Part shown: piece after piece, positions 1 through 64,000 of the stretch
How the letters are laid out: each line of letters starts with the position of its first letter
How positions within the stretch are numbered: position 1 is the stretch's first letter
Source: an uncultured Trueperaceae bacterium
GTDB taxonomy: Bacteria; Deinococcota; Deinococci; Deinococcales; Trueperaceae
NCBI GenBank assembly: GCA_937873495.1
Contig: CALMXZ010000011.1
Location: 408,808-472,807 of the forward strand
Reading direction: 5' to 3'
Length of the DNA: 64,000 nucleotides
The notes under the pieces: model-generated
What the model was told of the DNA's origin: nothing
The model's database searches: none
What the model saw: the letters and a program-made list of their open reading frames with translations, nothing else
Position numbers and translations under genes: made by a program

Positions 1-253
1 CGTCGAGCTCCTCGATGAACGTCCACGGGTCGATCACCATGCCCCCGCCGAGCACCGAGGTGGGCCGGTCGTGCAGGGTGCCGCACGGCAGGTGGTGGAG
101 CTTGAACACGTCGCCGCCGACGACCACGGTGTGTCCGGCGTTGGCTCCGCCGGAGTAGCGCACCACGAAGTCGGCCTCCGCGGCGAGCGCGTCGACGACC
201 TTACCTTTGCCCTCGTCGCCCCACTGGGCGCCGATCATCGCGATTCCAGGCAT
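1..253 (-). CDS. purA: Adenylosuccinate synthetase, N-terminal part (runs off window)
   Basis: Catalyses the GTP-dependent joining of IMP and aspartate, the first committed step to AMP. Only the first 84 residues are inside the window; the gene continues past base 1. The start is ATG at 253, with GGAGG four bases upstream. The phosphate-binding motif WGDEGKGK follows the start directly, with the catalytic Asp at residue 13, and NAGHT places the catalytic His at residue 41. Both positions match the family. The gene is divergent from the amidotransferase-like gene at 403. Confidence 0.97.
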   Translation of the reverse strand, partial: MPGIAMIGAQWGDEGKGKVVDALAAEADFVVRYSGGANAGHTVVVGGDVFKLHHLPCGTLHDRPTSVLGGGMVIDPWTFIEELD

Positions 254-390
254 CCGCCCTCCACGGCCGGCGCGTCCGCAGCGTGTCGCGTTGGCGCCTC
301 GGGCCTCGGGCAGCCTACCAGGCCTCGGCCGGGTCGGAAGACCCCGGGATGGGCGCGGCGGGACGCTAGCGCCAGGCGCCGCCCCGGGAG

Positions 391-396
391 TACTCT
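391..396 (+). promoter_or_regulatory. -10 box (TACTCT) of the C26 hydrolase gene
   Basis: TACTCT ends 6 nt before the ATG at 403, so transcription would begin at or next to the start codon (leaderless). There is no clear -35 and no Shine-Dalgarno sequence. Confidence 0.5.
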
Positions 397-402
397 GGCA
401 CG

Positions 403-1140
403 ATGTCCGACCATAGACCGCGCGTCCTGCTCAGCACCGGCATCAGCATCCGCACCACGGGCCTCCTACGCGAGGACTCTGGCACCGGACGCAACTACTC
501 GCAGGCCGTCGCGCTGGCGGGTGGGCTGCCGACGATGGTGGCAGTGCTCGACGAGCAGCTCGTCGGCGCCTACGCGGCCACGAACGACGCGCTCCTCCTC
601 ACGGGCGGCGTCGACGTCGACCCCGCCCTCTTCGGTGCGACGCCGCACCCCGACCTCGGCAGCGTCGACGAGCGGCGCGACGCCTTCGAGATCGCGCTCT
701 ACCACGCGTTCCGCAAGGTGGGTAAGCCGGTGCTCGGCATCTGCCGCGGGCATCAGGTCATCAACGTGGCCGAGGGCGGCACCCTGCACCAGCACGTGCC
801 CGCGCTCCCGGAAGCGTGGCAGCACGAGCAGCACGACCTCCGCGGCTCGCCCCTCCACCCGGTGAAGCTCACGCCTGGCAGCCGCCTGGCGAGCGCCTTC
901 GGCGCGACGGACGTGCGCACGAACAGCTATCACCACCAGGCCGTCGACGTCGTCGGAGCCGGCCTCAAGGCCGTGGCGCACTCCGGTGACGGGCTCGTCG
1001 AAGCAGTCGAGGAGCGGCACGGCTCCTGGGTCCTCGGCGTGCAGTGGCATCCGGAGATGGCCTACAAGGAGCACCCTGAGCACCACGCCCCGTTCCGCCT
1101 CCTGCTCGAGGCCGTCAAGACGGTGGGCGCCAGGGCCTGA
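403..1140 (+). CDS. Gamma-glutamyl-gamma-aminobutyrate hydrolase family protein (peptidase C26)
   Basis: A class I glutamine-amidotransferase-fold hydrolase of 245 residues. Relatives (PuuD type) cleave gamma-glutamyl-GABA in polyamine breakdown; the substrate here is not shown by the sequence. The nucleophile is Cys114 in GICRGHQ and the His/Glu pair lies in QWHPE (His216, Glu218), so the triad is complete. An LTGGVDVDP segment near residue 66 is also typical of the family. The ATG follows a TACTCT -10 box by 6 nt and has no Shine-Dalgarno sequence. No polyamine genes are adjacent. A GC-rich hairpin follows the stop. Confidence 0.88.
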   Translation: MSDHRPRVLLSTGISIRTTGLLREDSGTGRNYSQAVALAGGLPTMVAVLDEQLVGAYAATNDALLLTGGVDVDPALFGATPHPDLGSVDERRDAFEIALYHAFRKVGKPVLGICRGHQVINVAEGGTLHQHVPALPEAWQHEQHDLRGSPLHPVKLTPGSRLASAFGATDVRTNSYHHQAVDVVGAGLKAVAHSGDGLVEAVEERHGSWVLGVQWHPEMAYKEHPEHHAPFRLLLEAVKTVGARA

Positions 1141-1180
1141 GCCACGGGCGGAGCCGGTTCTTCCCCAACGAAAGGGCGCG

Positions 1181-1206
1181 GGCCCGGCGGAGTGTTCCGC
1201 CGGGCC
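1181..1206 (+). terminator. Hairpin after the C26 hydrolase gene
   Basis: A perfect 11-bp stem (1181-1191 with 1196-1206) with a GTGT loop, followed by CTGCTTC instead of a clean T-run. It lies between convergent genes and probably serves both. Confidence 0.55.
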
Positions 1207-1223
1207 TGCTTCATGGACGCCGG

Positions 1224-1754
1224 CTAGCCGAGGCGGGTAGCCGCACGCCAGTCGACAACCGGCGTGATGTCCTTGACGATCGTCTCGAGTGCGCGCCTGT
1301 CCTCGATGTCGAAGTTGGCGAAGCGGGCGCTGTCGAGGTCGAGCACGCCCACCACCTCACCGTCGATGACGATGGGCACCACCACCTCTGAGCGCGAGCG
1401 CGCGTCGCAGGCGATGTGGCCGGGGAACGCGGTCACGTCAGGCACGACCTGTGTGCGGCGCTCGGCGACGGCCGCGCCGCATACGCCTCGGCCCACCGCG
1501 ATGCGCACGCAGGCCGGCCGGCCCTGGAACGGGCCGAGGACGAGCTCGCCGCCCTTCATGAGGTAGAAGCCCGCCCAGTTGAGCCCGGGGACGTGCTCGA
1601 AGATCGCGCCAGCCACGTTGGCCAGGTTCGCCAGCCAGTCGGTCTCGCCCTCGACGAGCGCGAGGACGTAGCGGCGCAGCTCGATGTAGCGGTCGTTCTT
1701 GCTAGCCCCCTCGGCAAGGGGCGCAACGTAGTCGACTTCGTGATGAGTGAGCAT
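1224..1754 (-). CDS. GAF-domain free methionine-(R)-sulfoxide reductase
   Basis: Predicted to reduce free methionine-R-sulfoxide in the cytosol as part of oxidant repair. It is a single GAF domain of 176 residues, the usual fRMsr size. Three cysteines, Cys82, Cys92 and Cys116, have the spacing of the three redox cysteines of the Escherichia coli enzyme (10 and 24 residues apart). The segment GLNWAGFYL near residue 57 is typical of this subfamily and not of cyclic-nucleotide GAF domains. The start lies 3 nt after the stop of the VOC gene, so the two are probably co-transcribed. No good ribosome binding site is visible, which suggests coupling. Confidence 0.88.
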   Translation of the reverse strand: MLTHHEVDYVAPLAEGASKNDRYIELRRYVLALVEGETDWLANLANVAGAIFEHVPGLNWAGFYLMKGGELVLGPFQGRPACVRIAVGRGVCGAAVAERRTQVVPDVTAFPGHIACDARSRSEVVVPIVIDGEVVGVLDLDSARFANFDIEDRRALETIVKDITPVVDWRAATRLG

Positions 1755-1757
1755 CTG

Positions 1758-2195
1758 TCAGTTCGCGGCGGCGCGGTTGCCCGCGAAGTAGATCATCCAG
1801 TGGATGCCGTAACGGTCCTGGAGGGCCGCGTACAGCTCGGCGAAGCCGGCGTCGCCAAGGGGCATGACGATGTGCTGCGCGCCCTCGCTAAGGCCAGCGT
1901 ACAGCCGCCGCGCCTCGTCGGCGCTGTCGACCCCGATCATGACGTGGGTCGACGTGCCGAACTGGACCTTGCCCATGCGCAACGGGGCGTCGCTGGCCAT
2001 CAGGACCCTGCCATCCGGCAAGCTGAGCGAGGCGTGCATGAGCTGGTCGAGCTCGTCGGCCGCCACGCCCGCTTCGCCGCCGGGGAAGTCCTTGAAGCGG
2101 ATGAGCTCCAGGTCGCCGCCGAACACCGACAGGTAGAACTTCATGGCCTCCTCGGCGTTGCCGGAGAAGTTCAGGTAAGGATCGAACCGTGCCAT
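1758..2195 (-). CDS. VOC-family protein, PhnB-like
   Basis: A glyoxalase/bleomycin-resistance fold (VOC) protein of 145 residues, of the PhnB type often misnamed 3-demethylubiquinone methyltransferase. It begins MARFDPYLNFSGNAEEAMKFY, the hallmark of that group. No substrate can be assigned. The reading frame is open for 37 more codons upstream, but the ATG at 2195 has GAGGAGG about 6 nt before it and starts the conserved domain, so it is preferred. It is first in a two-gene unit with the methionine sulfoxide reductase. Confidence 0.85.
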   Translation of the reverse strand: MARFDPYLNFSGNAEEAMKFYLSVFGGDLELIRFKDFPGGEAGVAADELDQLMHASLSLPDGRVLMASDAPLRMGKVQFGTSTHVMIGVDSADEARRLYAGLSEGAQHIVMPLGDAGFAELYAALQDRYGIHWMIYFAGNRAAAN

Positions 2196-2346
2196 GGTGC
2201 CTCCTCGAACTTCGGGCGCCGCCCGCCGCCCTCTGCTGGGCGTACACGATACACGCAGCCGCCGCTCCGGACCAGGCAGCGTGCGACCTCGCGTCCGGAG
2301 CGCCAACGGCGGAGGCGTCCGTCGCCGAGCGCGCCGCCGACCACCG

Positions 2347-2374
2347 TTGACACGCGGCTCGCACCTGTTACACT
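2347..2374 (+). promoter_or_regulatory. Promoter of the aroF-tyrA leader
   Basis: TTGACA at 2347-2352 and TACACT at 2369-2374 are separated by 16 nt. This is the only promoter in the window with a consensus -35. Transcription should start near 2381, right at the ATG of the leader ORF at 2382. Confidence 0.8.
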
Positions 2375-2381
2375 CTCCGCC

Positions 2382-2489
2382 ATGACCAGACCGCTCTCGG
2401 GAGGTGGTGCCGTGGACGATGGCTATGACTATAGCTACGCGTATCCGCTCGACCTTGCCGCCTTAGCGGTCGCCGCAACGGCCGCCTGA
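2382..2489 (+). CDS. Tyrosine-rich leader peptide upstream of aroF-tyrA
   Basis: A 35-codon ORF between the promoter and DAHP synthase. Four of seven consecutive residues are tyrosine (GYDYSYAYP, residues 14-22), and three of the four use TAT. The ATG at 2382 is 7 nt after the -10 box, giving a leaderless start. An in-frame GTG at 2412 with GGGAGGTG five bases upstream would give a 25-residue version with the same tyrosine run. Because the downstream genes make DAHP and then tyrosine, I infer that ribosome pausing at Tyr codons senses charged tRNA-Tyr. The 190 nt between this ORF and aroF contain hairpins but no T-run, so the switch mechanism is open. Confidence 0.7.
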   Translation: MTRPLSGGGAVDDGYDYSYAYPLDLAALAVAATAA

Positions 2490-2597
2490 CGACCAGAGCG
2501 CGCCCGGCCGGTCCGGTAGCGCCGCAGAAGCCAGGGCGCCCGCGCCGACGTACCGACCCACCCACGACCTAACCCACCGCCTGCCAAGGCCCGCCGA

Positions 2598-2615
2598 GCG
2601 CCATCCGCATGGCGC
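2598..2615 (+). promoter_or_regulatory. Hairpin in the aroF leader
   Basis: A 7-bp perfect stem (2598-2604 with 2609-2615, loop CCGC) lies between the leader peptide and aroF. A shorter GCCGC/GCGGC pairing follows. There is no T-run, so it is not a classical terminator by eye; it may be part of the attenuator. Confidence 0.35.
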
Positions 2616-2679
2616 GGCCGCCGCGGAGCGGCAGACCAGTTCGACGCGCCGTGCCCGGCGCAGCTCAAGGAGACAGACC

Positions 2680-3711
2680 ATGGTCATCGTCATGACCAAG
2701 AACACCCCGAAAGAGTCCCTGGAACGCGTCCTCGCCGAGGTTCGGGCGCGCGGCTTCACGCCCCACGTCAGCGAGGGCGAGTCGCGCACGCTCATCGGCG
2801 CCATCGGTCCGGCCCCGACGGAAGAGGTGAGGGAGCAGTTCGCGGCCCTGCCGGGCGTCGACACCGTCATGCGCATCTCCAAGCCGTACAAGCTCGCCTC
2901 GCGCGAGTTCAGGCACGACGACTCGACCGTCACCATCGGCACGCCCGGCAAGGGCGCCGTCCAGACCGGCAACGGCACCTTCGTGGTGGCCGCAGGCCCA
3001 TGCGGCGTCGAGACGCGCGAGCAGCTGAACGACGCCGCCGCCATCGTCAAGAAGCACGGCGCCACCGTGCTGCGCGGCGGCGCCTACAAGCCGCGCACGA
3101 GCCCGTACTCGTTCCAGGGGCTCGGCCAGGAGGGCCTGCGGATCCTCGAGGACGCCCGGGCGGCGACGGGCCTCCCGATCGTCACGGAGGTCACGGCGCC
3201 CGAGCTGGTCGAGACGGTGGCGAGCAGCGCCGACATGCTGCAGATCGGCGCGCGCAACACGCAGAACTTCGCCCTCCTCGCGGAGGTCGGCAAGGCAGGC
3301 AAGCCCGTGCTCTTCAAGCGCGGCATGAGCACGTCGATCAGCGAGTTCCTGCAGGCCGCCGAGTACGTGCTCAGCCAGGGCAACCCGAACGTCGTGCTGT
3401 GCGAGCGCGGCATCCGGACGTTCGAGACGAGCACGCGCTTCACCCTCGACGTCAGCGCCGTGCCCGTGCTCAAGGAGCTCTCCCACCTGCCCGTCTGGGT
3501 CGACCCGAGCCACGCCGCCGGCCGCCGCGGGCTCGTCCCGTCCTTGGCGCTGGCCAGCGCGGCCGCCGGCGCCGACGGCCTCATCGTCGAGGTGCACGCC
3601 AAGCCTGAGGAGGCCAAGTCCGACGCGGCGCAGCAGCTCGACGACGCCGAGTTCGGGCAGCTCATGGCGCGCTTGCGCGGCGTGGTAGCCGCGCTCGGCA
3701 AGAGCCTGTAG
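2680..3711 (+). CDS. aroF: 3-deoxy-7-phosphoheptulonate (DAHP) synthase, type I-beta with N-terminal regulatory domain
   Basis: Condenses phosphoenolpyruvate and erythrose 4-phosphate, the first step of the shikimate pathway. Residues 1 to about 85 form the ferredoxin-like domain that in Thermotoga-type enzymes gives feedback control by tyrosine. The catalytic barrel follows, with GPCGVE, LRGGAYKPRTSP and DPSHAAGRR. The ATG at 2680 has AAGGAGA six bases upstream. tyrA follows after 4 nt, so carbon entry and the tyrosine branch are expressed together, downstream of a Tyr-rich leader. Length (343) is normal for the fused form. Confidence 0.96.
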   Translation: MVIVMTKNTPKESLERVLAEVRARGFTPHVSEGESRTLIGAIGPAPTEEVREQFAALPGVDTVMRISKPYKLASREFRHDDSTVTIGTPGKGAVQTGNGTFVVAAGPCGVETREQLNDAAAIVKKHGATVLRGGAYKPRTSPYSFQGLGQEGLRILEDARAATGLPIVTEVTAPELVETVASSADMLQIGARNTQNFALLAEVGKAGKPVLFKRGMSTSISEFLQAAEYVLSQGNPNVVLCERGIRTFETSTRFTLDVSAVPVLKELSHLPVWVDPSHAAGRRGLVPSLALASAAAGADGLIVEVHAKPEEAKSDAAQQLDDAEFGQLMARLRGVVAALGKSL

Positions 3712-3715
3712 AGCG

Positions 3716-4816
3716 GTGGAGTCGCCCCCGCTCTTCGGCACCGTCGTGATCGCCGGGGTCGGCCTCATCGGCGGCTCCATCGCCCTCGGCACGCGGCGGC
3801 GCCACCTCGCCCGCCGCGTGATCGGCTTCGACCGCGACCCCGGTGTGCTCGACGCCGCGCGGGGCCTCGGCGCCATCGACGAGGCGCAGTTGACGCCCGG
3901 CCCGTGGCTGCGCGAGGCCGACCTCGTCATCCTCGCCGCGCCGGCCCGCTCCCTGGTGGCCATGGGCGTGGCGTTGCTGCCGCACCTGGGCGAGCGCGCG
4001 ATCGTCACGGACGTCGGCAGCGTGAAAGGGCCGGTGGTCGAGGGGATGAGGCTGGCGCGCTTCGTCGGCGGCCACCCCATGGCCGGCAGCGAACGGGGCG
4101 GCATCCTCAACGCCGATGCCGCGCTCATCGAGAACGCCGTCTGGGTCCTGACGCCAGAGCCGGGCGTCACGGACCCGGCCGCGCTCGCCGCCGTCCGGGA
4201 GTACGTGACCGCGCTCGGCGCCAGGCCTATCGAGGTGAGCCCCACACTGCACGACCGGTTGGTAGCGACCGTGAGCCACCTCCCCTACCTTGCCTCGGTG
4301 GCGTTGACGGCGCTCGTCGCGGAGGGCGAGGAGCGCTCGCTCAAGATGCTCCTGGCGGCAGGCGGCTTCCGCGACCTCACGCGCGTCGCGAGCGGCGACC
4401 CGCTCATGAGCCGCGACATGGTGGCCGGCAACCGCGCCGCCGTGCGCGACGCGCTGCGCGCGTTCCGCGCGCAGCTCGACCACCTCGAGGGCCTGCTTGA
4501 CGACCCCGACGGGCTGCTCACGGCCGGCGAGACGGCCAAGCTGACCCGCGACGGCATTCCCATCGTGCGGCGCAGCCTCCTGCCGGCCAGGCACGAGGTC
4601 GTCCTCGCGGTGCCCGACCGACCGGGCGAACTGGCGCGCATAACACACGCGCTGGGCGAGGCCGGCGTGAACGTGAAAGACATCGAGGTCTTGGGCATCC
4701 GCGAGACGGGCGGCGCCATCCGGCTCGCGTTCGAGACGAGCGACGAGCTCGTGCGGGGCGGGGAGGCCCTGCGGGTAGCGGGCTACGAGGTGCATAGCCG
4801 CAACGGCGCGGGGTGA
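3716..4816 (+). CDS. tyrA: Prephenate dehydrogenase with C-terminal ACT domain
   Basis: Converts prephenate to 4-hydroxyphenylpyruvate using NAD(P)+, the tyrosine-specific step. The Rossmann motif GVGLIGGS is at residues 15-22. The family segments DVGSVKG and GGHPMAGSERGG lie near residues 100 and 120. Residues from about 287 form an ACT domain (VPDRPGELARITHALGEAGV), usually a tyrosine-binding regulatory module. The start is GTG at 3716, 4 nt after aroF. No separate Shine-Dalgarno sequence is visible, so coupling is likely. Length 366 fits the TyrA-ACT form. Confidence 0.95.
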   Translation: MESPPLFGTVVIAGVGLIGGSIALGTRRRHLARRVIGFDRDPGVLDAARGLGAIDEAQLTPGPWLREADLVILAAPARSLVAMGVALLPHLGERAIVTDVGSVKGPVVEGMRLARFVGGHPMAGSERGGILNADAALIENAVWVLTPEPGVTDPAALAAVREYVTALGARPIEVSPTLHDRLVATVSHLPYLASVALTALVAEGEERSLKMLLAAGGFRDLTRVASGDPLMSRDMVAGNRAAVRDALRAFRAQLDHLEGLLDDPDGLLTAGETAKLTRDGIPIVRRSLLPARHEVVLAVPDRPGELARITHALGEAGVNVKDIEVLGIRETGGAIRLAFETSDELVRGGEALRVAGYEVHSRNGAG

Positions 4817-5040
4817 GCGTGGGCGGTCGATCCGTGGAGCGCGCGGAGCTGTTCGAGCTGGCGGTCACGCGGGCGGCCACTTACCTCGACCGGCTCATGC
4901 CGGCCTGGCGCGAGTCGCACGACGCCCATGCGCTGCGCGCCGCCTTGGAGCTCTGGTACCTCAGGACCCGCTTCGCCTATCGCGTGCCGCTCGATGAGGT
5001 CGTGGCGGCGCTCGTGGGACGCGGAACCCCCGAGGGCTAG
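4813..5040 (+). CDS. Small protein of unknown function, coupled to tyrA
   Basis: A 75-residue ORF starting with GTG at 4813, overlapping the tyrA stop in a GTGA junction. It is mostly helical and charged, with no signal peptide or metal motif, and I do not recognise a family. Residues 40-66 (ALELWYLRTRFAY and following) look like a short helix-turn segment. The overlap with tyrA and the absence of an alternative reading support a real gene. Its stop shares the four bases CTAG with the stop of the convergent thiolase gene. Confidence 0.6.
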   Translation: MSVGGRSVERAELFELAVTRAATYLDRLMPAWRESHDAHALRAALELWYLRTRFAYRVPLDEVVAALVGRGTPEG

Positions 5041-6209
5041 GCCAACCTGAACAGCGCGGCCATCCCCTGCCCACCACCGACGCACATCGAGATGATGCCG
5101 TGCTCGGCGCCGCGGCGGCGCATCTCGGCGAAGAGGTCGGCGGCGATGCGCGCGCCAGTCGCCCCGAGCGGATGACCGATGGCGATGGCGCCGCCGTTCA
5201 CGTTCAGCTTCTCGTCGGGTATGCCGAGTTCGTGCTGGCAGTAGTACGCCTGACTGGCGAAGGCCTCGTTGATCTCGACGAGGTCGACGTCGGCCAGCGT
5301 CATGCCCACCTTGGCAAGGAGCTTGCGGATGGCGGGCACCGGACCGATGCCCATGACCTCGGGCTCCACCCCGACCACGGCCGCCTGCACGAGGCGCGCG
5401 AGCGGACGCACGCCCAGCGCCGCGGCCTCGTCGGCCCGCATGATCACGCTCATGGCCGCGCCATCGTTGAGCGGGCTCGAGTTGCCAGCCGTGACAGTGG
5501 CGGCCGCGTCCTGCGCGAACACGGTCGGCAGGGTGGCGAGCTTCTCGAGGCTCGAGCCGGCGCGCGGGCCCTCGTCCTGCGTCAGCACCACGTCGTGCCA
5601 CGTGCCCGCCTCGTCCTGGACGCGCGTGGCCACCGGCACGACCTGCTCGGTGAAGCGCCCGGCCGCGCGAGCCGCCAGCGCCTTCTCGTGGCTGTTCAGG
5701 GCGAAGCGGTCCTGCTGCTCGCGGGTCACGCCGTAGCGCCGCGCCACGGCCTCCGCCGTCTGGCCCATCGGGTGGTAGGCGCCGGGCCGGCGCCGCGCCA
5801 GCTCGCGGTTGAGGGGGAGGTCGCGGCCGCCCATCGGCACGCGGCTCGTGCAGTCCGAGCCACCGGCCAGCACGACCTCGGTCATGCCGTTGGCCACGCT
5901 GTGCACGCCTTGCACGATCGTCTGGAGGCCGGAGGCGCAGAAGCGGTTGACGGTGGCGCCCGCCACCTCGTCCGGCAGCCCGGCTATCAGGCTCGCGATG
6001 CGCGCGAGGTTGTAGCCGGCCTCGCCCTCAGGGTGGGCGTTGCCGACGAGGACGTCGTCGACGCGCTCTAGGGCCAGCCCCGGCGTGCGGGCCAGCGCCT
6101 CGCGGATCACGAACGCCGCGAGGTCGTCGGGCCGCGTGTCCTTGAGGAGCCCCTTGTGGGCCCTGCCGACCGGGGTGCGGATGGCGGTGGTGACAACTAC
6201 GTCATGCAC
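5037..6209 (-). CDS. Acetyl-CoA acetyltransferase / 3-ketoacyl-CoA thiolase
   Basis: A thiolase of 390 residues, acting in fatty-acid beta-oxidation or acetoacetyl-CoA metabolism. The acyl-accepting Cys91 is in NRFCASGLQ, the catalytic His in GHPLGATGAR and the second Cys in CVGGGQG, so the active site is complete. I take the GTG at 6209, preceded by AGGAG at about 6 nt and starting the conserved HDVVVTTAIRTP; the frame stays open 50 codons further upstream without similarity. No beta-oxidation genes adjoin it, so degradative versus biosynthetic use cannot be decided. Confidence 0.93.
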   Translation of the reverse strand: MHDVVVTTAIRTPVGRAHKGLLKDTRPDDLAAFVIREALARTPGLALERVDDVLVGNAHPEGEAGYNLARIASLIAGLPDEVAGATVNRFCASGLQTIVQGVHSVANGMTEVVLAGGSDCTSRVPMGGRDLPLNRELARRRPGAYHPMGQTAEAVARRYGVTREQQDRFALNSHEKALAARAAGRFTEQVVPVATRVQDEAGTWHDVVLTQDEGPRAGSSLEKLATLPTVFAQDAAATVTAGNSSPLNDGAAMSVIMRADEAAALGVRPLARLVQAAVVGVEPEVMGIGPVPAIRKLLAKVGMTLADVDLVEINEAFASQAYYCQHELGIPDEKLNVNGGAIAIGHPLGATGARIAADLFAEMRRRGAEHGIISMCVGGGQGMAALFRLA

Positions 6210-6282
6210 GGTCTTCTCCTGCCACTGCGTTCGCCCCGGCCCTCCTCGGCTCGTCGATGACGCCGGGCCTGTCGGGCTCGTC

Positions 6283-6849
6283 TCAGTTCGTGTGCCACGG
6301 ACGGATGACGATGGCGCCGTCCTTGAGGTGCGCGACCTCCGGCCCGTTCTCGTCGGCACCGTCCTCGCCGCCCGCTTGCGCCAGGGCGTTGCCTATGCGG
6401 AGTTGCGGGCTCGAGATGCGCCTGGCCCAGATCACGGCGCGATCGTTGCCGCTCGCGCCTGCGTGCGCCAGGCCGCGCAACGTGCCGACCACGATGATGT
6501 CGTCGTTCGCGATGATCTCGGCGCCGGCGTTGACGTCGCCAAGGACGACGACGGAGCCGGTCGAATCGACCTTACCGCCGCTCCGCACGGTGCGGGCCAC
6601 TATGACGGTCTCGCCCCGCGCCTGCATGACGGCCGTGGGCGGCCGCACGTCGAGGAGCGTGCCGCCGGCCGCGGCGACCTGCCCCGCGATCGCTTCGATG
6701 AGCGCTTGGGGCGTGCGCTCGGCGATCTCGACGGACACCTTGTCCACCAGCAGCTCGGCATGGGCCTCGAGCATGGCCGAGACCCCGGCCGCGTCGTCAC
6801 CAGGCTCCAGGCTCAACAGGATCCCACCACGAATCCCTCTAGCTTTCAT
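6283..6849 (-). CDS. minC: Septum site-determining protein MinC
   Basis: Inhibits FtsZ assembly away from midcell, normally with MinD. The C-terminal beta-helix domain is clear from about residue 78 (GSVVVLGDVNAGAEIIANDD, then the GTLRGLAHAG and ARRISSPQLRIG segments). The N-terminal inhibitory domain (about residues 1-75) is shorter and less conserved. Its ATG overlaps the PBP2 stop in ATGA, so it is translationally coupled to the mreD-PBP2 operon. No minD or minE follows here; the next gene is thiolase. Length 188 is slightly short for the family. Confidence 0.92.
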   Translation of the reverse strand: MKARGIRGGILLSLEPGDDAAGVSAMLEAHAELLVDKVSVEIAERTPQALIEAIAGQVAAAGGTLLDVRPPTAVMQARGETVIVARTVRSGGKVDSTGSVVVLGDVNAGAEIIANDDIIVVGTLRGLAHAGASGNDRAVIWARRISSPQLRIGNALAQAGGEDGADENGPEVAHLKDGAIVIRPWHTN

Positions 6850-8651
6850 GGTTTTACCGGCACCTCCACGCCGCGCAGCCGCCAGTACCCCGCCAGGAAG
6901 TCCCGCGCGATGGGGACCGAGACGCGTGAGCTGGAGCCGCCGTACTCGATGAATACCACGACCGCGACCTCAGGGGCCTCGTAAGGTGAGAACCCCATGA
7001 ACCAGGCGTGGGTGTAGTCGCCGCCGCGCGATGTCTGCGCCGTGCCCGTCTTGCCCGCCACGCTCACGGGGAACGCGCCGGGGCCGAGCAGGCTGCGCGA
7101 CGGGAAGTCCGTGAGCATCATACGCATGCCCTCGCGCAGGGTGCTGTAGAAGTCGCCGGGGATGTCGGTCACGCGCGGCTCGAAGACCTCGTCGCCGATG
7201 CGCGCGATGAGGTGCGGCTCCACGTCGTGCCCGTTCAGCGCCACGGTGGAGATGAGCTGCGCGATCTGCAGGGGGGTGGCGAGCATGTCGCCCTGGCCGA
7301 TGATGGTGTTGAGCGTGAAGCCCGGCAGCCACCCATGGTTGTACTGGGGCTGCGACCGCACCCAGTCGCGGTCCGGCACACGGCCCGTCTTCTCCTCCGG
7401 CAGACCGACGTCGAGCTTGACGCCGAAGCCGAGCTCGTGCGCGCGCTCGACGACGTCCTCGATGAGCGGCGCCCAGCCGACGCCGAAGCTCGGCGTGACG
7501 GCGGCGGCGTGCCAGAAGAACGTGTTGCAGCTATCCGCGATGGCCTGCTTGACCGTGTAGCCGCCCTTGCCGTACGTGTCCCAGTTGCGCCAGGTGGTGC
7601 CACCGAAAGTGAAGTTGGCCGAGCACTGGTAGACGGAGTTCGGCGAGATGTAGCCGTTCTCGAGGAGGGCGGAGGACGTGACGATCTTGAACGTCGAGGC
7701 CGGCGGGTACGCCTCGACCGCCCGGTTGGCCAGGGGCACGTGCTTGGAGTCGGTGAGGATGGCGGTGACGGCCTCCGGGTCGGACGGGCGGCGCGTGAAG
7801 ACGTTCTGGTCGAACGTCGGGGCGCTGGCCATGGCGAGGATCTCGCCCGTGCGCGGGTCGAGCGCGATGATGGCGCCCCTGAGCACGTCCTCGGTCGGCA
7901 GGCCGACGCGCCGGCGGTCGGTGTTGACGTACTGCAACGCGCCGGCGAGGACGTCCTCCGCCAGCCGCTGGATCTGCGGGTCGAGCGTCAGGACCACGTC
8001 CTGGCCGGGCTGGGCCGTCAGCACGACCTGCGACGCCACCTCCGTGCCGCGGTTGTCGACCTCGACCTGGCGCGTGCCGGGCGCGCCGAAGAGGACGGCG
8101 TCGAGGCCGGCCTCGAGGCCCATCACCCCCACCAGGTCGTTGTTCGACAGGCCGGGGTTGCGCACCGGGTCGGCCTGCGCCGTGTAGCCGATGGTCTGGG
8201 CGGCGAGGTTGGTCGGGTACGTGCGCTCGAGGCGCTCGCGCAGGTACAGGTTCGCGCTGCCGGCGACCCGCTCCTCGACGGCGCTCACGAGCTGGTCGGG
8301 GATGTTCCACGCGACCACGGCACCGTTCTGCACCTCGTCGGCCTTCGTGCGGTCGGGCTGGCGCGGCGGCCCGCTCAGCCCGAGGAGGGCGGCCAGGTGG
8401 TCCCAATCGGCGATCGGGCCGCCGCGGTAGAGCAGGTCGTAAGCCACGCGGTCGTCGGCCAGCACGGTGCCGTCGCGCGCCAGGATGCGCCCGCGCAGTG
8501 GCACGATGTGCCGCTGCTGCGTGGCGTTCTGCACGGAGCGCGCCGTGTACTCCTCGACCATGACGAGCTGCAGGTACATGAGCCGCGCCGTGTACAGCGC
8601 GAGGACCGTGAGCATCCCAGCCAGCAGCACACGCATGCGCCCCTGCATCAT
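6846..8651 (-). CDS. mrdA: Penicillin-binding protein 2 (peptidoglycan transpeptidase)
   Basis: The cross-linking enzyme of the cell-elongation machinery, anchored by one N-terminal membrane segment (about residues 5-30). The dimerisation domain precedes the transpeptidase domain, which carries S319-T-F-K, S374-C-N and K534-T-G in the expected order and spacing. Length is 601 residues. The start has two successive ATGs (8651 and 8648). A ribosome binding site (AAGGAG) lies in the duplicated 21-bp unit just upstream. It sits between mreD and minC, which share its operon. Confidence 0.96.
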   Translation of the reverse strand: MMQGRMRVLLAGMLTVLALYTARLMYLQLVMVEEYTARSVQNATQQRHIVPLRGRILARDGTVLADDRVAYDLLYRGGPIADWDHLAALLGLSGPPRQPDRTKADEVQNGAVVAWNIPDQLVSAVEERVAGSANLYLRERLERTYPTNLAAQTIGYTAQADPVRNPGLSNNDLVGVMGLEAGLDAVLFGAPGTRQVEVDNRGTEVASQVVLTAQPGQDVVLTLDPQIQRLAEDVLAGALQYVNTDRRRVGLPTEDVLRGAIIALDPRTGEILAMASAPTFDQNVFTRRPSDPEAVTAILTDSKHVPLANRAVEAYPPASTFKIVTSSALLENGYISPNSVYQCSANFTFGGTTWRNWDTYGKGGYTVKQAIADSCNTFFWHAAAVTPSFGVGWAPLIEDVVERAHELGFGVKLDVGLPEEKTGRVPDRDWVRSQPQYNHGWLPGFTLNTIIGQGDMLATPLQIAQLISTVALNGHDVEPHLIARIGDEVFEPRVTDIPGDFYSTLREGMRMMLTDFPSRSLLGPGAFPVSVAGKTGTAQTSRGGDYTHAWFMGFSPYEAPEVAVVVFIEYGGSSSRVSVPIARDFLAGYWRLRGVEVPVKP

Positions 8652-8691
8652 CTAGAGGAGCTCCTTCTGCATCTAGAGGAGCTCCTTCTGC
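8650..8691. repeat. Perfect 21-bp tandem duplication at the mreD-mrdA junction
   Basis: The 21-base unit at 8650-8670 is repeated exactly at 8671-8691. On the minus strand each copy reads GCAGAAGGAGCTCCTCTAGAT and so carries the end of mreD (QKELL and TAG) plus the ribosome binding site of mrdA. The extra copy creates a six-codon mini-ORF (MQKELL, 8652-8672) between the two genes. Confidence 0.95.
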
Positions 8692-9164
8692 AGGACGCGG
8701 CTGCGCTCGAGCAGGGCGGCGCTCCACGGCAGCACGAGGAGGCCGGCGGCCACCGTGAGGACGCTCTCGACGAGCCCGACCATGGCGGCCCTGCCGAGCC
8801 CGAGCGCGCCGCCGGAGAGCCACACGACGACGCCGAGCATGACGGCCCACTTGCCGAGGCTCGCGACGAACACGACGAGCACGCGCTCGAGCACACCGGT
8901 ATTGGAGAGCTGCGCGCGCACCATCGAGCCGGCCAACGCGGCGGCGGCGAGCGCGAAGGCGTGCGCCCCAAGCACGCCGCTGCCGACGACGTCCTGCAGG
9001 AGACCCACCCCGTAAGCCACGAGCACGAGCTGCCACGGCTGGATGCGCCACAGGAGGGTGAGCACGGCCAGGAGGAAGAGGTCGGGCGCGGGGATGGGCG
9101 CCAGCATGGCGGACAGGAAGCCTTGCGCCACCAGGAGGATCAGGTAGAAGACCACGAGGCGCAC
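8673..9164 (-). CDS. mreD: Rod-shape determining membrane protein MreD
   Basis: A 163-residue hydrophobic protein with about five membrane helices, part of the MreBCD elongation complex. The order with PBP2 directly downstream supports the call, since sequence conservation in MreD is low. It starts at GTG 9164, 6 nt after TAGACT, so it is probably transcribed leaderless from its own promoter just downstream of the ftsK stop. mreB and mreC are not in the window. The last codons are duplicated at the junction with mrdA. Confidence 0.85.
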   Translation of the reverse strand: MRLVVFYLILLVAQGFLSAMLAPIPAPDLFLLAVLTLLWRIQPWQLVLVAYGVGLLQDVVGSGVLGAHAFALAAAALAGSMVRAQLSNTGVLERVLVVFVASLGKWAVMLGVVVWLSGGALGLGRAAMVGLVESVLTVAAGLLVLPWSAALLERSRVLQKELL

Positions 9165-9170
9165 GGAGCG

Positions 9171-9176
9171 AGTCTA
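9171..9176 (-). promoter_or_regulatory. -10 box (TAGACT) of the mreD-mrdA-minC operon
   Basis: TAGACT ends 6 nt before the GTG at 9164, inside the 28-nt gap after ftsK. A leaderless mRNA is predicted. No -35 is evident. Confidence 0.5.
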
Positions 9177-9192
9177 CCCGACCCCGTGAGCG

Positions 9193-12444
<3,252 letters not shown>

Positions 12445-12451
12445 GCCCGTA

Positions 12452-12457
12452 AGTGTA
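12452..12457 (-). promoter_or_regulatory. -10 box (TACACT) of ftsK
   Basis: TACACT ends 7 nt before the GTG at 12444; a leaderless start is predicted. No Shine-Dalgarno sequence lies between. Confidence 0.55.
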
Positions 12458-12572
12458 CCGCCCCCGCCCAGCAGCCCCGGTAGAGCTTTCCCACGTGCGC
12501 CGGTGGAGGCATGAGGGCGGCACGACCCGCTTCCGTTTCGCCAGGTAATTCGGCCGTAAGAGCCCGGGTGGC

Positions 12573-14969
12573 ATGATCGCGCTGATGAACTCAGCGCAGC
12601 CGGGGACCGAGTGGCGCAGCCACAGGCTAGGGCCGATCGCGGGAGCCGTGGCGTGGGCGCTCCTCCCCGCCGGCGTGTTCCTTGCCACCTACCCGCTCGG
12701 CACGGCGGGGCTCTGGCACGGCTTCCTGCTCGCCACCCCCTTCCTGGTCGCGACCTCGGCGCTCGGGTGGCGCGCCGGCGTGGTCCTGGCTCCGCTCGGG
12801 CTCGGGCTGCTCTGGTTGCGCACCGCTCTCGATGGCAGCGGGGCGACGCTCATGGATCACGCCATGCTGCTCGCCGTCATGGCCCTCGCCACCCTGGCAG
12901 GCGACCGCCTCTACCGGGCGTGGCGCGGCGCGCAGCGCCTGGCCGGGCAGGCCGGGCGGCGCGCCAAGCTCCTTCAGGAAGCCGCCGTCGACCTCAACCA
13001 TGCGGCGGACGTAGAAGCCCTCTTCTCGTCGGCGCCCCGGCTGCTGTCCGACATCCTCTCGTTCGCGCACGCCTCCGTGTTCGTCCCGCGCGGCCAGGCG
13101 CTCGAAGTGCATACGACCCTGCGCTGGGGGGCGGAACCCGGCTTCGCCGTCCCGCTCCAGAGCGTGATGGGCCGGGCTTACGCGACGGCGCTACCCCAGT
13201 ACGTCGTCGACACCGCGGCCGACCCGGACTTCATCCAGGCGCCCGGCGCGGAGCTGACGCGCAGCGAGTTCGCGCTACCCGTAGTGGTCGACGGCGTGGT
13301 GCGCGCCGTGCTCAACCTCGAGCACCGCACGCCCGGCGCGTTCCCACCGGCGGACCACGCGACGCTCAAAGCGTTCGTGCGGATGATGGAGGAGGTCCTG
13401 GCGCGGCTCGACGCCACCGAGGCGCTCAACCAGACGACGAAGGAACAGCAGTTCATGGCGCGCCTGAACGAGCGCCTGCTCCTGGCCGAAGGCCTCCCGG
13501 AAGCGGCCGACGTAGCGCTTGACGAGGTCCTGACCTGGTTCGGCCTCGACCTCGGCGCCGTCCTCGAGATGCACCGGGCGCGCCTGCGGCCCGTAGCGCT
13601 GCGCGGGACGCCGCCGCCGGTGCTGGCCCAGCGGCTGCGCGACGGCTTCGAGTTCGTCGGCGTGCTGCAGCACGCCTGGGAGACGCGGCGGATCGTGCTC
13701 GTCGACGACCTCGCGCAAGAGGGCGAGTGGACGACCACGACGGAGGCTCGCGCCCTGGCGGCCGTGCCGATCGTCAACCCGAGCGGGCAGGTGCAGGCGC
13801 TGCTCGTGGTGGCGCGCTACCAGGAGCCCTTGCCGACGTGGAGCGAGCGCGACCGCGCGTTGCTCTCGACCATCTCGGCGCCGTTGGGCGCCGCCTTCAG
13901 CCGCATGACCCTCAACCGTCAACTGCTCGCCACCCTCGAGGTCATCCGGCAGCTCCGGTCCGCGGCCGGGCCGGACGCGCTGTACAACCACGCCGCCCAG
14001 GCGGCGCTCGACCTCGTCCCGAACACGGAGGCGGCCTCGATCCTCGTCCGCCACGGCGACCACTACTACTACGAAGCCGCCGTCGGCTACGACCTCGAAG
14101 CGCTCCAGACGCACGCCGGGCCGTTCAGCTACGACGAGCAGCTCGCGTGGTACCAGGGCCCGCGCGAAGAGTTCGACGCCGGCCGCGGCCGGGTGTTGCG
14201 GGGGTCGAGCATCGCGGCGGCCAGCTTGACCTCGCGCCGCACGCCCGTCGGCGTCATGCCTGCCCGCATGGCGGAGATGCGGTGCCAGCTCGCCGTGCCG
14301 ATCGTCGACGGCGACCAGGTCGTCGCGCTCCTGAACCTCGACAACTTCTCGACGGAGGACGCGTTCAGCGCGGCGGCGCTGCGCGTCGCGGAAGCGTTCG
14401 CGCAGCACATCACGGTCGTGGTGCGCCAGGCGGAGGAGCTCGTCATGCTGGAGCGCTCCGCGGTCACGGACGCCCTCACCGGCCTCGGCAACCGCGAGGG
14501 GTTCGAGCGCACGTTCAAACAGGAGCTCGCGCGTGCGCGCCGCCTGGAACGCCACCTCTGCCTCATGCTCATCGACCTCGACGACTTCAAGAAGATCAAC
14601 GACCGGTTCGGGCATGCCGCGGGCGACAACGCGCTTGTCGCCGTCGCCAAGGCCCTGGCCGGCGCGGCTCGCGCGGGCGACCACGTCTTCCGCTGGGGCG
14701 GCGACGAGTTCGCCCTGGTCCTCCCGGAGACGCAGCCGCACGAGGCGCTGGCTGCCGCGACCCGCTTCAGGGACGTCCTCGGCGAGCTGGACGTGAACGG
14801 GGTCAAGGTCCTGGCAAGCTTCGGCCTCGCCGGCTACCCCGTCGACGGCATCGACTGCGAGTCGTTGATGGTCACGGCCGACCACCGCATGTACGCCGAC
14901 AAGCGCAGGAAGAACAAGGCGAACGCACAAGCGCGGCCCCTCCCGCCGCCGGCCGGCGTGACCGGCTAG
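12573..14969 (+). CDS. Membrane diguanylate cyclase with GAF sensor domains
   Basis: Makes cyclic di-GMP from two GTP. About four membrane helices (residues 20-115) are followed by roughly three GAF-like domains (about 150-275, 290-440 and 460-625) and a C-terminal GGDEF domain. The active-site motif is intact (RWGGDEF, GGDEF at 709-713). The inhibitory RxxD site (RAGD, 700-703) is five residues upstream, as in product-inhibited cyclases. No EAL or HD-GYP domain is attached. I use ATG 12573; ATG 12588 is an alternative with no clear ribosome binding site for either. The ligands of the GAF domains are unknown. Confidence 0.92.
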
Positions 14970-14979
14970 GCCCCCCGGC

Positions 14980-16257
14980 TCAACGCTTGCGCCGCCGCCC
15001 GGGTGGCGGCGCTCGCCGTTTCAGGGGGTCCTTGCGCCCGTTGACCGGCTTCGGCTCGGCGCCGTCGGCCGCCGCCCCAGCGGCGAAGGCGGGGCGCGTG
15101 AGCAGGTAGTCGTCAGCAATGACCTTGATGAGCGCGACGGTAGGCACGGCGAGCAGCGCGCCAAGGAGCCCCATGAGCCCCACGCCCGCCATGATGGCGA
15201 GCATGACCGTGACGGGGTGCAGGTTCGTGTTGCGCGACAGTATCAGCGGCGACAGGACGTGCGCCTCCAACTGGTTCGCCACGAGGAACACGAGCGCGGC
15301 CAGCACCGCGGCCAACGGGCTGACGGTGAAGCCGAGCAGGATCGCGGGGATCACGCCCAGGATGGGACCGAGGTACGGCACGAGGTTGAAGACGGCGGCG
15401 AGGAACCCGATCGCGGTGGCGAGCGGGATGCCGATCAGGCTCAGGCCGGCCCAGATCATGACGCCCAGCAGCATGGTTATGAGCAGCTGCCCGCGGAGGT
15501 AGCCGCCAACGGCCAGGTCGGCCTTGGCCCCCAGGTCGCTGGCCAGCCCGCGGTAGCGGACGGGCACGAAGCGCCTGAAGTTGGCGATGAAGCGTGGGAA
15601 GTCGTAGAGGAAGTAGGCGCCGGCCAGGAACACGAGGAAGACCTGGAAGGTCGTCGAGATCACGGCCGTCGCGCCCGTGAGGAGCAGGCCGGGGCCGCCC
15701 GTGACGATGGTCTCGAGCAGGCGGCGCAGACCCTCGCCGAACTGTTGGAGGAACGAGGCGACCTGTTCCCTGACCTGGATGGTTATCGCGCCGGTGTCGT
15801 CCGACACGCCCAGGCGATCGCTGAGGAACGACGGCAGGCGGTCCGAGATGCTCACGAGCCACTCCTGGAACTGGCCCGTCCACTGCGTGAGCCGCTCGAT
15901 GGCGGTCGGCACGAGCTGGACGAACCTGCCGAGTTCCATGAGGACCTGGCTGATGATGACGGAGCCGAAGGCCAGCACCAGGAGCAGCAGCCCGTAGGTC
16001 ACGACCACGGCGAAGCTCCGCTTGAAGCGCAGCCTTGTCAACCACTCGACGACCGGGTTGAGGATGTAGGCGATCAGGAACCCGATGAGGCCGACCTGCA
16101 ACGCGAAGGCGTAACCGTGCCTGAGGCGCCACAGCACGGCGACCAGGAGCACGGTGAGCACGATGTAGCTCACGGCGCGCACCCAGACGTTGTGCCACAC
16201 CGTCTCGAGCGCCGTGGCCTCGTGCGCGGTCTTGGCTTGCGGACGCTCAGGCTGCAC
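14980..16257 (-). CDS. AI-2E/PerM-family membrane transporter
   Basis: A 425-residue polytopic membrane protein with the pattern of the PerM/AI-2E (DUF20) family: an N-terminal helix pair, an amphipathic extracytoplasmic region (about 85-200) and a helix bundle with VFNLVPYLGPILGVIPAI near residue 285. Relatives export autoinducer-2 or act as Na+/H+ antiporters; the substrate is not predictable. The C-terminus is a basic Pro/Arg tail. The start is GTG at 16257 with GAGGAGG about 12 nt upstream, rather far. It lies 24 nt after the M23-like gene on the same strand and may be co-transcribed. Confidence 0.9.
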   Translation of the reverse strand: MQPERPQAKTAHEATALETVWHNVWVRAVSYIVLTVLLVAVLWRLRHGYAFALQVGLIGFLIAYILNPVVEWLTRLRFKRSFAVVVTYGLLLLVLAFGSVIISQVLMELGRFVQLVPTAIERLTQWTGQFQEWLVSISDRLPSFLSDRLGVSDDTGAITIQVREQVASFLQQFGEGLRRLLETIVTGGPGLLLTGATAVISTTFQVFLVFLAGAYFLYDFPRFIANFRRFVPVRYRGLASDLGAKADLAVGGYLRGQLLITMLLGVMIWAGLSLIGIPLATAIGFLAAVFNLVPYLGPILGVIPAILLGFTVSPLAAVLAALVFLVANQLEAHVLSPLILSRNTNLHPVTVMLAIMAGVGLMGLLGALLAVPTVALIKVIADDYLLTRPAFAAGAAADGAEPKPVNGRKDPLKRRAPPPGRRRKR

Positions 16258-16281
16258 GGGTTGCGTAAGCCTCCTCGCTCA

Positions 16282-17031
16282 TCATGGTCCGACGAACAAC
16301 GAAGCCGCCGCTATGCGAACGGCCTCAGCGTCCATGCCGGCGCCGAAGAACTCGTCGGGTGCCGGCCAGATCTCGAAGCGCAGGCGCGCCTGGTCGGTCC
16401 GCCCCGCCACGGCCACGTCCGTGCCCGAGTTCCCGACGAAGCCGATGACCTGACCGCGGTAGACGTTGACCCCGGTCCTGATGCCGTCGCGAACGGCGGC
16501 CAAGTGGCCGTAGCGCAGGACCGTACCGTCGGCGAGGCGCAGCCATACCTGCCTGCCCCGCAGCTGGTCGAGCTGGCCCTCGTCCGCCCCGGCCTCCCCG
16601 ACATCGGCTAGCAGCACCTCCCAGGCCCGCGGGTCGATCTCGGTGTAGGCGACGTCCGCCCGCACGACCTGGCCGCTCTGGGCGGCCACGACCGGCGTGC
16701 CGGCGGTCACGGGCACGCCGGCGTCCTGGTCGAAGAAGTCGAAACCCTGGCTGACCCCGTGCCGGTAGGCGCGCGGCGCCCCCGGGAGGTGGTCGTCCTG
16801 GACCGGCAACCGCGCGCCGGGTATGGGGAACCAGAGCCCGCTAGCGAGCGCCGCGCTCGGCGCGGTCCGGTCATCGACCGCGGCCGGGGTGGTGGGGCCG
16901 GCGGCGGCGGTCGGTCGTCTGGCGAGCAACAGCCCGGTGACGACGAGCGCGTAGACGGTGAGCGCGGCGAGCACGTACCAACCGGGCCTCAAGCCCCGTA
17001 AGGACGATGGGACCAAGCGCCTGCCGCTCAT
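16282..17031 (-). CDS. LytM/M23-fold protein lacking zinc ligands (degenerate peptidase)
   Basis: A membrane-anchored protein (one helix, about residues 18-38) with an M23/LytM beta-fold domain from about residue 65. The fold signature is clear: GTPVVAAQSGQVV, RYGHLAAV, RGQVIGFVGNSGTD and the closing FEIWP strand. Active M23 enzymes have HxxxD and HxH zinc motifs. Here the first is S94-Q-G-F-D98 and the last is R216-L-R218, so three metal-binding histidines are absent, while His176 of the YGH motif is kept. It probably acts as a regulator or scaffold, as EnvC/NlpD-type proteins do. The ATG at 17031 lies 8 nt after TAGACT, so I prefer it over the ATG at 17049. Confidence 0.82.
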   Translation of the reverse strand: MSGRRLVPSSLRGLRPGWYVLAALTVYALVVTGLLLARRPTAAAGPTTPAAVDDRTAPSAALASGLWFPIPGARLPVQDDHLPGAPRAYRHGVSQGFDFFDQDAGVPVTAGTPVVAAQSGQVVRADVAYTEIDPRAWEVLLADVGEAGADEGQLDQLRGRQVWLRLADGTVLRYGHLAAVRDGIRTGVNVYRGQVIGFVGNSGTDVAVAGRTDQARLRFEIWPAPDEFFGAGMDAEAVRIAAASLFVGP

Positions 17032-17039
17032 GGAGGGGA

Positions 17040-17045
17040 AGTCTA
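17040..17045 (-). promoter_or_regulatory. -10 box (TAGACT) of the LytM-like gene
   Basis: TAGACT ends 8 nt before the ATG at 17031, supporting that start over the upstream in-frame ATG, which overlaps the box. Confidence 0.45.
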
Positions 17046-17071
17046 GCACGCCCCCGTTGCTGCCCAGGACG

Positions 17072-18106
17072 TCACTCCTGTACGCGCGACATGACCAGGA
17101 CGAGGGGGTGGTGGCCGCCGTGCGCCACCTGCGACTCGCGCTCGACCTGCCACCACGGCTGGTCGCCTACGACGGAACGCAGGAGCCTCAGCTCGTGGCT
17201 CAGGAGGCAGAAGCGCGAGTCGGGCGCGCCGAGCGCGGCGGCGGCGGCGAACAGCTTCGGGTAGAGGGCCCGGTTGGCGGCGTGCGCGCCGACCGCGTCG
17301 CCCCACGGGGCGTCGGCCGTCATGACGTCGAACCGACCGGCGGCCCCCAGCCTCTCGACGAAGCGCGGGTCCGTCAGGTCGCCGACGGTCAGCTCGCACC
17401 GTTTGACCACGCTCGCCGCGGCCGCGTTCGTCTCGGCGCACCGCACCGCGTCAGGGTCGATGTCGAAGCCGACGAGCCTTCGCGCCGGCGCGCGCAGGGC
17501 CCGTTCGATGAGCAGCGTGCCCGAGCCGCACATGAGGTTCAGGTAGGTGTCGCGCGCGTCCACGCCGGCGAGCTCGTTCATGACGGCCGCTACGGCCGCG
17601 TTGAGGCCGCCCGGCCGGTTGCACACCCGCCACGCGCGCGTCGAGCTGGGCCGCGGCGTCAGCCTGACGAGGACCTCCCAGCCCGTGGTGGCCGGGTCAG
17701 GGCGCAAGCGGACGAGCAACTCGCCGTCGTCCTGACGCCACGGGAGGCCGACGGCGGCGGCCAGGGCGGCGGCGAGGCGCGTCATCGTCGGCGAGTCGGC
17801 TCCCGCCGCCGAGAGGCGCAGCCCGCCGTACTCGCCGCGCGCGGCGATACCCTTGACGGCGGTGACGAGCGCCCTGAAGTTCGCGTCGCCGAGGAGGGCC
17901 TTCGGGCGCGGCACGGGAAACGTCATGGACAGGTACGCGGCGGCGACCATGCGGGCGCGCAGCGCCTTGGCCAGATCGGCATCCTGCACCAGGCGGAAGC
18001 CGCCGGGGAACTCGGCGAGGCGCTTGGCACCGAGGCGTTGGAGCTCGGCGCGCGCCACCATCTCGCTGCCGGCCGGCACTTCAAGGAAGTAACGAGACGC
18101 CGGCAT
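17072..18106 (-). CDS. THUMP-type class I SAM methyltransferase (tRNA m2G methyltransferase-like)
   Basis: Predicted RNA N2-guanine methyltransferase of the TrmN/Trm14/RlmL group. The N-terminal 130 residues have the ferredoxin-like/THUMP arrangement. The Rossmann methyltransferase domain begins near 165 (RPGGLNAAVAAVM, then the SAM loop LNLMCGSGTLLIE). Motif IV reads ADAPWGD where the family usually has D-P-P-Y/F-G, a mild variant. Length 344 fits TrmN, which modifies position 6 of tRNAs in Thermus; the target here is inferred. The ATG at 18106 is 6 nt after TAGCAT. Confidence 0.85.
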   Translation of the reverse strand: MPASRYFLEVPAGSEMVARAELQRLGAKRLAEFPGGFRLVQDADLAKALRARMVAAAYLSMTFPVPRPKALLGDANFRALVTAVKGIAARGEYGGLRLSAAGADSPTMTRLAAALAAAVGLPWRQDDGELLVRLRPDPATTGWEVLVRLTPRPSSTRAWRVCNRPGGLNAAVAAVMNELAGVDARDTYLNLMCGSGTLLIERALRAPARRLVGFDIDPDAVRCAETNAAAASVVKRCELTVGDLTDPRFVERLGAAGRFDVMTADAPWGDAVGAHAANRALYPKLFAAAAALGAPDSRFCLLSHELRLLRSVVGDQPWWQVERESQVAHGGHHPLVLVMSRVQE

Positions 18107-18112
18107 CGGCCC

Positions 18113-18118
18113 ATGCTA
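18113..18118 (-). promoter_or_regulatory. -10 box (TAGCAT) of the THUMP methyltransferase
   Basis: TAGCAT ends 6 nt before the ATG at 18106, giving a leaderless start. It is divergent from the ABC permease promoter 43 nt away. Confidence 0.5.
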
Positions 18119-18161
18119 ACAAGGCGGCCCAGCTGGGCCGCGGCCGCCGACGGGTCTCGGC

Positions 18162-18167
18162 TATAGT
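18162..18167 (+). promoter_or_regulatory. -10 box (TATAGT) of the sugar ABC permease genes
   Basis: TATAGT ends 6 nt before the GTG at 18174; a leaderless start is predicted. Confidence 0.55.
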
Positions 18168-18173
18168 TGGGGC

Positions 18174-19361
18174 GTGAAGCTCGTGGCGGCCGGCAACGAC
18201 CTCCGTTCCGTCCGGCGGGGTCCGTCGCGCCAGGAACGGCTCGACTGGCTCACGGCGTACCTCTTCATACTCCCCGCCACCCTGCTCATCGCCGTCTTCG
18301 GGCTCTTCCCCATCGGCTACTCCGTCTACATGAGCCTGCACAACTGGCGCATCCGCAAGGGCGAGTTCATCGGCTTGCGCAACTACGAGGCCACCCTCGG
18401 CGACTGGTGGGGGGCGCTCGCCTTCTTCGGCGGGATCGTGCTCATCATCGTGGCCCACTGGTTGTGGACGGACGCGTTCAAGGGCGAGCGCGCCAGGGTG
18501 CCCCAAGCGGCGAGGGTCGTGGGGGCGCTCGTGCTGCTCGGGGCCGGGGTGTTCATGGCTCTCGGCTGGCGCCTCATGATGGACGCCGGCAGCAAGGTGT
18601 ACTTGATGGGCCTCGAGCGCACCGTGTACTACGGCTTCGGCTCCGTGCCCATCCAGATACTCCTCGCCTTGGTCCTCGCCAGCCTCCTGTTCCAGCGCAT
18701 CCGCGGCCAGGAGCTCTTCCGCATGCTCTACTTCCTGCCGTACATCACGCCCTCCGTGGCGGGCGCCGCCATCTTCCGCAGCCTGTTCAGCCCGCGCGAG
18801 GAGCGGCTCGCGAACCAGATCCTCGACTGGTTCGGGATCGCGCCGCAGCGCTGGCTGTTCGAGACGAAGCCCGTCACCCAGCTCCTGTTCGGCAACCTCT
18901 TCCCGAACGCCGATTGGAGCGGCTTCTGGGCTGGGCCGTCGCTCGCGCTCGTGACCATCATCATCTTCGGTATCTGGACCTTCGTCGGGTACAACGCGGT
19001 CATCTTCCTCGCGGGCCTCGGCGGGATCTCGAAGGAGCTCTACGACGCGGCGGCCATCGACGGCGCGAACCGCGTGCAGCAGTTCCGCTTCATCACCGTT
19101 CCGCTCCTCTCGCCCGTGACCTTCTACTTGACAGTGCTCGGGTTCATCGGCACGTTCCAGGCGTTCACGCACGTCTACGTCATGCGCGAGCGCGCGACGC
19201 GCGACGCCGTCGACACGGCCAGCATCGTCATCTTCGACACCTTCTACAAGAACAACAACTTCAGCCTCGCGGCGGCCCAGTCCGTGGTCTTGTTCGTGAT
19301 CATCCTGCTGCTCACCCTGCTGCAGAACCGGCTGTTCGGGAGGAGGGCGCTAGGTGGCTGA
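18174..19361 (+). CDS. Carbohydrate ABC transporter permease, MalF type
   Basis: One of two membrane subunits of a CUT1-type sugar importer. It is 395 residues long with about eight membrane helices. A pair of helices (about 75-130) is inserted after the first, as in MalF and unlike shorter relatives. The EAA loop that docks the ATPase reads ELYDAAAIDGANRVQQF at about residues 285-300. The GTG start is 6 nt after TATAGT. The second permease gene overlaps its end by 8 nt, and a binding protein follows. No ATPase gene is nearby, so a shared MsmK/UgpC-like ATPase elsewhere must energise it. Sugar unknown. Confidence 0.93.
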   Translation: MKLVAAGNDLRSVRRGPSRQERLDWLTAYLFILPATLLIAVFGLFPIGYSVYMSLHNWRIRKGEFIGLRNYEATLGDWWGALAFFGGIVLIIVAHWLWTDAFKGERARVPQAARVVGALVLLGAGVFMALGWRLMMDAGSKVYLMGLERTVYYGFGSVPIQILLALVLASLLFQRIRGQELFRMLYFLPYITPSVAGAAIFRSLFSPREERLANQILDWFGIAPQRWLFETKPVTQLLFGNLFPNADWSGFWAGPSLALVTIIIFGIWTFVGYNAVIFLAGLGGISKELYDAAAIDGANRVQQFRFITVPLLSPVTFYLTVLGFIGTFQAFTHVYVMRERATRDAVDTASIVIFDTFYKNNNFSLAAAQSVVLFVIILLLTLLQNRLFGRRALGG

Positions 19362-20286
19362 GCGCGCCAAGCGCGGCAAGGTCGAGGCCGCACCCGTCAC
19401 CCAGGTGATCGGCGGGGTGGAGCGCGTCGTGCGCCCGGCCACCTTGCGCCAGCCCTACCACTTCGAGCTCTCGCACATCCCCGTCTACTTCCTGCTAGTG
19501 GTGGGGGCGGTCATCAGCATCACGCCCTTCTTCTACATGGTCTCCACGTCACTGATGACGCTCGGCGAGACCATCAACCGCGTGCTCGTGCCAGCCGCGC
19601 CGCAGTGGGCCAACTACGAGGTGGCGTGGAGCGAATCGAACTTCGCGCTCTACTTCCGCAACAGCGTGATCATCACCGCCATCGTGATCCTCGGCGTGCT
19701 GGTCACGTGCACCCTCGCCGGCTACGCCTTCGCGCGCATCCGCTTCCCCGGCCGCGAGCTGATCTTCACGGTGCTGCTCGCCACGCTGATGATCCCGGGC
19801 ACCGTCACCTTCATCCCCAACCTGCTCCTGATCAGGGGGCAGATCGTCCCGTGGGGCTCATGGATGAACTCACTGCCCGCCCTCACGGTGCCGTTCATGG
19901 CGACGGCGTTCACGATCTTCTTGCTGAGGCAGTTCTTCGTCAGCATCCCCGGCGAGCTCTACGACGCGGCCAGGATCGACGGCGCCGGCCACCTGCGCTT
20001 CCTGACCGCCGTCGTCATCCCGATGAGCAAGCCCGTCATGATGACCGCGACGCTCCTCACGTTCGTCTCGACCTGGAACGAGTTCCTGTGGCCGCTGCTC
20101 GTCACGACGACGCCCAAGTGGCGCCCCCTCGGCGTCGGCCTGTACACCTTCATCTCCGAGGCCGGCCCCGAGACGCAGCTCCTGATGGCAGGCACGGTCA
20201 TCACCGTCATCCCGGTCCTCATCGTTTACTTCTTCACCCAGAAGCAGTTCACCGAGGGGATCGCGACCTCGGGCCTGAAAGGGTGA
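19354..20286 (+). CDS. Carbohydrate ABC transporter permease, MalG type
   Basis: The second membrane subunit (310 residues, six membrane helices after a cytoplasmic N-terminus of about 40 residues). The EAA motif ELYDAARIDGAGHLRF is near residues 204-219. GTG 19354 lies inside the end of the first permease gene, an 8-nt overlap that implies translational coupling. A heterodimer of the two permeases forms the pore. The hydrophobic segment FEISHIP-like FELSHIPVYF at about 44 begins the first helix. Confidence 0.93.
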   Translation: MAERAKRGKVEAAPVTQVIGGVERVVRPATLRQPYHFELSHIPVYFLLVVGAVISITPFFYMVSTSLMTLGETINRVLVPAAPQWANYEVAWSESNFALYFRNSVIITAIVILGVLVTCTLAGYAFARIRFPGRELIFTVLLATLMIPGTVTFIPNLLLIRGQIVPWGSWMNSLPALTVPFMATAFTIFLLRQFFVSIPGELYDAARIDGAGHLRFLTAVVIPMSKPVMMTATLLTFVSTWNEFLWPLLVTTTPKWRPLGVGLYTFISEAGPETQLLMAGTVITVIPVLIVYFFTQKQFTEGIATSGLKG

Positions 20287-20392
20287 AGCTTACGTGACCA
20301 TGACCGTCCTTCAGTAGCGTGACGGAGTCGACCCGGCGCGCTACGCTTTAGGTGTATCGCGGGTCGGAAGCCCGAGTCGAAAGGAGCTGTTC

Positions 20393-21742
20393 ATGAGAAG
20401 AGTCACGCCACTGATGGGGGCCCTGCTCGCGCTAGCGCTGGCGGTCCCGGCGTTCGCGCAGGACTGGGACAACGTCGATCCTAGCGGCCAGACCGTCACG
20501 TTCTGGCACCAGCACACGCGCGAGCGCGAGACGGCCCTCCAAGAGATCGTCGCGCAGTTCAACGCCTCCAACCCGTACGGCATCACGGTCGTAGCCGAGT
20601 ACCAGGGCGGCTACAACGACATCTACCAGAAGATGGTGGCGCTCCTGGGCACGTCGGACACGCCCAACATCGTCGTCGCCTACCAGAACCAGGCCGCCAC
20701 GTACCAGCTCGTCGACGGCCTCGTCGACATGAACCCCCTCGTTGACTCCGCCAAGTGGGGCATCTCGGCCGAGGACCAGGCCGACTTCTTCCCCGGCTTC
20801 TGGAACTCCGACATCTTCCCGAGCTTCGGGGGCCAGCGCCTCGGCATCGCCCCGAACCGCTCCATGGAAGTGCTCTACTACAACGCCGACTGGCTCAAGG
20901 AGCTCAAGAGCGCCGGCCTGATCGACTTCGACGGCCCGCCCACCACCCCCGAGCAGTTCGAGGCTGCCGCGTGCGCCGCCTCCCAGACGGCGTTCTCCGG
21001 CGCCACCGCCTCCGGCACGCCGTTCGGCTTCGAGCTCTCCATCGACGCGAGCCGCTTCGCCTCGTTCACCTTCGCCTTCGGTGGCAACGTGTACGACGCG
21101 ACCGAGAACCGCTACACGCTCGACTCCGACGCCGCCGTCCAGGCCATGACCTGGATCCAGGGCATGTTCGCCAAGGGCTGCGCCACGATGGTCAGCGAGG
21201 CGTACGGCGACCAGACCGACTTCGGCAACGGCCGCCTGCTCTTCGCCGTCTCCTCCAGCTCGGGCCTGCCGTTCTACCAGACGGCCGTCGCGTCCGGCGC
21301 CGGCTTCGAATGGAGCGTCGCCGCCGTCCCTCACACCACGGCCGAGCCCGTCATGAACGTCTACGGCGCCAGCGTGAGCCTGCCCTCCGGGCATAGCGCC
21401 GAATCCACCCTTGCGTCGTGGCTGTTCCTCAAGTACTACACGGACACGGAAGCCCAGACCGAGTGGGCCATCGCCAGCCAGTACTTCCCCGTCCGCCAGA
21501 GCGTGGCCGCCGGCCTCGGCGAGTTCTTCGACTCGCTGCCGCCCTTCAAGACGGCGTTCGAGCTCCTGCCGTACGGCATCGCCGAACCCAACGTGCCCGG
21601 CTACGATCCGGTGCGCGAGCGCATCAACTCCGCCATGGCCGACATCACCGACGGCGACGACGTGCTCAGCACGCTCCAGCTCCTCAACGGCGAGGCGAAC
21701 CTGATCCTCGACGACCAGCTCTCCCAGCTCCCCACCTACTGA
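20393..21742 (+). CDS. Sugar ABC transporter substrate-binding lipid-free periplasmic protein
   Basis: An extracellular solute-binding protein (family 1) of 449 residues that would deliver sugar to the two permeases just upstream. A classical Sec signal peptide covers residues 1-22 (cleavage after AFA, no lipobox cysteine). The mature N-terminus, VTFWHQHTRERE, and NIVVAYQNQAA near residue 95 match the family. The ATG has AAAGGAG seven bases upstream. The 106-nt gap before it contains TACGCT at 20342, so it may have an extra promoter to raise its dose. The ligand is not predictable; UgpB- or MalE-like. A strong hairpin terminator follows. Confidence 0.9.
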   Translation: MRRVTPLMGALLALALAVPAFAQDWDNVDPSGQTVTFWHQHTRERETALQEIVAQFNASNPYGITVVAEYQGGYNDIYQKMVALLGTSDTPNIVVAYQNQAATYQLVDGLVDMNPLVDSAKWGISAEDQADFFPGFWNSDIFPSFGGQRLGIAPNRSMEVLYYNADWLKELKSAGLIDFDGPPTTPEQFEAAACAASQTAFSGATASGTPFGFELSIDASRFASFTFAFGGNVYDATENRYTLDSDAAVQAMTWIQGMFAKGCATMVSEAYGDQTDFGNGRLLFAVSSSSGLPFYQTAVASGAGFEWSVAAVPHTTAEPVMNVYGASVSLPSGHSAESTLASWLFLKYYTDTEAQTEWAIASQYFPVRQSVAAGLGEFFDSLPPFKTAFELLPYGIAEPNVPGYDPVRERINSAMADITDGDDVLSTLQLLNGEANLILDDQLSQLPTY

Positions 21743-21766
21743 GCTGGGCTCTGCCTCTCATCGACC

Positions 21767-21803
21767 AGTGCGGCGGCGCGACGATGCGCCGCCGCACTCT
21801 TTG
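21767..21803 (+). terminator. Intrinsic terminator after the sugar transport operon
   Basis: A perfect 13-bp stem (21767-21779 with 21786-21798), a 6-nt loop, then CTTTGG. It is the best-formed terminator hairpin in the left half of the window. Confidence 0.8.
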
Positions 21804-21838
21804 GAGCGCACGCGGCCCGGCGCGCGCACCGCGTGGCG

Positions 21839-21844
21839 TAGCCT
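21839..21844 (+). promoter_or_regulatory. -10 box (TAGCCT) of hemW
   Basis: TAGCCT ends 6 nt before the GTG at 21851; leaderless arrangement. Confidence 0.4.
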
Positions 21845-21850
21845 TGGCTC

Positions 21851-22987
21851 GTGGTTGCGCCGGCCCTCTACGTGCACGTCCCGTTCTGCCCGAGCATCTG
21901 CCCGTACTGCGACTTCCACAAGATGCTGCGCAACGAGGGGCTGGTGGCTCGCTACGTCGAGCGCCTCGAGGCCGAAGCCGCGGCGGTCTCGGCCGCCTTC
22001 CCCGAGAGCCCGGCGACCGTTTACTTCGGCGGCGGCACGCCGTCGCACCTGACCGACGCCGAGCTGACGAGCGTGTTCTCGGCGCTGCGCCGCGGCTGGG
22101 GCGCCGGCGCCGGCCGGGCGGAGACGACGCTCGAGGCGGACCCCCTGACATTCGACGAGCGGCGCCTGGCCGCGCTCCGAGCCCTCGGCGTCACGCGCCT
22201 CTCGATCGGCCTGCAGTCGGCGGACGACGCCACCCTGCGCTTCCTCGGCCGCGTCCACGACGCGGCGGCGGGGTTGGAGGCCGTGGCGCTGGCGCTGGAA
22301 GCGGGCCTCCGAGCCAACGTCGACGTGATCATGGCCGTGCCAGGCCAGGACGTCGAGCGCGACCTCCGGCGCGTGGCCGACCTGGGCGTGCGCCACGTCA
22401 GCGTGTACAGCCTGACGGTGGAGCCGGGCACCCCGTTCGCGCGCAGAGGCGTCAGGGTCGACCCGGAGGCGGACGCGGACGCGTTCGAGCTGGCAGGCAG
22501 CGTCCTGGCCGAGTACGGCCTCCAGCGCTACGAGGTGAGCAACTTCGCCGCCCCCGGCGAGGAGTCGCTGCACAACCTCACGTACTGGCGCGGCGAACCG
22601 TACCTCGGCATCGGACCGTCCGCAAGCGCGTACCTACCGGTTGGCGGCCCGTTCGGAACCCGCTACAAGAACCCGCCCATCAAGGCATGGCTGGCGGGCG
22701 AGACGCCGGAGGCCGAGGCGCTGAGCGCGGACGACTACCTCCTGGAGCGCCTAATGACGGGCCTGCGCACGCGCGAGGGCGTCGACTTGGAGGGGCTGGA
22801 GCGTCGGGTGGGCGCGAAGCTCGCGAACGTCGCGCCGGCCTGGCTGCGCGATGTGACGCGGCACGCCTTGCTGGAGCGAACCGACGGGCGCCTGCGGGCC
22901 ACCCCGGCAGGGTTGGAGCGGTTGGACGGCGTGCTGCGGGCTTTCGTTGGCAGCAGGACGGCGATCGCCGCTGATCGACGCGCATAG
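21851..22987 (+). CDS. hemW: HemW-type radical SAM protein (heme chaperone)
   Basis: A radical SAM protein of 378 residues, often annotated as oxygen-independent coproporphyrinogen III oxidase. The [4Fe-4S] motif CPSICPYCDF (Cys x3 Cys x2 Cys) begins at about residue 13. GGGTPS follows near 57 and NVDVIMAVPGQ near 157. HemW lacks the extra cysteine that follows the motif in true HemN (HemN has CxxxCxxCxC), and here Asp-Phe follows, so the chaperone assignment is preferred. It starts at GTG 21851 after TAGCCT. No other clear heme gene adjoins it, though a HemC-like pseudoenzyme lies at 55427. Confidence 0.9.
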   Translation: MVAPALYVHVPFCPSICPYCDFHKMLRNEGLVARYVERLEAEAAAVSAAFPESPATVYFGGGTPSHLTDAELTSVFSALRRGWGAGAGRAETTLEADPLTFDERRLAALRALGVTRLSIGLQSADDATLRFLGRVHDAAAGLEAVALALEAGLRANVDVIMAVPGQDVERDLRRVADLGVRHVSVYSLTVEPGTPFARRGVRVDPEADADAFELAGSVLAEYGLQRYEVSNFAAPGEESLHNLTYWRGEPYLGIGPSASAYLPVGGPFGTRYKNPPIKAWLAGETPEAEALSADDYLLERLMTGLRTREGVDLEGLERRVGAKLANVAPAWLRDVTRHALLERTDGRLRATPAGLERLDGVLRAFVGSRTAIAADRRA

Positions 22988-23011
22988 CTCGAGGACCTAC
23001 CCACTGCCACG

Positions 23012-23051
23012 ACTCCGCCCGTAGCTCTGCCAAGGACGACCCGGGCGGAGT
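23012..23051. terminator. Inverted repeat after hemW (first of two)
   Basis: A 10-bp stem (23012-23021 with 23042-23051) with a 20-nt loop in the gap between convergent hemW and the glutamate dehydrogenase gene. No T-run. Confidence 0.4.
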
Positions 23052-23054
23052 GGT

Positions 23055-23093
23055 GCGAGTGTCCACGCCGCGTCAGGCGCCGTGGACACTCGC
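23055..23093. terminator. Inverted repeat between convergent genes (second of two)
   Basis: A perfect 13-bp stem (23055-23067 with 23081-23093) and a 13-nt loop. It is probably a bidirectional transcription barrier, although it has no T-run on either side. Confidence 0.55.
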
Positions 23094-23154
23094 GCCGCTC
23101 CGCCCGTCGCGAACCGCCCGCCACGAGCCGATCGCGCACTCGAACAGCGGCCCC

Positions 23155-26100
23155 TCAGCGAGCCGCGACCACCCGCTTCGCCACCCCCGCGCTGGCGCCC
23201 GTCCGCGCCTGCTCCAGGATCCTGACGAGCACGGACCCCGAGGCGAGGTCGAGCACCCCGGGCTCCTTCAGCTGCTCGAGCGCCAGCTCGTAGCGCTTGA
23301 AGCCGCCCGCGGTCTTGACGAACGCCTCGAGGGCTCCATCGACGCCTTGGCTCTCGTCGGGTCGCGCGGCGATGTACGCCGCCGTCAGCCCCTGCTGCAC
23401 GGAGCGGAGGTCCATGACGAGGCCGACGAGCGCCACCTGCTCCCACTGGCCGGAGCTCGGCAGGGACTCGATGGTCTCGCGCAGCCAACCGAGCGAGAGC
23501 CGCTCGCCGAGCTGGTAGAAGCGCTGCGCGGCGTGAGCGAGTGTCACGCCGGTCTCGGAGGCGATGTCGACGATCCGCAGGCTGTCGGCCAGGTAGTCGA
23601 AGCCGGTGATCATCTCGGCGTCGGCGTCCTCGAAGCCCTGCTCCACGAGGTCGGCCACGGCGGCCGCATGGCGGTCGCGCTCCACCTCGGGTAGCTGCTC
23701 GACCAGCGAGCCGCGGAGTTCGGCGAGCGGCGGCCGGTAGGCGGTGACTGCCTCCTCGAAGCCGCCGTGACCAACGTCGTTGAAGAGCATCCACCCGACG
23801 ACGCTCTCGACCGCGGCTACGAACTGCTCGAGCGCGGAGTAGTACGACTCGGCGGGCACGTCGGCCGCTCTGGCGTCAAGGTGGGCGCGGACCGCCTTGG
23901 CGTCGAGGAGCTCGAGCGCCAGCAGGGTGGCGCGCACGACCTCGATGGGCGTGACGCCGTTCTGCCGCATGGCCTTGTGGACGAACGCGAGCCCGAGCTC
24001 GTCGACCAGCGTGTTGGTCAGCACGGTGGCGACGATCTCGCGGTGCAGCCTGTGACCGGCCATCGCCTCGGGGAAGCGCTCGCGCAACGCGGGTGGGAAG
24101 TACTCGAGCAGGTAGTGCTGCAGCCGCGGCTCGCTGGGCAGGTCGGTCTCGAGCAACCGGCGGTACAGGCCCATCTTCACGTAGGCGAGCATCACGGAGA
24201 GCTCGGGGCGTGTCAGCCCCTGCCCGGCCCGGCGGCGCTCCTCCAGTTGCCTGGCCGTGGGGAGCTTCTCGACGTGCGGGTTGAGGCCGGAGTTCTCGAC
24301 GAGGTAGTCGAGGAGCGAGGCGTACAGCCCGAGGTCTTCCCTGCTGGCCCGCTGGGCGAGGCTGAGAGCGAGGGCCTGCGCACGGTTGTGCGACAAGACG
24401 AGCTGGGCCACGTCGTTGGACATGGACTTCAGGAGCTCGTTCCGCTCCTCCAGCGTCACGGTGCCGCCGGCCACCAGCGGCTGGAAGAGGATCTTGATGT
24501 TGACCTCATGGTCGGACGTGTCGACGCCCGCGCTGTTGTCGATGGCGTCTGTGTTCAGCCGGCCACCGGCGAGCGCGTACTCGATGCGCCCCAGCTGCGT
24601 GAAGCCGAGGTTCCCGCCTTCGCCGACGACCGTGGCGCGCAGCTCGGCGCCATCGATGCGCACGCCGTCGTTCGCGGAGTCGCCTGCTTCCGCGTTGCGT
24701 TCGCTCGACGCCTTGACGTACGTGCCGATGCCGCCGTTCCAAAGGAGGTCGACCTCCATGCGCAGCACGGCCCTGATGAGGTCCTGGCCGCTCAGGGCGT
24801 CGTCGTCGACGCCGAGCATGCGCTTGACCTCCGGGCTGAGCGGGATGGACTTGGCCGAGCGCTCGAACACGCCGCCGCCGCGGCTGATCTTCGACGCGTC
24901 GTAGTCGGCCCAGGTGGAGCGCGGAAGCTCGAAGAGGCGCTTGCGCTCGGAAAAGGACGCCTTCGGGTCCGGGTCGGGGTCGAGGAAGACGTGCAGGTGG
25001 TTGAACGCCGCCTGCAGCCGGATGCGGTCGGTGTAGAGCAGCCCGTTGCCGAACACGTCGCCGGACATGTCGCCGATCCCCACGACGGTGAAAGTGTCCT
25101 CGAACACGTCGAGCCCGAGTTCGGCGAAATGGCGCTTGACGGCCTCCCATGCCCCACGAGCCGTTATGCCCATGCCCTTGTGGTCGTAGCCGGCCGAACC
25201 GCCGGACGCGAAGGCGTCGCCGAGCCAGAAGCCGTACTCGGCGGCCGTGGCGTTGGCCAGGTCGGAGAAGGTGGCGGTGCCCTTGTCGGCGGCCACCACG
25301 AGGTACGGGTCGGGCTCGTCGTAGATGACGAGGCCCTCCGGGTGAACGACCTTGCCGCCCACTAGGTTGTCCGTGAGGTCGAGCAGCGACCTCACGTACG
25401 TCCGGTACTGCGTGCGCACGAAGTCGCGGAGCTGGTCGCGGTCGGCCGGCGCGCCCTTGAGGACGAAGCCGCCCTTGGAGCCGACCGGCACGATCACGGC
25501 GTTCTTGGTCGTCTGCGTCTTGAGGAGGCCAAGCACCTCGGTGCGGAAGTCGTCCGGCCGGTCCGACCAGCGGAGGCCGCCGCGGGCCACCCTGCCGCCC
25601 CGCAAGTGCGTGCCCTCCACCTGCGGCGCCGACACGGCGATCTCGAACATGGGCCGCGGCTCCGGCATGGCGCCGACCTTGGCGGAGTCGAGCTTGAAGC
25701 TGATGCGCTCGAAGCCGAGGAAGTAGTTCGTACGCACCGTCGCGGCCATGAGGTCGAGAAGGCCGCGGAGGGCGCCGTCCTCCGCGAGCGACGAGACCTC
25801 GCCGAGGGAGTCGATGACGGCCTGATGCGCGCTCCGGGCGGCCCGCTCGCGTTCGCCGGAGTGGGCGCCGGCGCCGCCGGCGAAGGCCGGGTCGAAGCGG
25901 ACCTCGAAGTAGCGCATCAGGAGCGCGGCCACGCGCGGGTGGGCGAGGAGGGCGGCGCTCACGAACGAGCGGCTCGTGACCAGGTTCACTTGGGCGTAGT
26001 ACATCTGGTAGGCGCGCAGGAGGGCGACCTGCCTGGCGCTCAGGCGCGCGCGCAGCACGAGCCGGTTCAGCTCGTCGTTCTCGACCTCGCCGGCCAGGAG

Positions 26101-28020
26101 CCCCTCGAGGGCCTCGACCAGCCTCCCCTTCTCAGCCTCGACGTCGAACTCGCCCCCCGTGGCGTTCACGACCGAGTACACGTCGACCCCCCGCGACTCG
26201 CCGTCGACGAGCAGGTTGTACGGGTACTGCTCGATGACTCGCAGCCCCACGTTCTCGAGGAGGGGCAGAACGTCGGAGAGGGCGAGCCCGTGACCACGGT
26301 GGTAGACGCGCAGGAGGGCCTGGGCGGCGTCGGTCGAGCCGCCGGCCGGCGCGGCAGCCAGGTCGACGACCCGCGGTCGTTCCGCCAGGCGTTCGAGGTG
26401 CTCGATGTCCGCGACCGCCTGCTCCGGAGCGACCGTCGCCCTGAACCGTTCGTCGAACACCTGGGCGTAGCGAGCGGCGAGCGTGCGGCCGGCGTTCTCG
26501 CCGTGGGCCGCCACGAGGAGCTCGCGCAGGGTCTCTGGCCACGAGCGCGAGAGGCGCTGGACCTGGCGTTCGAGGTCCTTGACGTCGAGGTCGGCGAGGC
26601 GCTTGTCCGTCACGAAGTAGAAGTGGAAGCGGGCGTGCTCCTCGTCCTCGCCGAGGGCGAGACGCGAGTCGATGCGCTTGGCCTCCAACGCTTCCGTCAG
26701 GTAGCTCTGCACGGCCCTGCGCACGTCGTCCGAGAAGCTCTCGCGTGGCATGACGACCATGGCGGCGAGGCCGCGGCCGAGCGGGTCCTCGTGCAGCGTG
26801 AGGCGCGCCGTCGGGTCCTGGCCGACGCGCAGGATCGTGCGGATGTCCGCATGGATCTGGTCGACGCTCATCCAGAAGAGCTCTTCGCGCGGCATGCCGT
26901 TGAACGCGGCCACCGTGGCCTTGTAGTCGTGGGAGCCGGGGATGGCCTGGTCCCGCTCCAGCACGCTGCGCAGCTTGCTCCGCAAGATGGGCACGTCCTC
27001 GACGGGGGCGGCGAGGCCCTTCGTCGTGAACAGGCCGACGAACCGCTGCTCGCCCACCACCGCGCCGGCCTCGGAGAGCCGCTTCACGCCGATGTAGTCC
27101 ATGCGCCGGGCGCGGTGGACCGTGGCTTCCGAGTTCGCCTTGGTGACGAGGAAGAAGCGCCCGCCTGCCACGCGGGCCCGGAAAGCGTCCGGCAGCTCTT
27201 CGAGCAGGACCGGGGCGGTGTACGCGCTGCTGGCGACCTTGCGCAAGACGCCGAGGCCGCTGTCCTTGACGAGGCCGAGCGCGGGGCGCCCGTCCTGTGA
27301 AACGATCTCGTACCCTCGGTAGCCAAGGAACACGAAGTTGTCGTCCTCGAGCCACTCGAGGAATGCCGCGTCCTCGTCGCAGTCCGTGGCGCCGAGCGCG
27401 GCCGCGGCGGCGCGCTGGGCCCCGTCGAGCCCCCGCAGGTAGTCGGCCACGGCGCGGCTGCGGGCGAGCATGGCGCGGTAGTCGTCGGTCGCGAGGATGA
27501 CGTCGCCCAGCACTTCCCTTACGCCGGAGGCGGCGCCGGCGAGCGTCTGCTCGTCGAGGCCCGCGTCGAGCAGATAGACCTCGAAGGCCTCGCGCCTCGT
27601 GCCGGGCGCATCGGCGTCGATCCCCTGGCCGAGGTCGACCAGCGCACCGGTCGCGTCGCGGCTCACCAACACCGTCGGGTGGAGCTTGTCGGCCACCGGC
27701 AGCCCGCGCCTGCGCAACGCAGCCTGCACCGAGTCGACGATGAACGGCCGGTCCTTGAGCGCCAGCATCAGCACCGAGTAGGGCAGCGGCGCCGCAGGGT
27801 CGACGCCGTCCGAGCGGAACGCGGCCACGGCGACGGGGGCGTTGCCGAGCTGGCCGAGGAACTCGAGGCCCTTCCTCGCGAGCGCAGTGAGCGCGTCCGG
27901 GCCGAGGAGCGCCACGAGCCCGGCGTCGGCCTTCTCGTAGAGCGCGCTCGCGAAGCGCGCCAAGCGCGGGTCGGCGGCACCTCGCAGCGTCGCCAAGTAC
28001 TGTTCCAGTGTCAGGGACAT
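23155..28020 (-). CDS. NAD-specific glutamate dehydrogenase, large (about 180 kDa) class
   Basis: Oxidatively deaminates glutamate to 2-oxoglutarate and ammonia with NAD+. At about 1621 residues it belongs to the large GDH class known from Streptomyces and Pseudomonas. N-terminal ACT-like/regulatory regions fill the first 700 residues, and the catalytic core lies around 780-1250 (RVARGGLRWSDRPDDFRTEV, GSKGGFVLKG, GIGDMSGDVFGNGLL, NGGIGTYVK). A helical C-terminal region follows. I choose ATG 28020 (MSLTLEQYL), with GGAAGG nine bases upstream; ATG 28044 is in frame. Large GDHs are usually allosterically controlled and catabolic. It stands alone, divergent from lspA. Confidence 0.95.
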   Translation of the reverse strand: MSLTLEQYLATLRGAADPRLARFASALYEKADAGLVALLGPDALTALARKGLEFLGQLGNAPVAVAAFRSDGVDPAAPLPYSVLMLALKDRPFIVDSVQAALRRRGLPVADKLHPTVLVSRDATGALVDLGQGIDADAPGTRREAFEVYLLDAGLDEQTLAGAASGVREVLGDVILATDDYRAMLARSRAVADYLRGLDGAQRAAAAALGATDCDEDAAFLEWLEDDNFVFLGYRGYEIVSQDGRPALGLVKDSGLGVLRKVASSAYTAPVLLEELPDAFRARVAGGRFFLVTKANSEATVHRARRMDYIGVKRLSEAGAVVGEQRFVGLFTTKGLAAPVEDVPILRSKLRSVLERDQAIPGSHDYKATVAAFNGMPREELFWMSVDQIHADIRTILRVGQDPTARLTLHEDPLGRGLAAMVVMPRESFSDDVRRAVQSYLTEALEAKRIDSRLALGEDEEHARFHFYFVTDKRLADLDVKDLERQVQRLSRSWPETLRELLVAAHGENAGRTLAARYAQVFDERFRATVAPEQAVADIEHLERLAERPRVVDLAAAPAGGSTDAAQALLRVYHRGHGLALSDVLPLLENVGLRVIEQYPYNLLVDGESRGVDVYSVVNATGGEFDVEAEKGRLVEALEGLLAGEVENDELNRLVLRARLSARQVALLRAYQMYYAQVNLVTSRSFVSAALLAHPRVAALLMRYFEVRFDPAFAGGAGAHSGERERAARSAHQAVIDSLGEVSSLAEDGALRGLLDLMAATVRTNYFLGFERISFKLDSAKVGAMPEPRPMFEIAVSAPQVEGTHLRGGRVARGGLRWSDRPDDFRTEVLGLLKTQTTKNAVIVPVGSKGGFVLKGAPADRDQLRDFVRTQYRTYVRSLLDLTDNLVGGKVVHPEGLVIYDEPDPYLVVAADKGTATFSDLANATAAEYGFWLGDAFASGGSAGYDHKGMGITARGAWEAVKRHFAELGLDVFEDTFTVVGIGDMSGDVFGNGLLYTDRIRLQAAFNHLHVFLDPDPDPKASFSERKRLFELPRSTWADYDASKISRGGGVFERSAKSIPLSPEVKRMLGVDDDALSGQDLIRAVLRMEVDLLWNGGIGTYVKASSERNAEAGDSANDGVRIDGAELRATVVGEGGNLGFTQLGRIEYALAGGRLNTDAIDNSAGVDTSDHEVNIKILFQPLVAGGTVTLEERNELLKSMSNDVAQLVLSHNRAQALALSLAQRASREDLGLYASLLDYLVENSGLNPHVEKLPTARQLEERRRAGQGLTRPELSVMLAYVKMGLYRRLLETDLPSEPRLQHYLLEYFPPALRERFPEAMAGHRLHREIVATVLTNTLVDELGLAFVHKAMRQNGVTPIEVVRATLLALELLDAKAVRAHLDARAADVPAESYYSALEQFVAAVESVVGWMLFNDVGHGGFEEAVTAYRPPLAELRGSLVEQLPEVERDRHAAAVADLVEQGFEDADAEMITGFDYLADSLRIVDIASETGVTLAHAAQRFYQLGERLSLGWLRETIESLPSSGQWEQVALVGLVMDLRSVQQGLTAAYIAARPDESQGVDGALEAFVKTAGGFKRYELALEQLKEPGVLDLASGSVLVRILEQARTGASAGVAKRVVAAR

Positions 28021-28288
28021 GCTCGTCTGCCTTCCGCGGGCCATGCGGCGAGCTTCGCGCCGCGCCCCTTGTAGTCACGTAGTCAGGGCCAAGATACCGC
28101 CGAACCGATGCTAGGGCATACGCCCTTTGAGGGCGAGCGAAACAACCCCATCTCCTGCGCATACGACGACTCGTCCGAGCCGGCCACGTCGTCAACTGTC
28201 TACTCGCAGGAGTAGTCGGGCACCGACCCGCTCCGGCCACAGGCGCGCCGAGCGCGCGACCGGCCGTTCCCCGTCCAGGACCGCGGAC

Positions 28289-28294
28289 TATACT
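28289..28294 (+). promoter_or_regulatory. -10 box (TATACT) of lspA
   Basis: TATACT ends 6 nt before the GTG at 28301 (ATG follows at 28304). A leaderless start is predicted. Confidence 0.6.
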
Positions 28295-28300
28295 GCTCGG

Positions 28301-28906
28301 GTGATGCTTCTTCTCGCGGCCGCCCTGGTCGCGCTAGATCAGTTGAGCAAAGCGTGGGTAGTGGCCACCCTGCCACGCGACGGCACCGAGATCCCTTTGG
28401 CGCTCGGTTTCGGGATCACCCATACGCGTAACGGCGGCGCGGCCTTCGGCATGCTCCAGGACCTCGAACTCAAGGTCGGAGGGCTGACCATCGACGGCAC
28501 GGTGCTCCTTGGCCTGCTCTCGGCGGCAGTGTCCGTCGGCATCGGCGTCTACCTGTGGCGCAACGCCAAGCGGCTCCCCGCGCTCCTCAGGGTGACGCTC
28601 GCGCTCGTCCTCGCCGGCGCGGCCGGCAACATGCTGGACCGCTTGCGCCTCGGCTACGTCGTCGACTTCGTGCACTTCAAGGTAGGCAGTTTCGACTTCC
28701 CGGTGTTCAACGTGGCCGACGCATGCGTGGTGATCGGCGCCATCCTCCTCTTCATCGGGAGCCTCGGCGGCGAGCCGCGCGGCGACGCGCGCAAGGACGT
28801 CAAACGCGCGCCGGCACCGCGCGAGCATCGTCTCGACGAGCTGCCTGAGGTGCCGCCGCTGGGTGCGGGTAGTCAGCAGGGCGACGCTTCCAACTCCAAC
28901 ACCTGA
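28301..28906 (+). CDS. lspA: Lipoprotein signal peptidase (signal peptidase II)
   Basis: Cleaves the signal peptide of diacylglyceryl-modified prolipoproteins in the inner membrane. Four membrane helices are visible. The conserved blocks are DQLSKAWV near residue 12, RNGGAAFGM near 45, GNMLDRLRLGYVVDF near 110 and FNVADACV near 137; the last two carry the catalytic aspartates. The protein has a 45-residue polar tail beyond the last helix, longer than usual. Start GTG 28301 or ATG 28304, both immediately after a TATACT box. Confidence 0.95.
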   Translation: MMLLLAAALVALDQLSKAWVVATLPRDGTEIPLALGFGITHTRNGGAAFGMLQDLELKVGGLTIDGTVLLGLLSAAVSVGIGVYLWRNAKRLPALLRVTLALVLAGAAGNMLDRLRLGYVVDFVHFKVGSFDFPVFNVADACVVIGAILLFIGSLGGEPRGDARKDVKRAPAPREHRLDELPEVPPLGAGSQQGDASNSNT

Positions 28907-28940
28907 GCGCAGGAGTAGCACCGCCTCTTCAGCGTCCCGG

Positions 28941-30653
28941 TTACGCCGGCGGAGCCGTCGTCGCGCGGCGCGCCCTCCGCCGATCGTCACCGCGCGTACG
29001 CCAAACGACGTCCGCGTCGGCGACATCCGCCGCGCCGTCGGCCGGGTACGGCTCCAAGTCTCCTGGATCGTGATCGGCGTGCCAGGCCTGGGCGAAGAAC
29101 GGTTCACGCGTCGCGCGCAGGCCACCGTCCCACTGCGCCAGGCAGTCCATACACCAATGACCGCCGCGCAGGACCGTGCTGGGGAGCGCCTCGAACTCGT
29201 GGCCCGCACCACAACGCCACACCGAGGGTTCGTGCCAACCGACGGTAGCGTCGCCCCCGGCATCGTCGTTCGCACCGGTGACGCCAGGCCGGCAGGGGGC
29301 ACCTTCGCCTGCCACCGTCCCGAGCCACTCGCCCCCACGAAAAGCGGCCGCGCGCATGACGTGCGCGCGGCTCAGGCTCTCGGCGTCCTCTGCATAGCCG
29401 TGATCGAAGCGCACCCAGGGGCCGTCCTCGTCGACGGCCTCGCACAGTCCGCCGGTAGGGATGTCCTCGTAGGCGGCGTAACCGCCGAAGAACGCCCGTA
29501 CCCGCGCGTCGTTGCGCGTCAGGTACCACTGCCTCGGGCTGTTGCGGTGGCCGTGCGCCAGGCGCCGGAAGCGCCCGTGGACCACCGCCTCGCTGAGGCG
29601 CCGCACGGGCGCGACGTGCCTGCAGAGCCAGGTCAGGAGCTTCATACCCGGTGCCATGGTCGCTTCGAGCGCGGCGGCATGGCTGGCCAGATCGTCGCGC
29701 TGGTAGCGCAGGTAGCGCTCCGTTACCTCCGAGTCAGCGTAGTACTGCAAGTGGAAGTTCCTCAGGCCGAACCAGTTCTCGTCCATGCAGCGGCGGACGT
29801 CGAGCCCCATCAGCCCGTAAGCGGCGCGGAGGTAGGCACGCGCGGTCGTGCGCATGCCCGGCCCACCCCCAACGTTGTAGGCGCGGCGCCAGAACTCGGC
29901 GTCGTGCCGCAGTTCTAGGCAGTTGACCATCGCCAGGCCCGCATCGCGGTCCGTCACGCTCTCCATGCGCGTGTCCAGCGGCATGTGGAAGGCGATAGGG
30001 TCGAAGAGGCCCATGAGATCGGCGTGGTCAGTCGGCATTATGAACGACATACGCAAGGAGACCCAGCGCTCTAGCGGCGACTCCATCACGCGTCGCTCGC
30101 CCGCGATCTTCGAGAGGGCGTACTCGTCGTACACGGACGGGTTCATGGGGTCACCGACCCGCCCGACGTAGGTGCCGGGCGCGCCGCCTCGCCCTGTCGC
30201 GGGGCGGTTGCCGGTCTGCGCGACCGAGCCCGTATGCACGTAGCAGACGCGCCTAGCCCCTTCCGGTTCCTCGCAGATCGCGGCGAGCACGTTGCCGACA
30301 GCCAGGTCGTTCACGGCCCAGGCGATCTCCGGTCGGTAGTCGGCCTGCGGCGAGATGTAGGCCATCGTGTTGAGGACCCAGTCCGCGCCCCTCACCGCCA
30401 GCCGCACCCTCGCCAGGTCCGTCGCATCACCCCACACCACTCGGACACCCCTGCCCTCCGATAGTCCGACGCGGCGCCGCAGGTCCACGCCGGACCCACG
30501 CAGGAGCGGCTCGAGGCGTTTCGCTCTAACGTCGCCCGGCAGTAGGAACAGTGTGAGGTCGTAACGCTCCGCCCGGCGGCGGAGTTCCTTGACGACCTGG
30601 AAGCCCATGGTGCCGCTGGCCCCGAACAGGGTGACGTGCTCGCGCCGGCTCAT
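28941..30653 (-). CDS. NAD-dependent epimerase/dehydratase-like protein with C-terminal Cys/His cluster
   Basis: An extended SDR with the nucleotide motif G11-A-S-G14-T-M-G17 and a YALSK active-site pair. After the Rossmann part (about residues 1-320) comes a region of about 250 residues not found in simple epimerases. Near residues 478-504 it has C-x-x-G-H then H-W-C-x-x-C, in the pattern of a treble-clef or zinc-ribbon site. The substrate is unknown. I start at ATG 30653, where the motif begins; GTG 30686 is in frame. A 16-bp palindrome (CCGACGCGCGCGTCGG) lies just before the ATG. It is last in the rpmH-to-prmC run, 49 nt after prmC, and convergent with lspA. Confidence 0.8.
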   Translation of the reverse strand: MSRREHVTLFGASGTMGFQVVKELRRRAERYDLTLFLLPGDVRAKRLEPLLRGSGVDLRRRVGLSEGRGVRVVWGDATDLARVRLAVRGADWVLNTMAYISPQADYRPEIAWAVNDLAVGNVLAAICEEPEGARRVCYVHTGSVAQTGNRPATGRGGAPGTYVGRVGDPMNPSVYDEYALSKIAGERRVMESPLERWVSLRMSFIMPTDHADLMGLFDPIAFHMPLDTRMESVTDRDAGLAMVNCLELRHDAEFWRRAYNVGGGPGMRTTARAYLRAAYGLMGLDVRRCMDENWFGLRNFHLQYYADSEVTERYLRYQRDDLASHAAALEATMAPGMKLLTWLCRHVAPVRRLSEAVVHGRFRRLAHGHRNSPRQWYLTRNDARVRAFFGGYAAYEDIPTGGLCEAVDEDGPWVRFDHGYAEDAESLSRAHVMRAAAFRGGEWLGTVAGEGAPCRPGVTGANDDAGGDATVGWHEPSVWRCGAGHEFEALPSTVLRGGHWCMDCLAQWDGGLRATREPFFAQAWHADHDPGDLEPYPADGAADVADADVVWRTRGDDRRRARRATTAPPA

Positions 30654-30702
30654 ACCGACGCGCGCGTCGGCACACGCAACTCGCACTTACACATCGTGGC
30701 GC

Positions 30703-31575
30703 TCATCTACGCGCCACCAGGAAGCGCTCCCTGCCCGCGAGGTCCTGTTCCACCCGCACATCCTCCCACCCGCCGAGGCGCGCCGCCAACCCACGCACGT
30801 TCCGCGGATCGAGCTCGAGGGCCAGCAGCGCCCCGCGCGGCAAGGCCGACCAGGCCTGATCGGCGAGGCGCGCCGCCAGGGCCAGGCCGCCGTCTGCGGC
30901 GAAGAGCGCGCCCGGCGGGTCCGCAACCGCCTCCGGCTGCAGGTTCGCCCTGTCGGCCTCGGGGAGGTAGGGCAGGTTGGCCACGAGCGCGGTGGCGCGC
31001 CGCGCGAGAGCGGCCGCGGCGTCGTCCCGCAGGAGGTCGGAGCGCATGAAGCCGACGTCGAGACCGAGCCTGGCCGCGTTGCCGCGCGCGACGGCGAGCG
31101 CGTCATCTGAGACGTCGGTGCCCCACACCTGGGTGTCGGGGCGCTCGGCCTTCACGGCGAGCGCGACGGCGCCGCTGCCCGTGCCGACGTCGATCACGAG
31201 CTGCGGCGTCGACCCGGCGAAATGCGTCATGGTTTGACGCGCCAGCTCGTGCAGCACGAGCTCCACGAGCCGCTCCGTCTCGGGCCGCGGCACGAGCACG
31301 CGCCCGTCGACGGCCAACTCGAGCCCGTAGAAGTCGGCGCTTCCGAGTATGTGCTGCAGCGGCACGCGCGCGGCACGCTTCTCGACGAGAAGTGCCAGAC
31401 GCTCAGCGGCCGCGCTGTCGAGGGGCTGCGCGCCGCTCAGGAGGAGCGCGCTACGGCTCGACCCCGTGGCGGCCTCCATGAGCCTCCAGGCGTCTGCTTC
31501 AGGACTGGGTACCCCCGCCGCCGCGAGCCGCATGGCCGCGGCAGCGTGCATTTCGTAGACGGTGCGCAAGGCCAC
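30703..31575 (-). CDS. prmC: Peptide chain release factor N5-glutamine methyltransferase
   Basis: Methylates the glutamine of the GGQ motif in release factors RF1 and RF2. The N-terminal helical domain (about residues 1-75) contains LQHILGSADFYG and precedes PRPETERLVE. The SAM loop is DVGTGSGAVALAV. Motif IV, normally NPPY, reads NLPY here (ANLPYLPE), an altered second residue in the glutamine-binding motif. The GTG at 31575 lies 4 nt after the jag stop and gives 290 residues, a normal length; an ATG at 31551 is the alternative. Co-transcribed with jag and yidC. Confidence 0.92.
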   Translation of the reverse strand: MALRTVYEMHAAAAMRLAAAGVPSPEADAWRLMEAATGSSRSALLLSGAQPLDSAAAERLALLVEKRAARVPLQHILGSADFYGLELAVDGRVLVPRPETERLVELVLHELARQTMTHFAGSTPQLVIDVGTGSGAVALAVKAERPDTQVWGTDVSDDALAVARGNAARLGLDVGFMRSDLLRDDAAAALARRATALVANLPYLPEADRANLQPEAVADPPGALFAADGGLALAARLADQAWSALPRGALLALELDPRNVRGLAARLGGWEDVRVEQDLAGRERFLVARR

Positions 31576-31579
31576 GCCT

Positions 31580-32170
31580 CTAGGCGGGCCTGACCACCAC
31601 GCGCCTGTCGCTGCCCTCACCGCGCGACTCCGTGCTAACGCCCGGCTCTTCGGCCAGGCACATGTGCACGACCCGCCGCTCGGCCGCACTCATCGGCTCC
31701 AGCTCGACCGGCATGCCGCCCTTGCGCACCCTGGCCGCGGCCTGCATGGCCTCCTTGCGCAGTCGTTCGTCGCGGCGACGCTTGTAGCCGCCGACGTCGA
31801 CGTTGACGCGGATGCGCCCGCTCTCGTCTCGGTTGACGACGGCGTTCGCCAGGTACTCGAGCGCCGCGAGGGTGCGCCCGTTGCGCCCGATGATCTTGCC
31901 GGGGTCGCCGCCGTAGACCTCCGCCTGGATCTCTTCGTCCGACACCTGGTCGACCTCGACGGCATAGGCCGGGTCGATGTTCAGGAGCAGGTTGACGAGG
32001 AACGCCTCGGCGCGCTCCAACGGCTCGCCTTGGACGATGGGACCGGCATCGACGACCTGTTCGTACTCCTCCTCGGCCGCGAAGCGCGCTACCTGGCCTT
32101 CTTCCGCGTCCTCACCGTCGACATCGATACCGATGCCTTCGAGGTACTTGTCGAGATCCGAGTCACTCAT
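31580..32170 (-). CDS. khpB: RNA-binding protein Jag/KhpB (KH and R3H domains)
   Basis: An RNA-binding protein of 196 residues that in Gram-positive bacteria works with KhpA in post-transcriptional control of division and elongation. An acidic N-terminal region (about 1-50) precedes the KH-II domain (GKIIGRNGRTLAALEYL, GxxG loop GRNG). The C-terminal R3H domain follows, ending RRVVHMCL. The Jag-N domain found in many homologues is short or absent. It follows yidC by 8 nt in the conserved yidC-jag order. Confidence 0.93.
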   Translation of the reverse strand: MSDSDLDKYLEGIGIDVDGEDAEEGQVARFAAEEEYEQVVDAGPIVQGEPLERAEAFLVNLLLNIDPAYAVEVDQVSDEEIQAEVYGGDPGKIIGRNGRTLAALEYLANAVVNRDESGRIRVNVDVGGYKRRRDERLRKEAMQAAARVRKGGMPVELEPMSAAERRVVHMCLAEEPGVSTESRGEGSDRRVVVRPA

Positions 32171-32178
32171 CTATGGCC

Positions 32179-33723
32179 TCACTTGGAGCGCTTGGCCGGC
32201 GCCGCGACAACGGGCGCGGGCTGACCACGGCTCAGCAACCAGTACTGGATGACCTGCACCAACATGGATACCACATAGTAGACGAGCACCCCCGCCGGGA
32301 AACCGACGATGATGAACACGAAGACCACGTTGATGATGAGCGACTGGCGCAGCATCTGACGGTTGCCGCGCGCGGAGAAGTACGACGTCGCGATCATGAC
32401 GGCCACGTACAGGATCGGGAGGATGTAGAAGGGGTCGGCCTGACCGAGGTCGGGCAACCACAGGAACCCCTCGTTGAACTCGAAGTTGACGAACACGCGC
32501 CACAGGATGATGAACAGCGGCATCTGCACGATGATCGGCAGGCAGCCGCCGGCCGGGTTGACGCCCGCCTCGCGGTAGAGCGCCATCGTCTCCTGCGTGA
32601 GCTTCTCGCGATCGTCCTTGTACTTCTTCTGGAGCTCCTGGAGCTTCGGCTGCAGGCGCTGCATGCCGAACATCGACTTCGTCTGGGTGCTGATGAGGGG
32701 CCAGATCAGCGCTCTGAAGAGGAGCGTAAGGACGATGATGGAGAGACCCCAGCTCGGCACGTACTGGTGCACGAACTCGAGGATGCGGACGACGATGAGC
32801 GACAGCCGCCCGAGGATGTTCGGGTTGAAGAGCCCGGGCAGCTCGAGGTACTGCTCCTGGCTGTAGCGCACGAGCTCGTTGTGGCCAGGGTACAGGCCGA
32901 GGTCGAACGTGTACGCCGCGCCGGCGGCCGCGCCCACCTGGGCCTGGAAGGCGATGCGGTTCGGGCGCAGGTAGGTAGCCGACACGCCGCTGCTGCCCGG
33001 CGCCGGCCGCATGACCAGGGCGAAGTCGCGGTTGTTGTTGTTCATCTGCAGCGAGGCGTAGGTCGGGTCGGGGAACGCTTGCTCGCTCGGGTTGAGCGTG
33101 AACGACTCCCCGTGGCCGATCTTCACCACCGGGGCCGCGGTGCGCCCGATACCAGGCACGACGACCTGGAGCGTGCTCGGAGCGTCCGCCCCAGTGACGC
33201 GCCTCGCGGTCAGCTCGACGCCGATCGTGTCGACGCCGCTCTGCAGGGTCAGGGTGCGCTCCACCTCGAAGTCGCCGACGCGCGCCGTGAACGTGCCGAT
33301 GAGGAGCCCATCTTCGCCTTCGCGCCAGCTGCCGGCCACGTCGGCCGGTGTGGCGTACGCGCCGTCGACGAGGAGCGCGAGGCCCGGGACCTCCGACTCG
33401 AACGGGATGAGGTTGAACCGGGCGTCGATGCTGTAGTCGCCAAGGCGCTGGCCGCGCTGCTGCTTGCCGAACGCGGCGACGAGCTGGCCCGCGCCGTCGA
33501 AGATGTAATCGACGCCCTTGCTCGTTATCAGGGTGAGGTCCTGCCCGTCCTCGCAGAAGAACGACGGCGTCTGCGTCGAGCAGGTGGCGGTGATCTTCTC
33601 GGCGCCGCGGAAATCGGCCTCATTGAAGGCTGTAGCAGCCAGTTCGACGCGCGCGCTCGCGAACGTCGAGAAGGAGAGCGCCACCATGAGCGCTACCAGC
33701 TGCAGTCTGTCGAAGCGTTTCAA
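32179..33723 (-). CDS. yidC: Membrane protein insertase YidC
   Basis: Inserts proteins into the inner membrane alone or with Sec. The N-terminal helix (residues 5-24), a large periplasmic beta domain (about 25-290) and a C-terminal five-helix core are present, the Gram-negative form. The hydrophilic-groove arginine is in LLFRALIWP, and the coiled loop [17 protein letters not shown] follows. The start is TTG at 33723, overlapping the yidD stop as TTGA with GGAGG four bases before it. The result is 514 residues; the next in-frame ATG would cut into the signal-anchor. The C-terminal tail is basic. Confidence 0.95.
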
Positions 33724-34049
33724 GGGGCCTCCGTGTGGACGTCGGTACGCTCCAACGCCTGTGGGTCGAGCTCGGAGCCCGGCCTCGGCCGGGGCGGCAC
33801 CGGGTCGTAACCGCCCGGGTGGAACGGATGGCAGCGGAGCACGCGCTTGATGCCGAGCCAACCGCCGCGTATCACGCCGTGGCGTTCGATGGCCTCGATG
33901 GCGTACGCGCTGCAAGTGGGGTGGAAGCGGCACGACGGCGCACCCTTGAGCGGCGAGAGGTAGCGCTGGTAGGCCTTCAACGGCCAGATGGCCACGTCTT
34001 TCGCCATGCGCCCGAGCGAGGCGGCGCCGGAGCCGGCAGGACCGCTCAT
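33720..34049 (-). CDS. yidD: Membrane protein insertion efficiency factor YidD
   Basis: A small factor thought to help YidC-dependent insertion. The 109-residue protein carries the family core [23 protein letters not shown] and [24 protein letters not shown] with its conserved cysteines. The ATG overlaps the rnpA stop (ATGA), and its own stop overlaps the TTG of yidC, so the three genes are translationally linked. Confidence 0.95.
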
Positions 34050-34396
34050 CGCAGTCCGGCGCGCTCGAACGCGCTCGTGAGCGACCGTTTCAGGTCGTGG
34101 TAGTCGGCCGCGGCGGCCGACGGCCTCGCGATGACGAGGAGGTCGAACGACGGCACCGAGTCGGCGTGGGCCGGTTCGCGCAACGGTTGTCTGAGGAGCT
34201 CGCGGACGCCTTCGCGCAGCCGACGCCTGACCCGGTTACGCACCACGGCCTTGCCGACCTTGCGGCTCACCACGATGCCCACTCTGACCTCCCGTGAACG
34301 CGTCGGCTGCCAACGCACCGTAACGTGCTTGCCGCCGCCGGAGCTCCCTTTGCGCAGTCGTTGGAACGCGCGGTCGCCGCTCAGTGAGCGGAGCAC
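34046..34396 (-). CDS. rnpA: Ribonuclease P protein component
   Basis: The basic protein subunit of RNase P, which matures the 5' ends of tRNAs. It has 116 residues with the signature [10 protein letters not shown] and [16 protein letters not shown] upstream of it. It starts at GTG 34396, 11 nt after the rpmH stop, in the conserved rpmH-rnpA-yidD-yidC order. A glycine-rich insert (GSSGGGKH) near residue 18 is a little unusual. Confidence 0.94.
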
Positions 34397-34407
34397 CGCG
34401 AACCGTC

Positions 34408-34551
34408 TCAGCGATCCGATACAGACAGGCGCTTACGCCCTTTGGCGCGCCGCCGTCTGATGACGTTGCGGCCACCTGGGGTAGCCATGCGCGCCCGGAA
34501 ACCGTGCGTGGTGGCACGCTTCCTGCGGTTAGGCTGATACGTCCGCTTCAT
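34408..34551 (-). CDS. rpmH: 50S ribosomal protein L34
   Basis: A 47-residue basic ribosomal protein, starting [20 protein letters not shown], the invariant L34 sequence. The ATG has AGGAG five bases upstream. It heads the rnpA-yidD-yidC run. In many bacteria dnaA is directly upstream; here the next gene upstream is gatA, and I see no DnaA-box cluster in the 172-nt gap. Confidence 0.98.
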
Positions 34552-34686
34552 GGTGTCTCCTTCCAGTCTCTTACCGTCGGGTGGATGTGCCAGGAAGCAT
34601 GCTGCGAGCGAAGACCGCGCGGCGCCTCTTCGGCCCCTGACGACCCACCGCGAGCTGCCGTCCCGGCAGGACAGTCAAGCCGTGGA

Positions 34687-34692
34687 ATAGTA
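34687..34692 (-). promoter_or_regulatory. Possible -10 box (TACTAT) for rpmH
   Basis: TACTAT on the minus strand lies about 135 nt before the rpmH ATG in the gap after gatA, within GTGGTACTATTCCAC, which has weak dyad symmetry. No good -35 is seen. Confidence 0.3.
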
Positions 34693-34723
34693 CCACACCG
34701 CCGCGGCTTCACGTAGGCGGGGT

Positions 34724-36295
34724 TCAGCCGAGGGCGACCTCGAGCTCGGCTGCCAGGCGCAGGAGCGCGGCGTCGGCTCCGGCGCGGCCGATGAGCTGCA
34801 CCCCGAGGGGTAGACCGGAGCCGACGGCCGCGCCGCACGGCACGCTCACGGCCGGGCCGCCCGAGAGGTTGGCGAGGCAGGTGGCCACGTCACCGACGTA
34901 CATGGAGAGCGGGTCCGCCGTCTTCTCGTCGATGGCGTACGCCGGTCCGGGCGCCGTCGGGGTGATCAGGGCGCTCGAGTGTTCGAGGGCCGCGTCCATC
35001 TCGCGGGTGAGCCGTTGCCGCGCCTTGAGCGCCCGGCCGTAGTAGGCGTCGTAGTGGCCGGCGGAGAGCGCGAAGGAGCCGAGGAGGATCCGGCGCTTCA
35101 CCTCGCGGCCGAAGAGCGCGCCGCGCGTGGCCCGCATGACGGGCTCCTGGCCGTCGCGCTCCGCCCCGACCCGCTGCCCGTAGAGCATCCCAGAGTAGCG
35201 GGCGAGGTTGCTGGACGCCTCGGCGGCCGCGATGACGTAGTAGCAGGCCACCGCCAGTGCGACGCCAGGCAGCGAGACCTCGACCACCTCGGCCCCGCGG
35301 GCCTCGAGGGCGGCGCGCGCCACGGCCAACGAGGCGAGCGCGTCCTGGCTGAAGCCCTCCCCGGAGAGCTCGGCGACGACCCCGAAGCGCACGCCGGTGA
35401 GGTCGCCCGCCGCCGCGGCCCAGCCGGCCGGCGCGCCGCCGCTCTGCGTGCCGCCGCTCTGCCCCGCGCCGGCGGGGGAGCCGGCGCGGCTCCCAACGGC
35501 GCGACCTGCCAGCTCCAGCGCGAAGCTCGTGGCATCGCGAGGGTCGGCCCCGGCCATGACGCCGAGCGCCGCCGCGACGTCCTCGACGGACCGCCCGAGT
35601 AGGCCGACCTGGTCGAGCGACGAGGCGTAGGAGAAGAGCCCGTAGCGCGACAGGCCGCCGTAGGTGGGCTTGAAGCCGACGGCGCCGCAGAACGCGGCAG
35701 GCAGGCGGCTGGAGCCGCCCGTGTCGGAGCCCAGCGCCAGGGGCACGATCCCGGCTCCGACGGCGGCGGCGGACCCGCTGGAGGACCCGCCCGCAACGCG
35801 GCCGCGGTCGTGGGGGTTGCGCGTCGGTCCGAACGACGAGTTCTCACCGGTCGAGCCCATCCCGAACTCGTCCAGGTTCGTCTTGCCGATCACCACGGCG
35901 CCGGCCGCCTTGAGCCGCGCCACGACGGTGGCATCGAAGGGCGAGACGTAGCCCGCCAGGATGCGCGAGGCCGCCGTGGTCGGCAGACCGGCCGTAGCCA
36001 GGTTGTCCTTCACGGCCACCGGCACCCCGGCGAGGGGGCCGACCGGCAGGCCGGCGGCGCGGCGCTCGTCGACGGCCGCCGCGGCGGCTTCGGCGCCGGC
36101 CCGGTCGATGACGATGAAGGCGTTGAGCTCCGCCTGCGCGGCCTCGGCCATGTCGAGCGCCGCGGCGACCGTCTCCGCCGCGCTGAGCGCGCCCTGCGCG
36201 ACGAGCGCGGCGATGGCGGGCGCCGAGGCGCCGCGGCGCGCGGACGCTCCGGGACGCGCTGGACCAGGCTGCGCGGGGGCTCCGCCGGAAGTCAT
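34724..36295 (-). CDS. gatA: Glutamyl-tRNA(Gln)/aspartyl-tRNA(Asn) amidotransferase subunit A
   Basis: The amidase subunit that releases ammonia from glutamine for transamidation of mischarged tRNA. The Ser-cisSer-Lys triad is visible: the Lys in VAVKDN near residue 93, and the serines in GGSSSGSAAAVGAG near 165-180. Length is about 523 residues. The ATG at 36295 lies 7 nt after TATGCT, so I prefer it over the ATG at 36307, which overlaps that box. gatB is at 45251 on the other strand and gatC is not seen in the window. Divergent from the PP2C gene. Confidence 0.94.
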   Translation of the reverse strand: MTSGGAPAQPGPARPGASARRGASAPAIAALVAQGALSAAETVAAALDMAEAAQAELNAFIVIDRAGAEAAAAAVDERRAAGLPVGPLAGVPVAVKDNLATAGLPTTAASRILAGYVSPFDATVVARLKAAGAVVIGKTNLDEFGMGSTGENSSFGPTRNPHDRGRVAGGSSSGSAAAVGAGIVPLALGSDTGGSSRLPAAFCGAVGFKPTYGGLSRYGLFSYASSLDQVGLLGRSVEDVAAALGVMAGADPRDATSFALELAGRAVGSRAGSPAGAGQSGGTQSGGAPAGWAAAAGDLTGVRFGVVAELSGEGFSQDALASLAVARAALEARGAEVVEVSLPGVALAVACYYVIAAAEASSNLARYSGMLYGQRVGAERDGQEPVMRATRGALFGREVKRRILLGSFALSAGHYDAYYGRALKARQRLTREMDAALEHSSALITPTAPGPAYAIDEKTADPLSMYVGDVATCLANLSGGPAVSVPCGAAVGSGLPLGVQLIGRAGADAALLRLAAELEVALG

Positions 36296-36302
36296 GCGGC
36301 GA

Positions 36303-36308
36303 AGCATA
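36303..36308 (-). promoter_or_regulatory. -10 box (TATGCT) of gatA
   Basis: TATGCT ends 7 nt before the ATG at 36295; leaderless arrangement, divergent from the PP2C promoter. Confidence 0.5.
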
Positions 36309-36360
36309 GCAGGTGGTCGACAACCGGCCCTTGCGCAACGGAAGGGCCTGCGCGCGGCGG

Positions 36361-36366
36361 TATCAT
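36361..36366 (+). promoter_or_regulatory. -10 box (TATCAT) of the PP2C phosphatase gene
   Basis: TATCAT ends 9 nt before the ATG at 36376, predicting a leader of at most a few nt. Confidence 0.45.
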
Positions 36367-36375
36367 GCTACGGAC

Positions 36376-37539
36376 ATGACCGATGAGGTCGAGCACCGCC
36401 CCACACCCCGCAGCCGCCGAGGCACCCCCAGCATCGGGGCGGTCGTGCCGTCGACACTCGACGCGGCGACTCCCAAGCCCGTCGAACCGGGCGCCGCCCC
36501 GCCGAGCCCGGCGGCGCCCGGCGGGACCGTTCCGCCCTCGGACGGCAGACCGGGCGGTGCCCCGCCCCGCGGGCAACCGGGCCCGGCGGTGACGCTCGTG
36601 ACCAGCGCAGGCACGAGCGACGCCGGGCGCGTCCGCACCGTGAACCAGGACTGGTACTTCGCCGGCGCGGTCGGCAGGAGCGGCCATCTCGGCGTCGTCG
36701 CGGACGGCATGGGTGGCCACACGGCCGGCGAGGTGGCGAGCCGCAAGGCCATCGATACGTTGGTTGACGCGCTGCGGCAGAGCCGCTCGCAACCCCCCGT
36801 TGCCCTCGCGCGCGCCGCGCAGGCCGCCAACGTCGAGGTCTACAACCTGGCCATCGAACGCCCGGAACTCAAAGGGATGGGCACCACCCTCACGGCGGTC
36901 CTGATCGACGACCAGGTCGGGCTGGTCGGCCACGTCGGCGACTCGCGCGCCTACCTCGTGCGCGGCGGCAAGGCCACGCGCTTGACCGTCGACCACAGTT
37001 GGGTGGCCGACCGGGTGCGCCAAGGCCTGCTCAGCGAGGAGGAGGCGCGCAGGCACAGGTGGCGCAACGTCATCACCAACGCCATCGGGGCCACCCCGAC
37101 CTTCAGGCTCGACGTCCTCTACTTCGACGTGCAGCCCGCCGACACGGTGGTGATCGTCAGCGACGGGGTCAGCATGCTGCTCGGCGACGATGACATCGTC
37201 AAGCGGGTCACCGGGGTGACGCCCGAGGCGGCGGCCCGCAGCCTCGTGGCGGCCGCCAACGACCGCGGCAGCCCGGACAACGCCACGGCCGTGGTGCTGA
37301 GGGCCGAAGCCGTCGGGCCACGCCAGAAGCGCTACGACCTGCCGTCGGCGCCGCTCGTGCCCGCTTCCGTCGACATCGGCGAGACGCTCTCCGGCATCAA
37401 GGCCGTCGAGGAAGGCTTCCCGGGCAACGGCCCGTGGCACCGCCTGAAGCGTCACCCGCTCTTCCCTTACCGCTACTGGTTGATGGGCTGTGCCTACCTG
37501 CTGGTGCTGCTCGTGCTGTTCATCGTGTGGCGCGGTTGA
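36376..37539 (+). CDS. PP2C-family Ser/Thr protein phosphatase, membrane-anchored
   Basis: Removes phosphate from Ser/Thr of proteins using two Mn2+/Mg2+ ions. The Pro-rich N-terminus (about residues 15-75) is probably disordered. The catalytic domain runs from about 78 to 315, with NQDWYF, VVADGMGGHTAGE, GDSRAYL, VSDGV and SPDNATAVV carrying the metal-binding aspartates. One membrane helix near the C-terminus (about 366-386) anchors it with the catalytic domain in the cytoplasm. The ATG at 36376 is 9 nt after TATCAT; an upstream in-frame ATG at 36313 precedes the promoter. No partner kinase is in the window. Confidence 0.92.
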   Translation: MTDEVEHRPTPRSRRGTPSIGAVVPSTLDAATPKPVEPGAAPPSPAAPGGTVPPSDGRPGGAPPRGQPGPAVTLVTSAGTSDAGRVRTVNQDWYFAGAVGRSGHLGVVADGMGGHTAGEVASRKAIDTLVDALRQSRSQPPVALARAAQAANVEVYNLAIERPELKGMGTTLTAVLIDDQVGLVGHVGDSRAYLVRGGKATRLTVDHSWVADRVRQGLLSEEEARRHRWRNVITNAIGATPTFRLDVLYFDVQPADTVVIVSDGVSMLLGDDDIVKRVTGVTPEAAARSLVAAANDRGSPDNATAVVLRAEAVGPRQKRYDLPSAPLVPASVDIGETLSGIKAVEEGFPGNGPWHRLKRHPLFPYRYWLMGCAYLLVLLVLFIVWRG

Positions 37540-37545
37540 TACGCT
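37540..37545 (+). promoter_or_regulatory. -10 box (TACGCT) of ridA
   Basis: TACGCT ends 5 nt before the ATG at 37551, overlapping the end of the PP2C gene. Confidence 0.4.
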
Positions 37546-37550
37546 GCGGC

Positions 37551-37928
37551 ATGCACGAGATCATCGCAACCGAATCTGCACCCAAGGCCATCGGCCCGTA
37601 CTCCCAGGCGGTCAAGATCGGCGGACTGGTCTTCACGGCCGGCCAGATCGCCCTCGCGCCTGACGGCACCTGGGCGGGCGGCGACATCACGGCGCAGACC
37701 CACCAGGTCATGCGCAACCTCTCCGCCGTCCTCGAGGCCGCGGGCAGCGGCGTGGAGCACATCGTGAAGAGCACGTGCTTCCTCGCCGACATGAACGACT
37801 TCGCGGCGTTCAACGAGGTCTACGGTAGCTACCTGAAGGGCAACCTGCCGGCGCGCAGCACCGTGCAGGTCGCGGGGCTGCCCAAGGGCGGGCTCGTGGA
37901 GGTCGAGGTCGTCGCGTCCTTGCGGTGA
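37551..37928 (+). CDS. ridA: Reactive intermediate/imine deaminase RidA
   Basis: Hydrolyses reactive 2-aminoacrylate-type imines released by PLP enzymes. The 125-residue YjgF/RidA protein has GPYSQAV, FTAGQIALAP and the catalytic arginine in ARSTVQVAGLPKGGLVEVE. It starts 11 nt after the PP2C stop at ATG 37551; a longer frame into the PP2C gene is only overlap. Convergent with sdhB. Confidence 0.95.
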   Translation: MHEIIATESAPKAIGPYSQAVKIGGLVFTAGQIALAPDGTWAGGDITAQTHQVMRNLSAVLEAAGSGVEHIVKSTCFLADMNDFAAFNEVYGSYLKGNLPARSTVQVAGLPKGGLVEVEVVASLR

Positions 37929-37970
37929 TCGACGACGCGCTCGCCGTCGCCGCGAAGACGCGACACCCAG

Positions 37971-38669
37971 CTACATCCGCTGCCAGATCAGCTCGCGCTT
38001 GGTCTCCTCGATCACCTTGGTGATGGGGATGCCGCGCGGGCACGCTTCCGTGCAGTTGTAGGCCGTGCGGCAGCGCCAGAGCCCGTTCGCGTCGTTGAGC
38101 ACGCGCAGGCGCGCGGCCGAGCCTTCGTCGCGCGAGTCGAAGATGAAGCGGTGCGCGTTGACGATGGCCGCCGGGCCGATGTAGCGCCCGTTCGTCCAGA
38201 ACACGGGGCACGAGGTCGTGCAGGCGGCGCAGAGGATGCACTTGGTCGTGTCGTCGAAGCGCGCCCGGTCTTCGACGCTCTGCAGCCGCTCCCGCGGGGG
38301 CGGTGGGTCGTCGTTGATGAAGTACGGGAGGATGGCGCGGTAGGAGTCGAAGAACGGCTCCATGTCGACGATCAGGTCCTTCAGGACCGGCAGGCCGCGC
38401 AGGGGTTCGACGGTGATCTTGTCGCCCAGGTCCTTGACCAGGATCTTGCAGGCCAGGCGGTTCATGCCGTTGATCATCATGGCGTCCGACCCGCAGATGC
38501 CGTGCGCGCAGCTCCGCCGGAACGTCAGCGAGCCGTCGAGCTCCCACTTGATCTGGTTGAGCACGTCCAGGACGCGTTCGGTTGGTGCGACGTCGAGGTT
38601 GAACTCCTGCCAGTGGGGCCTGGCGTCCTTCTCGGGATCGTAGCGGCGTACCTTCATGGAGATCTGCAT
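37971..38669 (-). CDS. sdhB: Succinate dehydrogenase iron-sulfur subunit
   Basis: Carries electrons from the flavin of SdhA to quinone in complex II. Three cluster motifs are complete: SCAHGICGSD for [2Fe-2S], CILCAACTTSCP for [4Fe-4S] and CRTAYNCTEACP for [3Fe-4S]. Length is 232 residues. The ATG at 38669 has GAGG six bases upstream and lies 8 nt after sdhA; a second in-frame ATG at 38657 is less likely. Last gene of the sdhCDAB operon. Confidence 0.97.
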   Translation of the reverse strand: MQISMKVRRYDPEKDARPHWQEFNLDVAPTERVLDVLNQIKWELDGSLTFRRSCAHGICGSDAMMINGMNRLACKILVKDLGDKITVEPLRGLPVLKDLIVDMEPFFDSYRAILPYFINDDPPPPRERLQSVEDRARFDDTTKCILCAACTTSCPVFWTNGRYIGPAAIVNAHRFIFDSRDEGSAARLRVLNDANGLWRCRTAYNCTEACPRGIPITKVIEETKRELIWQRM

Positions 38670-38677
38670 GGCCGGCC

Positions 38678-40420
38678 TCAGTAGACCCGTGGCTTCGGCT
38701 CGTAGCGGCCGAGCGTGACGGGCTTGTAGTCGATGCGTACCCCGTCGCCATCCTGGTAGACGAGGGTGTGTTTGAGCCAGGCGGCGTCGTCGCGCTCCTT
38801 GAAGTCCTCCCTGGAATGCGCGCCGCGCGACTCCGTGCGGTTGAGCGCCGCCGTGACGAGCTGCTGGGCGTTGTCGAGGAGGAAGCCGAGCTCGAGGGCC
38901 TCCAGGAGCTCCGTGTTGTAGCGCTTGCCCTTGTCGTCGACGCCGATCTGCTTGTAGCGCTCCCGGAGCCGCTCGACCTCCTCCACCTGCGTGGCGAGCG
39001 TCTCCGCCGTGCGGAACACGGAGGCGTTGTCCATCATCGTGGCCTGCAGCTCGGCGCGGATGGCCGAGACGCGCTCCTTGTGGGAGCCGTTGAGCGCGCT
39101 GTCGATGAGGCCCTTCGTGTGATCGAGCACGCCGGCGGGCAGGTCGGGGAAGCGGTCGAGCGTCTCGGCGTAGGCGCTGGCGTTGCGGCCGGCGCGGCGT
39201 CCGAACACGAGCAGGTCGCCGAGCGAGTTCGTGCCGAGGCGGTTGGCGCCGTGCAACGAGGCGCACGCGACCTCACCGGCGGCGTACAGGCCGGGGATGA
39301 TCGTGTTGGCGCCGTCGCTGATGACGTTCGTGTCGATCGTCGTCGGCACGCCGCCCATCATGTAGTGGGCGGTCGGCTGGATCGGCACCATCTCCTTGAT
39401 GGGGTCGACGCCAAGGTAGATGCGTGCGAACTCCGTGATGTCGGGCAGGCGCTCCTCGATGATGTGCGCGTCGATGTGCGTCAGGTCGAGGTGGATGTAG
39501 TCCTTGTTCGGCCCGCACCCGCGCCCTTCGCGCACTTCCAGGTACATGGCGCGCGAGACCATGTCGCGCGGCGCCAGGTCCTTGATGGTCGGGGCGTAGC
39601 GCTCCATGAAACGCTCGCCGTCCGCGTTGCGCAGGATGCCGCCCTCGCCGCGCGCGCCTTCGGTGAGGAGCACCCCGAGCTTGTAGAGCCCCGTCGGGTG
39701 GAACTGGTAGAACTCCGGGTCCTCGATGGGGATGCCGCGGCGCCACACGATGCTCGTGAGGTCGCCGGTGAGCGCGTGGGCGTTGGACGTGACCTTGAAC
39801 ATGCGCCCGTTGCCGCCCGTGGCTAGCACCGTTGCCTTCGCCTGGATGACGTGCAGGTCGCCGGTCGCGAGCTCGTACGCGACCACGCCGCGGCACTCGC
39901 CGTCGTCCAGGATGATGTCGAGGACGTGGAACTCGTTGAAGAAGTGGACCCTGTCCTTGATCGACTGCTGGAAGAGGGTCTGCAGGATCATGTGACCCGT
40001 GCGGTCGGCGGCGTAACAGGCGCGCTCGACGGGCGCCTTGCCGTGCTCGCGCGTATGGCCACCGAACTTGCGCTGCGCGATACGGCCCTCCGGCGTGCGG
40101 CTGAAGGGCAGGCCCATGTGCTCCAGCTCGTAGACGGCGTCGATGACCTCGTGCGAGAAGGCCTCCGCGACGTCCTGGTCGGTCAGGTAGTCGCCGCCCT
40201 TGACCGTGTCGAAGGCGTGCCACTCCGGGTGGTCCTCGCTGACGTTGCCGAGGGCGGCGCCGACCCCGCCCTGCGCGGCGCCCGTGTGCGAACGCGTGGG
40301 GTAGAGCTTGGTGATGACTGCGACGGATACGTTCGGGTTGTGGGCCGCGTAACGCGCGGCCATCAGGCCGGCGCCGCCGGCGCCGACCACGATGACGTCG
40401 AACTTGTGAGCCCTGATCAT
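38678..40420 (-). CDS. sdhA: Succinate dehydrogenase flavoprotein subunit
   Basis: Oxidises succinate to fumarate on covalently bound FAD in the citric acid cycle. The FAD dinucleotide motif is [21 protein letters not shown] holds the flavin-linking histidine segment, and [21 protein letters not shown] carries catalytic residues. Length is about 580 residues. The start is uncertain: ATG 40420 begins at [13 protein letters not shown], while an in-frame GTG at 40435 lies 7 nt after the sdhD stop. Strong conservation throughout. Confidence 0.96.
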
Positions 40421-40441
40421 GCCTGCTTGAGTCACCCTTCC

Positions 40442-40870
40442 CTAATGGCCGCTAGTGAGGTCGCGGATGGCGTCGCCCATCTCCCGGTACGAGAAGGCCC
40501 ACAGGGTCATGACGCCGGCCACGAAGATGCCGACGCTGACCACGATGAGCACGACCTGAACCCAGAAGCGTAGGCCGGGGCGCCTGATGTTGTCGCCGAT
40601 CACCACCCGGAGGCCGTTGACGCCGTGCAGCATGGCGAGGCCGAGCAGGAACGTGTCGAAGACCTTCACACCCGGCTTGGCAAGGCGCGTGGCCACGTAG
40701 TTGTAGTCGACGGTGGCGACGTTGATGAGGATGTTGTTGACGAACACGTGCGCGAAGACGAGGAACACCAGGAAGAGCCCGGAGACCCGCATGAACACCC
40801 ACCAGGCGAGTTCGGCGTTGTTCCGCGACCTATCGCGTGCCTCCTGCAGGTTCTTGGGACGGACGGCCAT
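40442..40870 (-). CDS. sdhD: Succinate dehydrogenase membrane anchor subunit (SdhD)
   Basis: A 142-residue membrane protein with three helices that, with SdhC, anchors complex II and forms the quinone and heme site. Histidine in FLVFAHVFVNN in the first helix and HGVNGLRVVIGD (HxxxGxR pattern) are the visible family signatures. The ATG overlaps the sdhC stop as ATGA. The subunit name rests on position between sdhC and sdhA. Confidence 0.9.
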   Translation of the reverse strand: MAVRPKNLQEARDRSRNNAELAWWVFMRVSGLFLVFLVFAHVFVNNILINVATVDYNYVATRLAKPGVKVFDTFLLGLAMLHGVNGLRVVIGDNIRRPGLRFWVQVVLIVVSVGIFVAGVMTLWAFSYREMGDAIRDLTSGH

Positions 40871-41229
40871 CAGGCGCCCCCGAAGATCTCTGGCAGGATC
40901 TTGACGAGGACCGGAACGCCGATGACGGTCGTGACCCCGAGCACCGTGTACCACATGACGCGCTGGTAGCGGATGCCCCAGGTGGTGAAGTCGAGGAGGA
41001 TGATGCGCAGCCCATTGAGTGCGTGGTACACGACCGCGGCGATGACCATCACGAGCCCGATCCTGAAGGGCCACTGGTGATAGAACATCAGGAAGGCGTT
41101 GAAGGGCCCGTCGGGTCCGTACATGACCAGCGAGATGTCGAACACGTGCAGCAGCAGGTAGAGGACCAACGCCACGCCGGTGATCCGGTGCAGGAAGTAG
41201 GCCCACTGACCCTCGCGACCTCGGTACAT
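40870..41229 (-). CDS. sdhC: Succinate dehydrogenase cytochrome b556 subunit (SdhC)
   Basis: A 119-residue three-helix membrane subunit. It has the SdhC start (EGQWAYFLHRITGVALVLYLLLH) with the heme-ligand histidine in YLLLHVFDIS, and HALNGLRIILLD near residue 70. The ATG has GGAGG seven bases upstream. First gene of sdhCDAB. A TACAAT box on the minus strand at 41280-41285 could be its -10. Confidence 0.93.
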   Translation of the reverse strand: MYRGREGQWAYFLHRITGVALVLYLLLHVFDISLVMYGPDGPFNAFLMFYHQWPFRIGLVMVIAAVVYHALNGLRIILLDFTTWGIRYQRVMWYTVLGVTTVIGVPVLVKILPEIFGGA

Positions 41230-41279
41230 GAATCAACCTCCGTGGGCGGCCGTCGGCGGCGCCCCGCCTTATCATGAGG

Positions 41280-41285
41280 ATTGTA
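41280..41285 (-). promoter_or_regulatory. Candidate -10 box (TACAAT) of the sdhCDAB operon
   Basis: TACAAT lies about 50 nt before the sdhC ATG, leaving a leader that contains the GGAGG ribosome binding site. Its -35 is weak. Confidence 0.4.
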
Positions 41286-41355
41286 TCACCGCACCTGGAC
41301 GCGGTCCTGCCGCCCCCAGCGCTGTGAACGACACTCGGGCACCGACCCGTACTGG

Positions 41356-41361
41356 TATGGT
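41356..41361 (+). promoter_or_regulatory. -10 box (TATGGT) of the HAD phosphatase gene
   Basis: TATGGT ends 9 nt before the GTG at 41371; near-leaderless arrangement. Confidence 0.35.
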
Positions 41362-41370
41362 CGTGGCGTT

Positions 41371-42144
41371 GTGTTGCTAGCTTTCGATCTCGACAAGACC
41401 CTCGTCACCGACGACTACCGGCTGCCGGAGGAGACGTTGGCCGCCGTGCAGGCCGCGCGGCGACGCGGCCACATCGTCACCGTCCTGACGGGGCGACCCC
41501 TACGCTCCGCGAAGGCCTTCCTCGACCTCCTGGGGATCGAGGTGCCGCACGCCGTCAACCACGGCTCCTACGTGCGCGACCGCGAGGGTGGGGTCCTGCG
41601 CCGCATGCGCCTGGCCACCGGTCAGGTCGACGACCTCCTCGAGGAGCACCTCGACGACACCACGGTGGAGTTCTCGTGCGTGGTGGACGACGTGCTGTAC
41701 GTCCGCGACCCCAGGAACGAGCGCTGGGACTGGGTGCACGCGGAGAGCCGCGCCATCACGCGCTTCCAGGTAGGCCTCGGCCTCGCGGCCGACAAGGTCG
41801 TGTTCCACGGCGCCACGCGCACGCCTGCGCTCGACGGCTGGGTGGCGCGCCGCCACCCCGAGCTGCTGCGTTACCTCTGGGGCGACGGCTACCTCGAGAT
41901 CGTCCCGCCGGGCGGTGACAAGGGGAGCGCCCTCGAGTACATCGCCGGGCTCCTCGGCGTGCCGCGCGACCAGGTCGTAGCGTTCGGAGACGGCCTCAAC
42001 GACGTGACCATGCTCGGTTGGGCGGGGCACGCCGTCGCGGTGGGGCCGGACGTCCACCCGGACGCGCTGGCGGCCGCCGACGAGCACGTCGACTCGCCGG
42101 AGCTGGGCGGCGTCGCGGCGTGGCTGGAGCGCAACGCGCTGTAA
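41371..42144 (+). CDS. Cof-type HAD-IIB family phosphatase
   Basis: A haloacid dehalogenase-like phosphatase of 257 residues, probably acting on sugar or nucleotide phosphates. Motif I is AFDLDKTLV at the N-terminus, motif II VLTGRPLRSAK near residue 40, motif III GGDKGSALEYI near 184 and motif IV VAFGDGLNDVTMLGWAG near 206. The large alpha/beta cap (about 80-180) places it in subclass IIB. The GTG at 41371 begins motif I almost at once, so the 30 codons in frame upstream are rejected. Confidence 0.9.
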   Translation: MLLAFDLDKTLVTDDYRLPEETLAAVQAARRRGHIVTVLTGRPLRSAKAFLDLLGIEVPHAVNHGSYVRDREGGVLRRMRLATGQVDDLLEEHLDDTTVEFSCVVDDVLYVRDPRNERWDWVHAESRAITRFQVGLGLAADKVVFHGATRTPALDGWVARRHPELLRYLWGDGYLEIVPPGGDKGSALEYIAGLLGVPRDQVVAFGDGLNDVTMLGWAGHAVAVGPDVHPDALAAADEHVDSPELGGVAAWLERNAL

Positions 42145-42241
42145 GCCCCTCCCCCGCTCACTCCACCTGCGGCGCGCGCCGAGCCGGCTCGGGCCCCCGC
42201 GCCAAGGAGCGACGAAAGCGTCCAGGCCAGGCGCGGCCGAC

Positions 42242-42859
42242 CTAACGCGCGATCGCCTGCAAGAACTCCTGCCGCGTGCGCGCGTCGTCGTGGAAGGTGC
42301 CGCGCATGACGCTCGTCAACGTGGTGGAGCCTTGCTTCTGCACGCCGCGCATCATCATGCAGAGGTGACTCGCCTCCGACACGACTGCCAGCCCGTGAGG
42401 CTGGAGGACCTCGACGAGCGCGTCGGCGACCTGCGCCGTTAGCCGCTCCTGGAGCTGGAGGCGGCGCGCGAAGACGTCGACCACCCGCGCGAACTTCGAC
42501 AGCCCGAGCACCCTCTCGTCAGGGATGTAGCCGATGTGAATGCTGCCGAAGAAGGGGAGCAGGTGGTGCTCGCACAGCGAGTAGAACTCGATGCCCTTGA
42601 TCACGACCATCTCGGGGCCCTCGGCGGCGAAGAGGGCGTCGTTGACCACCTCCCGCACGTCGAGGCCGTAGCCGGACGTCAGGTAGCGCATCGAGCGGGA
42701 GACGCGCTCGGGCGTCTTCACCAGGCCCTCCCGCCCGACGTCCTCGCCCAACCCGCTGATGAGTTCAGCCACCAGGCCGGCCAGCGGGGCGTCGCCGCCC
42801 TCGTCGAACTCGAGCGGCTCGATGGCCGCGGACATCGGGCCACGCTGCTTGGTGGTCAA
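42242..42859 (-). CDS. folE: GTP cyclohydrolase I
   Basis: Converts GTP to dihydroneopterin triphosphate, the entry to folate synthesis. The zinc ligands are visible in [14 protein letters not shown] and [10 protein letters not shown], and the catalytic segment [21 protein letters not shown] is intact. I choose TTG 42859, which has AAGGAGG seven bases upstream, giving 205 residues. ATG 42835 lacks a ribosome binding site but is the alternative. The frame stays open far upstream without similarity. Divergent from the alanyl-tRNA editing gene. Confidence 0.93.
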
Positions 42860-42919
42860 GACACCGCCTCCTTGGCAGGGCATGCTACCGGACGCGTGTC
42901 GCTCAGACGCGACCGGCGC

Positions 42920-42925
42920 TACACT
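42920..42925 (+). promoter_or_regulatory. -10 box (TACACT) of the alanyl-tRNA editing gene
   Basis: TACACT ends 6 nt before the GTG at 42932; leaderless start predicted. Confidence 0.55.
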
Positions 42926-42931
42926 CTCCAC

Positions 42932-44155
42932 GTGCGCCTCGACCGTTACGACAGCTACCTGACCACTTTCCACACGCGCGTCACGGCGACCGCGACCGAC
43001 CAGCGCGGCACCTGGGTGCGCCTGGAGCGCAGCGCCTTCTACCCCACCGCCGGCGGGCAGCCGCACGACGTCGGCACCCTCGGCTCGGAGCGCGGCGTCT
43101 TCGAGGTGCAGGACGTCCAGACGCGCGCCGGCGACGACGACGTGTGGCACCTGCTCGGCGGCCGGGGCGACCACGGCGCGAACGAGGTGGCCGTCGGGGA
43201 GAGCGTCGTCGGCAAGATCGACTGGCCGCGGCGGTGGCGCAACATGCAGCGTCATAGCGCCCAGCACGTCTTGTCGCAAGCGCTGGTGCGGGTCTCGCCA
43301 GCGTTCGGCACGCTGTCGGTGAGCATGCGCGGCCCGGACTGCACCATCGACGTCGGAGGGGAGCTCGGCGAGGACGACCTCCTCGCCGCCGAGAGCGCGG
43401 CGAACGACGCCGCGCGGCAGAACCACCCCATCACGGCGTTCGAGGTCGACGACTCGCGCCTTGGCGAGTACGCGTTGCGGCGGCCGGCGAAGGTGGCCGG
43501 GCTGGTGCGGCTCGTCGCCATCGGGCATTACGACGTCGTGGCTTGTGGCGGCACGCACTTGCGCTCGTCCGCCGAGGTCCTGCCCATCAAGGTCGTCGGC
43601 TCCGAGCGCGTGCGCGGCGGCGACACGCGCATAACGTTCCGCGCCGGTGAGGAGGCCGTGGCCGACTACCGCGCCAAGCACGCGGCCGCCGAAGCCCTCG
43701 GGCGGGCGTTCAGCGCCCCGGTGCAGGAGCTGGCGGAACGCGGGGTGCGGCTCAAGGAGGAGTTGGCCGCCGCCGATCGCCAGGCCGCCAAGTGGCGCGG
43801 TCGCCTGGCCGCCGCCTACCTCGAGCGGCTCGTGGCCGAGGCGCGGGGCGGCGTCGTGAGCGCCGTGCTCGAAGGCGAGGACGCCGCGCTCGTCCCCGAC
43901 CTCGTCGAGGCCTGCCAGGCGCTGCCGCGCACGGTCAGCCTGCTGGCGGGCGCAGCGGACGGCGGAGCCCGCCTCGCCTTCGTGGCCGGTCCAGACGCCG
44001 ACCTGGACGTCAGGCCCGTGCTGCAGGCCGCGCTGGCGAGCCTGGGTGGACGCGGTGGCGGCCGGCCGGACCGCGCCCAGGGCGCGGCCGAGGCCTCGCC
44101 CGCCGCCGTGCGCGACGTGCTCGCGCGCACGCTCGCGACGCTGACCAGCCGGTAG
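42932..44155 (+). CDS. Alanyl-tRNA editing protein (AlaX-L type, with DHHA1 domain)
   Basis: A free-standing trans-editing protein that hydrolyses Ser- or Gly-tRNA(Ala). It has 407 residues. The N-terminal AlaRS-II-like beta barrel contains [12 protein letters not shown]. The zinc-binding editing site follows, with HSAQHVLSQ and [10 protein letters not shown] coiled segment (about 245-285) and a C-terminal DHHA1-like domain make it the long AlaX form. The GTG at 42932 is 6 nt after TACACT and starts the conserved domain; the frame is open further upstream inside folE without similarity. Confidence 0.92.
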
Positions 44156-44176
44156 GCTGGGGTCAGGAGGTTTCGT

Positions 44177-44674
44177 ATGCCTACCGCAACCAAGAGCCGT
44201 CTCATCGACGTCAAGATCGACATCCCGAAGGGCGACCGCGAGAACCTCGTAGCCATCCTCAACCAGCAGTTGGCCGACACGCTCGACCTCTACAGCCAGA
44301 TCAAGCAGGCGCACTGGAACGTCAAGGGTCTCGGCTTCCAGCAAGTGCACCTGCTCTTCGACGAGCAGGCTGAGGTCTTCGAGGGCTTCGCCGACATGCT
44401 CGCCGAGCGCGTAGCGCTCCTGGGCGGCGTGGCGCTCGGCACCGTGCGCATGGCGGCGGCGGCGACGCGGCTGCCCGAGTTCCCGGCCGACGAGCATGCC
44501 GTGCCCGTCTTCCTCGGGCTGGTCCGCGACCGCGTGGCGGCCTATGCCAAGAGCAACAGGGCGGCCATCGCGGCCGTGGCGAAGATCGACGAACCGACCA
44601 CCGAGGACCTCCTCACCGAGGTCTCGCGCGGCACCGACCAGCAGCTCTACTTCCTGGAGTCTCATCTGTACTGA
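44177..44674 (+). CDS. dps: Dps-family DNA-binding ferritin-like protein
   Basis: A 12-subunit mini-ferritin that oxidises and stores iron and protects DNA. The ferroxidase residues are in QAHWNVKG and [21 protein letters not shown]. Length is 165. The N-terminal tail has a few basic residues ([11 protein letters not shown]). GGAGG lies six bases before the ATG. It follows the alanyl-tRNA editing gene by 21 nt. Deinococcus carries two Dps proteins; a second is not in this window. Confidence 0.95.
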
Positions 44675-44746
44675 CCGCGGCCGCGCCGACCGCACCGGCA
44701 CCGTTCGCTACCTGGGTTCGGGAGGGATGCTCTGGCCGGCGTCCTT

Positions 44747-44765
44747 CCCGGACGAGGAGTCCGGG
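44747..44765. terminator. Small hairpin between dps and the BFN gene
   Basis: A 7-bp perfect stem (44747-44753 with 44759-44765), 5-nt loop, between convergent genes, followed by no T-run. Confidence 0.35.
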
Positions 44766-44779
44766 CCCAGATGTTCGCC

Positions 44780-45208
44780 CTAGGCTTTCGCGCCGCCCGA
44801 GTCCGTGAGGTCGTCGTCGCGCATGGCGGCCTCCTCGATGACGCTCTCGGCCACGAAGATGGGCGCGCCTGAGCGGACCGCGAGGGCCATGGCGTCCGAC
44901 GGCCTGGCGTCGACCTCGAAGCTCACGCCGGAGCGCGCGAGCACGAGGGAGGCGAAGAACACGCCGTCCTTCAGGTCCGTGATCTCGACGCGCTCGATGG
45001 TCGCGCCGAACAGCTCCAGTACCGACATGACGAGGTCGTGGGTGAGCGGCCTGTCGGGGCGCTCGCTACCGCGGCCGGCCGCGATGCTGATGGCCTGCGC
45101 CGAATCGATGCTGATGGGCAGCACCTCGCCGCCGGGCGCCCGCAGGAGCGCGAGGAACTGGTTCTCGTCGCCGGAGACGGCGATGCCCTCGAGTTCTATG
45201 CGCACCAC
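44780..45208 (-). CDS. Bifunctional nuclease (BFN) domain protein, DUF151
   Basis: A 142-residue protein of the DUF151/BFN family, whose plant members degrade RNA and DNA; the bacterial role is not established. Hallmarks are LPISIDSAQAISI near residue 40 and VSFEVDARPSDAMALAVRSGAPIFVAE near 94. GTG 45208 is 6 nt after TATGAT, so it is taken as a leaderless start rather than the upstream in-frame ATG at 45241. It is divergent from gatB. Confidence 0.9.
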   Translation of the reverse strand: MVRIELEGIAVSGDENQFLALLRAPGGEVLPISIDSAQAISIAAGRGSERPDRPLTHDLVMSVLELFGATIERVEITDLKDGVFFASLVLARSGVSFEVDARPSDAMALAVRSGAPIFVAESVIEEAAMRDDDLTDSGGAKA

Positions 45209-45214
45209 GGGGCA

Positions 45215-45220
45215 ATCATA
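45215..45220 (-). promoter_or_regulatory. -10 box (TATGAT) of the BFN gene
   Basis: TATGAT ends 6 nt before the GTG at 45208. It lies only 16 nt from the gatB -10 on the other strand. Confidence 0.5.
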
Positions 45221-45236
45221 GCCCGACTCGCCCTGA

Positions 45237-45242
45237 TACACT
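45237..45242 (+). promoter_or_regulatory. -10 box (TACACT) of gatB
   Basis: TACACT ends 8 nt before the ATG at 45251. The divergent BFN promoter overlaps this region. Confidence 0.55.
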
Positions 45243-45250
45243 CGCTAGGC

Positions 45251-46678
45251 ATGTTCGAGCCGGTCATCGGCCTTGAGGTACACCTCGCGCTGCGCACGAC
45301 GAGCAAGCTCTTCTGCGGCTGCTCGGCGGAAGGCTTCGGCGCTTCCCCCAACGAGAACGTCTGCCCGGTCTGCCTCGGCCTACCAGGCACCTTGCCGGTC
45401 GTCAACGAGCGGGCGGTCGAACTCGCGCTGCGCTTCGCCGTGGCCCTCGGCTGCGAGGTCCCGAGCACGACCTACTTCCACCGCAAGCACTACTTCTACC
45501 CCGACGCGCCGAAGAACTACCAGACGAGCCAAGGCGACGTGCCCATCGGGCAGCACGGTCGGGTCTCGCTGCCGAGCGGCAAGCGCGTCGGCATCACCCG
45601 CTGCCACCTGGAGGAGGACGCCGGGCGCCTCGTCCACCCCGCTTACGCCGATCACTCGCTCGTCGACCTCAACCGCGCCGGCGCGCCGCTGGTGGAGATG
45701 GTGACGGAGCCGGACATCCGCTCGGCGGAGGAGGCGCGGGAGTTCCTCGCCGAGATCAGGGCCATCGCCCAGGCGCTCGGGGTGTCGGACGCGGCCCCGG
45801 AAGAGGGCAAGATGCGCGCCGACGTCAACGTGTCCGTGCGCCTGCCCGGTGAGCCGTTCGGCACCAAGGTCGAGGTCAAGAACCTCAACTCCTTCAAGAG
45901 CGTCGCGGCGGCCCTCACCTTCGAGGCGAAACGCCAGGCACAGCTCCTCGAGGGTGGGCGCCGGGTCGTCCAGGAGACGCGCGGGTGGAACGAGGGCGGC
46001 CAGCGCACCTACCCGCTGCGCTCCAAGGAGACGGCGGCCGATTACCGCTACCTACGCGACCCGGACATCCCCGCGGTCGCCATCCCGGACGAGCGCAAGC
46101 GCGCGGTGCAGGCCAGCATGCCGGAGCTCCCGCAGGCCCGCCTCGGGCGTTACCGCGCGGCAGGCGTGCGAGGAACCGAGGCCGCCCAGATCGCCTACGA
46201 CCACGCCGTGGCCCTGCTGTTCGACGCGACCGTGGCCGCCTACGCCGGCCCGGCGCAGAACGTGGCGAACTGGTTGACGGGCGAGGTTGCCGGGCGCGCG
46301 AACGCGCTCGGGGTGAGCGCCGCAGACACCAAGCTGACGCCAACGGCGCTCGCGCGCCTCGTCGAGCTGGTCGACGCCGGCTCGCTCTCCGCCACCGCCG
46401 CCAAGGACCTCGTGCCCGACCTGCTGCAGGGCGCCGACCCCGCCGCCCTGGTCGCCAGTCGCGGCCTCGATCAGGTCAGCGACGCGGCAGCCATCGAAAC
46501 CCTCGTCACGGTGGTCATGGAGGCCAACCCGGAGCTGGTCGAACGCGTCAGGGCCAACCCCAAGGCGATCAACGCACTGCTCGGGAAGGTCATGGCGGCC
46601 AGCCAGGGGAAGGCCAACCCCGACCTGGCGCGCCGGTCATTGGCAGGGCGCCTCGCGCTGGAAGAGCCGCCAGGCTGA
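45251..46678 (+). CDS. gatB: Aspartyl/glutamyl-tRNA amidotransferase subunit B
   Basis: Binds mischarged Glu-tRNA(Gln) or Asp-tRNA(Asn), activates it with ATP and uses ammonia from GatA. The opening FEPVIGLEVHLALRT, the zinc cysteines FCGC and CPVC, and YPDAPKNYQTSQ identify it. A C-terminal tail domain (about 325-475, YqeY/GatB type) is complete. Length is 475. The ATG follows TACACT by 8 nt. It is 9 kb from gatA and on the opposite strand. Confidence 0.96.
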   Translation: MFEPVIGLEVHLALRTTSKLFCGCSAEGFGASPNENVCPVCLGLPGTLPVVNERAVELALRFAVALGCEVPSTTYFHRKHYFYPDAPKNYQTSQGDVPIGQHGRVSLPSGKRVGITRCHLEEDAGRLVHPAYADHSLVDLNRAGAPLVEMVTEPDIRSAEEAREFLAEIRAIAQALGVSDAAPEEGKMRADVNVSVRLPGEPFGTKVEVKNLNSFKSVAAALTFEAKRQAQLLEGGRRVVQETRGWNEGGQRTYPLRSKETAADYRYLRDPDIPAVAIPDERKRAVQASMPELPQARLGRYRAAGVRGTEAAQIAYDHAVALLFDATVAAYAGPAQNVANWLTGEVAGRANALGVSAADTKLTPTALARLVELVDAGSLSATAAKDLVPDLLQGADPAALVASRGLDQVSDAAAIETLVTVVMEANPELVERVRANPKAINALLGKVMAASQGKANPDLARRSLAGRLALEEPPG

Positions 46679-46697
46679 GGTAGTGCTGATGAGGTCG

Positions 46698-46733
46698 GGC
46701 AGTCGCCCCGAGGATCTCCTCGGGGCGACTGCC
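46698..46733. terminator. Strong bidirectional hairpin between gatB and the collagen-like gene
   Basis: A perfect 16-bp stem (46698-46713 with 46718-46733) with loop ATCT, between convergent genes. No T-run follows on either side. Confidence 0.75.
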
Positions 46734-46767
46734 GTAACGGAAACTTCGGTCGATGCGTTTGCGGGGT

Positions 46768-48069
46768 TCAGCCCGCCGGACCAGGAGGGCCCTGAGGACC
46801 TTCGGGGCCTTGCGGCCCGGCCGGACCCTGCGGACCCTGCGGGCCCTGAGGACCTTGCGGCCCTTGCGGACCGTCGGCACCTGCTGGACCCGTGGCGCCC
46901 ATCGGTCCGGCCGGGCCGGTCTGCCCGGTGGGTCCGGCGGGACCCGCCGGTCCCGCCGGACCCCGCGGTCCAACCGCCCCGGTAGCGCCCGGCCGGCCCT
47001 GGGGGCCCTGCGGTCCGAGGGCGCCGGCAGCGCCGGTGTCACCCTTCTCGCCCTTCTCGCCCCGCGGCCCGATCGGGCCGGTGGCACCGGTCTGCCCGGA
47101 CGGGCCTACCGGACCCGAAGCCCCGGTCAGGCCGCGCTGACCGGCGGGGCCCGTCGCGCCACGCTCGCCCTGCGCACCGGCCGGTCCGGCCGGACCGGCC
47201 GCGCCGACCGGCCCTTGCGGACCGATGCAGTCGAGGGCATCGCCGACACCATCCAGGTTGACGTCCTCGTCGAGGCCGAGGCGCCCGTCACCGTCGCGGT
47301 CCCAACAGGCGAGGCCGGCGTCGCCACGGGGGCCGGCGGGGCCGGCAGGACCGGCGCCGCCGTCACGACCAGCCGCGCCGGCTGCACCACGCTCGCCCGC
47401 GGGACCAGCAGGACCGGCAGGACCGGCCTGGCCGGGCGCGCCGTCCGCACCGGCGGGGCCGGGTTCGCCACGCTCGCCCTTGGGCCCCTGAGGACCGGCA
47501 GCACCGGCAGGACCTTGAGCGCCTGCTGGGCCGGCCGGGCCGGCCAGAGCGCCGCCGGCGATATCGGCGCGCAGCCCCGCGACCTCGGCGCTCATGGCGC
47601 CGAGCCGTTCCTGCACGCTCTGGGCACCGCACACCACCTTCGCGTCGACGAGCTTGACGGCCTGGTCGATGAGCAAGGCCACCTGATAGCCGCTCAGGAA
47701 CTCGTCGCCGTTCAGACGCCCGTCGGGGAACGCCTGGCCGACGCCCAGCGCCGCGATGCGGTTGGCGGCGCCGGCAGCCCAATGGTCGGGGCTCACGTCC
47801 ACGAAGCCGAAGGTGGAATCGGCGGCGCCGACGCCGGCGTCGGTGCAGCCCGTGGCGTTGTCGACCCGCGTCAGCAGGCGGTCGACGAGGACGGCGGCCT
47901 GGTAGCCGGTCACCGGCCCCTCTCCCAGGAACGAGCCGTCGGGGAAGCCCGTCTCCACGCCAACCTCGCCGAGGTCTCTGACGGCGGCCCTTCCCCAGTC
48001 GATCCCGGCCTGGCTCAGACCGATGGCCACCAGGACGAGCGCTGCGATGGCAATGAGTGCTCTTCTCAT
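46768..48069 (-). CDS. Secreted collagen-like protein with SLH-like N-terminal repeats
   Basis: A predicted surface protein of 433 residues. A signal peptide (about 1-21) is followed by two SLH-like repeats (about 27-70 and 90-140, with [21 protein letters not shown] and [20 protein letters not shown]), which bind cell-wall polymers in S-layer proteins. A short coiled stretch leads into Gly-X-Y repeats (about 175-253), a cysteine-bounded Ca2+-loop-like segment (about 255-281, [18 protein letters not shown]) and a second Gly-X-Y run to the C-terminus. The repeats should form a collagen triple helix without hydroxyproline. AGGAG lies five bases before the ATG. Confidence 0.88.
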
Positions 48070-48227
48070 CTCTCTCCTACTGGCATGGCCGTCGAGAACC
48101 CTTCGGGTTCGGCGTCGATGGCCGCTGGGCTAGATAATCGCCCATCCAGGTGCCTTCAAGCACCGTGCATATCACGGCTGGCGCCCGAGGGTGGGCACGG
48201 CCGGGGTCACGCCGGTGAACGGACAGC

Positions 48228-48233
48228 TATCAT
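48228..48233 (+). promoter_or_regulatory. -10 box (TATCAT) of the TPR/Thr-Pro protein gene
   Basis: TATCAT ends 8 nt before the GTG at 48242. GGGGAG next to the GTG is too close to serve as a ribosome binding site. Confidence 0.5.
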
Positions 48234-48241
48234 CTGGGGAG

Positions 48242-49861
48242 GTGAACTATCTAACTCGCTTGCTCGCGACCTTGCTGGTGGCCGTCCTGACCGCCGGCGC
48301 CGTAGCCCAGGCGCCGCTGCCCGCGGATGCCGCCGCCGCGCTCGCCGACGCCCAGGCCGCCGCCGCCGCCGCGCTCGCGGCCTACGAGACGTACTACCCC
48401 GACCAGCCGCTGTGGCGCCAAGCGTTCGCAGCGGCCGAGCGCGCGCTCGACCTGGCGCCGGGCAGACCAGAGCCGCTACGCTTCCTCGCGCAGGCCTACG
48501 GGATGACGGGCTGGACCTCGCGCGCGCTGAGTTCGTGGCAGGCGTACGCGGCGGCGGGGGGCACGCTGGACGCACCCGCCCGCTCGGCCGCCGGGGCCGC
48601 CGCGTCCAAACTCGGCTTCGACGCTCTCGGGGCCGGCAACGCCCAGAACGCCGTCGGCCTCCTGGAAACGGCCCAGTCGTACCTACCCGACGACCTTGAC
48701 GTGCAGTCCTGGCTCGGCCAGGCCTACCTGGCCGTCGGCAACGCCGCCGCCGCCGCTCCGCACCTGGAACGCGCCGTCGGCTCGCAACCGCAGCTCGAGC
48801 CTCTGCTGGAGCGCGCGAAGTACGGCGCGAACTTCGGCCTGGCGAACGCCGACACCTACCTCGCCGCCAGAACGGCCTTCGCCAACGGCGACTACCCCAC
48901 TGCCCTGGTCGGCTTCCGCAAGGCGGCCGGCGAAGCGCCGACGTTCGTCGACGCACTGCGGGGCGTGGCGGCCAGCCTCGGGGCCTTGGGAAACGACGAG
49001 GGCGCCCGGGAGGCCTGGCAACGCGTGCTCGCCGCCGCCCCGGGCGACCCGCAGGCGGAAGACGCCGTCGCGCGCTACGAGGCGCTGCTGGAACCCGAAC
49101 CGGAGCCTGAACCGGAACCGACGCCGGTTCCCACGCCGGTTCCCACGCCGACGCCAGTACCGACACCAGTACCGACCCCAACGCCCACTCCGACACCGGT
49201 GCCGACACCGACGCCGACACCAACACCGACGCCAGTGCCGACACCGACGCCAACACCTACACCTACACCTACACCCACCCCCACCCCGACACCAATACCC
49301 ACCCCAACGCCGACACCCACGCCCACGCCAGTACCGACCCCGACACCCACCGGCCAGATCGCCCTGTACGACGGGTCGATAACGGCCAGGAGCATCGGTG
49401 ACGGGGGTCAGGGCGCCTTCGTGTTCGTCGACCCCGCCTCCGGCTCGAGCGCGCGCGTGGCCGCCGGCGCCGGTGTCGACCGCGGCACCCTGTACGTGAG
49501 GGCCGACGTGAGCGCCAAGCCGAGCCCTACCCCCATGCAGCTCCAGCTGTGCCTGGTGCCCGGCGACGAGTCGGTCATCAGCCCGCCGTGCACGGACGCG
49601 ACACGGCTCGTCGTCACGGGGACGGGCGCCTTCAGCGCCAGCTTCGACGTCCGCAACCTGACCGGCGAGGAGGGCGTCGACTGGAGGCGCGGCCTCAACC
49701 GCCTGCTGCTCGTGCTGCGCGACGCCACCTCGCGTCCGCTCGACGAGCGCTACACGCGCGGTGCGGACGGCACCCCGATAGACCTCACCCCTTACTACCC
49801 GGTGACGCTGCGCTTACGGGTGGTGCTCGTACCGGCCGGCGCCACGTTCTCCGGGTGGTGA
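48242..49861 (+). CDS. Secreted TPR protein with Thr-Pro-rich linker
   Basis: A 539-residue exported protein. A signal peptide (about 1-23, ending AVAQA) is followed by TPR-like helical repeats (about 25-275). A Glu-Pro stretch and then a Thr-Pro/Val-Pro linker span about 283-370, and a C-terminal beta-rich domain of about 170 residues completes it. The linker is like the (TP)n or (PT)n hinges of secreted enzymes and wall proteins. The C-terminal domain is unrecognised. GTG 48242 follows TATCAT by 8 nt; the ORF is open 17 codons further upstream. The function is not known; an envelope or pilus assembly role would fit. Confidence 0.75.
49090..49350 (+). repeat. Low-complexity Glu-Pro and Thr-Pro coding repeat
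   Basis: Short CCNACN-type units, encoding Thr-Pro and Val-Pro, are repeated about 40 times after a short Glu-Pro start. Slipped-strand length changes would be expected here. Confidence 0.85.
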
Positions 49862-49891
49862 CCTACCGGGCGGCGAGGCGGGGCCCCGCGT

Positions 49892-51247
49892 CTACCGCCC
49901 GATCCCGACGTAGGTGAGGCCGGCGGCCGTCACCGAGTTGGGCTGCAGGAGGTTGCGGGCGTCGAGGAGGAGGTCGCCGCGCATGGCCTCCGCCACCGCC
50001 GCGAAATCGACCTGGCGGTACTGCGGCCAGTCCGTGACCACCACGACGGCGTCGCAGCCGCTGGCCATCTCGACCTCCGAGGCGCAGTACTCGACCGGCA
50101 AGTCAGGGAAGTGGCGCTTGGCGTTGTCCATGGCGATGGGGTCGTGGACGCGCAGAACGGCGCCGCGCTGGCTGAGCTCGCGGATGAGCGTGAGGGCGGG
50201 GGCGTCGCGCAGGTCGTCGGTGTTGCCCTTGAACGCCAACCCGAGCAACCCGATCGTCGTGCCGCGCAGGACTTTGAGGTGGTGCTGGAGCTTCTCGACG
50301 ACGTAGAGGCGCTGGCGCTTGTTGACGTCGACGGCGGCGCGCACCAGCGGCATCTGGTAGTCGTACGACGTGCCGAGGGCCATGACGGCGGAAGTGTCCT
50401 TGCCGAAGCAGCTGCCGCCCCAACCGATGCCGGCGTTGAGGAACTTGCCGCCGATGCGGCTGTCGAGGCCGATCGCGCGAGCCACCTCCACGATGTCGGC
50501 CCCCACTTTCTCCGCCAGCACGGAGAACTCGTTGATGAAGCTGATCTTGGTCGCCAGGAAGGCGTTGGCCGCGTACTTGGTGAGCTCGGCGCTGGTGGTG
50601 GTCGTCCCGATGAAGGGCGGCAGCTCGAGGCGCTCGGGCCGCGGCGAGCCGGGCGGCGGGTCGAAGATCTGCTCGAGGATGGGCGCGTACAGCTCACGGA
50701 GCATGGCGCGCGCCACCTGCGTGTCGCTGCCAACGACGATCCGGTCCGGGTAGAGGGTGTCGTGCACCGCCCTGCCTTCGGCCAGGAACTCCGGGTTGGA
50801 CGCCACGTGCACCTCGGCGCTCACGCCCCTGGCCGCCAGCCGGCGCGCGATGATGCCGTCGACGTGCCGCGCGCTGCCGACGGGCACCGTCGACTTGTTG
50901 ACGACGACGAGCCTGGCGCCGGGCTGGATCTTGTCGGCCACCTCCGTCGCGGCGACGTCGACGAACGACAGGTCGGCGTCGCCGTCGTCCTTCGAGGGGG
51001 TGCCTACGGCGATGAGCACGACGCCCTCCCCCGTCAGCTCAGGGATGTCGGTGCGGAACGTGGAACGGGGCCTGCCGGCCGCCATCACCTCGGCAAGGCC
51101 ACTCTCGTGGATCGTCGGCCTGCCTGAGGCCAGCTGCTCCACTACGTCGCGCTTCTTGTCGACGAAGGTCACCTCGTTGCCGAGGTAGGCGAGGGCGGCG
51201 CCCGTCGTCAGACCGACGTAACCCGTTCCAATGATGGTCACTCTCAT
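49892..51247 (-). CDS. ugd: UDP-glucose 6-dehydrogenase
   Basis: Oxidises UDP-glucose to UDP-glucuronate for cell-surface polysaccharides. The Rossmann motif GTGYVGLTTGAALA is at residues 7-20. The catalytic cysteine lies in GWGGSCFGKDTSA near residue 280. The NKSTVPVGSA and SNPEFLAEG segments are present. Length is 451. The ATG follows TAGGAT by 6 nt. It lies between two envelope-related genes but is not in an obvious polysaccharide cluster. Confidence 0.95.
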   Translation of the reverse strand: MRVTIIGTGYVGLTTGAALAYLGNEVTFVDKKRDVVEQLASGRPTIHESGLAEVMAAGRPRSTFRTDIPELTGEGVVLIAVGTPSKDDGDADLSFVDVAATEVADKIQPGARLVVVNKSTVPVGSARHVDGIIARRLAARGVSAEVHVASNPEFLAEGRAVHDTLYPDRIVVGSDTQVARAMLRELYAPILEQIFDPPPGSPRPERLELPPFIGTTTTSAELTKYAANAFLATKISFINEFSVLAEKVGADIVEVARAIGLDSRIGGKFLNAGIGWGGSCFGKDTSAVMALGTSYDYQMPLVRAAVDVNKRQRLYVVEKLQHHLKVLRGTTIGLLGLAFKGNTDDLRDAPALTLIRELSQRGAVLRVHDPIAMDNAKRHFPDLPVEYCASEVEMASGCDAVVVVTDWPQYRQVDFAAVAEAMRGDLLLDARNLLQPNSVTAAGLTYVGIGR

Positions 51248-51253
51248 GCCCTC

Positions 51254-51259
51254 ATCCTA
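51254..51259 (-). promoter_or_regulatory. -10 box (TAGGAT) of ugd
   Basis: TAGGAT ends 6 nt before the ATG at 51247; leaderless arrangement. Confidence 0.45.
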
Positions 51260-51448
51260 AGCGCGAGCGCCTGACCCCTTCCTTACTAGCCGGTTGCCCG
51301 CCGCAAGCACGACCCGCTGGGTATGGACACCTGGGTACCGACCGCCGGCCGCGGTCGTCCACTACCGCGGCCCGAGCCGCTAGAGTGACGGCAAACATCC
51401 AACCGTGGCGGCAGGACGCTTCCAGCCGCCGCCGTCTGGGGGACACCG

Positions 51449-52936
51449 GTGCGTACGCCTGAGTCGCCATGGGCTTCCGCGAGGACGGCCTTCACCCATC
51501 GACCCGACACTCACTGGCCGACCGGCGGCTGCCGACCGGCGGCCGCGCGGAGGCTGGCCGTCGCGCTCGCCGCCCTGGCCGCGCACGCCGCGGCCACGCT
51601 CGCCGCGGCGCAAGCGCCGGGCGCTGCGGCCGCCGGAGCGCCCCCGTCCGCCCCGGTCTGCGCCGACACCGTGGCGGCCGACCTGGCGGCGGCCGTCCAT
51701 GCCGTCTCGGCGACGACGTACCTCCGCGAGACGGACGTGCTGACGAGGAGCGCAGACCTGGCCGCCGCGCTGGGCGGGGTGAGCGCCAACCTCGGCCTGC
51801 GTCCGAGCGTCGGCCTCGGTGACGGCGTCGACTTCGCGGACGAGGTCGACCCGCTCGACCTCATCGGCTTCCAAGTCGACGCCGCCGTTGGCTACCGCTA
51901 CGACGAACTGGCCGCACTGCGGGCGGAAGCTTCGCTCCATACGGCCAGGACCCGCCTGGCCGCGCAGCGCCGCGCTGACGTGGTCGAGGCCCTCGTGAGC
52001 TCGAGCCGGCTCCGCGTCGCGCAGCGGGCGGAGGCCGCCGCCGAGGCCGAGCTCGCGCTGCTGCTGACGAGCCTGGCCACGGCCGAGGCGACCGCCGCCG
52101 CACGGGCGGCGGACCCCGACTACGCCCCGCCGCCAGGCGCCGACCTGCCAGGCGCCGAGCCCGAGCTCGGGCCTCTCTACCTGCGCGAGGCGCGCCTCCG
52201 GGTCCGTCAGGCGCGCCTGGCGCTCGAAGACGCCCGCGTGGCCGTGGCGGCGCTACGCGACTCGTTGGCTGAGCTCGGCGTGCATGCCGCCGGCGGGCAG
52301 GCGGAGGCGGCCCTTGGCTGTCGGCTCGCGGCGCTGCCGGAGCCGGGGCCCGCTGACGGCGACGCTCACGCGAGCGCCAGGACGGGTCTGGCGCTCGCGC
52401 TCCGGGTCGCCGAGGCGCAGCTCGTGCGTGCCCGGTTCGCCCCCTTGCGCGACCTGTCGCTCGAGGCCTACTACCAGGAGGGCGGGAACCGCTTGACGGG
52501 AACGGCGGGCCTCGACCTAGGCAGACCGGAGCTGGGGCTCGCCCTCAGGTGGCGCCCTACGGGCAAGGACGCTTGGAGCGTGAGGCTGAGCGCAGACATC
52601 CGGCTGGACGAGAGCATGGGCGCCGCGGTGCGCCAGGCCGAGGCCGGCGTGGCCGCGGCGCAGGCGGAGCTCGACGCGTTCGACGCCGGACGCGCCGCGC
52701 GTCTAAACGCCTCGAGGAACGCCCTGGAGCGCGCCTGGCTGGAGGTCGAGCTCCTCGACGAGGCCGTGCAGCTCGCTTTGTTACGCCGCGACGACCCGGG
52801 CGAGGCCCGCAACCTGCCACGCAACGAGCAGGCGGTGCTGCGCGCCCTCGACGCGCGCGAGCGCGGGTTACAGGCGTACTACCGGGCCTACGCGGCCCAT
52901 CTGACGACGCTCGGAGCCGCCTGGCGCGCTCGTTGA
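51449..52936 (+). CDS. TolC-like outer-membrane efflux family protein (putative)
   Basis: An Ala/Arg-rich protein of up to 495 residues. A hydrophobic segment at about 33-55 (LAVALAALAAHAAATLAAAQA) looks like a signal peptide preceded by an unusually long N-terminus, so the GTG at 51449 may not be the true start. Long helices (about 150-290 and 385-480) and intervening beta-like stretches resemble the TolC fold, but I see no diagnostic motif. A TAGAGT box at 51382 is a possible promoter. Confidence in the family is moderate. No efflux pump genes adjoin it. Confidence 0.6.
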   Translation: MRTPESPWASARTAFTHRPDTHWPTGGCRPAAARRLAVALAALAAHAAATLAAAQAPGAAAAGAPPSAPVCADTVAADLAAAVHAVSATTYLRETDVLTRSADLAAALGGVSANLGLRPSVGLGDGVDFADEVDPLDLIGFQVDAAVGYRYDELAALRAEASLHTARTRLAAQRRADVVEALVSSSRLRVAQRAEAAAEAELALLLTSLATAEATAAARAADPDYAPPPGADLPGAEPELGPLYLREARLRVRQARLALEDARVAVAALRDSLAELGVHAAGGQAEAALGCRLAALPEPGPADGDAHASARTGLALALRVAEAQLVRARFAPLRDLSLEAYYQEGGNRLTGTAGLDLGRPELGLALRWRPTGKDAWSVRLSADIRLDESMGAAVRQAEAGVAAAQAELDAFDAGRAARLNASRNALERAWLEVELLDEAVQLALLRRDDPGEARNLPRNEQAVLRALDARERGLQAYYRAYAAHLTTLGAAWRAR

Positions 52937-52979
52937 ATCGGCTACCCGCCGCTCTTCGGACCGGTGACGCCGGCGGCGC

Positions 52980-53534
52980 TCAGCGCCCCGTCAGGAAGAT
53001 GCCGGGCACGTCGCCGAGCGCGACGAAGCGGTCCGCCATGTCCTGCAGCGCCTGACCCGCCGCCTCGCGGAACGCCACGACCTCGACGCGCTTGCCTTCC
53101 TCCTGAGCGAGTTCGAGGATGGGGGTGAAATCGCCGTCGCCGCTGGCGAGCACGACGACGTCGGCGTGGCCTAAGCCCCTGACGATGTCCGCCGCGATGC
53201 CCATGTCCCAGTCGCCCTCGAGGCGCACGGCGCCGTCGTCGTCGACGCGGTGGACGCGCACCTTGCGGCGCTTGACGCGGTAACCGAGGCTGTTGAGCTT
53301 GCCGAAGAAGCCGTGGGCGGTGGTATCGCCCTCGCGCTCGACGACGTAGGCGTTGGCGTGCGCCAGGCGCCTGCCGCGCAAGGCCGTCTCGAGCAGCGTC
53401 TGGTAGTCGACGCTGCCGTCGAAGGTGTCGCGGGCGGCGTAGTAGAGGTTCTGCGTGTCGACGTAGAGGGCTACCCTCTGCTCGGGCCCTTCGCCCGGCG
53501 CCGGCTTCGGGGCCCGCGTATCGGCCGTCTGCAT
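52980..53534 (-). CDS. NYN-domain (PIN-like) ribonuclease, LabA/DUF88 type
   Basis: A predicted metal-dependent nuclease of 184 residues with a PIN-like fold. Acidic residues sit in VDTQNLYYAA, EGDWDMGIAADIV and LASGDGDFTPIL, matching the LabA/DUF88 group. ATG 53534 follows TAGACT by 6 nt; the GTG at 53540 lies inside the spacer and is less likely. The RNA target is unknown. The gene is convergent with the TolC-like gene and sits alone. Confidence 0.85.
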   Translation of the reverse strand: MQTADTRAPKPAPGEGPEQRVALYVDTQNLYYAARDTFDGSVDYQTLLETALRGRRLAHANAYVVEREGDTTAHGFFGKLNSLGYRVKRRKVRVHRVDDDGAVRLEGDWDMGIAADIVRGLGHADVVVLASGDGDFTPILELAQEEGKRVEVVAFREAAGQALQDMADRFVALGDVPGIFLTGR

Positions 53535-53540
53535 GGGCAC

Positions 53541-53546
53541 AGTCTA
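53541..53546 (-). promoter_or_regulatory. -10 box (TAGACT) of the NYN gene
   Basis: TAGACT ends 6 nt before the ATG at 53534; leaderless arrangement. Confidence 0.5.
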
Positions 53547-53600
53547 ACGTCTCTCGAACATGGGCTCCGGCACGAACGCCGGTGGCAGCCTCGACCCCGG

Positions 53601-54122
53601 CTAACTTCCCGGTGCGCGGCCCCAGGCACCGAACCACTTGCCCATGATCAGGTTGTCCTCGAAGCCGTCGCCCTCGCCGCCAAGCAGCCTGATCTGGCCC
53701 GTCTCCCTGCCCTCGTGCTCGAACCCCTCGCTCTCGTAGAGGCGCACGGCGGCGAGGTTGCCTGCCCGCACGTTCAACGACATCTTTAGGACACCGACGC
53801 GCGCGCACCACTCGTAACCGGCGTGCAGCAGCGCCCTGCCGACCCCGCCGCGCCTGGCGTGCGGCGCGACGGCCAGGGTGAGGACGGCGACGTGCTCGAG
53901 GCGCCGCGCCGGCGAGCGTTGCAGCTCCGACCACCCGACGATCGCGCCGTCCATCACGGCCACCGCGTAGTGGCTGCGGCGCGGCGCCACGCCGATCCTG
54001 GCGGCGAGCGAGCCGGCGCTCTCGGGGCCGTCGCCGACGAAAGCTCCACCCTCACGGTAGACGCCGGCGAGCAGTCTCCTCACCGCCTCGGCATCCGGCG
54101 GGATCGCATCCCTGACGAGCAC
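53601..54122 (-). CDS. GNAT-family N-acetyltransferase
   Basis: A 173-residue acetyl-CoA-dependent transferase. The acetyl-CoA loop is [14 protein letters not shown], preceded by VAVLTLAV, and the later [20 protein letters not shown] block is typical of RimI-like enzymes. The substrate is unknown. GTG 54122 follows TATCAT by 6 nt and begins the domain; the frame is open 60 codons further upstream, overlapping metK, without similarity. Confidence 0.88.
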
Positions 54123-54128
54123 GCGCCG

Positions 54129-54134
54129 ATGATA
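54129..54134 (-). promoter_or_regulatory. -10 box (TATCAT) of the GNAT gene
   Basis: TATCAT ends 6 nt before the GTG at 54122, in the metK-GNAT divergent gap. Confidence 0.5.
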
Positions 54135-54203
54135 ACTGCGCCGGGCCTGGTATCCTGCACCGGTTGCCGCGTCCCGCGGCTCTCCCATGGAGGTCAGATC
54201 GGC

Positions 54204-55367
54204 ATGTCGCGCCTCGTGAGCGCTGAATCCGTCGCAGAAGGCCATCCGGACAAGCTCGCCGACCGCATCAGCGACAGCGTGCTCGACGCCGTCCTCGCGC
54301 AAGACCCGCAGGCGCGGGTCGCCGTCGAGGCGCTCCTCACGCGCGGGCTAGCGCTCGTCGCGGGCGAGGTCACGACCAAGGCCGATGTCGACGTGCAGGC
54401 CATCGTGCGCTCCGCCGCCCGCGAGGTGGGCTACACGGACGCCGCGTACGGGTTCGACGCCGACCATAGCGCCGTCCTGATCGCCCTCAACGAGCAGTCG
54501 CCCGACATCGCCCAGGGCGTCGACCAGACCGGTGGCGCCGACCCGCACGACCGGGTAGGGGCCGGCGATCAAGGCCTCATGTTCGGTTACGCCATCGACG
54601 AGACGCCCGAGCTGATGCCCCTCCCGATCCTCCTGGCCCACCGGGTCGCGCAGCGCCTGGCCGAGGTCAGGAAGAGCGGCGTGCTCCCGTACCTCCGCCC
54701 CGACGGCAAGGCGCAAGTGACCATCGAGTACCGGGACGGCGTGGCCGCGCGCCTGCAGAACGCCGTGCTCTCCGCGCAACATCACCCCGACGTCCCCCTC
54801 GAGCGGATCAAGGAAGACCTCCTCGAACACGTGCTGCGCGTGGCGGTGCCCCAACGGTTCTTCGACGAGATGACCAGCGTGTACATCAACCCGACCGGGC
54901 GCTTCGTCGAGGGCGGCCCGACGGCGGACGCCGGGCTCACGGGGCGCAAGATCATCGTCGACACCTACGGCGGCGCGGCGCCGCATGGCGGCGGGGCGTT
55001 CAGCGGCAAGGATCCGACCAAGGTGGACAGGTCGGCGAGCTACTACGCCCGCTACATCGCCAAGAACGTGGTCGCAGCCGGGCTCGCCAAGCGCTGCCAG
55101 GTGCAGATCGCCTACGCGATCGGGGTGGTCAGGCCGGTCGGCATGTACGTCGACACGTTCGGCACCGGGGTGCTCAGCGACGAGCGTCTCGCCGAGGTGG
55201 TGGCCGCGGAGTTCGACGCCCGTCCGGCCGCGATCATCGAGCAGCTCGACCTGCGTCGCCCGATCTACACCGCGACCAGTGCGTACGGTCACTTCGGCCG
55301 CCCGGGGTTCCCCTGGGAGGAAACGCACCGCGCCGCCCAGCTAGCCTCCGCGGCCGGTCGAGGATAA
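54204..55367 (+). CDS. metK: S-adenosylmethionine synthetase
   Basis: Makes SAM from methionine and ATP. The signature [12 protein letters not shown] opens the protein, [12 protein letters not shown] lies near residue 115, and the phosphate-binding [22 protein letters not shown] near 260. Length is 387. The ATG has GGAGGT seven bases upstream. The 5' gap of about 80 nt is too short for a SAM riboswitch, and none is seen. Confidence 0.97.
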
Positions 55368-55415
55368 ACCGCGCCAGCACGCGCTTTCTCGTCTCGCGCG
55401 TCGCGGGGTTCGTGG

Positions 55416-55421
55416 TACAAG
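55416..55421 (+). promoter_or_regulatory. Possible -10 box (TACAAG) of the HemC-like gene
   Basis: TACAAG ends 5 nt before the ATG at 55427. It departs from the TANNNT pattern, so the call is weak. Confidence 0.25.
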
Positions 55422-55426
55422 TAGCC

Positions 55427-56269
55427 ATGGCCAGGATAGTTCTGGGCAATCGTGAGGGTCTACTCGCCATCCGTCACGGTCGCAGCGTGCTCGAGTTCCT
55501 CACGGACGAGTGGCCCGACCTTCAGCTACGCCTCCGTACCGTCCCCAAGGGCGGCGGCCAGGAGGGCGGCCCCCTCTTGCATGCCCTCGCGAGCGGCGAG
55601 GTCGGCATCGCCGTCGCTCAGCTGGAACGCCTCCCGCCCACGTTGCCAGACGGCATCAAACTGGCCGCCGTGCTGCGGCGCGGCGAGCCGCGCTCCGCGC
55701 TCGCCGCCAAGGGCAAGGGCGACCTAGGGGCGTTGCCGGCGGCCGCGCGCATCGCCGTCACGTCCGAGCGCGACGGCACGTTCCTGGCGGGGATCAACCC
55801 CGGCTTCCAGATCGAGGTGGACGCGTCCGCGCCGGACGTGCTCCTCGCGCGCGTAGGGGCTGGGATCGACGCCGCCATCCTCCCCGCCGCCACGCTCATC
55901 ACCCTCGACCTGCGGAGCGCCATCGACGTCGTGCTCGACGAGACCGTGTTCGCGCCCGCCCCCGGGCAGGGCGCGGTCGGGCTGCTGGTGCGCGACGACG
56001 ACGACCTAGCCTTCGAGACCGCCTACTCCCTGCAGCACCGGCCCAGCTTCGACCGCGTGCGGGCCGAGCTGGCGTTCGCCGCCGAGCTGCCCGATATGCA
56101 CGTCGGCTCGGTCGCGTGGGTCACGGAGGACGGCGAGTTGACCCTGTTCGGCTCCGTCGCGCGAGGCGGCACCGTCCTGCAGGCCTACGTCACGGGCGAG
56201 GCGCGCGAGGGCGCGGAACTCGGCCGCGAACTCGCCAAGGACGTCCGCGAGCAGTTGGCGCGCGCCTGA
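55427..56269 (+). CDS. Porphobilinogen deaminase-like protein lacking catalytic residues (HemC-fold pseudoenzyme)
   Basis: Resembles hydroxymethylbilane synthase along its full 280 residues: RIVLGNREGLLAIR at the start, LPPTLPDG near 70, APAPGQGAVGLLVRDDD near 176-192 and GELTLFGSVA near 236. The active site is lost. The catalytic Asp segment HSxKD is A64-Q-L-E-R68, the TSSLRR block reads VTSERD, and the cysteine that holds the dipyrromethane cofactor aligns with His225. It should not polymerise porphobilinogen. A binding, regulatory or other enzymatic role is open. It lies 59 nt after metK on the same strand; TACAAG precedes the ATG by 5 nt. Confidence 0.78.
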   Translation: MARIVLGNREGLLAIRHGRSVLEFLTDEWPDLQLRLRTVPKGGGQEGGPLLHALASGEVGIAVAQLERLPPTLPDGIKLAAVLRRGEPRSALAAKGKGDLGALPAAARIAVTSERDGTFLAGINPGFQIEVDASAPDVLLARVGAGIDAAILPAATLITLDLRSAIDVVLDETVFAPAPGQGAVGLLVRDDDDLAFETAYSLQHRPSFDRVRAELAFAAELPDMHVGSVAWVTEDGELTLFGSVARGGTVLQAYVTGEAREGAELGRELAKDVREQLARA

Positions 56270-56333
56270 CCCGACCCGCCGGCCTGACCCGTAGCGCGCA
56301 GGCGCCGCCTGGCACCGACCACAGGGCGTCCGC

Positions 56334-58382
56334 TCAGGACGCGCGGGCCTGCTTCGCGTCGGCCAAGACCTTCTCGGCGACCTGCGCCGGGACCGCCTCG
56401 TAGCGGTCGATCTTCAGCGAGTAGGCGCCGCGACCACCCGTCATGCTGCGGAGGTCGGCGGAGTAGGCCTGGATCTCGGCGAGCGGCACGTGCGCGCTGA
56501 CCACGCTGACCGAGCCCTCGCTGTCCACTCCGAGGATGCGCCCGCGCCGCGTGTTCAGGTCGGAGATGACGTCGCCCGTGAAGCGATCGGGAACGCGCAC
56601 CTTGAGGAGGACGAGGGGCTCGAGCAGGATCGGCTTCGCCTGCACCAGCGCCTCGTGCACGGCCTGGGTGGCGGCGAACTGGAAGGCGATGTCCTTCGAG
56701 TCGACCGGGTGGTCCTTGCCGTCGTAGACGCTAACCTTGACGTCCTGAAGCGGGAAGCCGCCCAGCACGCCGGACTCCATGCCGGCGCGGGCGCCCTTCT
56801 CGCAGCTCGTCTGGAACTGCGTCGGGATGGTGCCGCCGACGACCTTCCACTCGAACTCGAACCCGCCGCCGCGCGGCAGGGGTTCCACGGTCAAGGCCAC
56901 CTCGGCGAACTGCCCGGCGCCGCCCGACTGCTTCTTGTGCCGGTAGCGGGCGTCGCCCTTGCCCTGGATCGTCTCCCGGTACGCGATGGCGGGCAGGCGC
57001 GTCTCGACCTCGACGCCGAAGCGGTCCTTGAGGGCCGCCACCGCGATCTCGAGGTGCACGTGGCCCATGCCCCAGAGCACCGTCTCCTTGGTGTCAGGGT
57101 TGCGCTCCAGCTTGAGCGTCGGGTCGGCGTCGAGGACCTTGGCGAGCGCGTCGCCGAGCTTGTCCTCGTCGGGCCGCGCCTTCGGGAACAGCGCCAACGC
57201 CATCACGGGCGACGGCAGGCGGATGGGCGCCAGGACGAACTCGGCGCCGGGCGCCGTGAGCGTGTCGCCCGTGCGCACCTCATCGGCCTTCGTCAACGCG
57301 CCGATCATGCCGGCCGAGAGCTGCTTGACCTCCGTCAGGTCCTTGCCGCGGGGGACGAAGACGTGCGAGGTGCGCAGGTCGGCGCCGCTGGAGGCGTCGC
57401 GTAGTGGCTCACCCGCGTTGAGGGTGCCGGACAGCACGCGCATGAACGACACCTTGCCGAGGTACGGGTCGACGACCGTCTTGAAGACGCGCGCGCTGAA
57501 CGGCTGGCCGTCGCCGAGGATGGGCGGCTCACCCGACTCGACCGGCAGCGGGCCGTGGTCGTGCACGTGCCGCACGCCTCTGGTTAGGAAGTCGAGCAGG
57601 AGGCTGATGCCCATGACCTTCGTGGCCGAGGTGAGGAGGACGGGCGTCAGCTCGTGCCGCACGACGGCCGCGTAGAAGGCCGCGAGCAGGGCGTCCTGGT
57701 CGATCTCGGCCTCCTCCAGGTACTGCATCATCAGCTCGTCGTCCGTCTCGACGACGGCCTCGACGAGCCGGTCGCGGTACTCGCGGGCCAGCCCCTCGAC
57801 CTCCGCCGGGAGCGGCACCTCAACAGGCGTCGTGCCGTCCGGCCACTCGTACGCCCGCATGGTCAGGAGGTCGACGATGCCCTTGAACTCCTCCGCCTGG
57901 CCGATCGGGATCTGGATGGCCGCGATGTTGCCGGGCAACGTGGCCTCGATGTCGGCCATCGTTCGGAAGAAGTCGGCGTTCTCGCGGTCCATCTTGTTGA
58001 TGACGACCATGGTGGAGAGCTCGCGCTCGAGGCTCGACGTCCAGACGCGTTCGGTGCCGACGGCCACGCCGGACACGGCCGAGACGAGGATGACGGCCGC
58101 GTCGGCGGCGGCCTGGGCGCCGCGGATCTCGCTCACGAAGTCAGCGTAGCCGGGGGTATCGATGACGTTGAACTCCTCCCCCTTCCACGTGAAGGGGTGG
58201 ATCGTCGAGTAAATGGAGATCTTGCGGCGTTTCTCCTCGGCCGTGACGTCCGAGACGCTCGTGCCGTCCTCCACCTTCCCGAGCGTCTGGATGGCGCCGG
58301 CGCGGAACAGGATGGCCTCGACGAGCGACGACTTACCCGCGCCGCTGTGCGACAAGACAGCCACGTTGCGGATCTGGGACAT
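56334..58382 (-). CDS. Elongation factor G-like GTPase (EF-G paralogue)
   Basis: A translational GTPase of 682 residues with EF-G domains G, II, III, IV and V in order. The nucleotide motifs are SHSGAGKSS (G1), DTPGYADFV (G3) and NKMDREN (G4). G1 differs from canonical EF-G (GHIDAGKTT), so it is a divergent paralogue and not the main fusA. Relatives include EF-G2 and ribosome-protection-type proteins. GGGAG lies six bases before the ATG. No str operon (rpsL, rpsG, tuf) is adjacent, as expected for a paralogue. Confidence 0.92.
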   Translation of the reverse strand: MSQIRNVAVLSHSGAGKSSLVEAILFRAGAIQTLGKVEDGTSVSDVTAEEKRRKISIYSTIHPFTWKGEEFNVIDTPGYADFVSEIRGAQAAADAAVILVSAVSGVAVGTERVWTSSLERELSTMVVINKMDRENADFFRTMADIEATLPGNIAAIQIPIGQAEEFKGIVDLLTMRAYEWPDGTTPVEVPLPAEVEGLAREYRDRLVEAVVETDDELMMQYLEEAEIDQDALLAAFYAAVVRHELTPVLLTSATKVMGISLLLDFLTRGVRHVHDHGPLPVESGEPPILGDGQPFSARVFKTVVDPYLGKVSFMRVLSGTLNAGEPLRDASSGADLRTSHVFVPRGKDLTEVKQLSAGMIGALTKADEVRTGDTLTAPGAEFVLAPIRLPSPVMALALFPKARPDEDKLGDALAKVLDADPTLKLERNPDTKETVLWGMGHVHLEIAVAALKDRFGVEVETRLPAIAYRETIQGKGDARYRHKKQSGGAGQFAEVALTVEPLPRGGGFEFEWKVVGGTIPTQFQTSCEKGARAGMESGVLGGFPLQDVKVSVYDGKDHPVDSKDIAFQFAATQAVHEALVQAKPILLEPLVLLKVRVPDRFTGDVISDLNTRRGRILGVDSEGSVSVVSAHVPLAEIQAYSADLRSMTGGRGAYSLKIDRYEAVPAQVAEKVLADAKQARAS

Positions 58383-58502
58383 CTTGAGCTCCCTTTCCTG
58401 TTGCAGCGGCTTGGGGCCGCGTGGTTCCAGCGAAGGCTTTGGCCCGTCGTTCACGAGTCTAGCAGGTGAGCCAAGCCGCGGCGGCAGCGCTTCGGGCGCG
58501 GT

Positions 58503-58508
58503 TACACT
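58503..58508 (+). promoter_or_regulatory. -10 box (TACACT) of the CYTH gene
   Basis: TACACT ends 5 nt before the GTG at 58514; leaderless arrangement. Confidence 0.5.
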
Positions 58509-58513
58509 CGAGC

Positions 58514-59212
58514 GTGGCGGTCGAGCTCGAGCTCAAGTACTCCTCGCCGGACGGCGCGGTGCCGGAACCGGCCGAGTTGGCCGCGGCGTTCGGTCCGCTG
58601 CGGCTCGAGGCGCGCCCGCTCGGAACGAGGCGGCACCTCGACGTCTACTTCGACGACCCGACGCTCGCCCTCGAGCGACGCGGGCTCGCCCTGCGCGTGC
58701 GCACCTCGCGCGGTGCGGCCGTCGCAACGGTGAAGGGCCGCGGCGACGCCGTCAATGGGGTGTTCGAGCGCGAGGAGCTGGAGGCGCCGTTGCCAACGCC
58801 ATGGCCGCCCGACCCGGCGGCGGGGCCCTTACCCGCGCCCGCCTGGCCACCCACCATCGCCGCGCGCCTTGCCGGCCTCGTCGCGCCGTCCGCCCTCGAG
58901 GCGCGCCTCGAGATCGAGACGACCCGCGTCGCCTTCGCCCTCGAGCGCGGCGGTGCGCCCGCCGACGGCGGCGCCCTGGTCGCGGAACTGGCCTTCGACG
59001 AGGTCGCGTGTCGGCCGCCGCGCGGGCGCGGCGACCGGGTCCTGATCGACGCCGCGCTGTTCTCCGAGGTCGAGATCGAGGCGAGAGGCGCCACCACCCG
59101 CGCTACCCTCCTGGCCATCGGCGAGGCCCTTGAACGCCTCCTACCGCTCGTGGCCGGTAGCGCGAGCAAGCTGGAGCGGGCCGCCAGCCTGCTCGCGCCC
59201 TTCATCGAGTGA
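58514..59212 (+). CDS. CYTH-domain phosphohydrolase/adenylate-binding protein
   Basis: A tunnel-fold protein of 232 residues. The N-terminus VELELKYSS carries the ExExK motif that defines CYTH (triphosphate tunnel metalloenzyme) proteins, which act on inorganic triphosphate, thiamine triphosphate or ATP. Alternating charged strands follow (RRHLDVYFDD, ALRVRT, VATVKGRG, ARLEIETTR). No CHAD domain is attached. GTG 58514 is 5 nt after TACACT. The frame upstream is open for 16 codons without similarity. The substrate is unknown. Confidence 0.88.
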   Translation: MAVELELKYSSPDGAVPEPAELAAAFGPLRLEARPLGTRRHLDVYFDDPTLALERRGLALRVRTSRGAAVATVKGRGDAVNGVFEREELEAPLPTPWPPDPAAGPLPAPAWPPTIAARLAGLVAPSALEARLEIETTRVAFALERGGAPADGGALVAELAFDEVACRPPRGRGDRVLIDAALFSEVEIEARGATTRATLLAIGEALERLLPLVAGSASKLERAASLLAPFIE

Positions 59213-59272
59213 GAGCCGCCCCGCAGCGAACGCGTTCGTCGGAGTGACCGGCTGCTCGGCAGCCCGGACGGT

Positions 59273-60040
59273 CTACCTCGTCAAGTACCCTCCGTCGACC
59301 GCTACGTAGCTGCCCGTGACGAACGACGCCTTGTCGGACGAGAGGAACGTGACTATCCCGGCGACCTCCTCGGACGTTCCCAGCCTGCCGATCGGGTGCA
59401 TGGCGGCTATGGCGGTCAGGGCTTCGTCGCCGAGGTCCTTGAGCAACGGCGTCGCGATGAAGCCGGGGCCGACCACGTTCACGCGTACCCCGGCCTGCGC
59501 GTACTCCATGGCGGCGTTCTTGCTCAGCCCGACGACCCCGTGCTTGGCGGCGACGTACGCCGGGGCGCCGGCGAAGCCCACCTGACCTAGGATCGACGCC
59601 ACGTTGACGACGGCGCCGCCGCCGGCGGCGAGGATGGCCGGGATCTGGGCCCGCATGCCGTAGAAGACCCCGTTGAGGTTGACGTCGATGACCTTGCGCC
59701 AGCCGGCGACCGAGTAGTCGCCCGTCAGGTTCGACTCGCCGGCGATGCCGGCGTTGTTGCAGGCGACGTGCAGGGCGCCGTAGCGCTCCACAGCGAACCT
59801 GACGAGCGCCTCGGCGGAGTCCGGGTCGGCCGCGTCGGAGTGGAAGTAGCTCGCCGTGCCGCCGGCGGCGGCGATGCCGGCCACCACGGCCACGCCTGCC
59901 GCGTCGTTGACGTCGGACACGACGACGGCAGCGCCCTCGCGCGCGTAATCCTCGGCGATGGCCTTGCCGATGCCGGAGCCGGCGCCCGTCACGACCGCCA
60001 CCTTGCCTGCGAGAAGCCCTGATCCTGTGGCGCTGCTCAT
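59273..60040 (-). CDS. Short-chain dehydrogenase/reductase (SDR)
   Basis: A classical SDR of 255 residues. The cofactor motif [12 protein letters not shown] is near the start, NNAG follows at about residue 93, and the catalytic S-Y-K set is in NVASILG and YVAAKHG. Asp at the end of the second strand (VSDVND) suggests NAD+ preference. The substrate is unknown; 3-hydroxyacyl or polyol oxidation are typical. AAGGAGG lies six bases before the ATG. Divergent from glyA. Confidence 0.92.
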
Positions 60041-60131
60041 GTTCGACCTCCTTGCGAGCGGACGCGCCCGTAAGGAGCGCCCCGTCAAGTTCAGGATTTC
60101 ACAAGCTCCCGCGCGCCGCCGGGACGCGAGA

Positions 60132-60161
60132 CCCGCGCCGCGGCCGCCACGGCGGCGCGGG
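60132..60161. other. Inverted repeat in the SDR-glyA divergent gap
   Basis: A perfect 10-bp stem (60132-60141 with 60152-60161), loop 10 nt, about 70 nt upstream of the glyA -10. It could be an operator or simply GC-rich dyad sequence. Confidence 0.35.
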
Positions 60162-60232
60162 CCGGGCCGATCGGCGCGGCCGAGTTCACATTCGCCCCCT
60201 CGCCGCGGTGTGGGGCCCGGGACCCCGGCGGC

Positions 60233-60238
60233 TATACT
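60233..60238 (+). promoter_or_regulatory. -10 box (TATACT) of glyA
   Basis: TATACT ends 7 nt before the ATG at 60246. No -35 match is seen 17 nt upstream. Leaderless arrangement. Confidence 0.6.
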
Positions 60239-60245
60239 TGCGGCC

Positions 60246-61481
60246 ATGACGCGAAGCGCACACGTTCCCGTCCGCGACGAGCGGACCTTCGAGCTGATCG
60301 GGGCGGAGTACGCCCGCCAAGCGGGCGGTCTCGAGCTCATCGCCTCAGAGAATTTCGTCTCCAAGCAGGTCATGGAGGCCGTCGGCTCGGTGCTGACGAA
60401 CAAGTACGCCGAAGGCTACCCGGGCAAGCGGTACTACGGCGGCTGCGAGGTCGTCGACCTGGTCGAGCAGCTCGCCATAGACCGCGCCAAGGAGCTGTTC
60501 GGCGCCGCCTGGGCGAACGTGCAGCCCCACTCCGGCTCGAACGCCAACTTCGCCGCCTACTACGCCCTGCTCGAACCGGGCGACAAGGTCCTCGGCATGG
60601 ACCTGGCGCACGGTGGCCACCTGACGCACGGCTCGCCCGTCAACTTCTCCGGCCGCTCGTACGAGGTCGTCGGCTACCCGGTCGACCGCCGCACGGAGCG
60701 GATCGACTACGACGCCCTCAGGCGCCTCGCCCTCGAGCACCGCCCGAAGATGATCATCGCGGGCGCGAGCGCCTACAGCCGCTTCATCGACTTCGCCGCC
60801 TTCCGGGCGGTGGCCGACGAGGTCGGCGCCATCCTGATGGCCGACGTCGCCCACATCGCCGGTCCCATCGCGGCCGGCCTCCACCCGCACCCGCTGCCAC
60901 ACGCCCACGTCGTGACGACCACGACCCACAAGACGCTCCGCGGGCCGCGCGGGGGCCTCATCTTCGGCAACGACGAGGAGATCGCCAAGAAGATCGACCG
61001 CGTCATCTTCCCCGGCATCCAGGGCGGGCCGCTGGAGCACGTCGTCGCCGGTAAGGCCGTGGCGTTCTTCGAGGCCCTCCAACCCTCGTTCCGCGACTAC
61101 CAGGCCCTCATCCTCGCGAACGCCATCGAGCTGGCGGCGCGCCTCGGCGAGCGCGGCTACCGCATCGTGTCCGGCGGGACCGACAACCATCTCTTCGTCG
61201 TCGACCTCCAGGGCACGGGCATCAACGGCAACACGGCCAGCAAGCGCCTCGACAAGGTCGGGATCACGGTGAGCAAGAGCATGGTGCCGTTCGACCCTGA
61301 GAAGCCCTGGATCACGTCCGGCATCCGGATCGGCACGCCGGCCGTCACGACACGCGGCTTCGCCGTCGCCGAGATGGCGACGGTGGCCGACCTGATCGAT
61401 AGGGGCCTCAAGGGCGAGGAGCCGGAGCGCGTCGCGGCCGAGGTCGCCGCCTTGGCCGAGCGCCACCCGATGCCGGGCTGA
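60246..61481 (+). CDS. glyA: Serine hydroxymethyltransferase
   Basis: A PLP enzyme that interconverts serine and glycine and supplies one-carbon units on tetrahydrofolate. The PLP lysine lies in [27 protein letters not shown] and [13 protein letters not shown] are conserved family blocks. Length is 411. ATG 60246 is 7 nt after TATACT; the open frame upstream overlaps the SDR gene and is rejected. Tandem hairpins follow the stop. Confidence 0.97.
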
Positions 61482-61532
61482 GCTGCATAAGGTCGACCCA
61501 CCCAGCAGCGCTTACGACCTGAAGGCCTTAAC

Positions 61533-61561
61533 CGGGCGCGCCGGAAAAGACGGCGCGCCCG
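61533..61561 (+). terminator. First terminator hairpin after glyA
   Basis: A perfect 11-bp stem (61533-61543 with 61551-61561) with a purine loop (GAAAAGA). Its arms share GGCGCGCC with the second hairpin. Confidence 0.6.
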
Positions 61562-61568
61562 AACGAAG

Positions 61569-61604
61569 GGCGCGCCCCTCATCCAAGGGGCGCGCCAAGT
61601 CTTT
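61569..61604 (+). terminator. Second terminator hairpin after glyA
   Basis: A perfect 11-bp stem (61569-61579 with 61586-61596), 6-nt loop, followed by AAGTCTTT. The same arm core as the first hairpin allows alternative pairing between them. Confidence 0.65.
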
Positions 61605-61629
61605 GGGACCGCAAAGTCTTTCGGGCCGC

Positions 61630-63267
61630 TCAGCGGCGCTGCCGCAACCGCTCCAGGCTCTCGTGCAGGCTGATGCGCATGCGCTCGACGGCCTTGGCGA
61701 TCTGACCGAGTTCGTCGTCGCGCTTCAACTCCACGGGCTGCTCGAGGTCGCCATGGCTGATCCTGTCGGTGGCGACGAGCAGGTAGCGGATGGAGTCGCG
61801 CAGCCCGCGCGTCAGCGACAGCGCCGCCAACACTCCGAACAGCACGGGCACGAGGCCGACGAGCAGCGCGGTGAGGAGCGCCGCGCCGGCGAGGCGCATG
61901 GAATCCGGGCGCGCGCCGGCCACGACGGCGCCGCCAGCCGCGCCGAGACGCCTGACCTGCGCGCCGGCCACGACGTCGCTCTCGCTGTCGAGACCCACGA
62001 GCGCCAGAAGGCTTCGACCGCTGGCCGCGAGGTTGGAGAGCCAGTCGGTGCCAAGGTCACGCGCCGGCGCAGCGCTGCCGTCGAGCAGGCCGCGCGCCAT
62101 GGTGAGGGCGGCGTCGAGCACGTCGGGGGGGAACGCCTCGGTGCCTTCGGAGCCGCCGTACCAGGCGAGCACCGGCGTCTGGTCGGCGTCGACCAGCAGC
62201 AGGTAGTCGACGCCCCAGCCCGGCGCCCTGGCGCCGGCCGCTTGGACCACGCCGAGCTCGACCCTAAGGATGGGCGCGGAGAGCGGCAGCCCACCCGACA
62301 GCCCCTCGACAGTGGCCGCGACGGCGTCGACGACGCCCGACACGCGCTTCTGCTCCGAGTTCCTGAGGATGGGCAGGACCGTGATGCCGACGGTCAGCAG
62401 CGTGACGAGGAGGGTGACGATGCCAGGCAGGGTGGCGGCGCTGGCCACGCCGCGCCGGAGGGCGCCCCGCTCGAGCGCCGGCGGTTCGCGCACCAGGGTC
62501 GTCCTGAGCGGGTCGCGGGGCGGGGTGGTCGTCGTGTGCCCCGGCGCCGGCGTGGCATGGAACCTGTCCGACTCCCGCCGCTCGGCACTCGACCTGGTGT
62601 CGGCCTCGGCGCCCCTGTCGGTCGCCCGGCCGGAGGCGGTCGTCCGCCCTGAGGCAGTGGTCCGCCCTGAGGCAGTGGTCTGCCCTGTGGCAGTGGCGCG
62701 CACGGAGCTCGCGGTGACGGCAGGGTCGGCGGCAGGGTCGGTGGCCCGCCCGGCGGCCGGCTCCTGGTCGCCGGCTTCGCGGCCGACGTCCTGCCGATCG
62801 GCCGTGCGCCACGCCCGCCCTTCGCCGCTGGCCGACACGCCCTCGCCGGCCGAGACGCCGCCGGTCGACGACATACCGCCGGCCTGCTCGACGCTCCTCC
62901 CGGCCCGCCCCTCGGGCGGCGCGTAAGCGGACACGTCCGACTCGGTCCTGTCGAGGACGGCGGTGGACGACGGGTCGGCGGCCGTGCCCGGCGTGGCGGC
63001 GCCGGCGGAGGCCGCGTCGGCCGAGAAGGCCGCGATCGGGCCGTCCGGGCTCTCCTCGCGCACCTCGACCAGCAGGCCGGCGGCCCGCATGATGTTCTGA
63101 ACCGTCCGCGCCTCGCGCTCCGGCACGGCGCGCGTGACCGGCCCTGGCACCCGGGCCAGGAGCTTCTCCGCCTTGTCAGTCGGGATGCGGAACCCGGAAG
63201 CGACCTTGTCCGCCGCACCCCGCATGTCGGCCGGCAGCGGTTCTCTGACGAGCACCACGTACTTCAT
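61630..63267 (-). CDS. Membrane HAMP-domain protein with L7/L12-like N-terminus
   Basis: A 545-residue protein. Residues 1-72 follow the pattern of the ribosomal L7/L12 C-terminal domain (VVLV, then AEKLLARVPGPV, AAGLLVEVREE). A Thr/Ser/Ala-rich linker (about 90-275) includes repeats of TASGRT. A membrane helix (about 290-308) leads to an extracytoplasmic sensor-like domain (about 310-460), a second helix (about 463-485) and a HAMP domain. The protein ends there, with no methyl-accepting, kinase or cyclase output. AAGGAGG precedes the ATG, which overlaps the DUF4388 stop (ATGA). Probably a signalling partner of another protein. Confidence 0.75.
   Translation of the reverse strand: MKYVVLVREPLPADMRGAADKVASGFRIPTDKAEKLLARVPGPVTRAVPEREARTVQNIMRAAGLLVEVREESPDGPIAAFSADAASAGAATPGTAADPSSTAVLDRTESDVSAYAPPEGRAGRSVEQAGGMSSTGGVSAGEGVSASGEGRAWRTADRQDVGREAGDQEPAAGRATDPAADPAVTASSVRATATGQTTASGRTTASGRTTASGRATDRGAEADTRSSAERRESDRFHATPAPGHTTTTPPRDPLRTTLVREPPALERGALRRGVASAATLPGIVTLLVTLLTVGITVLPILRNSEQKRVSGVVDAVAATVEGLSGGLPLSAPILRVELGVVQAAGARAPGWGVDYLLLVDADQTPVLAWYGGSEGTEAFPPDVLDAALTMARGLLDGSAAPARDLGTDWLSNLAASGRSLLALVGLDSESDVVAGAQVRRLGAAGGAVVAGARPDSMRLAGAALLTALLVGLVPVLFGVLAALSLTRGLRDSIRYLLVATDRISHGDLEQPVELKRDDELGQIAKAVERMRISLHESLERLRQRR
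62643..62696. repeat. Three tandem 18-bp units in the HAMP gene linker
   Basis: Units at 62643-62660 and 62661-62678 are identical; the third at 62679-62696 differs at two bases. They encode the TASGRT repeats of the linker. Confidence 0.9.
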
Positions 63268-64000
63268 GGCTTCCTCCTTGGCCGGGTGGCGGAGCCGTCG
63301 CGATCGGGGCCTCCGCGGCCGCCGCCCTTGCGGGGGGCATCCTCTTCGCTTCGTGAGCCGCGCGCCTGCTGGTCGAGCGAGAAGAGCCGGCGCAGCTCGG
63401 CGACGCGGCGCGAGAACTCGGCGCGGCGCTCGCTCGAATGGATGGCGCGCCCGACCTCTTCCAGGAACTCACCCACGCCGCTGACCGGCAACGTGTCCGG
63501 GCTCACCCCCAGGTCCATCAGCGCGTCCTCCACCACTATGCTACCGACCGGCCCCATGAGGTCGACCGTCTCCCTGGCCACCTCCCTGACGAACCGCGGG
63601 TCCGCGACGGCCAGGGTGGCGAACTCGGCGAGGCCCTCGTCGAGCAGCTCCTGCGCCGCGGCCACGGTCTCCTCGACCGGCTTCCCGATGGTGACGGCCA
63701 ACTGCCGCAAGCTGCCAACCCCGTCGATGGTGCGCCATAGCTGGAGGGCGGCGAGGGTCAGCATGACGGACTCCTCGCGCCCCCGGCTCTCGGCCACGCG
63801 CAAGACCGTGTCGGCAGCGGCGCTCGGGCCGCCGGCAGCCTCGCCCGTGTCGACCAGGTGGGACGCCTCGAGCAGGAGCGTGTCGGCGTTGCGGCTCATG
63901 GACTTGCGCTTGGGCGTCTCACCGGGGCGGAACGCGAAGCGCCCCTCGCGCCACTCGAGCATGGCGGCCATGGCGGCCACGTCGTACAGGGGTCGGGCCT
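63264..64000 (-). CDS. DUF4388-type protein, C-terminal part (runs off window)
   Basis: The frame has no stop between 64000 and the in-frame GTG at 63980, so the gene begins beyond the window. The first visible residues (LYDVAAMAAMLEWREGRFAF) match the end of a DUF4388/PATAN domain, often found in motility and signalling proteins. A helical winged-type region (about residues 65-110) and a charged C-terminal tail follow. The stop overlaps the ATG of the HAMP gene, so the two are coupled. The PATAN assignment is by pattern only. Confidence 0.6.
   Translation of the reverse strand, partial: ARPLYDVAAMAAMLEWREGRFAFRPGETPKRKSMSRNADTLLLEASHLVDTGEAAGGPSAAADTVLRVAESRGREESVMLTLAALQLWRTIDGVGSLRQLAVTIGKPVEETVAAAQELLDEGLAEFATLAVADPRFVREVARETVDLMGPVGSIVVEDALMDLGVSPDTLPVSGVGEFLEEVGRAIHSSERRAEFSRRVAELRRLFSLDQQARGSRSEEDAPRKGGGRGGPDRDGSATRPRRKP

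What the first reader, a model, noticed from the sequence alone, without database searches (positions are those of the whole stretch)
55427..56269. Full-length HemC homologue stripped of its active site
The 280-residue protein matches hydroxymethylbilane synthase throughout, including APGQG. Yet the catalytic Asp region is AQLER, one of the paired arginines is lost and the cofactor cysteine is His225. Conservation of the fold with loss of every key residue suggests a repurposed binding protein, perhaps for a tetrapyrrole or another anion, or a regulator of heme synthesis.
Basis: partly seen in the sequence, partly recalled or inferred. Interest (0 to 1): 0.7.

Follow-up and report, generated by a model that had tools for sequence, protein, structure and literature searches.

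The report
Heme enzyme kept after losing catalysis
A heme-making enzyme (HemC) in a Deinococcus-group bacterium has lost its whole active site, yet has been kept, folded and under selection for a very long time, even in species that no longer make heme, so it must do some other, still unknown job.

Summary
The 280-aa protein at 55427-56269 has the full HemC fold (AlphaFold pLDDT 94.6; TM 0.92 to E. coli HemC 1pda). It lacks catalytic Asp84, cofactor Cys242 (no cysteine anywhere), Lys83, Arg132/149/155/176 and the active-site flap. "Every key residue" overstates it: Arg11, Arg131 and Gln198 remain.

It is not a local pseudogene. 51 of 111 searched Deinococcales-group genomes carry such a copy: most Trueperaceae, nearly all Meiothermus, Calidithermus and a sister genus, and two others. 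It is under purifying selection and has its own conserved promoter element. Tree and synteny show it is the ancestral HemC. A second, intact HemC in a hem operon took over catalysis; no searched genome has both an intact ancestral copy and the newcomer.

In the window's genus the HemA, B, D and E families and any intact HemC are absent from all six genomes, yet this protein stays. That rules out endogenous heme synthesis, and its control, as its job there.

Constraint has left the cleft and sits in domains 1 and 3; two basic cleft residues are now acidic. This speaks against tetrapyrrole or anion binding. Best reading: a pseudoenzyme kept for a heme-independent, probably protein-interaction role. 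The partner is unknown.

The parts
55427..56269 (+). CDS of the catalytically dead HemC homologue (280 aa, no cysteine)
55413..55421 (+). extended -10-like element TGGTACAAG ending 5 nt before the ATG: own, probably leaderless, promoter (expression not tested)
   Evidence: TGNTACAA just before the ATG in 16 of 22 Trueperaceae copies; TACAA in 0.5% of other 14-nt upstream windows; comparable elements before Thermaceae copies
55625..55630 (+). codons E67-R68 in place of Lys83-Asp84 of E. coli HemC (catalytic Asp lost)
55769..55774 (+). codons R115-D116: Arg131 kept, Arg132 -> Asp (Asp in 22/22 Trueperaceae copies)
56090..56107 (+). former cofactor loop, P222-G227 (PDMHVG), no Cys, three residues shorter
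54204..55367 (+). metK (S-adenosylmethionine synthetase), same strand, directly upstream; found next to the gene in the Trueperaceae loci read
56334..58454 (-). EF-G-type GTPase gene, convergent downstream neighbour, conserved nearby in most Trueperaceae loci read; context only
52980..53540 (-). NYN-domain protein gene, conserved neighbour in Trueperaceae; context only

Best explanation
This is the vertically inherited HemC of the Deinococcales group turned into a pseudoenzyme. Shown by sequence: (1) it belongs to the same clade as the working HemC of Thermus, and its Thermaceae counterparts sit in the same gene place; (2) in lineages that carry a second HemC inside a hemA-C-D-B-(kinase-regulator)-E operon, or that lost the pathway afterwards, the ancestral copy has lost Asp84, Cys242 or both; (3) the dead copy is kept under purifying selection with its own conserved promoter element; (4) it outlived the loss of HemA-HemE in the window's genus. 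Inferred: HemC of this lineage had, or gained, a second job that needs the folded protein but not the cleft. Most likely the job is a protein-protein contact made by domains 1 and 3, where constraint is now highest, with the domain 1/2 cleft left to drift. The partner is not identified; MetK, whose gene is next door only in Trueperaceae, is one candidate.
For: Tree: 44 ancestral-lineage proteins (intact Thermus, f3 and f2 plus all dead copies) form one 100/100 side; the 14 replacement HemCs form another 100/100 clade. Synteny hemC-fur-folC in Thermus and in family f3, and dead hemC-fur(-folC) in Meiothermus, Calidithermus and genus g31. Distribution: 28/39 Trueperaceae, 21/22 Meiothermus/Calidithermus/g31, 2/4 family f5; no genome with an intact ancestral copy plus the replacement. 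Cys242 in no dead copy examined; Asp84 only in g31 and f5. dN/dS window vs nearest congener with a different sequence 0.14 (NG86), 0.06 (YN00); other dead-copy pairs 0.05-0.37 by NG86, one distant pair 0.53. Pathway absent in six congeneric genomes 91-98% complete (HemA, HemB, HemC, HemD, HemE), while heme-copper oxidase genes remain. Mean pairwise identity in Trueperaceae dead copies: domain 3 0.63, last domain 1 segment 0.72, domain 2 0.42; cleft entropy equals the rest (1.26 vs 1.24), whereas intact sets have 0.09-0.49 vs 0.73-1.77.
Against: No partner, no expression data and no phenotype. Some Trueperaceae (e.g. G006, G007, G008, G012, G028) and one Meiothermus (G090) lack the copy, so the job is dispensable there. 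The gene neighbours differ between families (metK vs fur-folC), so context gives no common function. Independent loss in Thermaceae and in f5/Trueperaceae is favoured by the tree but a single clade of dead copies is not rejected (p-AU 0.104). Domain 3 conservation could reflect fold stability alone. Whether the second job is ancestral or arose after the loss of catalysis is not settled.
Confidence: 0.5

Rival explanations
1. Re-purposed ligand sensor: the domain 1/2 cleft, which has a type II periplasmic-binding-protein fold, binds a new ligand, for example a cation such as S-adenosylmethionine or a polyamine after the charge reversal, and domain 3 signals it. A SAM sensor would fit the neighbouring metK.
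For: K83 -> D/E and R132 -> D in 22/22 and A170 -> P in 19/22 Trueperaceae copies show fixed new cleft residues; metK adjacency; the PBP2-like fold is seen in the structure search and stated in PMC3949521.
Against: Other cleft positions (D84, R149, R155, R176 equivalents) drift freely and mean cleft entropy is not below the rest; the Meiothermus copies have a different, still basic cleft and no metK neighbour.
Confidence: 0.17
2. Tetrapyrrole or anion-binding protein, such as a heme or porphyrin carrier or sensor.
For: Descent from a tetrapyrrole enzyme; R11, R131 and Q198 kept; the window's organism probably takes up heme or porphyrin, as it keeps ferrochelatase and heme-copper oxidases.
Against: Cleft charge largely lost and two basic residues reversed; cofactor flap, Cys and most carboxylate-binding Arg gone.
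Confidence: 0.08
3. Regulatory subunit or chaperone of the replacement HemC or another heme enzyme (prozyme-like pseudoenzyme).
For: Most genomes with the dead copy carry the replacement HemC; catalytically dead paralogues that activate their living partner are known elsewhere (e.g. PMC5201418, abstract listed).
Against: Kept in the window's genus and in G050 after loss of HemA, B, D, E and the replacement HemC; the two HemCs are from different clades with about 21-24% identity.
Confidence: 0.1
4. Slowly decaying relic without function.
For: Catalytic residues lost; absent from some relatives with no trace left behind metK.
Against: Open frame across the relatives searched, low dN/dS, confident fold, conserved promoter element, retention through a deep tree.
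Confidence: 0.05

Closest known systems
Hydroxymethylbilane synthase (HemC, porphobilinogen deaminase; PF01379, TIGR00212; E. coli 1pda)
   Same: Same three-domain fold (TM 0.92), APGQG motif, R11, R131, Q198, AE(R) motif of domain 3; descends from the HemC of this lineage
   Different: No catalytic Asp, no cofactor Cys, flap missing, R132/R149/R155/R176/K83 gone; scores 87 bits against a curated cut-off of 164
HemC of Thermus and families f2/f3 (same clade, active site intact)
   Same: Direct orthologue, 38-45% identity to the window protein; hemC-fur-folC place shared by the dead Thermaceae copies
   Different: Intact active site and the only HemC in those genomes
Replacement HemC in the hemA-C-D-B-E operon of Trueperaceae, Meiothermus and f5
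   Same: Same family, same genomes
   Different: Separate clade, intact active site, 21-24% identity to the window protein; gone from the window's genus
Pseudoenzymes that are dead paralogues of enzymes (e.g. trypanosome AdoMetDC prozyme, deoxyhypusine synthase paralogue)
   Same: Fold kept, catalytic residues lost, gene conserved
   Different: Those act on a living paralogue in the same pathway; here the pathway is missing in the window's genus
[quoted passage not shown]
   Same: Domains 1 and 2 share the two-lobed fold (Foldseek E about 1e-7)
   Different: Only partial match (TM about 0.45); extra domain 3

Membership tests
Hydroxymethylbilane synthase (HemC) as homology family | Three-domain HMBS fold and sequence profile match | tested here: met
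   PF01379 69.2 bits against cut-off 22.1; TM 0.92 to 1pda
Functional hydroxymethylbilane synthase | Catalytic Asp84 (D84A/D84N inactive, PMC3945110) | tested here: not met
   R68 in the window; Asp in 0 of 22 Trueperaceae copies
Functional hydroxymethylbilane synthase | Cys242 carrying the dipyrromethane cofactor | tested here: not met
   no Cys in the protein; Cys242 in no dead copy examined
Functional hydroxymethylbilane synthase | Arginine set binding cofactor/substrate carboxylates (R131, R132, R149, R155, R176) | tested here: not met
   only R131 kept; R132D, R149A, R155L, R176T
Functional hydroxymethylbilane synthase | TIGR00212 equivalog cut-off 164 bits | tested here: not met
   87 bits
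Functional hydroxymethylbilane synthase | Enzymatic activity, complementation of a hemC mutant | not testable with these tools
   needs bench work
Pseudoenzyme | Enzyme fold retained, catalytic residues lost, gene maintained by selection across species | tested here: met
Pseudoenzyme | Demonstrated non-catalytic function | not testable with these tools
   no partner or phenotype known
Tetrapyrrole-binding protein | Conserved basic cleft for tetrapyrrole carboxylates | tested here: not met
   mean cleft charge falls from about +5 to about +0.5 and the cleft is not specially conserved; other surfaces not tested

The most novel reading that the evidence does not exclude
HemC of the Deinococcales group carries an old second, non-catalytic function, used through domains 1 and 3. 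Whenever a second HemC took over catalysis, the native protein was repeatedly stripped to that function alone and kept, even in heme auxotrophs. Working Thermus HemC would then still be bifunctional.
Probability: 0.35. Interest if true: 0.8.

Novelty: new variant of a known kind. Interest (0 to 1): 0.62.

Why it matters
HemC is a textbook single-purpose enzyme. A conserved family of dead HemCs that survived replacement of their catalytic role, and in one genus loss of the whole pathway, would reveal an unsuspected function of this fold. It also gives a natural experiment: working (Thermus), partly altered (g31, f5) and fully dead (Trueperaceae) orthologues, some in the same chromosomal place. 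Practically, these genes pass the Pfam HemC cut-off and are likely to be annotated as hemC, so automated reconstructions could wrongly credit the window's genus with a heme synthesis step.

Tried and rejected
Local pseudogene: rejected by relatives, dN/dS and structure. A separate true hemC in the same genome: searched, none. Regulator of heme synthesis in this organism: rejected, the pathway is missing. Gene context as a functional clue: metK (Trueperaceae) and fur-folC (Thermaceae) do not agree, so neither is used as proof. Looking for a remnant behind metK in Trueperaceae that lack the gene: none found. Single origin of inactivity: AU test p 0.104, not rejected, so independent inactivation is stated as favoured only. 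Positions shared by the whole ancestral clade but not other HemCs (R19, W29, D193, Y200, R210, D272) were listed, but without model coordinates it could not be tested whether they form one surface. Deinococcus itself could not be checked: the held phylum set contained only these families. Literature searches found no description of an inactive HemC homologue. Two Meiothermus copies (L181, L182) were first read on the wrong strand and re-read.

Full report
WHAT IS THERE. The ORF at 55427-56269 (+) encodes 280 aa. It matches HemC by Pfam (69.2 bits, cut-off 22.1) and by sequences of solved structures (E. coli HemC, 2e-17), but reaches only 87 of the 164 bits demanded of a functional HemC by TIGR00212. 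AlphaFold2 with 37 aligned sequences gives pLDDT 94.6 and pTM 0.92; the 32 best solved structures are all hydroxymethylbilane synthases, 1pda at TM 0.92. The fold is intact.

THE ACTIVE SITE. By alignment to E. coli HemC, Lys83-Asp84 are Glu67-Arg68, Arg132 is Asp116, Arg149 is Ala133, Arg155 is Leu139, Arg176 is Thr159, the flap with Lys55/Lys59/Phe62 is missing, and the cofactor loop is shortened with no cysteine in the whole protein. Published work says D84A and D84N are inactive, R131L and R132L lose the cofactor, and R149H, R155H and R176H are strongly impaired (PMC3945110). The protein cannot be an HMB synthase by the known mechanism. Arg11, Arg131, Gln198 and Gly199 are kept, so 'every key residue' is too strong.

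CONSERVED IN RELATIVES. A profile search of 111 genomes of the class, together, shows such a copy in 28 of 39 Trueperaceae (family f1), in 21 of 22 genomes of Meiothermus (g25), Calidithermus (g30) and genus g31, and in 2 of 4 genomes of family f5. Of 22 Trueperaceae copies, none has Asp84, Cys242 or Lys83; Arg132 is Asp in all 22; Lys83 is Asp or Glu in all 22. Thermaceae copies lost Cys242, and Asp84 became His or Tyr, except in g31, which keeps Asp84 but lost Cys242. The second f1/f4/f5 HemC in the same genomes has an intact active site in every case examined.

ORIGIN. In a tree of 78 HemCs all dead copies and the single intact HemC of Thermus, family f3 and family f2 form one clade (100/100), while the intact second HemCs form another (100/100, 14 rows). 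Thermus hemC is followed by a Fur-family gene and folC; the dead copy of Meiothermus, Calidithermus and g31 sits before the same Fur gene, in g31 also folC. So the dead copy is the native gene and the working one is a replacement that lies in a hemA-hemC-hemD-hemB-histidine kinase-response regulator-hemE operon. No genome searched has an intact native copy and the replacement together. Dead Thermaceae copies group with intact Thermus HemC, and dead f5/Trueperaceae copies lie next to intact f2 HemC, so at least two separate inactivations are the favoured reading; holding all dead copies together costs 17.9 log units but is not rejected (p-AU 0.104).

THE WINDOW'S GENUS HAS NO HEME PATHWAY. The six genomes of the genus (91-98% complete; two have an identical copy of the protein) have no HemB, no HemD, no HemE, no HemA and no intact HemC, while the same searches ring in other Trueperaceae. 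Three of six keep ferrochelatase, and all have heme-copper oxidase genes. In the window's own genome a histidine kinase related to the one of the hem operon and ferrochelatase are left side by side (L168). G050 (f5) also lacks A, B, D, E and the replacement HemC but keeps ferrochelatase, HemF, a flavin oxidase of the HemY type and its dead HemC. The dead HemC thus outlived the pathway, perhaps twice; G050 is only 91% complete.

STILL SELECTED AND PROBABLY EXPRESSED. dN/dS between the window gene and its nearest non-identical relative is 0.14 (NG86) or 0.06 (YN00), with 56 of 80 differences at third positions. 16 of 22 Trueperaceae genes have TGNTACAA just before the ATG, against 0.5% of other upstream windows for TACAA, and Thermaceae copies have TAATAT, TACAAT or TAGTAT in the same place. 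This looks like a -10 element of a leaderless mRNA, a common arrangement in Deinococcus deserti (PMC9031893). Expression itself was not tested.

WHERE THE CONSTRAINT LIES. In intact HemC sets the cleft positions are far more conserved than the rest (entropy 0.09-0.49 against 0.73-1.77, p below 1e-6). In Trueperaceae dead copies the two are equal (1.26 and 1.24), and identity is highest in the last part of domain 1 (0.72), domain 3 (0.63) and the first part of domain 1 (0.62), and low in domain 2 (0.42), whereas in intact replacement and outgroup sets domain 3 is among the least conserved parts. Net charge over 31 cleft and flap positions falls from about +5 to about +0.5 on average (+2 in the window). 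This speaks for a job of the domain 1/3 surfaces rather than of the cleft.

MECHANISM. Shown: catalytic residues lost, native, replaced, retained, selected, independent of endogenous heme synthesis in this genus. Inferred: a non-catalytic contact function, most likely with another protein. Ranked behind it: a new ligand in an altered cleft, with SAM suggested by metK next door in Trueperaceae; an original role as helper of heme enzymes; tetrapyrrole binding; slow decay.

NOVELTY. No paper found in the held library describes an inactive HemC homologue or one in this group; the library is not complete. Pseudoenzymes are a known kind; a HemC pseudoenzyme retained in heme auxotrophs appears to be a new variant.

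Noticed in passing
L060, L062, L064, L068, L071 (hem operons): The replacement heme operon of Trueperaceae, Meiothermus and f5 has a histidine kinase and response regulator built in between hemB and hemE.
   Followed up: partly
L168:8267-10726 (window's own genome, contig C17): Apparent remnant of that operon: the related histidine kinase and ferrochelatase remain side by side, suggesting porphyrin or heme salvage.
   Followed up: partly
L170:6727-13967 (G050): Kinase, response regulator, ferrochelatase, HemF and a HemY-type flavin oxidase kept while HemA, B, D, E and the replacement HemC are absent; probable coproporphyrin(ogen) salvage.
   Followed up: partly
L081 (G083) and G107: Two Thermus genomes, one a single contig, have the native hemC split into two frames; frameshift or sequencing error.
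   Followed up: no
G039, G043, G047, G051 (family f2): Family f2 has HemB and intact native HemC but no ferrochelatase match, so heme may be finished by another route.
   Followed up: no
L052-L054, L171-L184 (Meiothermus): In most Meiothermus dead copies a Cys sits two residues after the lost cofactor Cys (GDxC instead of GC).
   Followed up: no
A1/A2 alignments, window residues R19, W29, D193, Y200, R210, D272: Residues invariant in the whole native clade, dead and intact, but not in other HemCs; possible interaction surface.
   Followed up: partly
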